Notes under the pieces: generated by a model | The model's database searches: none | Told to the model about the DNA's origin: nothing | The model's input: the letters and a program-made list of their open reading frames with translations, nothing else | Program-made: the position numbers and the translations under genes | Assembly (NCBI GenBank): GCA_016931365.1 | Contig: JAFGEY010000358.1 | Span: 1-17,059, forward strand | Origin: Anaerolineae bacterium | Lineage (GTDB): Bacteria > Chloroflexota > Anaerolineae > JAFGEY01 | Length of the DNA stretch: 17,059 nucleotides | Direction: 5' to 3' | Shown here: positions 1-17,059 of the stretch, piece after piece | Numbering within the stretch: position 1 is the stretch's first letter | How the letters are laid out: each line of letters opens with the position of its first letter

Positions 1-1125
1 ATGCTCACCGTCAACCTGGGTACGGGCACGCCCGAAGAAGCCCGCGACTGGGTAGAATACTGCAACTGCCCACCCGACACGCACATCGCCCAGATGCGCG
101 CCGAGAACGGCCATCCCGGCCCCTTTGGCGTCAAGCTGTGGTGCCTGGGCAACGAGATGGACGGCCCGTGGCAGCTCGGTCACGTCCCTGCCGACCAGTA
201 TGCGATTCGTGCGCAGCAGGCAGCCAAGATGATGAAAGACGTCGATCCTTCGCTCGAGTTGGTCGCCTGCGGTTCGTGCGGCATCGGCATGCCCACCTAT
301 ATGGAATGGGATCGCACCGTGCTCGATTATTTGGGCAACTTGGCCGACCACGTCAGCCTGCACCGCTACGTGGGCAACCACAACGGCGACACCGCCGATT
401 ACCTGGCCGTGACCGCCTCGATCGACCAACAGATCGAAGAAATGGATGCCGTCTGCCGCTTTGTGCAGGCCAAACGGCGCAGCAAGAAACGCGCTTACCT
501 TTGTTTCGACGAGTGGAACGTGTGGTATCGCGCGCGCGGCGGCGACGGCGGCGGCCAGTTTGCACCACATCTGCTCGAAGAGGTCTACAATCTGGAAGAC
601 GCGCTCGTCGTCGCCGGGTTCCTCAACAGTTTTATCCGCCACGCTGACGTGGTCAAGATCGCCAACATTGCCCAAATCGTCAACGTTATCGCTCCAATCA
701 TGACCCAGGGCGACAAGCTGCTGATCCAGTCGATTTTTTATCCGTTCGAGATGTTCAGCACGCGCCGCGAGGGCCTGGCACTGACGCAGATCATCGACGG
801 GCCATGTTACACCAGCGTTTCGTACGGCGAGGTGGCCTATGTGGACAGCAGCGCCATCTTGGGCGACGGTGTGCTACACGTCTTTTTGACCAATCGCAGC
901 CTAAACGAAGCCGCACCGGTCACAATTACCGTCGCCGACCACCCGATCAAAGCTCTGGACCGCGCTGAACTGCTCACCGGCCCTGAACCGCAGGCGGCCA
1001 ACACCTTTGAACAGCCTGGCCTGATCGCCGCGCACTCTTTTGACCAAGTCAAGATCGCCGAAGGGAGCGCGATGGCCGTCCTGCCGCCACTGTCCGTCGC
1101 TGCGATGACCTTCAAATTGATCTGA
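1..1125 (+). CDS. Alpha-L-arabinofuranosidase, GH51 family (5' partial)
   Basis: This enzyme would remove terminal alpha-L-arabinofuranosyl residues from arabinan, arabinoxylan or their oligosaccharides. The frame is open from base 1, and the visible 374 codons correspond to the catalytic barrel plus the C-terminal beta-sandwich of GH51. About 120-130 N-terminal residues of a usual ~500-residue enzyme lie outside the window, so the ATG at base 1 is probably an internal Met. The motif LGNEMDG (Glu at visible residue 52) matches the acid/base site of clan GH-A. The motif CFDEWNVWY (Glu at visible residue 171) matches the nucleophile. The tail, ending PLSVAAMTFKLI, is the typical last strand of the GH51 beta-domain. 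GH51 enzymes of this type are commonly intracellular; the N-terminus is missing, so this cannot be checked here. It is followed 59 nt later by a sulfatase, which suggests a shared glycan substrate. Confidence 0.93.
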   Translation: MLTVNLGTGTPEEARDWVEYCNCPPDTHIAQMRAENGHPGPFGVKLWCLGNEMDGPWQLGHVPADQYAIRAQQAAKMMKDVDPSLELVACGSCGIGMPTYMEWDRTVLDYLGNLADHVSLHRYVGNHNGDTADYLAVTASIDQQIEEMDAVCRFVQAKRRSKKRAYLCFDEWNVWYRARGGDGGGQFAPHLLEEVYNLEDALVVAGFLNSFIRHADVVKIANIAQIVNVIAPIMTQGDKLLIQSIFYPFEMFSTRREGLALTQIIDGPCYTSVSYGEVAYVDSSAILGDGVLHVFLTNRSLNEAAPVTITVADHPIKALDRAELLTGPEPQAANTFEQPGLIAAHSFDQVKIAEGSAMAVLPPLSVAAMTFKLI

Positions 1126-1131
1126 CGACTG

Positions 1132-1172
1132 CCTGGCGACGGCGGACCGCGGTCGGTGGTCCGCCGTCCAGG
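1132..1172. other. GC-rich intergenic hairpin between GH51 and sulfatase
   Basis: An 11-bp perfect inverted repeat (GACGGCGGACC at 1138-1148, GGTCCGCCGTC at 1158-1168) is extended by four more pairs (CCTG at 1132-1135 with CAGG at 1169-1172) across a 2-nt bulge. The loop is 9 nt. No T-tract follows, so it is not a standard intrinsic terminator. It could attenuate read-through, protect the upstream mRNA 3' end, or be a dispersed palindrome. The AAGGA Shine-Dalgarno of the sulfatase starts immediately after the stem. Confidence 0.6.
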
Positions 1173-1184
1173 AAAGGACGCCCG

Positions 1185-2588
1185 ATGAACGCACAAACAT
1201 CTCGCCCCAACATCGTCTTTTTCTTTACCGACGACCAGCGCTTTGACACTCTGCGCGCGTTGGGCAACAAACAGGTCCACACGCCGACGATGGACTCGTG
1301 GGTGCGTCGCGGCATGGCATTCACCCACGCCCACATTATGGGCGGCACCAGTGGCGCGGTCTGCATGCCCAGCCGGGCGATGCTGATGACCGGGCGCACC
1401 CTTTTTCACCTCCAGGCGGAAGGGCAAGAGATTCCCCCCGAGCACATCCTGTTCGGCGAAACCCTGCAAGCGGCGGGCTATCGCACCTTTGGCACCGGCA
1501 AATGGCACAACGGGCCGTCGTCGTACGCGCGCAGTTTCACCGACGGCGCTGAAATTTTCTTCGGCGGGATGGAAGACCACTGGAATGTGCCCGCCTGCGA
1601 TTTCGACCCTACAGGGCGCTATGAAACCATCCATCCCGCCGTGCGCAACACCTTTTACTCCAACGAGGTCGTCCAGCGTCGCTGCGACCACATCACGCCG
1701 GGCAAGCACTCCAGCGAACTGTTCTGCGACGCGGCGATCGACTTTATTGAAAACTATGACGCGGAGCAGCCCTTTTTCGCCTACATCTCGTTTATGGCCC
1801 CGCACGACCCGCGCACGATGCCCAAAAAGTGCCTCGCTATGTACGATCCCGACCAGATCGAGCTGCCGCCCAACTTTATGCCCGGACACCCCTTCGACAA
1901 TGGCGCGTTGGACATCCGCGACGAGTTGCTGGCCGCTCACCCGCGCAGCGAGGCCGAAATCCGCCGCCACATCGCCGAATACTATGCCATGATCACCCAC
2001 GCCGACGCGCAAATGGCCCGCGTGATCGAGGCGCTGGAAGCCAAGGGCGTGCTCGACGACACCGTCATCGTCTTTGCCGGCGACAACGGCCTGGCCCTCG
2101 GCCAGCACGGTCTGATGGGCAAGCAGAGTATGTACGAGCACAGCCTGCGCGTGCCGCTGGTCTTTTGCGGGCCGGGCATTCCACAAGGCAAAAAGAGCGA
2201 TGCGTTTTGTTACTTGTTTGATATTTACCCCACTTTATGTGACCTGATCAACGTTCCCTTGCCGGACACGGTCGAAGGACAGAGTTTGCTCCCAGTCTTT
2301 CTCGGAGAGAAATCTCTCCGAGAAAGCATGTATTTCGCCTACACCGGCCTGCACCGCTGCGTGCGCGATCGCCGCTTCAAATTGATCGAATATGCCGTGA
2401 ACGGCGAACGCACCACCCAGTTGTTCGACCTTGATCACGATCCCTGGGAGCTGCACAACCTGGTCGGCGATGCCGCCTATGCCCAAGCATTGGCTCGCCT
2501 GCGCGCCGAGCTGAAGCGTTACGGGCAGACGCTTGAGCAGCCCGACTATCATTTCACCCGCATGTTCTGGGACATCTGCCGGTTGTAA
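1185..2588 (+). CDS. Sulfatase (arylsulfatase family S1, Cys-type)
   Basis: This predicted sulfate-ester hydrolase has 467 residues, a normal size for family S1. It starts at an ATG preceded by AAGGA at 7-nt spacing. The N-terminal strand RPNIVFFFTDDQ (Asp16, Asp17) supplies calcium ligands. CMPSR (Cys60) is the C-x-P-x-R signature whose cysteine is converted to formylglycine by a separate FGE or anaerobic maturase; neither maturase is in the window. GDNG (Asp300, Asn301) is the second metal-binding segment. VEGQSLLPVF followed by a YFAYTG-like strand is typical of the C-terminal subdomain. There is no signal peptide, so it is predicted to be cytoplasmic. It lies between an arabinofuranosidase and a propeller protein in a same-strand cluster. 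The real substrate cannot be read from sequence; a sulfated plant or algal polysaccharide fragment is an inference. A 30-bp perfect palindrome lies inside the coding sequence at 2297-2326. Confidence 0.93.
   Translation: MNAQTSRPNIVFFFTDDQRFDTLRALGNKQVHTPTMDSWVRRGMAFTHAHIMGGTSGAVCMPSRAMLMTGRTLFHLQAEGQEIPPEHILFGETLQAAGYRTFGTGKWHNGPSSYARSFTDGAEIFFGGMEDHWNVPACDFDPTGRYETIHPAVRNTFYSNEVVQRRCDHITPGKHSSELFCDAAIDFIENYDAEQPFFAYISFMAPHDPRTMPKKCLAMYDPDQIELPPNFMPGHPFDNGALDIRDELLAAHPRSEAEIRRHIAEYYAMITHADAQMARVIEALEAKGVLDDTVIVFAGDNGLALGQHGLMGKQSMYEHSLRVPLVFCGPGIPQGKKSDAFCYLFDIYPTLCDLINVPLPDTVEGQSLLPVFLGEKSLRESMYFAYTGLHRCVRDRRFKLIEYAVNGERTTQLFDLDHDPWELHNLVGDAAYAQALARLRAELKRYGQTLEQPDYHFTRMFWDICRL
2297..2326. 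repeat. Perfect 30-bp palindrome inside sulfatase CDS
   Basis: The 14-nt arm CTTTCTCGGAGAGA at 2297-2310 is exactly complementary to TCTCTCCGAGAAAG at 2313-2326, with a 2-nt AA centre. The segment encodes the linker around LGEKSLRES of the sulfatase and does not break the frame. Perfect 14-bp arms inside a coding sequence are unusual. It could form a strong mRNA hairpin or be a domesticated small mobile palindrome. Confidence 0.85.
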
Positions 2589-2591
2589 CCG

Positions 2592-2633
2592 CCGACCGCC
2601 GACTGTTGACGGCTGACCGCTGAAGGCTAGCCG
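2592..2633. repeat. Degenerate 7-bp tandem repeat, about six units
   Basis: Consecutive heptamers read CCGACCG, CCGACTG, TTGACGG, CTGACCG, CTGAAGG and CTAGCCG, all close to C(T/C)GAC(C/G)G. The array starts four bases after the sulfatase stop codon and ends just before the upstream ATG (2639) of the next gene. It resembles short tandemly repeated heptamers known from some bacterial intergenic regions. No function can be assigned. Confidence 0.6.
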
Positions 2634-2653
2634 CAAGTATGAAAGGAAAACAA

Positions 2654-3793
2654 GTGAAGTTCAAATTCATCCCCCACATCATCGACACCTCACTGCCCGC
2701 TGGCTGCTATGCCCAGACCGCGCTGACCGACCTCGACAACGACGGTGTGCTCGAATACGTCGTCGGGCAGCAGTACGGCGCTATTTTCTGGTACAAATAT
2801 CACGCGCCGGATCGCTGGTCGCGCCACCTGCTGGGCAGTGATTCCCCCTCCGACGTTGGCGGCTGCGCGCTCGATGTAGACGGTGACGGCTGGATCGATT
2901 TTGTCGCTGGCGGGGCATGGTATCGAAACTCGCGGCAGGCGGACACACCTCTTGAGCGCATTGTCTTTGATCCCGACCTGCGCGGCGTGCACGACCTCTT
3001 TGCCGCCGACATCGACGGCGACGGGCGGGCCGAGATCGTGACCATGTCCGACCAGAACTCGCTGCGCTGGTACAAAATCCTCGCCGACCCGACCCAACCC
3101 TGGCCCAAGACCGAGATCGGCGCGCCGGTGCACGCCGGAGCCGCCGCCGGCGACCTCAATGGCAACGGTCACCTCGATGTGGTGCGCACCGACGTGTGGT
3201 TCGAGAACGTGTACGGCGACGGTACACAGTGGGTCGAGCACTCGATCGGGCCAAACACATACCCCCCGCCCGATTTCCAGCCCTATTTCGCCTTCAACGC
3301 CACACACGCTGTGGTCTGCGACGTGAACCGCAACGGCCACAACGACATTGTCTTTACCGACGCCGAGATCCCCGGCGGCAAAATCTGGTGGATGGAGAAC
3401 GTGGACGGCGACGGGCTGACCTGGCGGCGGCACGAGATTTACAACTGGGATGCGAAAAAAGAACCTCGCCGTGGCGCATACCACTCGCTGTACGTCGGCG
3501 ACCTGGACGGCGACGGCGACCTCGACCTGTTGACCTGTGAGATGGAGGCGGTCGGCGGAGATAAGCCGCCGCGCTGGTACATCTGGGAAAACGTCGATAG
3601 CGTGGGAGGCGCGTGGCAGGAACACATCATTTTCGACGGCAATCTCGGCGGCCACGCGGCCCAGGTCGGTGATGTGACCGGTAACGGCCTGCCCGATGTG
3701 ATCAGCAAACCGTGGCGCGCGCAGCCCGGCAACGCCGTCGGCGGCAAGAGCTATGTGGTGTTTTTGGAGAATGCAAGTGCCAACAGCGAATAG
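2654..3793 (+). CDS. FG-GAP/VCBS repeat beta-propeller protein
   Basis: This protein of about 379 residues contains seven aspartate-rich loops, one per predicted blade: DLDNDG, DVDGDG, DIDGDG, DLNGNG, DVNRNG, DLDGDGD and DVTGNG. The spacing is about 45-55 residues, consistent with a seven-bladed, calcium-binding FG-GAP/VCBS propeller. Such folds bind glycans or proteins, and some are lyases or hydrolases; no catalytic motif is recognisable here. I chose GTG at 2654 because AAAGGA lies 6 nt upstream. The in-frame ATG at 2639 would add five residues but has only a distant GAAGG. No signal peptide is seen, which is unusual because most VCBS proteins are exported. It sits between a sulfatase and a DUF4038-like glycosidase, so a role in binding or processing the same glycan is inferred. 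Confidence 0.85.
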   Translation: MKFKFIPHIIDTSLPAGCYAQTALTDLDNDGVLEYVVGQQYGAIFWYKYHAPDRWSRHLLGSDSPSDVGGCALDVDGDGWIDFVAGGAWYRNSRQADTPLERIVFDPDLRGVHDLFAADIDGDGRAEIVTMSDQNSLRWYKILADPTQPWPKTEIGAPVHAGAAAGDLNGNGHLDVVRTDVWFENVYGDGTQWVEHSIGPNTYPPPDFQPYFAFNATHAVVCDVNRNGHNDIVFTDAEIPGGKIWWMENVDGDGLTWRRHEIYNWDAKKEPRRGAYHSLYVGDLDGDGDLDLLTCEMEAVGGDKPPRWYIWENVDSVGGAWQEHIIFDGNLGGHAAQVGDVTGNGLPDVISKPWRAQPGNAVGGKSYVVFLENASANSE

Positions 3794-3827
3794 CAAATTG
3801 CAATATAGCTAACCCAAGACCGGCTCT

Positions 3828-3858
3828 GTCGTTCCCGTATGCTTTGAGCGGGAATGAC
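3828..3858. repeat. Intergenic hairpin of the GTCATTCCCG type
   Basis: GTCGTTCCCG at 3828-3837 pairs with CGGGAATGAC at 3849-3858 (ten pairs including one G-T) around an 11-nt loop. It is the only clear structure in the 129-bp gap between the propeller gene and the next glycosidase. No T-run follows, so terminator function is doubtful. The arms resemble widespread intergenic palindromes that begin GTCATTCCCG. Confidence 0.55.
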
Positions 3859-3922
3859 ACCACCTCTCTCGTAGGGACATACAAACTATTCGCACATTTG
3901 CAATTTACTTGAAGGAGATCAA

Positions 3923-5254
3923 ATGAACCCGGATCGCATCCAGCCCTATGCCACAAATCCCTTTTACTGGCAGTACAAAGGCCAGCCCGTGCTGCTGCTC
4001 GGCGGCAGCGTCGAGGACAACCTGTTCCAGATTGCCGATATCGAGGCCCACCTCGATCTGCTGCATGCCGTCGGCGGGAATTATGTGCGTTGCACTATGT
4101 CCAGCCGCGATCCCGGCGACGCATGGCCCTTTGAGCGCGATCCGACCACCGGCCTCTATGACCTGGAACGGCCCGGCGCGGAATACTGGCGTCGACTCGA
4201 GCGCTTTTTGCAGCTCTGCCTGGAGCGCGACATCGTTGCCCAGTTTGAGATGTGGGATCGATTCGACTTTAGCCGCGCGCCGTGGCAGGACAATCCCTAC
4301 AACCCCAGGAACAACGTCAACTATACCGAGGCAGAATCGGGGCTGAAAACCGAGATCGACACCCACCCCGGCCACAATGAAAATGACTTTTTCCACACCG
4401 TGTCCGCGCTGCAAAGTAACCAGCTTGTGCTCAAATATCAACAGGCCCAGGTCGATCAGATGCTGTCGATCTCGCTGCGCTATCCCAATACGCTGTACTG
4501 CATGGACAACGAAACCAACGACTCGCCCGAATGGAGCTGGTACTGGGCCAGGTACATCCGCGCCAGGGCCGATGCTGCCGGCGTCGGCGTAGAAATGACC
4601 GAGATGTGGGACGCGCACAACCTGCTCGATGGCGAACACGCGGCCACGTTTGACCATCCCGAGCTCTATTCATTCATCGATATCTCTCAAAACAACCACC
4701 AGCCCGCCGACCATCACTGGGCCAACCCACAAGAGGTCCGTCGCCGATTGATCGCCACGGGCACCCGCCCAATGAACAGCGTCAAGATTTACGGCGCAAA
4801 CAGCGGCCGCTACGGCTCGACGCGTGACGCGCAGGAACGGTTCTGGCGCAACATAATTGGCGGGCTGGCCTCGTCGCGCTTTCACCGCCCGACGTCGGGG
4901 TTGGGTCTGAACGAGATCGCCCAGGCGAACATCCGCTCGATGCGGATGTTCGCCGACGCGCTGCGCATATTCGACTGCGAGCCGCGCAACGACCTGCTCG
5001 ACAATCGCTCTTGGAACGAGGCCTACTGCACGGCCAGAGCGGGCGCCAAATACGGCGTCTTTTTCCCCGACGGCGGCAACGTGCTGCTCGATGTGTCAGC
5101 GACGGCAGAAAAAACGCTGTCACTGCGCTGGCTGGACATCCGCGCCAGCCATTGGATCGAGGCGGCGCAGCCCGTCGGGGCCGAAAACGGGGTTATCCGC
5201 CTGACCACGCCTGCCGAAGAAGGCTATTGGGCGGCGTTGATCACAGTGCTATAA
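3923..5254 (+). CDS. DUF4038-like TIM-barrel glycoside hydrolase with C-terminal beta-sandwich
   Basis: This is a predicted intracellular glycosidase of 443 residues starting at an ATG with a strong GGAG six nt upstream. The N-terminus (NPFYWQYKGQPVLLLGG) and the following barrel resemble DUF4038/GH140-type enzymes. LYCMDNETND places an Asn-Glu pair (Glu197) at the end of the fourth barrel strand, the classic GH-A acid/base position. The last ~75 residues (YGVFFPDGGNVLLDVS to EEGYWAALI) match the small beta-sandwich often annotated as a putative collagen-binding domain, which normally follows DUF4038. No obvious Glu is seen at the expected nucleophile strand near VKIYGANSG, so catalysis by the standard retaining mechanism is uncertain. 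There is no signal peptide. The cluster context (arabinofuranosidase, sulfatase, oxidoreductase) supports a role in glycan breakdown, but the substrate is unknown. Confidence 0.8.
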   Translation: MNPDRIQPYATNPFYWQYKGQPVLLLGGSVEDNLFQIADIEAHLDLLHAVGGNYVRCTMSSRDPGDAWPFERDPTTGLYDLERPGAEYWRRLERFLQLCLERDIVAQFEMWDRFDFSRAPWQDNPYNPRNNVNYTEAESGLKTEIDTHPGHNENDFFHTVSALQSNQLVLKYQQAQVDQMLSISLRYPNTLYCMDNETNDSPEWSWYWARYIRARADAAGVGVEMTEMWDAHNLLDGEHAATFDHPELYSFIDISQNNHQPADHHWANPQEVRRRLIATGTRPMNSVKIYGANSGRYGSTRDAQERFWRNIIGGLASSRFHRPTSGLGLNEIAQANIRSMRMFADALRIFDCEPRNDLLDNRSWNEAYCTARAGAKYGVFFPDGGNVLLDVSATAEKTLSLRWLDIRASHWIEAAQPVGAENGVIRLTTPAEEGYWAALITVL

Positions 5255-5272
5255 TTCGACAATGTTGCATCA

Positions 5273-5376
5273 GTCATTGCCGGGCACGCGCAGTTTGCGT
5301 GCCAAAGCGATCCTCCAAGCTGTCCGAGAAAACGTATTGAAGGTTGCTTTGCGCCCTCAAAGGCGCTCACAATGAC
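5273..5376. repeat. 104-bp MITE-like imperfect inverted repeat
   Basis: The element begins GTCATTGC (5273) and ends CAATGAC (5376). The left arm (GTCATTGCCGGGCACGC..., then CCAAAGCGATCCTCCAA) aligns with the reverse complement of the right arm (GTCATTGTGAGCGCC..., then GCAAAGCAACCTTCAA). Each arm also folds on itself: GGCACGC/GCGTGCC on the left and GCGCC/GGCGC on the right. This is the dumbbell form of the dispersed GTCATTGCGAGC...GCAATGAC family found in many bacterial intergenic regions. No transposase is encoded. It fills the gap before the oxidoreductase gene and contributes an in-frame ATG at 5372. Confidence 0.75.
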
Positions 5377-5398
5377 GGAGCACACACCGGAGACTGCT

Positions 5399-6469
5399 GT
5401 GAACACTATCAAGCTCGGTTACGTAGGCTGCGGTTTTATGGCCCAAAAAGTGCACCTGCCCAATTTCGCCAGCATCCCGGGCTGCGATCTGATCGCCCTG
5501 GCCGAGCTGCGCCCCGAACTCGGCAGGCAAGTGCAGGCGCGGTTCGGCATCCCTAAACTGTATCGCAGCCATAAGGAACTGATCGCCGATCCCGACATCG
5601 ACGCAGTTGCTGTGTCGGCAGCGTTCACCGTCCAGGGCCAGATCGCGCGCGATGCGCTGCTGGCAGATAAGCACGTCTTTATGGAAAAGCCGATGGCCGT
5701 CTCGCTGGCCCAGGCCGACGCGATCCTCGACGCCGAGAGGCGGTCGGGCAAGCGGCTGATGGTTGGTTATATGAAACGCTACGATGCGGGAAATGAATTG
5801 GTAAAGCAGTATATCGATCAATTCAAGACCAGCGGAGAATTGGGGCCAATCACTTTTGCGCGCAATCACGGCTTTTGCGGCGACTGGACGGCGGGCATCG
5901 ACGTGCCGGTGATCCGCACCGACGAGCCAATGCCGCAAGCGCCAGCGGTCGGGCCTGAGTGGTTGCCGCCAAAGTTCCTGAACCAGTACATCGGCTACTT
6001 GCAGCAATACACGCACAACGTCAATCTACTGCGTTGGTTTCTTGATGCAAGAGACGCCGTGACCGTGCGCGTCGTCGATCTGGACGACGACGGCTACACT
6101 GGAGTTGTCGTGCTCGACGTGGGCGGCGTGCGCGCCGTCCTGGAGAGCGGGCGCGTATCACACTATCGCTGGGACGAACACACACAAATCTATTTCCGCG
6201 ACGGTTGGATCAAGACCTGGGCTCCGCCACTGCTGCTCAAGCAGACGCCCGCCGAGGTCGAGATATACCGCGCGGGCAAGGCACAGACCTTCGAGCGTCC
6301 CATCCCCCAACCGGCCTGGAGTTGGAGCTACCGGTACGAAGCCGAGGCATTCATCCGCGATCTGCAGAACGGTGAACCATTCCCTTCGTCCGGCGAGGAT
6401 ACGCGCACCGACGTGCGCTTGTTTGAGGAAATTTTTCGCACCCACCTGGAGCAGCGAGGCGTTCTATAA
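5399..6469 (+). CDS. Gfo/Idh/MocA-family oxidoreductase
   Basis: This is a predicted NAD(P)-dependent sugar or cyclitol dehydrogenase. The N-terminal Rossmann domain has GYVGCGFMA (residues 6-14) as the dinucleotide-binding turn. EKPMAV (Glu96-Lys97-Pro98) carries the family's catalytic lysine. THNVNLLR (His206) lies in the position of the conserved active-site helix of the C-terminal alpha/beta domain. At 356 residues the length is normal for the family. I chose GTG at 5399: GGAG lies 6 nt upstream and the protein then begins directly with the first Rossmann strand. The in-frame ATG at 5372 falls inside the terminal repeat of the upstream 104-bp element, so it is less likely the original start. 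It would oxidise or epimerise a sugar released by the upstream glycosidases (inference). It is the last + strand gene before a convergent operon. Confidence 0.9.
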   Translation: MNTIKLGYVGCGFMAQKVHLPNFASIPGCDLIALAELRPELGRQVQARFGIPKLYRSHKELIADPDIDAVAVSAAFTVQGQIARDALLADKHVFMEKPMAVSLAQADAILDAERRSGKRLMVGYMKRYDAGNELVKQYIDQFKTSGELGPITFARNHGFCGDWTAGIDVPVIRTDEPMPQAPAVGPEWLPPKFLNQYIGYLQQYTHNVNLLRWFLDARDAVTVRVVDLDDDGYTGVVVLDVGGVRAVLESGRVSHYRWDEHTQIYFRDGWIKTWAPPLLLKQTPAEVEIYRAGKAQTFERPIPQPAWSWSYRYEAEAFIRDLQNGEPFPSSGEDTRTDVRLFEEIFRTHLEQRGVL

Positions 6470-6491
6470 CGGAAGTGACTCACAATAAGAC

Positions 6492-6519
6492 GAGCCGCCT
6501 GGGTTATCCCAAGCGACTC
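6492..6519 (-). terminator. Hairpin terminator of the nadE-flavodoxin operon
   Basis: Read on the - strand, GAGTCGCTTGGG pairs with CCCAGGCGGCTC around the loop ATAA. All twelve positions pair, two as G-U. The hairpin starts nine bases after the flavodoxin stop and is followed by GTCTTATTGT, which is T-rich. On the + strand the two wobbles become A-C mismatches, so it should work mainly for the - strand operon. Weak bidirectional action for the convergent oxidoreductase gene is possible. Confidence 0.65.
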
Positions 6520-6527
6520 GATTGCAT

Positions 6528-7067
6528 TTATTTGGCAGTCAAACGTTCGGCCAGCTTCACCGCCTGCCGCTTGATCTGTGCCAAATCGGCTTCGTTGGGC
6601 CGCCCACGAATGTCGCCCAGCGGGCCTTGCGTGCTCCGTTCCTCAGACCCATGAAACTCGCCGACCACATACCACTCGTCCACCGCAAAGCCCATGTGGG
6701 CGAAAAACTGCCCGGCATATTTGCCTGCCGGCGTCGCCTCGTCGATACCGGTGTGCGGCCCGGAATAGGTGCAAAAGACCAACGCATACTTGCCAGGCAG
6801 CCTGGGCGCACCGTTTTTGACGCGCCCGTCGCGGCGATGAAACGCAAACCGGCTCTGCAAATAATCATCGACCGCTTTGGGTGGGTGCCACTGATAGGAC
6901 GGAAAGCCCAGACAGACCAGATCATAGTCAAACCAGTCGAGTTCCGCGGCATCCTCCACTCGTAACAAAATCACGTTGCTGCCCACTTCGGTCAAGCCGT
7001 CCACAATCGCCTGCGCGACCTTGAGCGTGTTTCCCGTTTTCGACCAGTACAATACAACCGCTTTCAT
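6528..7067 (-). CDS. Flavodoxin family protein
   Basis: This is a predicted FMN-binding electron carrier or flavodoxin-like oxidoreductase of 179 residues. The start MKAVVLYWSKTGNTLK has the first beta strand followed by SKTGNT (residues 9-14), the FMN-phosphate loop. LVCLGFPSYQWHPPKAV corresponds to the loop contacting the isoalloxazine ring. The ATG at 7067 is preceded by AGAGGTGG, so upstream in-frame codons are not needed. It lies 19 nt downstream of a CxxC carboxymuconolactone-decarboxylase-like gene and probably shares its transcript. The pairing suggests a small thiol/flavin redox module. Family members also include NAD(P)H:quinone reductases, so the electron partner is uncertain. Confidence 0.88.
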   Translation of the reverse strand: MKAVVLYWSKTGNTLKVAQAIVDGLTEVGSNVILLRVEDAAELDWFDYDLVCLGFPSYQWHPPKAVDDYLQSRFAFHRRDGRVKNGAPRLPGKYALVFCTYSGPHTGIDEATPAGKYAGQFFAHMGFAVDEWYVVGEFHGSEERSTQGPLGDIRGRPNEADLAQIKRQAVKLAERLTAK

Positions 7068-7086
7068 CGTTCCACCTCTCTCGCGA

Positions 7087-7428
7087 TTACATTTCGCGCA
7101 GCGTCTCGACCGTGGCAAAGGCGTGGCGCATGTGCGGGATAAAGATGCTTCCGCTCACCACCAGGGCCACGTTCAATGCCTCGTACAACTCTGCATCGGT
7201 GTAGCCCAGGTTGACACACTGGATCAGATGATAGTCGATGCAGTCGTTGCAGCGCAGCACGCAGCTTGCCACCAGGCCGAGCAGTTCTTTGGTTTTGGCG
7301 TCGAGCGCGCCATCCTGGTAGCACGTTGTGTCCAGGTTGAAAAAGCGCTTGATCCCCAGGTGATCGGAGGCCATAATTTTTTCATTCATCTGCGCGCGAT
7401 AGGCCTCAAATTGTTCGATGTGATTCAT
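7087..7428 (-). CDS. Carboxymuconolactone decarboxylase (AhpD-like) family protein
   Basis: This is a small all-helical protein of 113 residues. The motif C60-N-D-C63-I-D-Y-H67 is the CxxCxxxH active site of AhpD-like peroxidase-coupled disulfide reductases, preceded by the KTKELLGLVAS helix typical of the family. This makes a thiol redox role more likely than decarboxylation of carboxymuconolactone. I chose the ATG at 7428 (GGAG 8 nt upstream). An in-frame ATG at 7491 would add 21 residues encoded entirely by a palindromic repeat and is probably not used. It sits between nadE and a flavodoxin gene on the - strand. Confidence 0.88.
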   Translation of the reverse strand: MNHIEQFEAYRAQMNEKIMASDHLGIKRFFNLDTTCYQDGALDAKTKELLGLVASCVLRCNDCIDYHLIQCVNLGYTDAELYEALNVALVVSGSIFIPHMRHAFATVETLREM

Positions 7429-7457
7429 TAAACCTGCTCCATTTATGATAGAGACAA

Positions 7458-7488
7458 GAAACCAGGTTTTTGTCAAAAACCTGGTTTC
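7458..7488. repeat. Perfect 31-bp palindrome between nadE and the CMD gene
   Basis: The 15-nt arm GAAACCAGGTTTTTG (7458-7472) is exactly complementary to CAAAAACCTGGTTTC (7474-7488), with a single central T. It lies 18 bases after the nadE stop on the - strand and 30 bases before the next start. It can form a hairpin that processes or partly terminates the nadE transcript. On the - strand its centre contains TTGACA, a potential -35 hexamer, though no good -10 follows at 16-18 bp. It resembles dispersed GAAACC..GGTTTC palindromes. Confidence 0.85.
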
Positions 7489-7506
7489 CAACGGCTTGAG
7501 GTTCTG

Positions 7507-8244
7507 CTATCCACGTCTGACCGGAAACGCGGGCGGCAGCTCACGTTTGTGCGCCGAGCGTTTGACCATCATCTCGACTTTAGAGATACGATCTTGAGGC
7601 AGATCCGGTTCTTCGCCAGATTGCCACGCCGCCAGGATGGCATCGATCTCGGTATAGGTGATGCCCATCTCGCCCTCGTCGGTTTGACCGGGCCACAGGC
7701 CGGGCGACGGCGCGCGGTCGATGATCGGCTGAGGCACGCCGAGCACACGAGCCAACTCGCGCACTTGATGCTTGTACAGCTCGCCCAGCGGTTCCAGATC
7801 GACGCCGCCATCGCCAAATTTGGTGAAAAAGCCAACCATAATCTCGGGACGGTTGCCCGTGCCGGCGACCAGATAACTCCGCGACTGAGCCAGGTAATAG
7901 AGCGTGCTCATCCGCAGACGCGGCTTGAGGTTGGCGCGCGCCATATCGCTGCCGGGCGGCAAGGCAGCGAGAAACACATCGAACACCGGCGACAGATCGA
8001 CGGTCAGCAAAGGCAGATCGAAAGTCCGAGCGGCCATCTGCGAAAAAACCTCATCCTCTGGCATGCTGTGACAAGGCATCCACACCGCCAGCACATCCTC
8101 CCCGGCTGCACGCCGGGCCAGCGCTGCCGACACTGCCGAGTCGATACCGCCACTCAGACCAACCACAAAGCCTTTTGCCCCGGCCAACTCCAGCTTGCTG
8201 TACATCCACACCACGATTTCATCTGCTAATTTTTGATAATCCAT
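7507..8244 (-). CDS. nadE: NAD+ synthase, NH3-dependent
   Basis: This enzyme makes NAD+ from deamido-NAD+, ATP and ammonia, the last step of NAD synthesis. At 245 residues it matches the short ammonia-dependent form; no glutaminase (nitrilase) domain is fused. LSGGIDSA (residues 30-37) is the ATP pyrophosphatase P-loop. AGTGNRPE and KFGDGGVDLEP are the substrate and Mg-binding segments characteristic of NadE. PSPGLWPGQTDEGEMG contains the conserved loop before the C-terminal helices. The ATG at 8244 has GGAG five nt upstream; an alternative in-frame start at 8268 would lie upstream of this Shine-Dalgarno. It is the first intact gene of the - strand operon, under a promoter near 8566-8594. Confidence 0.95.
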   Translation of the reverse strand: MDYQKLADEIVVWMYSKLELAGAKGFVVGLSGGIDSAVSAALARRAAGEDVLAVWMPCHSMPEDEVFSQMAARTFDLPLLTVDLSPVFDVFLAALPPGSDMARANLKPRLRMSTLYYLAQSRSYLVAGTGNRPEIMVGFFTKFGDGGVDLEPLGELYKHQVRELARVLGVPQPIIDRAPSPGLWPGQTDEGEMGITYTEIDAILAAWQSGEEPDLPQDRISKVEMMVKRSAHKRELPPAFPVRRG

Positions 8245-8251
8245 GTACTCT

Positions 8252-8265
8252 CCTTTTATAAAAGG
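8252..8265 (-). promoter_or_regulatory. nadE: Palindrome covering the nadE ribosome-binding site
   Basis: CCTTTTATAAAAGG is a perfect 14-bp palindrome; on the - strand its last bases (AAAAGG) start the nadE Shine-Dalgarno AAAGGAGAG. It could be an operator or could partly mask the ribosome-binding site. It is AT-rich, so the hairpin would be weak, and a chance origin is possible. Confidence 0.35.
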
Positions 8266-8272
8266 CAATGGG

Positions 8273-8550
8273 CTATTCCAACCCCGCCACCACCTCGACG
8301 CTAGTCAAAGCCATCTGATAGTGAAAAATAGCGTGCATCAGATCGCCGTCATGAGGCATGATACCCAGATTTTGCGCCACGTCAACCGGCAGATCATAAG
8401 CCTGCACGCAGTTGGTGGAAACGATGACTCGTTGACGACTGCCGCACGCGCTTTTCGAAACAATCTGGCCGTTGGCATCACACTGTCGGCGACACGGAAA
8501 CCGGACAGCGTCCCTTCATAGGCAAAACCGACGAGCAGATCGATATTAGT
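8273..8550 (-). pseudogene. Frameshifted relic of an unrecognised protein upstream of nadE
   Basis: On the - strand two protein-like segments lie in different frames. The first (about 8544 to 8480) reads IDLLVGFAYEGTLSGFRVADS. The second (about 8478 down to a TAG at 8275) includes DANGQIVSKSACGSRQ and, after a short gap, VDVAQNLGIMPHDGDLMHAI. The two join naturally near 8480 if one frameshift is allowed. No ATG, GTG or TTG with a ribosome-binding site precedes the first segment, so the 5' end may also be lost. I do not recognise the family. It lies directly downstream of a strong promoter and operator. A sequencing or assembly indel could also produce this picture. Confidence 0.4.
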
Positions 8551-8566
8551 GTATTATATACACTAA
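8546..8566. promoter_or_regulatory. Perfect operator-like dyad at the transcription start
   Basis: TTAGTGTAT (8546-8554) and ATACACTAA (8558-8566) are exact inverted copies separated by TAT. The dyad begins at the last base of the -10 box of the - strand promoter and covers the expected start site near 8559, a classic repressor position. The AGTGTA...TACACT form recalls sites of GntR-family (YtrA-like) repressors, which is an inference. No regulator gene is adjacent; the broken gene just downstream could be what remains of one, but that is unproven. Confidence 0.6.
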
Positions 8567-8594
8567 ATATAATGTAAATGACCCGCTTTGTCAA
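8566..8594 (-). promoter_or_regulatory. Sigma70-type promoter reading toward nadE
   Basis: On the - strand TTGACA (8594-8589) is followed by 17 nt and TATATT (8571-8566). This is a perfect -35, optimal spacing and a -10 with one mismatch, the strongest promoter-like sequence noticed in the window. It would transcribe the frameshifted relic and then nadE, the CMD gene and the flavodoxin gene, and it is overlapped by the dyad at 8546-8566. Confidence 0.65.
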
Positions 8595-8601
8595 GTCGTA
8601 C

Positions 8602-8630
8602 TTGCGCTTCCCCCCACTTTATGGTACGAT
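8602..8630 (+). promoter_or_regulatory. trmFO: Promoter of trmFO, divergent to the nadE promoter
   Basis: TTGCGC (8602-8607) and TACGAT (8625-8630) are separated by 17 nt. A start near 8637 would leave a leader of about 21 nt containing GGAGAG before the TTG start codon at 8658. The -35 box lies only seven bases from that of the opposing promoter. Confidence 0.5.
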
Positions 8631-8657
8631 TGCACAAGCTCTGATTGTGGAGAGAAT

Positions 8658-10001
8658 TTGAACGAGGCTTATGTGACCGTCATCGGCGGCGGCTTGGCGG
8701 GCTGTGAAGCCGCCTGGCAGGCAGCACAGCGCGGCATCGACGTTACCTTGTACGAAATGCGGCCCAACCACGCCACACCCGCTCACTGCACCGACCTGCT
8801 GGCCGAGCTGGTGTGTTCCAATTCACTCGGCTCCAACCTGCCTGACCGCGCGCCGGGCTTGCTCAAGGCTGAACTGCGACGATTGGGATCGCTCATCCTG
8901 TCCGCAGCCGACGAGACCGCCGTCCCTGCTGGCACTGCGCTTGCGGTGGGGCGCAAAGCCTTTTCGCAGCGAATTACAGAGAAAATCGAAGCCCATCCGC
9001 GGATTACGGTTTGCCGCCAGGAGGTTTTTGCACTGCCGATTGAAGGTGTGACCATCATCGCTACCGGGCCACTGACCAGCGATGCCCTCGCCGCCGACAT
9101 CGCCCAGCTGGCCGGGCAGGAGCAGCTCTACTTTTACGATGCGATGGCCCCCATCGTAGCCCTCAACTCGATTGATATGGGCAAAGCCTTTCGCGGCTCG
9201 CGCTATGGACATGGCGAGGACGACGAAGGCGATTACATCAACTGCCCGCTAAATCAGGCCGAGTACGATCGTTTCGTCGAAGCGCTGCTTCAAGCTGAAT
9301 GCACCCCGTTGCGCAACTTTGAACGCGAGGACGAGCGATTCTTTGAGGCCTGCCTGCCCGTCGAGGTAATTGCCGAACGCGGGCGCGAGGCGCTGGCCTT
9401 TGGCCCACTCAAGCCGGTCGGACTGACCAATCCGTACACTGGTCGGCGGCCCTATGCGGTAGTTCAACTGCGGCAGGACAATCTGGCAGCGACACTATAC
9501 AACCTGGTCGGCTTTCAGACCAACTTGCGCTGGAGCGAACAGCAGCGCGTTTTCCGGCTGATTCCCGGCTTGGAAGAGGCCGAATTTGTGCGTTACGGAC
9601 AGATGCACCGCAATACCTACATCAACTCACCGGCCCTGCTGGAACCAACACTGGCCTATAAGGCCTTTCCGGAAGGTACGAAACGACATCTGTTCTTCGC
9701 CGGCCAACTCACCGGCACCGAGGGCTATGTCGGTTCGACGGCCAGTGGCCTGATCGCCGGGATCAACGCGGCGCGGCTGCTATTAAGCCAAACACAGGTC
9801 GCCCCGCCGCCAACGACAATGATCGGTGCGTTGTTGCGTTACATCACCACGCCGCAGAAAGACTTTCAGCCGATGAAGGCCAATATGGGCTTACTGCCAC
9901 CGCTGGAGCCGTGGGTGCACGGCAAGCGAGAGCGGTTTCGACGACTGGCGAAACGAGCCATAGGTGACTTGGAATCATTCACCCGAGATAAGCTCATCTA
10001 A
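8658..10001 (+). CDS. trmFO: Methylenetetrahydrofolate--tRNA (uracil-5-)-methyltransferase TrmFO
   Basis: This FAD- and folate-dependent enzyme forms 5-methyluridine at position 54 (the T loop) of tRNA. At 447 residues it is full length for the family. [13 protein letters not shown] (residues 8-20) is the FAD dinucleotide-binding motif. [10 protein letters not shown] contains Cys53, matching the conserved cysteine of the Bacillus enzyme. [14 protein letters not shown] contains Cys232, matching the second, catalytic cysteine. [21 protein letters not shown] is the C-terminal FAD-contact signature. The start is TTG, supported by GGAGAG immediately upstream and by alignment of the N-terminal strand; no in-frame ATG exists near it. 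It is followed 54 nt later by a membrane protein gene that may be on the same transcript. Confidence 0.96.
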
Positions 10002-10055
10002 AATAATCTTTGTATCGCACGACTAAAATGCCCACAGAGAGGAGAAGCACAGATT

Positions 10056-10817
10056 ATGTTCAAATACATAGCCGGTGAATTCGATACGCCCTTTCAATTG
10101 TTTGGGGTGGCTCACATTGGTGTTCTTTTATTTATCCTCGTTTATAATATATTTATGTCCATTGACCTCAAGCGGACCAAGATTCCCTGGCTGAATAAGC
10201 AGTTTCGCTATGCATTGGCCTTTTTGCTCATTTTTCAAGAGGTCTCGCTAAATGTGTGGTACATCCTCACTCATCAGTGGGACATCGGTGCGTCATTGCC
10301 GATCCACTTGTGCGGTGCGGCGCTGATCCTCTCGGCGATCATGCTGGTTACGGACAGTTATGCGATCTTTGAGATCACTTATTTTTGGGGCTTTGCCGGG
10401 GCCACGCAAGCGCTGCTCACGCCAGACATCGCCGCTTACGGCTTTCCGCACTATCGTTTTCTCCAATTTTTCATCTCGCATGGCGCCATTGTCACCGCCA
10501 GCGCCTACATGACCTTTGTGCGCGGCTATCGGCCTACCTGGAAGTCGTACTGGAAGGCGCTAGCCGTGACCCTGCTCTATGCCATCCCCATTGCCGGGTT
10601 TAACTGGCTGGTGGGCGGCAACTATTTGTTCATCTGCCGAAAACCGCCCACCGCTTCCCTGCTGGATGTGATGGGGCCGTGGCCGTGGTACTTGATCCCC
10701 CTGTTTTTCGTAGCGATAGCAATATTTGCGCTATTTTATTCTCCGTATGCGATCAAGGACTGGCTGGCGGTGCGCAAGCCGGCCTCACAAACCGTCTCGA
10801 CTTTGGAGGATCGGTGA
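10056..10817 (+). CDS. YwaF / TIGR02206-family integral membrane protein
   Basis: This membrane protein of 253 residues has about six to seven hydrophobic helices. The signature segments are those of the YwaF/TIGR02206 family: LPIHLCGAAL in the third helix region, TQALLTPDIAAYGFPHYRFLQFFISHG, and near the C-terminus YLFICRKPPTASLLD followed by MGPWPWYLIP. The biochemical function of the family is not known; distant similarity to TMEM164 acyltransferase-like proteins has been noted for it. The GAGAGGAGA ribosome-binding site is 10-11 nt from the ATG, rather far. It lies between trmFO and a YhaM-like nuclease gene without an obvious functional connection, and its base composition is more AT-rich than the glycan block. 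Confidence 0.88.
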   Translation: MFKYIAGEFDTPFQLFGVAHIGVLLFILVYNIFMSIDLKRTKIPWLNKQFRYALAFLLIFQEVSLNVWYILTHQWDIGASLPIHLCGAALILSAIMLVTDSYAIFEITYFWGFAGATQALLTPDIAAYGFPHYRFLQFFISHGAIVTASAYMTFVRGYRPTWKSYWKALAVTLLYAIPIAGFNWLVGGNYLFICRKPPTASLLDVMGPWPWYLIPLFFVAIAIFALFYSPYAIKDWLAVRKPASQTVSTLEDR

Positions 10818-10900
10818 TAAAATGATCCCTGCAAAACGTGGCATTAGATCGTCAAGTATTCGCGTAAACTAGTGGATCATCGATCCTCAAGGAGAATGAT

Positions 10901-11875
10901 ATGTCTCGTCTGACCGTCGCCGAACTGCGGCCTAACACCCAACTCAATAAAGCGCCTTTTTTGCTCGCCTCCCTTGATCCGGCGACTGACCGCAACGGCA
11001 GCCCTTACCTGAAAATGACCTTGCGCGACAAGACCGGCGACATCGAAGCGCGCTACTGGCGCGTGCCCGACGGCGTCGCCGAACGGATCAAGACCGGCTT
11101 TGGCGTACTGGTCAGCGGCCAAGTCACCGAGTATAAGGGACTGATCCAGATCGGCGTCACCGACATCCAGCCGGGCGAGCTGGATAATCCCGAAGATTTT
11201 CTGCCGATTGCCCGCCGCCCGCGCGAAGAAATGCTCGACGAATTGCAAAAACTGATCAGTAGCATCAAAAACCCGCATTTGAAAGCGTTGCTCAAAGAGG
11301 TATTAAGCGAAGGGGACTTTCAGCGGCAATTCCTCGTCGCCGCCGCGGCCAAGACGTATCATCATGCCTGTGTCGGCGGGCTGCTGGAGCACTCGCTGGA
11401 CGTGGTCAAGTTGATGCTGACCGAGGTTCGACGCTACCCCGAGATCGACCGCGACCTGGGGGCTACCGTCGCCCTGCTACACGACGTCGGCAAGGTAGAG
11501 AGCTATGCCTTTGGCGGCGATTTCGACATGACCGACGCTGGCAAGCTGCTCGGACACATCTATATGGGCGCGGCCCGCATCGAGCGAGCCATCGACCGCA
11601 TTGAGGGATTTCCGCCCGAGCTGAAACTGCGCGTCTTGCACGCCATTCTCGCCCACCATGGCGACCTGGACAAAGGCTCCCCCGTCACTCCACGGACGCC
11701 GGAAGCCATCGCCCTGCACTATGCCGACAACCTCGACGGCAGTCTGCGCGGCTGGTTTGACTATGTCAAAACCCAGGGCAGCACCGCCGCCTGGACTTTG
11801 CGCAGCCCAATGCACGGCGATGAGTTGTTTGTGGGAAGCGATCCTACGCTCAAATTGAGAGAGAATCCGCAATGA
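10901..11875 (+). CDS. 3'-5' exoribonuclease YhaM-like (OB-fold plus HD domain)
   Basis: This predicted cytoplasmic RNase of 324 residues trims RNA (and possibly single-stranded DNA) 3' ends. Residues 1-105 form the OB-fold (TVAELRPNT, YLKMTLRDKTGDIEARYW, GFGVLVSGQV). Residues ~130-300 form the metal-dependent HD domain. Metal ligands are His164 (GGLLEHS), His194-Asp195 (LLHDVGK), His247 and His252/253 (HAILAHHG), and the Asp of HYADNLDG. The AAGGAGA site five nt from the ATG fixes the start. The stop overlaps the start of the following DUF433 gene by four bases (ATGA), so the nuclease and the TA-like pair are translationally coupled. YhaM of Bacillus is the family reference, and the domain order matches. 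Confidence 0.93.
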   Translation: MSRLTVAELRPNTQLNKAPFLLASLDPATDRNGSPYLKMTLRDKTGDIEARYWRVPDGVAERIKTGFGVLVSGQVTEYKGLIQIGVTDIQPGELDNPEDFLPIARRPREEMLDELQKLISSIKNPHLKALLKEVLSEGDFQRQFLVAAAAKTYHHACVGGLLEHSLDVVKLMLTEVRRYPEIDRDLGATVALLHDVGKVESYAFGGDFDMTDAGKLLGHIYMGAARIERAIDRIEGFPPELKLRVLHAILAHHGDLDKGSPVTPRTPEAIALHYADNLDGSLRGWFDYVKTQGSTAAWTLRSPMHGDELFVGSDPTLKLRENPQ

Positions 11876-12114
11876 ATGAACTATTAAAGCGCATTTCTGT
11901 AGACCCAAACGTTTGTTTCGGCAAACCGTGCATACGCGGCACGCGCATCTGGGTTGCGCTGATTCTGGATTTTCTAGCCACAGGAATGACCATTGAAGAA
12001 ATTATCCAGGAATACCCACAACTAACGCCTCAAGATATCTATGCAGCCCTTGCCTATGGCGCAGAAATGAGCCGTGTCCGATTTGTCGAAATTCAAGCCG
12101 AGGCTGCGGCATGA
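11872..12114 (+). CDS. DUF433 domain protein, predicted antitoxin
   Basis: This 80-residue protein has the DUF433 signature ISVDPNVCFGKPCIRGTRI near its N-terminus, followed by helices (MTIEEIIQEYPQLTPQDIYAAL) that form a winged helix-turn-helix-like fold. DUF433 proteins typically precede DUF5615 PIN-like proteins and are treated as VapB-type antitoxins. Exactly that partner follows here through a 4-nt ATGA overlap. It also starts through an ATGA overlap with the upstream nuclease gene and has no separate promoter that I can see. Codon use is visibly more AT-rich than in its neighbours, consistent with acquisition. Confidence 0.9.
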   Translation: MNELLKRISVDPNVCFGKPCIRGTRIWVALILDFLATGMTIEEIIQEYPQLTPQDIYAALAYGAEMSRVRFVEIQAEAAA

Positions 12115-12479
12115 AATTCAAGCTGGATGAAAATCTGGGAACTAGAACGCAAAACCTGTTCCAGTCCGCTGGATTTGACATTGAAACAGTGCGCAACGAA
12201 AACCTTCAAGGCTGTTCCGATCTGCATTTATACCAAATCTGTTGTGCTGAACAACGATGTTTAATCACTTTGGACGTGGACTTTGCCGATATTATCCGTT
12301 TTCCGCCTGATCGTACACAAGGCATTGCCGTCATTCGTGTACCAAAAAATCCAAGCCTTGGCTTACTGGAACAACTGGTTCGCCAATTCTTGACTGCCTT
12401 GAGAGAGATGGATATCAAAGGTCAATTGTGGATTGTTGAAGTCGGACGCATTCGCGTACAGCAGTCCGAAACAATTTGA
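12111..12479 (+). CDS. DUF5615 PIN-like protein, predicted toxin
   Basis: This 122-residue protein matches the DUF5615/Mut7-C-like PIN fold. The N-terminal strand MKFKLDENLG contributes Asp6 and Glu7. The central LITLDVDFADI contributes Asp55, Asp57 and Asp60. These acidic residues are the expected metal-binding set of a PIN-type ribonuclease. IAVIRVPKN and the C-terminal LWIVEVGRIRV strands complete the fold. With the overlapping DUF433 gene it forms a compact toxin-antitoxin-like module, although nuclease toxicity is not established for most members. It lies 21 nt upstream of the receptor kinase gene, so some co-transcription is possible. Confidence 0.88.
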   Translation: MKFKLDENLGTRTQNLFQSAGFDIETVRNENLQGCSDLHLYQICCAEQRCLITLDVDFADIIRFPPDRTQGIAVIRVPKNPSLGLLEQLVRQFLTALREMDIKGQLWIVEVGRIRVQQSETI

Positions 12480-12500
12480 CTTTCATATTGGAGGTCAACT

Positions 12501-15500
12501 ATGGCCGATATGACCGGAAAAACACTAGGAAAATACCGTATTGTTGAGCGGCTGGGGCGGGGCGGCATGGCCGAAGTGTACAAAGCCTATCAGCCAGGGC
12601 TTGATCGCTATGTAGCGATCAAGCTGATGCATGGCTACCTGGCCGAAGACCCCGATTTCGTCGGTCGATTCCAGCGCGAGGCCAAGGCCATTGCTGCCCT
12701 GCACCACCCGCACATCGTTCAGGTGCACGATTTTGACATCGAAAGCGACGTGTATTATATGGTGCAGGAATACGTCGAAGGCGGCACACTCAAAGCCAGG
12801 TTGCAAGAGGCTCGCTCGACGAAACAACCAATCACGATTCAAGAGACGGTGCGCATCCTGTCTGCCATTTGTGACGCCGTCGACTATGCCCACCAGCAGG
12901 GGCGCGTCCACCGCGATATCAAACCGGACAACATCATGTTCGACGCGCGCGATCGCCCGGTGCTCACCGATTTTGGCATCGCCAGCATCGTCGGGGGAAC
13001 GCGTTTTACTGCCACCGGCGCGATGGTCGGCACGCCAGCCTACATGTCACCAGAGCAGGGCAAGGGCTATCCCGGCGACGAGCGCAGCGACGTCTACTCG
13101 CTGGGCGTCGTGCTGTACGAGATGGTCACTGGACGCATCCCCTTTGACGCAGACACGCCTTTTGCCGTGGTGCTCAAGCACGTCAACGAGCCGCTGCCAA
13201 TGCCGCGCACGCTCAACCCCGATGTGCCTTACAGCATCGAACGGGTGATCCTCAAGGCACTGGCCAAAGACCCCGCCGACCGCTACCAGCGTGCCTCTGA
13301 CCTGTCGCACGCGTTGCAAGATATGCTTGAAGAAGAAACATCTCCGGCCTGGGAGACACCGCCCATCATCGAACAAGCCATGCAGGCAGTGACGCCGCCG
13401 CCTTCGATTCAAAAGCCGGGTACAGAGATTGCCCTGCCCGTCGAACCACCCATCGCTGCCATCCCGCCAGATGCGATGACTCCACCGCCTGTAGAAGCTG
13501 TCGGGGTTGACACGGCCAAAACAAGCGAGAAGAAAAAGCGCCCGGCCTGGCTGTGGATCGTCGGCGCAGTGGCGGGCGTAGCACTGTTGTTTTGTTGCAC
13601 GCTGGGCGGCCTCAATATGCTCAAGCGCATCCGCGAACAGCGCGCGCTCAAAGAAGGGACAGTTGTGGTTACGCCCGGCGCGGCAGCACTCACCCCAACC
13701 AGCAAGGATTTGACCAGACAAGCCGTGTCGGCCGCGCCGGAACCCGTCGGCCAAGTGCAAGCCCTGATCGATCAGGGCTTTGAGATGTTGGGCGATGAAT
13801 GTTTGGGTGATCTAGATCGCGCACTGGCGCTGTTTGAGCAGGCCCTGGCCCAAGACGCCAACGCCGCCCGCGCCCATGCGGGGCAAGCGTTCAGCCAGTT
13901 CTGTCAGGGCTACAACAACCCGGCGTTGGACAGCGCCAACCGCGCCATCGAACTGGCCCCGGATGACCCGCTGGGCTATTACGTGCGCGGGCGCATCCAG
14001 GCCGATCAAGAAAAAGCCGAGGAGGCGGTAGCCGATTTCAGCGCCGCCATCGAACGCGACCCCGGCTTTGCCAGAGCCTATTACCGACGCGCGCTTCTCT
14101 ATGTCTGGCCGTTGGAAGCCTATGACGAGGCCTTTGCCGACCTGAACCAGGCCATCGCCCTCGCGCCAGAAATGTCTGTCGCCTACCTGGAGCGCGGCAA
14201 CCTGCACCTGTGGCACAAACAGGACCCCCAGGCCGCGCTGGCCGATTTCAACCGCTTTATCGAGTTAGAGCCGGATAACCCGCAGGGCTATGCCGAGCGC
14301 GCGGTGGTCTATGAAAACCTGCAAGATTATGCCCAGGCTGCTGTCGAGTTGACGCTGGCCCTCGAACGCGCGCCGGAAGAGGACAAACCCGCTTATTATT
14401 TCAACCGTGGGCGAGACTATCAATTCAGCGGGCAACTGGACAAGGCCATCGACGACTATGACCAGTCTATCGCGCAAAGCCCCGACGTGGAAGCCTATTT
14501 CTGGCGTGGGATGGCCTACTATCAAACCGAAAACAACGAGGCAGCGCTGGCCGATTTCGACCAGGTGCTGCTCCTGGGCTGGGAAGGCCGCGAAGGAGCC
14601 GCCCATCACGCCAAAGGCTGGATTTTTGCCCGCCAGGGCAACTTTGAGCAAGCCATCGCCGCTTACGATCAGGCCATCGAATATGATTTTGATGACTATG
14701 CCTGGCCCTTTTTCATCGACACCCACCCACTGCTCGACCGGGCGCGCGCCTACCGCGCGCTAGAGCAGTACGAGCGCGCGCTGGACGATCTGAACGCACT
14801 GATCGAGGACGAGGGCTACGATGGGTGGGCATTGGCCTACCTGGAGCGCGCTCTCACCTATCGGGCGATGGGCCAGCGCCTCAAAGCGGTGCAAGACCTG
14901 CGCCAGGCCTGGGAACTGGCCGACCGGCAGGAACTACGCGATGAGATCGAGCGGCTGCTTGCGGAGACTCAAGAGGGCGGGCAGCCCCAAGAGCCGACGA
15001 CGGTCGACTGCCGCAGCGCCGACGTGTTTTGCGTGGGGATGGTTTCGACTGAGACCGGCATCAACGATTATGGTTTCAACTATTACACCTGGCAGGGCGT
15101 CCTGCAAGCCGAAGCCGAACTGGGTGCCGTGGTCAGCTACTCTGAACCTGCCGATGCGAGCCAGTTTGTGGCGCACATCACCGAATTTGCCGAGGCCGGC
15201 TATGATGTGATCGTCACTGTTGGTTGGACACAATACGAGGCTACACATATCGTTGCCGCTGCCTATGGCACGGACAGTGTCTACATTGCCGTCGATCAAT
15301 ACCAGGCAGCCGAAGAATATCTGGCTAATGTCGTCGGCCTGATCTTTCCCGAAGACCAGGCCGGATTCCTGGCCGGCGCGCTGGCCTCGATGATGAGCAA
15401 GACCGGCATCATCGGCGCGGTGCTGGGACCGGATACCGTGCCGCCGGTGTGGCGATACGGCGAAGGGTTTTACGAGGGCGCAGCCTATATCGATCCCGAT

Positions 15501-15965
15501 ATTGACGTGTTGATGGCCTATTATGATGGCGATATAAGCCAGGCTTTCGTTGATCCAGACTGGGGCTACGACGTTGCGGTTGAGATGATCCAAGAAGATG
15601 CCGACGTCATTTTTGCCGCCGCCGGCCCGACCGGCGTCGGTGCGCTGCGCGCCTGCGTCGACGAGGATGTGTACGCCATCGGCGTGGACGTCGATCAATA
15701 TGACACCGTGCCGGAAGCGCAAGGCGTGCTGCTGACCAGCGCGATCAAAGACCTCGGTCCAAGCATCTTTGAATTGATCCGCCTGGCTTATGAGGGGCAG
15801 TTTCCGGGCGACAGCAACTATGTGGGACGGGTCGGGCTTGCGCCCTTTCACGTTCTGGAAGACGAGGTGCCAGACGAGTACGTAGAACGATTGGCAGAAA
15901 TTGTCCGACAGCTCCACGAAGGCAGCTTGAGCACCAATGTGCCCACGGCCAAGCCAGGTGAATAG
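12501..15965 (+). CDS. Transmembrane receptor-like Ser/Thr kinase with TPR and BMP (PnrA-like) sensor domain
   Basis: This 1154-residue protein has a consensus GGAGGT five nt before the ATG. Residues ~12-275 are a complete PASTA-type-lineage (Hanks) kinase: glycine loop GRGGMAEVY, Lys41 (VAIK), HRDIKPDN (Asp139), DFG (Asp157) and SPE (183-185). A Pro-rich linker (~285-340) and KKKR lead into one membrane helix (~350-372). Outside the membrane follow about eleven TPRs (~420-825). Residues ~838-1140 are a Bmp/PnrA-type solute-binding domain: the GINDYGFN segment (853-860) and GVDVDQYD (1061-1068) match the nucleoside and ribose-binding parts of PnrA. The likely topology is kinase inside, TPR-BMP outside, making a one-protein receptor. 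The ligand is inferred to be a nucleoside or similar solute. The kinase targets are unknown, and no phosphatase or ABC permease is adjacent. Confidence 0.92.
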   Translation: MADMTGKTLGKYRIVERLGRGGMAEVYKAYQPGLDRYVAIKLMHGYLAEDPDFVGRFQREAKAIAALHHPHIVQVHDFDIESDVYYMVQEYVEGGTLKARLQEARSTKQPITIQETVRILSAICDAVDYAHQQGRVHRDIKPDNIMFDARDRPVLTDFGIASIVGGTRFTATGAMVGTPAYMSPEQGKGYPGDERSDVYSLGVVLYEMVTGRIPFDADTPFAVVLKHVNEPLPMPRTLNPDVPYSIERVILKALAKDPADRYQRASDLSHALQDMLEEETSPAWETPPIIEQAMQAVTPPPSIQKPGTEIALPVEPPIAAIPPDAMTPPPVEAVGVDTAKTSEKKKRPAWLWIVGAVAGVALLFCCTLGGLNMLKRIREQRALKEGTVVVTPGAAALTPTSKDLTRQAVSAAPEPVGQVQALIDQGFEMLGDECLGDLDRALALFEQALAQDANAARAHAGQAFSQFCQGYNNPALDSANRAIELAPDDPLGYYVRGRIQADQEKAEEAVADFSAAIERDPGFARAYYRRALLYVWPLEAYDEAFADLNQAIALAPEMSVAYLERGNLHLWHKQDPQAALADFNRFIELEPDNPQGYAERAVVYENLQDYAQAAVELTLALERAPEEDKPAYYFNRGRDYQFSGQLDKAIDDYDQSIAQSPDVEAYFWRGMAYYQTENNEAALADFDQVLLLGWEGREGAAHHAKGWIFARQGNFEQAIAAYDQAIEYDFDDYAWPFFIDTHPLLDRARAYRALEQYERALDDLNALIEDEGYDGWALAYLERALTYRAMGQRLKAVQDLRQAWELADRQELRDEIERLLAETQEGGQPQEPTTVDCRSADVFCVGMVSTETGINDYGFNYYTWQGVLQAEAELGAVVSYSEPADASQFVAHITEFAEAGYDVIVTVGWTQYEATHIVAAAYGTDSVYIAVDQYQAAEEYLANVVGLIFPEDQAGFLAGALASMMSKTGIIGAVLGPDTVPPVWRYGEGFYEGAAYIDPDIDVLMAYYDGDISQAFVDPDWGYDVAVEMIQEDADVIFAAAGPTGVGALRACVDEDVYAIGVDVDQYDTVPEAQGVLLTSAIKDLGPSIFELIRLAYEGQFPGDSNYVGRVGLAPFHVLEDEVPDEYVERLAEIVRQLHEGSLSTNVPTAKPGE

Positions 15966-15996
15966 CAAACCCACATCATCGAGAGGAGAAAACCCG

Positions 15997-17059
15997 ATGC
16001 CGAATCGACCCAACATCCTCTATCTTCACTCGCACGACACCGGACGCTACGTCCAGCCCTACGGCTATGCCGTGCCCACGCCCAACATGCAAAAACTGGC
16101 CGAGCAGGGCGTGCTGTTCCGGCAGTGTTTTTGCGCCGGGCCAACCTGCTCGCCGAGCCGGGCCGCGCTGCTCACCGGCATGTATCCCCACGCCTGCGGC
16201 ATGACCGGCCTGGCCCATCGCGGCTGGAGCCTCAACGATTACGGCCAACACATCGTCCACACCTTGAAAGAGGCGGGCTATTATACGGCGCTCTTTGGCA
16301 CCCAGCACGTCGCTCCGCATGCCCGCATCGACGAGATTGGCTACGACCGGGTCTCGCCCGACGGCAGCGCCCAGGAACGCACCCTGGCGGCAATCGACTT
16401 TCTGACTCACGCCCCGCCGCAGCCCTTTTTCATCTCGGTGGGCTATTCGGAGACGCACCGCCGCTTCCACCCCGCCGAACCCGAGATCGGCGGCCCGGCC
16501 GAGGACGAGCGCTACTGCCGCCCGCCCGCGCCCCTGCCCGACACGCCCGAAACCCGCCGCGACATGGCCGAGTTCGTCGCCAGCGCGCGCATCCTCGACG
16601 GCTGCTACGGCCAGGTCTTGGATGCGCTCGACCGCGCCGGATTATCCGAAAACACGCTGGTCATCTGCACCACCGATCACGGCATTGCCTTCCCAGGCAT
16701 GAAATGCAACCTCACCGACCACGGCATCGGTGTGCTGCTGATCGTGCGCGGGCCGGGCGGTTTCGAGGGCGGTCAGGTGATCGATGCGCTGGTCTCGCAC
16801 GTCGACCTGTTCCCGACCCTCTGCGACCTACTGGACATCGCCCCGCCGGCGTGGCTGCAAGGCCGGTCGATGATACCCTTTATGCGCGGCCAGGCCGGGT
16901 CCATCCGCGACGAGGTGTTTGCCCAGGTGACCTACCACGCCGCCTACGAGCCGCAACGCTGCGTGCGCACCGCGCGCTACAAATACATCAGCCGCTTTGA
17001 CGCGCGCGAAAGGGCGGTGCTGCCCAACTGCGACGACAGCCTGAGCAAGGACGTGTGGC
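15997..17059 (+). CDS. Sulfatase, divergent S1 type (3' partial)
   Basis: The frame is open for 354 codons to the window end, and the C-terminus is missing. The ATG has AGGAG eight nt upstream and starts 31 nt after the kinase stop, so the two genes may be co-transcribed. CSPSR (Cys51) in AGPTCSPSRAALLTG is the formylglycine signature. The N-terminal metal segment is HSHDTGRY instead of the usual TDDQ type, and the second metal segment is TTDHGIAF instead of DNG. This marks a subgroup different from the sulfatase at 1185. HVDLFPTLCDLLDI and RTARYKYI are typical C-terminal sulfatase segments. No signal peptide is seen, so a cytoplasmic site is predicted. The substrate is unknown. Confidence 0.92.
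   Translation, partial: MPNRPNILYLHSHDTGRYVQPYGYAVPTPNMQKLAEQGVLFRQCFCAGPTCSPSRAALLTGMYPHACGMTGLAHRGWSLNDYGQHIVHTLKEAGYYTALFGTQHVAPHARIDEIGYDRVSPDGSAQERTLAAIDFLTHAPPQPFFISVGYSETHRRFHPAEPEIGGPAEDERYCRPPAPLPDTPETRRDMAEFVASARILDGCYGQVLDALDRAGLSENTLVICTTDHGIAFPGMKCNLTDHGIGVLLIVRGPGGFEGGQVIDALVSHVDLFPTLCDLLDIAPPAWLQGRSMIPFMRGQAGSIRDEVFAQVTYHAAYEPQRCVRTARYKYISRFDARERAVLPNCDDSLSKDVW

Follow-up and report, generated by a model that had tools for sequence, protein, structure and literature searches.

A putative single-chain receptor Ser/Thr kinase with a TPR stalk and a BMP/PnrA-like solute-binding domain in an Anaerolineae bacterium

The gene and its encoded protein

The window analysed here is the whole 17,059-nucleotide stretch of contig JAFGEY010000358.1 from an Anaerolineae bacterium. 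The gene under study is a single 1154-residue frame without interruption on the forward strand, and its features and neighbouring genes are given in Table 1. No tRNA was found upon scanning the window, and the scan for promoters and terminators gave results near chance.

Table 1. Features of the locus, with positions in the window.
Feature	Residues	Position	Strand	Basis
DUF433 gene, upstream		11872-12114
DUF5615 gene, upstream		12111-12479
GGAGG, ribosome-binding-site-like, six bases 5' of the ATG		12490..12494	+	sequence reading
Whole gene, kinase-TM-TPR-BMP protein	1154 residues	12501..15965	+	open frame, Pfam, five full-length relatives
Protein kinase domain; Lys41, Asp139 (HRD), Asp157 (DFG)	12-268	12534..13304	+	Pfam, structure match, alignments
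Juxtamembrane linker, disordered	281-349	13341..13547	+	pLDDT under 50
Single transmembrane helix	353-371	13557..13613	+	hydropathy, model
TPR superhelix, 23 helices = 11 hairpins + cap; probably outside	418-825	13752..14975	+	Pfam, model, Foldseek
BMP/PnrA-like solute-binding domain	about 839-1140	15015..15920	+	Pfam 846-1103, models
Pocket segment (D856, F859, N860)	853-860	15057..15080	+	pocket mapping
Pocket segment (V1062, D1063)	1061-1068	15681..15704	+	pocket mapping
Sulfatase gene, downstream, runs off the window		from about 15997

Pfam matches, hydropathy and a structural model together gave the order Pkinase, transmembrane (TM) helix, TPR families and Bmp (PF02608). This agrees with the initial annotation, made from the letters alone, which had read a Ser/Thr kinase, a TM helix, TPRs and a BMP domain in one polypeptide at this place. 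The AlphaFold model of the whole 1154-residue chain, whose input was a 24-row alignment, had a mean pLDDT of 84, and the individual domains were mostly predicted with confidence. Their relative placement is not predicted, because the pTM of the whole chain was 0.45, and residues 281-349 and 382-416 are low-confidence linkers.

A protein search with the BMP part, restricted to a length ratio of 0.55 to 1.75, had 3888 candidates, of which 182 matched with an E value of 1e-3 or lower. Apart from the window protein, five of the best 120 of these 182 repeat its kinase-TM-TPR-BMP order and could be aligned to it from end to end (57-77% identity), and another 26 of the 120 are kinase-BMP proteins that lack a matching TPR block. 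The architecture, for which the initial annotation had proposed a survey of genomes, thus recurs. It is extremely improbable that the frame is an assembly or frame artefact in which unrelated genes have been fused, since the five end-to-end relatives lie on other contigs and GC3 is even through the frame (0.64-0.76 in blocks of 100 codons). The misassembly or frame junction considered in the initial annotation was rejected on these two grounds.

Kinase domain, membrane helix and TPR stalk

The Pkinase match covered residues 12-268 (E 5.3e-49), and Foldseek placed the kinase part close to PknB (TM-score on target 0.80-0.91). StkP and PknB are its nearest solved relatives. Lys41, Asp139 and Asp157, which had been named as the catalytic residues, are invariant in the window protein and its five full-length relatives, and likewise in 24/24 rows of the alignment. 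Thr170 and Thr172 lie in the activation loop and would presumably, by analogy, have a role in phosphorylation. K11, L34 and D77 align with R10, L33 and D76 of PknB, positions which we take to have a role in the kinase dimer. All three are invariant across the six full-length kinase-TPR-BMP proteins; in the 24-row set D77 alone is invariant, and K11 and L34 are below 90%. Three simple catalytic patterns were present in 56 of the 57 kinase-BMP fusions with a full kinase match, the exception being P0050, which misses the lysine pattern.

Several known kinase groups were considered and rejected. The PASTA kinase model NF033483 gave 373.4 bits, below its cut-off of 450, and no PASTA family was found among the Pfam matches of the protein; no rubredoxin family was found among them either. 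The StpK7 model NF052427 gave 227.9 bits against a cut-off of 900, and the match was confined to the kinase. Thirty-four PADLOC families match the protein, but the antiphage-kinase label (PD-T4-6) was not adopted, as the best stretches of the 25 families listed fall in residues 3-363 and cover the kinase and membrane end only.

The membrane helix, whose absence would have told against the annotated reading, is present: the hydropathy scan, which takes the best stretch within an interval and has no formal control, gave residues 353-371, and the model has a helix at 350-383. Between the kinase and the BMP, 56/56 fusions examined have a stretch of 19 hydrophobic-type residues. Basic residues were more numerous on the kinase side of this stretch in 41/56, on the other side in 7/56 and equal in 8/56, with the window protein (5 and 5) among the equal ones. 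The TPR and BMP parts are both strongly acidic, with net charges of -42 and -43. Because the flanking charges of the window protein are themselves equal, its topology rests on the need of the kinase for ATP and on the relatives. This suggests that the kinase (residues 1-280) is cytoplasmic and that the TPR and BMP parts are extracellular.

In the middle of the protein several TPR families were matched by Pfam, and Foldseek placed this part close to 1w3b (TM-score 0.88). The predicted helices, read as hairpins with a cap, are in line with the earlier estimate of about 11 TPRs.

The BMP domain and its pocket

PF02608 matched residues 846-1103 (E 4.3e-39; 134.7 bits against a cut-off of 24.1), so that there is a BMP match beyond residue 838, the lack of which had been named as a ground against the annotation. 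The C-terminal part of the whole-chain model resembled 7x0r (0.76) and 2fqw (0.74) in Foldseek. With a model of the BMP part only, the top structures were Lbp (7x0r), BmpD (6shu), TmpC (2fqw) and pneumococcal PnrA (6yag, 6y9u and 6yab). A fold shared with nucleoside-binding proteins is no proof of the ligand.

The pocket and ligand contacts of BmpA and Asn28 of BmpD, as given in the available part of PMC13325309, were mapped onto the window BMP through a HMMER alignment, and the numbering offset was confirmed from the letters at each of the 11 positions mapped. Nine of the 11 are identical, namely D24 (D856), F27 (F859), N28 (N860), D98 (D932), F176 (F1016), A200 (A1040), V224 (V1062), D225 (D1063) and K242 (K1083); the substitutions are I147 to V980 and F151 to W984. 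F27 and F176 are described as essential to thymidine binding by BmpA (PMC13325309). The two segments which the initial annotation had called PnrA-like ligand segments contain five of these residues (Table 1). Asp19 of BmpA, also a listed pocket residue, lies beyond the aligned stretch and was left uncounted; its TmpC counterpart, Asp27, corresponds to T850. Most pocket residues are thus kept, and the base-contact loop of TmpC, Asp27/Ser28, is altered to T850/E851. Given this loop, W984 in place of Phe151 of BmpA, and the position of Asp19 outside the alignment, base specificity could differ. Regarding Lbp, its guanosine was fitted to the density of a crystal grown without added sugar, according to PMC9601137.

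In 54 fused BMPs, that of the window included, D856, F859, D932 and D1063 were found in 54/54, and N860, F1016 and K1083 in 53/54. In 48 fused rows outside the subfamily of the window protein, mean identity to the window was 0.894 in the pocket against 0.482 across 282 columns, a value reached by 0 of 20,000 random sets. The corresponding values for 79 free, tandem or other BMP rows, which include fragments possibly from fusions (e.g. P0271), were 0.878 and 0.450 (2 of 20,000 random sets). Three long tandem repeats had been excluded ahead of this count. A degenerate BMP was rejected on this conservation. Because it is equally strong in unfused BMPs, it points to a binding site that is intact in both fused and unfused forms, and pocket conservation alone is no evidence of signalling. 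W984 was present in 43/54 fused BMPs against 19/79 of the others, where Val was found in 46/79. Fused receptors may therefore share a ligand preference, and common descent would give the same pattern.

Our best guess from these sequences is a nucleoside-like ligand, because the pocket has nine identical residues out of the 11 mapped and its conservation far exceeds that of the remainder of the domain. The annotated domains, and a receptor kinase whose pocket is nucleoside-like as an inference from them, are well supported. The same receptor design with a non-nucleoside ligand in the BMP pocket, such as a vitamin, a purine-like xenobiotic or a sugar, is a minor possibility. Against it stand the two aromatic residues and the Asp, Asn and Lys residues of the pocket, all nearly invariant in the 54 fused BMPs, and the ranking, in which structures with a named nucleoside come first; the pocket references are themselves nucleoside-binding BMPs.

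BMP proteins are substrate-binding proteins of ABC transporters (PMC7093131, in the part available), and the window BMP might thus still serve an ABC importer, with the kinase reporting or tuning transport. We consider this very unlikely, as a scan of the 14 other genes in the window found no ABC permease or ATPase, and the BMP has no lipoprotein start of its own, being tethered behind the kinase, the TM helix and the TPR block. A simple lipoprotein was also rejected, since the N-terminus is the kinase and carries no lipoprotein signal.

Relatives, known systems and the proposed receptor

Three protein searches, with the best 120 of each, gave a set of 321 proteins including that of the window; these searches targeted the domains in question, and counts in the set are not frequencies. 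Both a kinase and a BMP match were present in 62/321. In view of these 62 proteins, the initial annotation was too restrictive in describing BMP domains as normally free lipoproteins. Some kinase-BMP proteins contain an additional binding domain (Peripla_BP_6 in P0049, SBP_bac_3 in P0044 and SBP_bac_8 in P0050), and the name of P0006 ('BMP family ABC transporter substrate-binding protein') reflects its transporter half only. In three other proteins a different domain stands ahead of the hydrophobic helix and BMP, a TIR domain in P0053 and a caspase domain in P0052 and P0268. The latter two retain SGHG and DCCNSG, which we take to be the motifs holding the caspase catalytic pair.

The BMP tree was built with 136 of 271 rows after near-copies had been dropped, and a second tree with a chosen set of 48 rows. 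The six kinase-TPR-BMP proteins form one clade (aLRT 95; 100/97), and the BMPs of the TIR protein (1) and the caspase proteins (2) fall among the kinase-fused BMPs. AU tests on the 48 chosen rows, with groups chosen once the first tree was known, rejected a clade of the kinase-fused BMPs alone (p-AU 0.00017) and did not reject one clade of all TM-fused BMPs (p-AU 0.52). For the kinase tree, 82 of 171 rows were kept after near-copies had been dropped, with every third id alone considered among the 48 rows that lack both TPR and BMP; a second tree used a chosen set of 36 rows. In the kinase trees the six kinases sit among TPR kinases without BMP. Since neither one clade of all BMP-bearing kinases (0.115) nor one clade of the six (0.095) was rejected, the AU results are compatible with gain or loss of the BMP and with one or several joinings of kinase and BMP, and do not decide between them.

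A kinase with TPR but no BMP was found in 66 of the 321 proteins, and the kinase-TPR chassis therefore has some function without the BMP sensor. One such relative, P0121, has 66% identity to the window protein and covers 98% of residues 1-838. These BMP-less proteins and the place of the window kinase among them in the tree would suit a receptor whose TPR stalk is the true input, binding an extracellular protein partner, with the BMP as an accessory or tethering module; external TPR arrays on single-span kinases are also common in some Planctomycetota, according to PMC11032199. This is nevertheless unlikely, as many kinase-TM-BMP proteins lack a matching TPR block, and the BMP pocket, which an inert tether would not retain, is strongly constrained. 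A scan of genome contigs gave 79 loci, mostly from Gemmatimonadota, each with its best match within residues 2-433 of the kinase half; one genome, that of L056, was searched for PF02608 and had no match.

The fusion of a solute-binding protein (SBP) and a Ser/Thr kinase in one polypeptide is precedented: MSMEG_1200 (StpK7) and a further 260 InterPro proteins have both, according to Bhattacharyya et al. 2018 (PMC6069109), whose statement is our source for the 260. The window protein shares with them both domains, an intervening membrane helix and intact kinase motifs, and differs from StpK7 in that its sensor is BMP-type and borne on 11 TPRs. StpK7 has been tied to phage susceptibility in M. 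smegmatis (PMC13355554, in the part available). The nearest experimental analogy is GlnH-GlnX-PknG, where, in the available parts of the reports, a periplasmic SBP is proposed to control a Ser/Thr kinase via a membrane protein and TPRs (PMC6069109, PMC8546545, PMC9769921). These are three separate proteins, with a rubredoxin-bearing PknG at the cytoplasmic face and its TPRs inside, whereas the window protein is one chain without rubredoxin, whose TPRs are probably external. The PASTA kinases PknB, StkP and Stk1 resemble the window protein in the fold of the kinase, the juxtamembrane linker, the one TM helix and the presence of an external part, but the window protein has no PASTA match. TmpC, BmpD, BmpA and Lbp have the fold and most pocket residues in common with the window BMP; however, they are separate secreted or lipid-anchored proteins, while the window BMP is the far end of a kinase. 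TPR domains of single-span kinases are mostly outside according to PMC11032199, whose Planctomycetota kinases have the same kinase-TM-TPR order with TPRs predicted outside; unlike in the window protein, no solute-binding domain is mentioned in the available part of that paper. We found no description of BMP-kinase proteins in the open-access literature, most subscription papers being outside the scope of this search. Three things seem to be new: a sensor of the BMP type on such a kinase-TPR chassis, the large number of kinase-BMP fusions, and the presence of BMPs from the same lineage on TIR and caspase proteins.

Our preferred reading, to which we give a probability of about 0.62, is that the protein is a single-pass membrane receptor Ser/Thr kinase whose BMP senses a nucleoside-like solute. 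The TM helix would lead to an external superhelix of 11 TPR hairpins with the two-lobed, PnrA-type BMP at its tip, and a nucleoside or nucleoside-like solute would be bound between the lobes, held by the aromatic sandwich of F859 and F1016 and by D856, N860, D932, D1063 and K1083. Closure of the lobes would most likely alter the pairing of two receptors via the TPR stalk and TM helix. The kinases would then dimerise in the manner of PknB and phosphorylate each other's activation loops, the response being presumably activation, and the activated kinase would phosphorylate further substrates. Of this picture, the domains, their modelled folds, the conserved pocket and the recurring architecture are results of the analysis, and the topology, the class of ligand, the dimerisation and the direction of the response are inferred. 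That ligand binding directly drives phosphorylation, as the initial annotation supposed, is plausible.

The place of the TIR and caspase BMPs among the kinase-fused ones, together with the AU tests, leads to a wider reading, which as a whole is rather doubtful. These proteins would form a modular nucleoside-receptor family, in which one external BMP lineage behind a single TM helix has swappable outputs: a Ser/Thr kinase with or without TPR stalk, a TIR domain or a caspase-like protease. Extracellular nucleosides leak from dying neighbours; for this reason we conjecture that the family may detect when kin or prey cells lyse, much as in purinergic danger sensing, and that kinase versions might steer metabolism or defence and TIR or caspase versions self-destruction.

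The stimuli of bacterial Ser/Thr kinases are described as an outstanding question (PMC6069109, in the part available). Here the sensor belongs to a family for which crystal structures suggest likely ligands and simple binding assays can test them, and with sensor and kinase on one chain the coupling of ligand to phosphorylation is directly testable. If true, a sensor shared by kinase, TIR and caspase outputs would also allow one to guess what the other effectors respond to.

Genes around the receptor kinase gene

The kinase gene was found to be immediately preceded by an overlapping DUF433–DUF5615 gene pair, whose layout resembles that of a toxin-antitoxin pair. Polysaccharide breakdown around the receptor gene is suggested by the arabinofuranosidase C-terminal domain, the sulfatases and the FG-GAP protein encoded in the window. 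The window also encodes a member of the TMEM164 family, a name that points to an animal protein family.

Genes and domains near the receptor gene
Feature	Position	Strand	Remark
Arabinofuranosidase C-terminal domain, two sulfatases, FG-GAP protein	1–3793 and 15997–17058		
TMEM164-family membrane protein	10056–10817	+	PF14808, E 2.7e-57
DUF433 gene	11872–12114	+	upstream of the kinase gene, before DUF5615
DUF5615 (PIN-like) gene	12111–12479	+	overlaps the end of the DUF433 gene

Other architectures among the retrieved proteins

Two tandem BMP matches behind an N-terminal hydrophobic stretch occur in proteins of about 660 residues (P0002–P0005, P0008, P0009, P0012–P0016 and others); among the matches listed, some of this kind are named Chloroflexota or Anaerolineae. 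Many of P0190–P0230, among the matches listed, have two tandem kinase matches ahead of a hydrophobic helix, and many of these contain PD40/WD40-like, FGE-sulfatase or Peripla_BP_6 families. Among the best 120 of 182, most of P0070–P0120 have Peripla_BP_6 and BMP after a signal-like start, forming a large group of nearly identical proteins (about 767 aa), one of which, P0109, is named Actinomycetota.

BMP domains fused to other domains

Among the matches listed for the 321 retrieved proteins, BMP was linked through a hydrophobic stretch to a TIR domain in one (P0053, 751 aa) and to a caspase-like domain in two (P0052, 847 aa; P0268, 849 aa), both with SGHG and DCCNSG. All three BMPs belong to the same lineage as the kinase-fused BMPs.

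Trp at the BmpA Phe151 position (W984 in the window protein) was found in 43 of 54 fused BMPs and 19 of 79 others, and Cys at the A1040 position in 30/54 versus 4/79. Residues at these two positions may possibly mark the ligand preference of fused BMPs.
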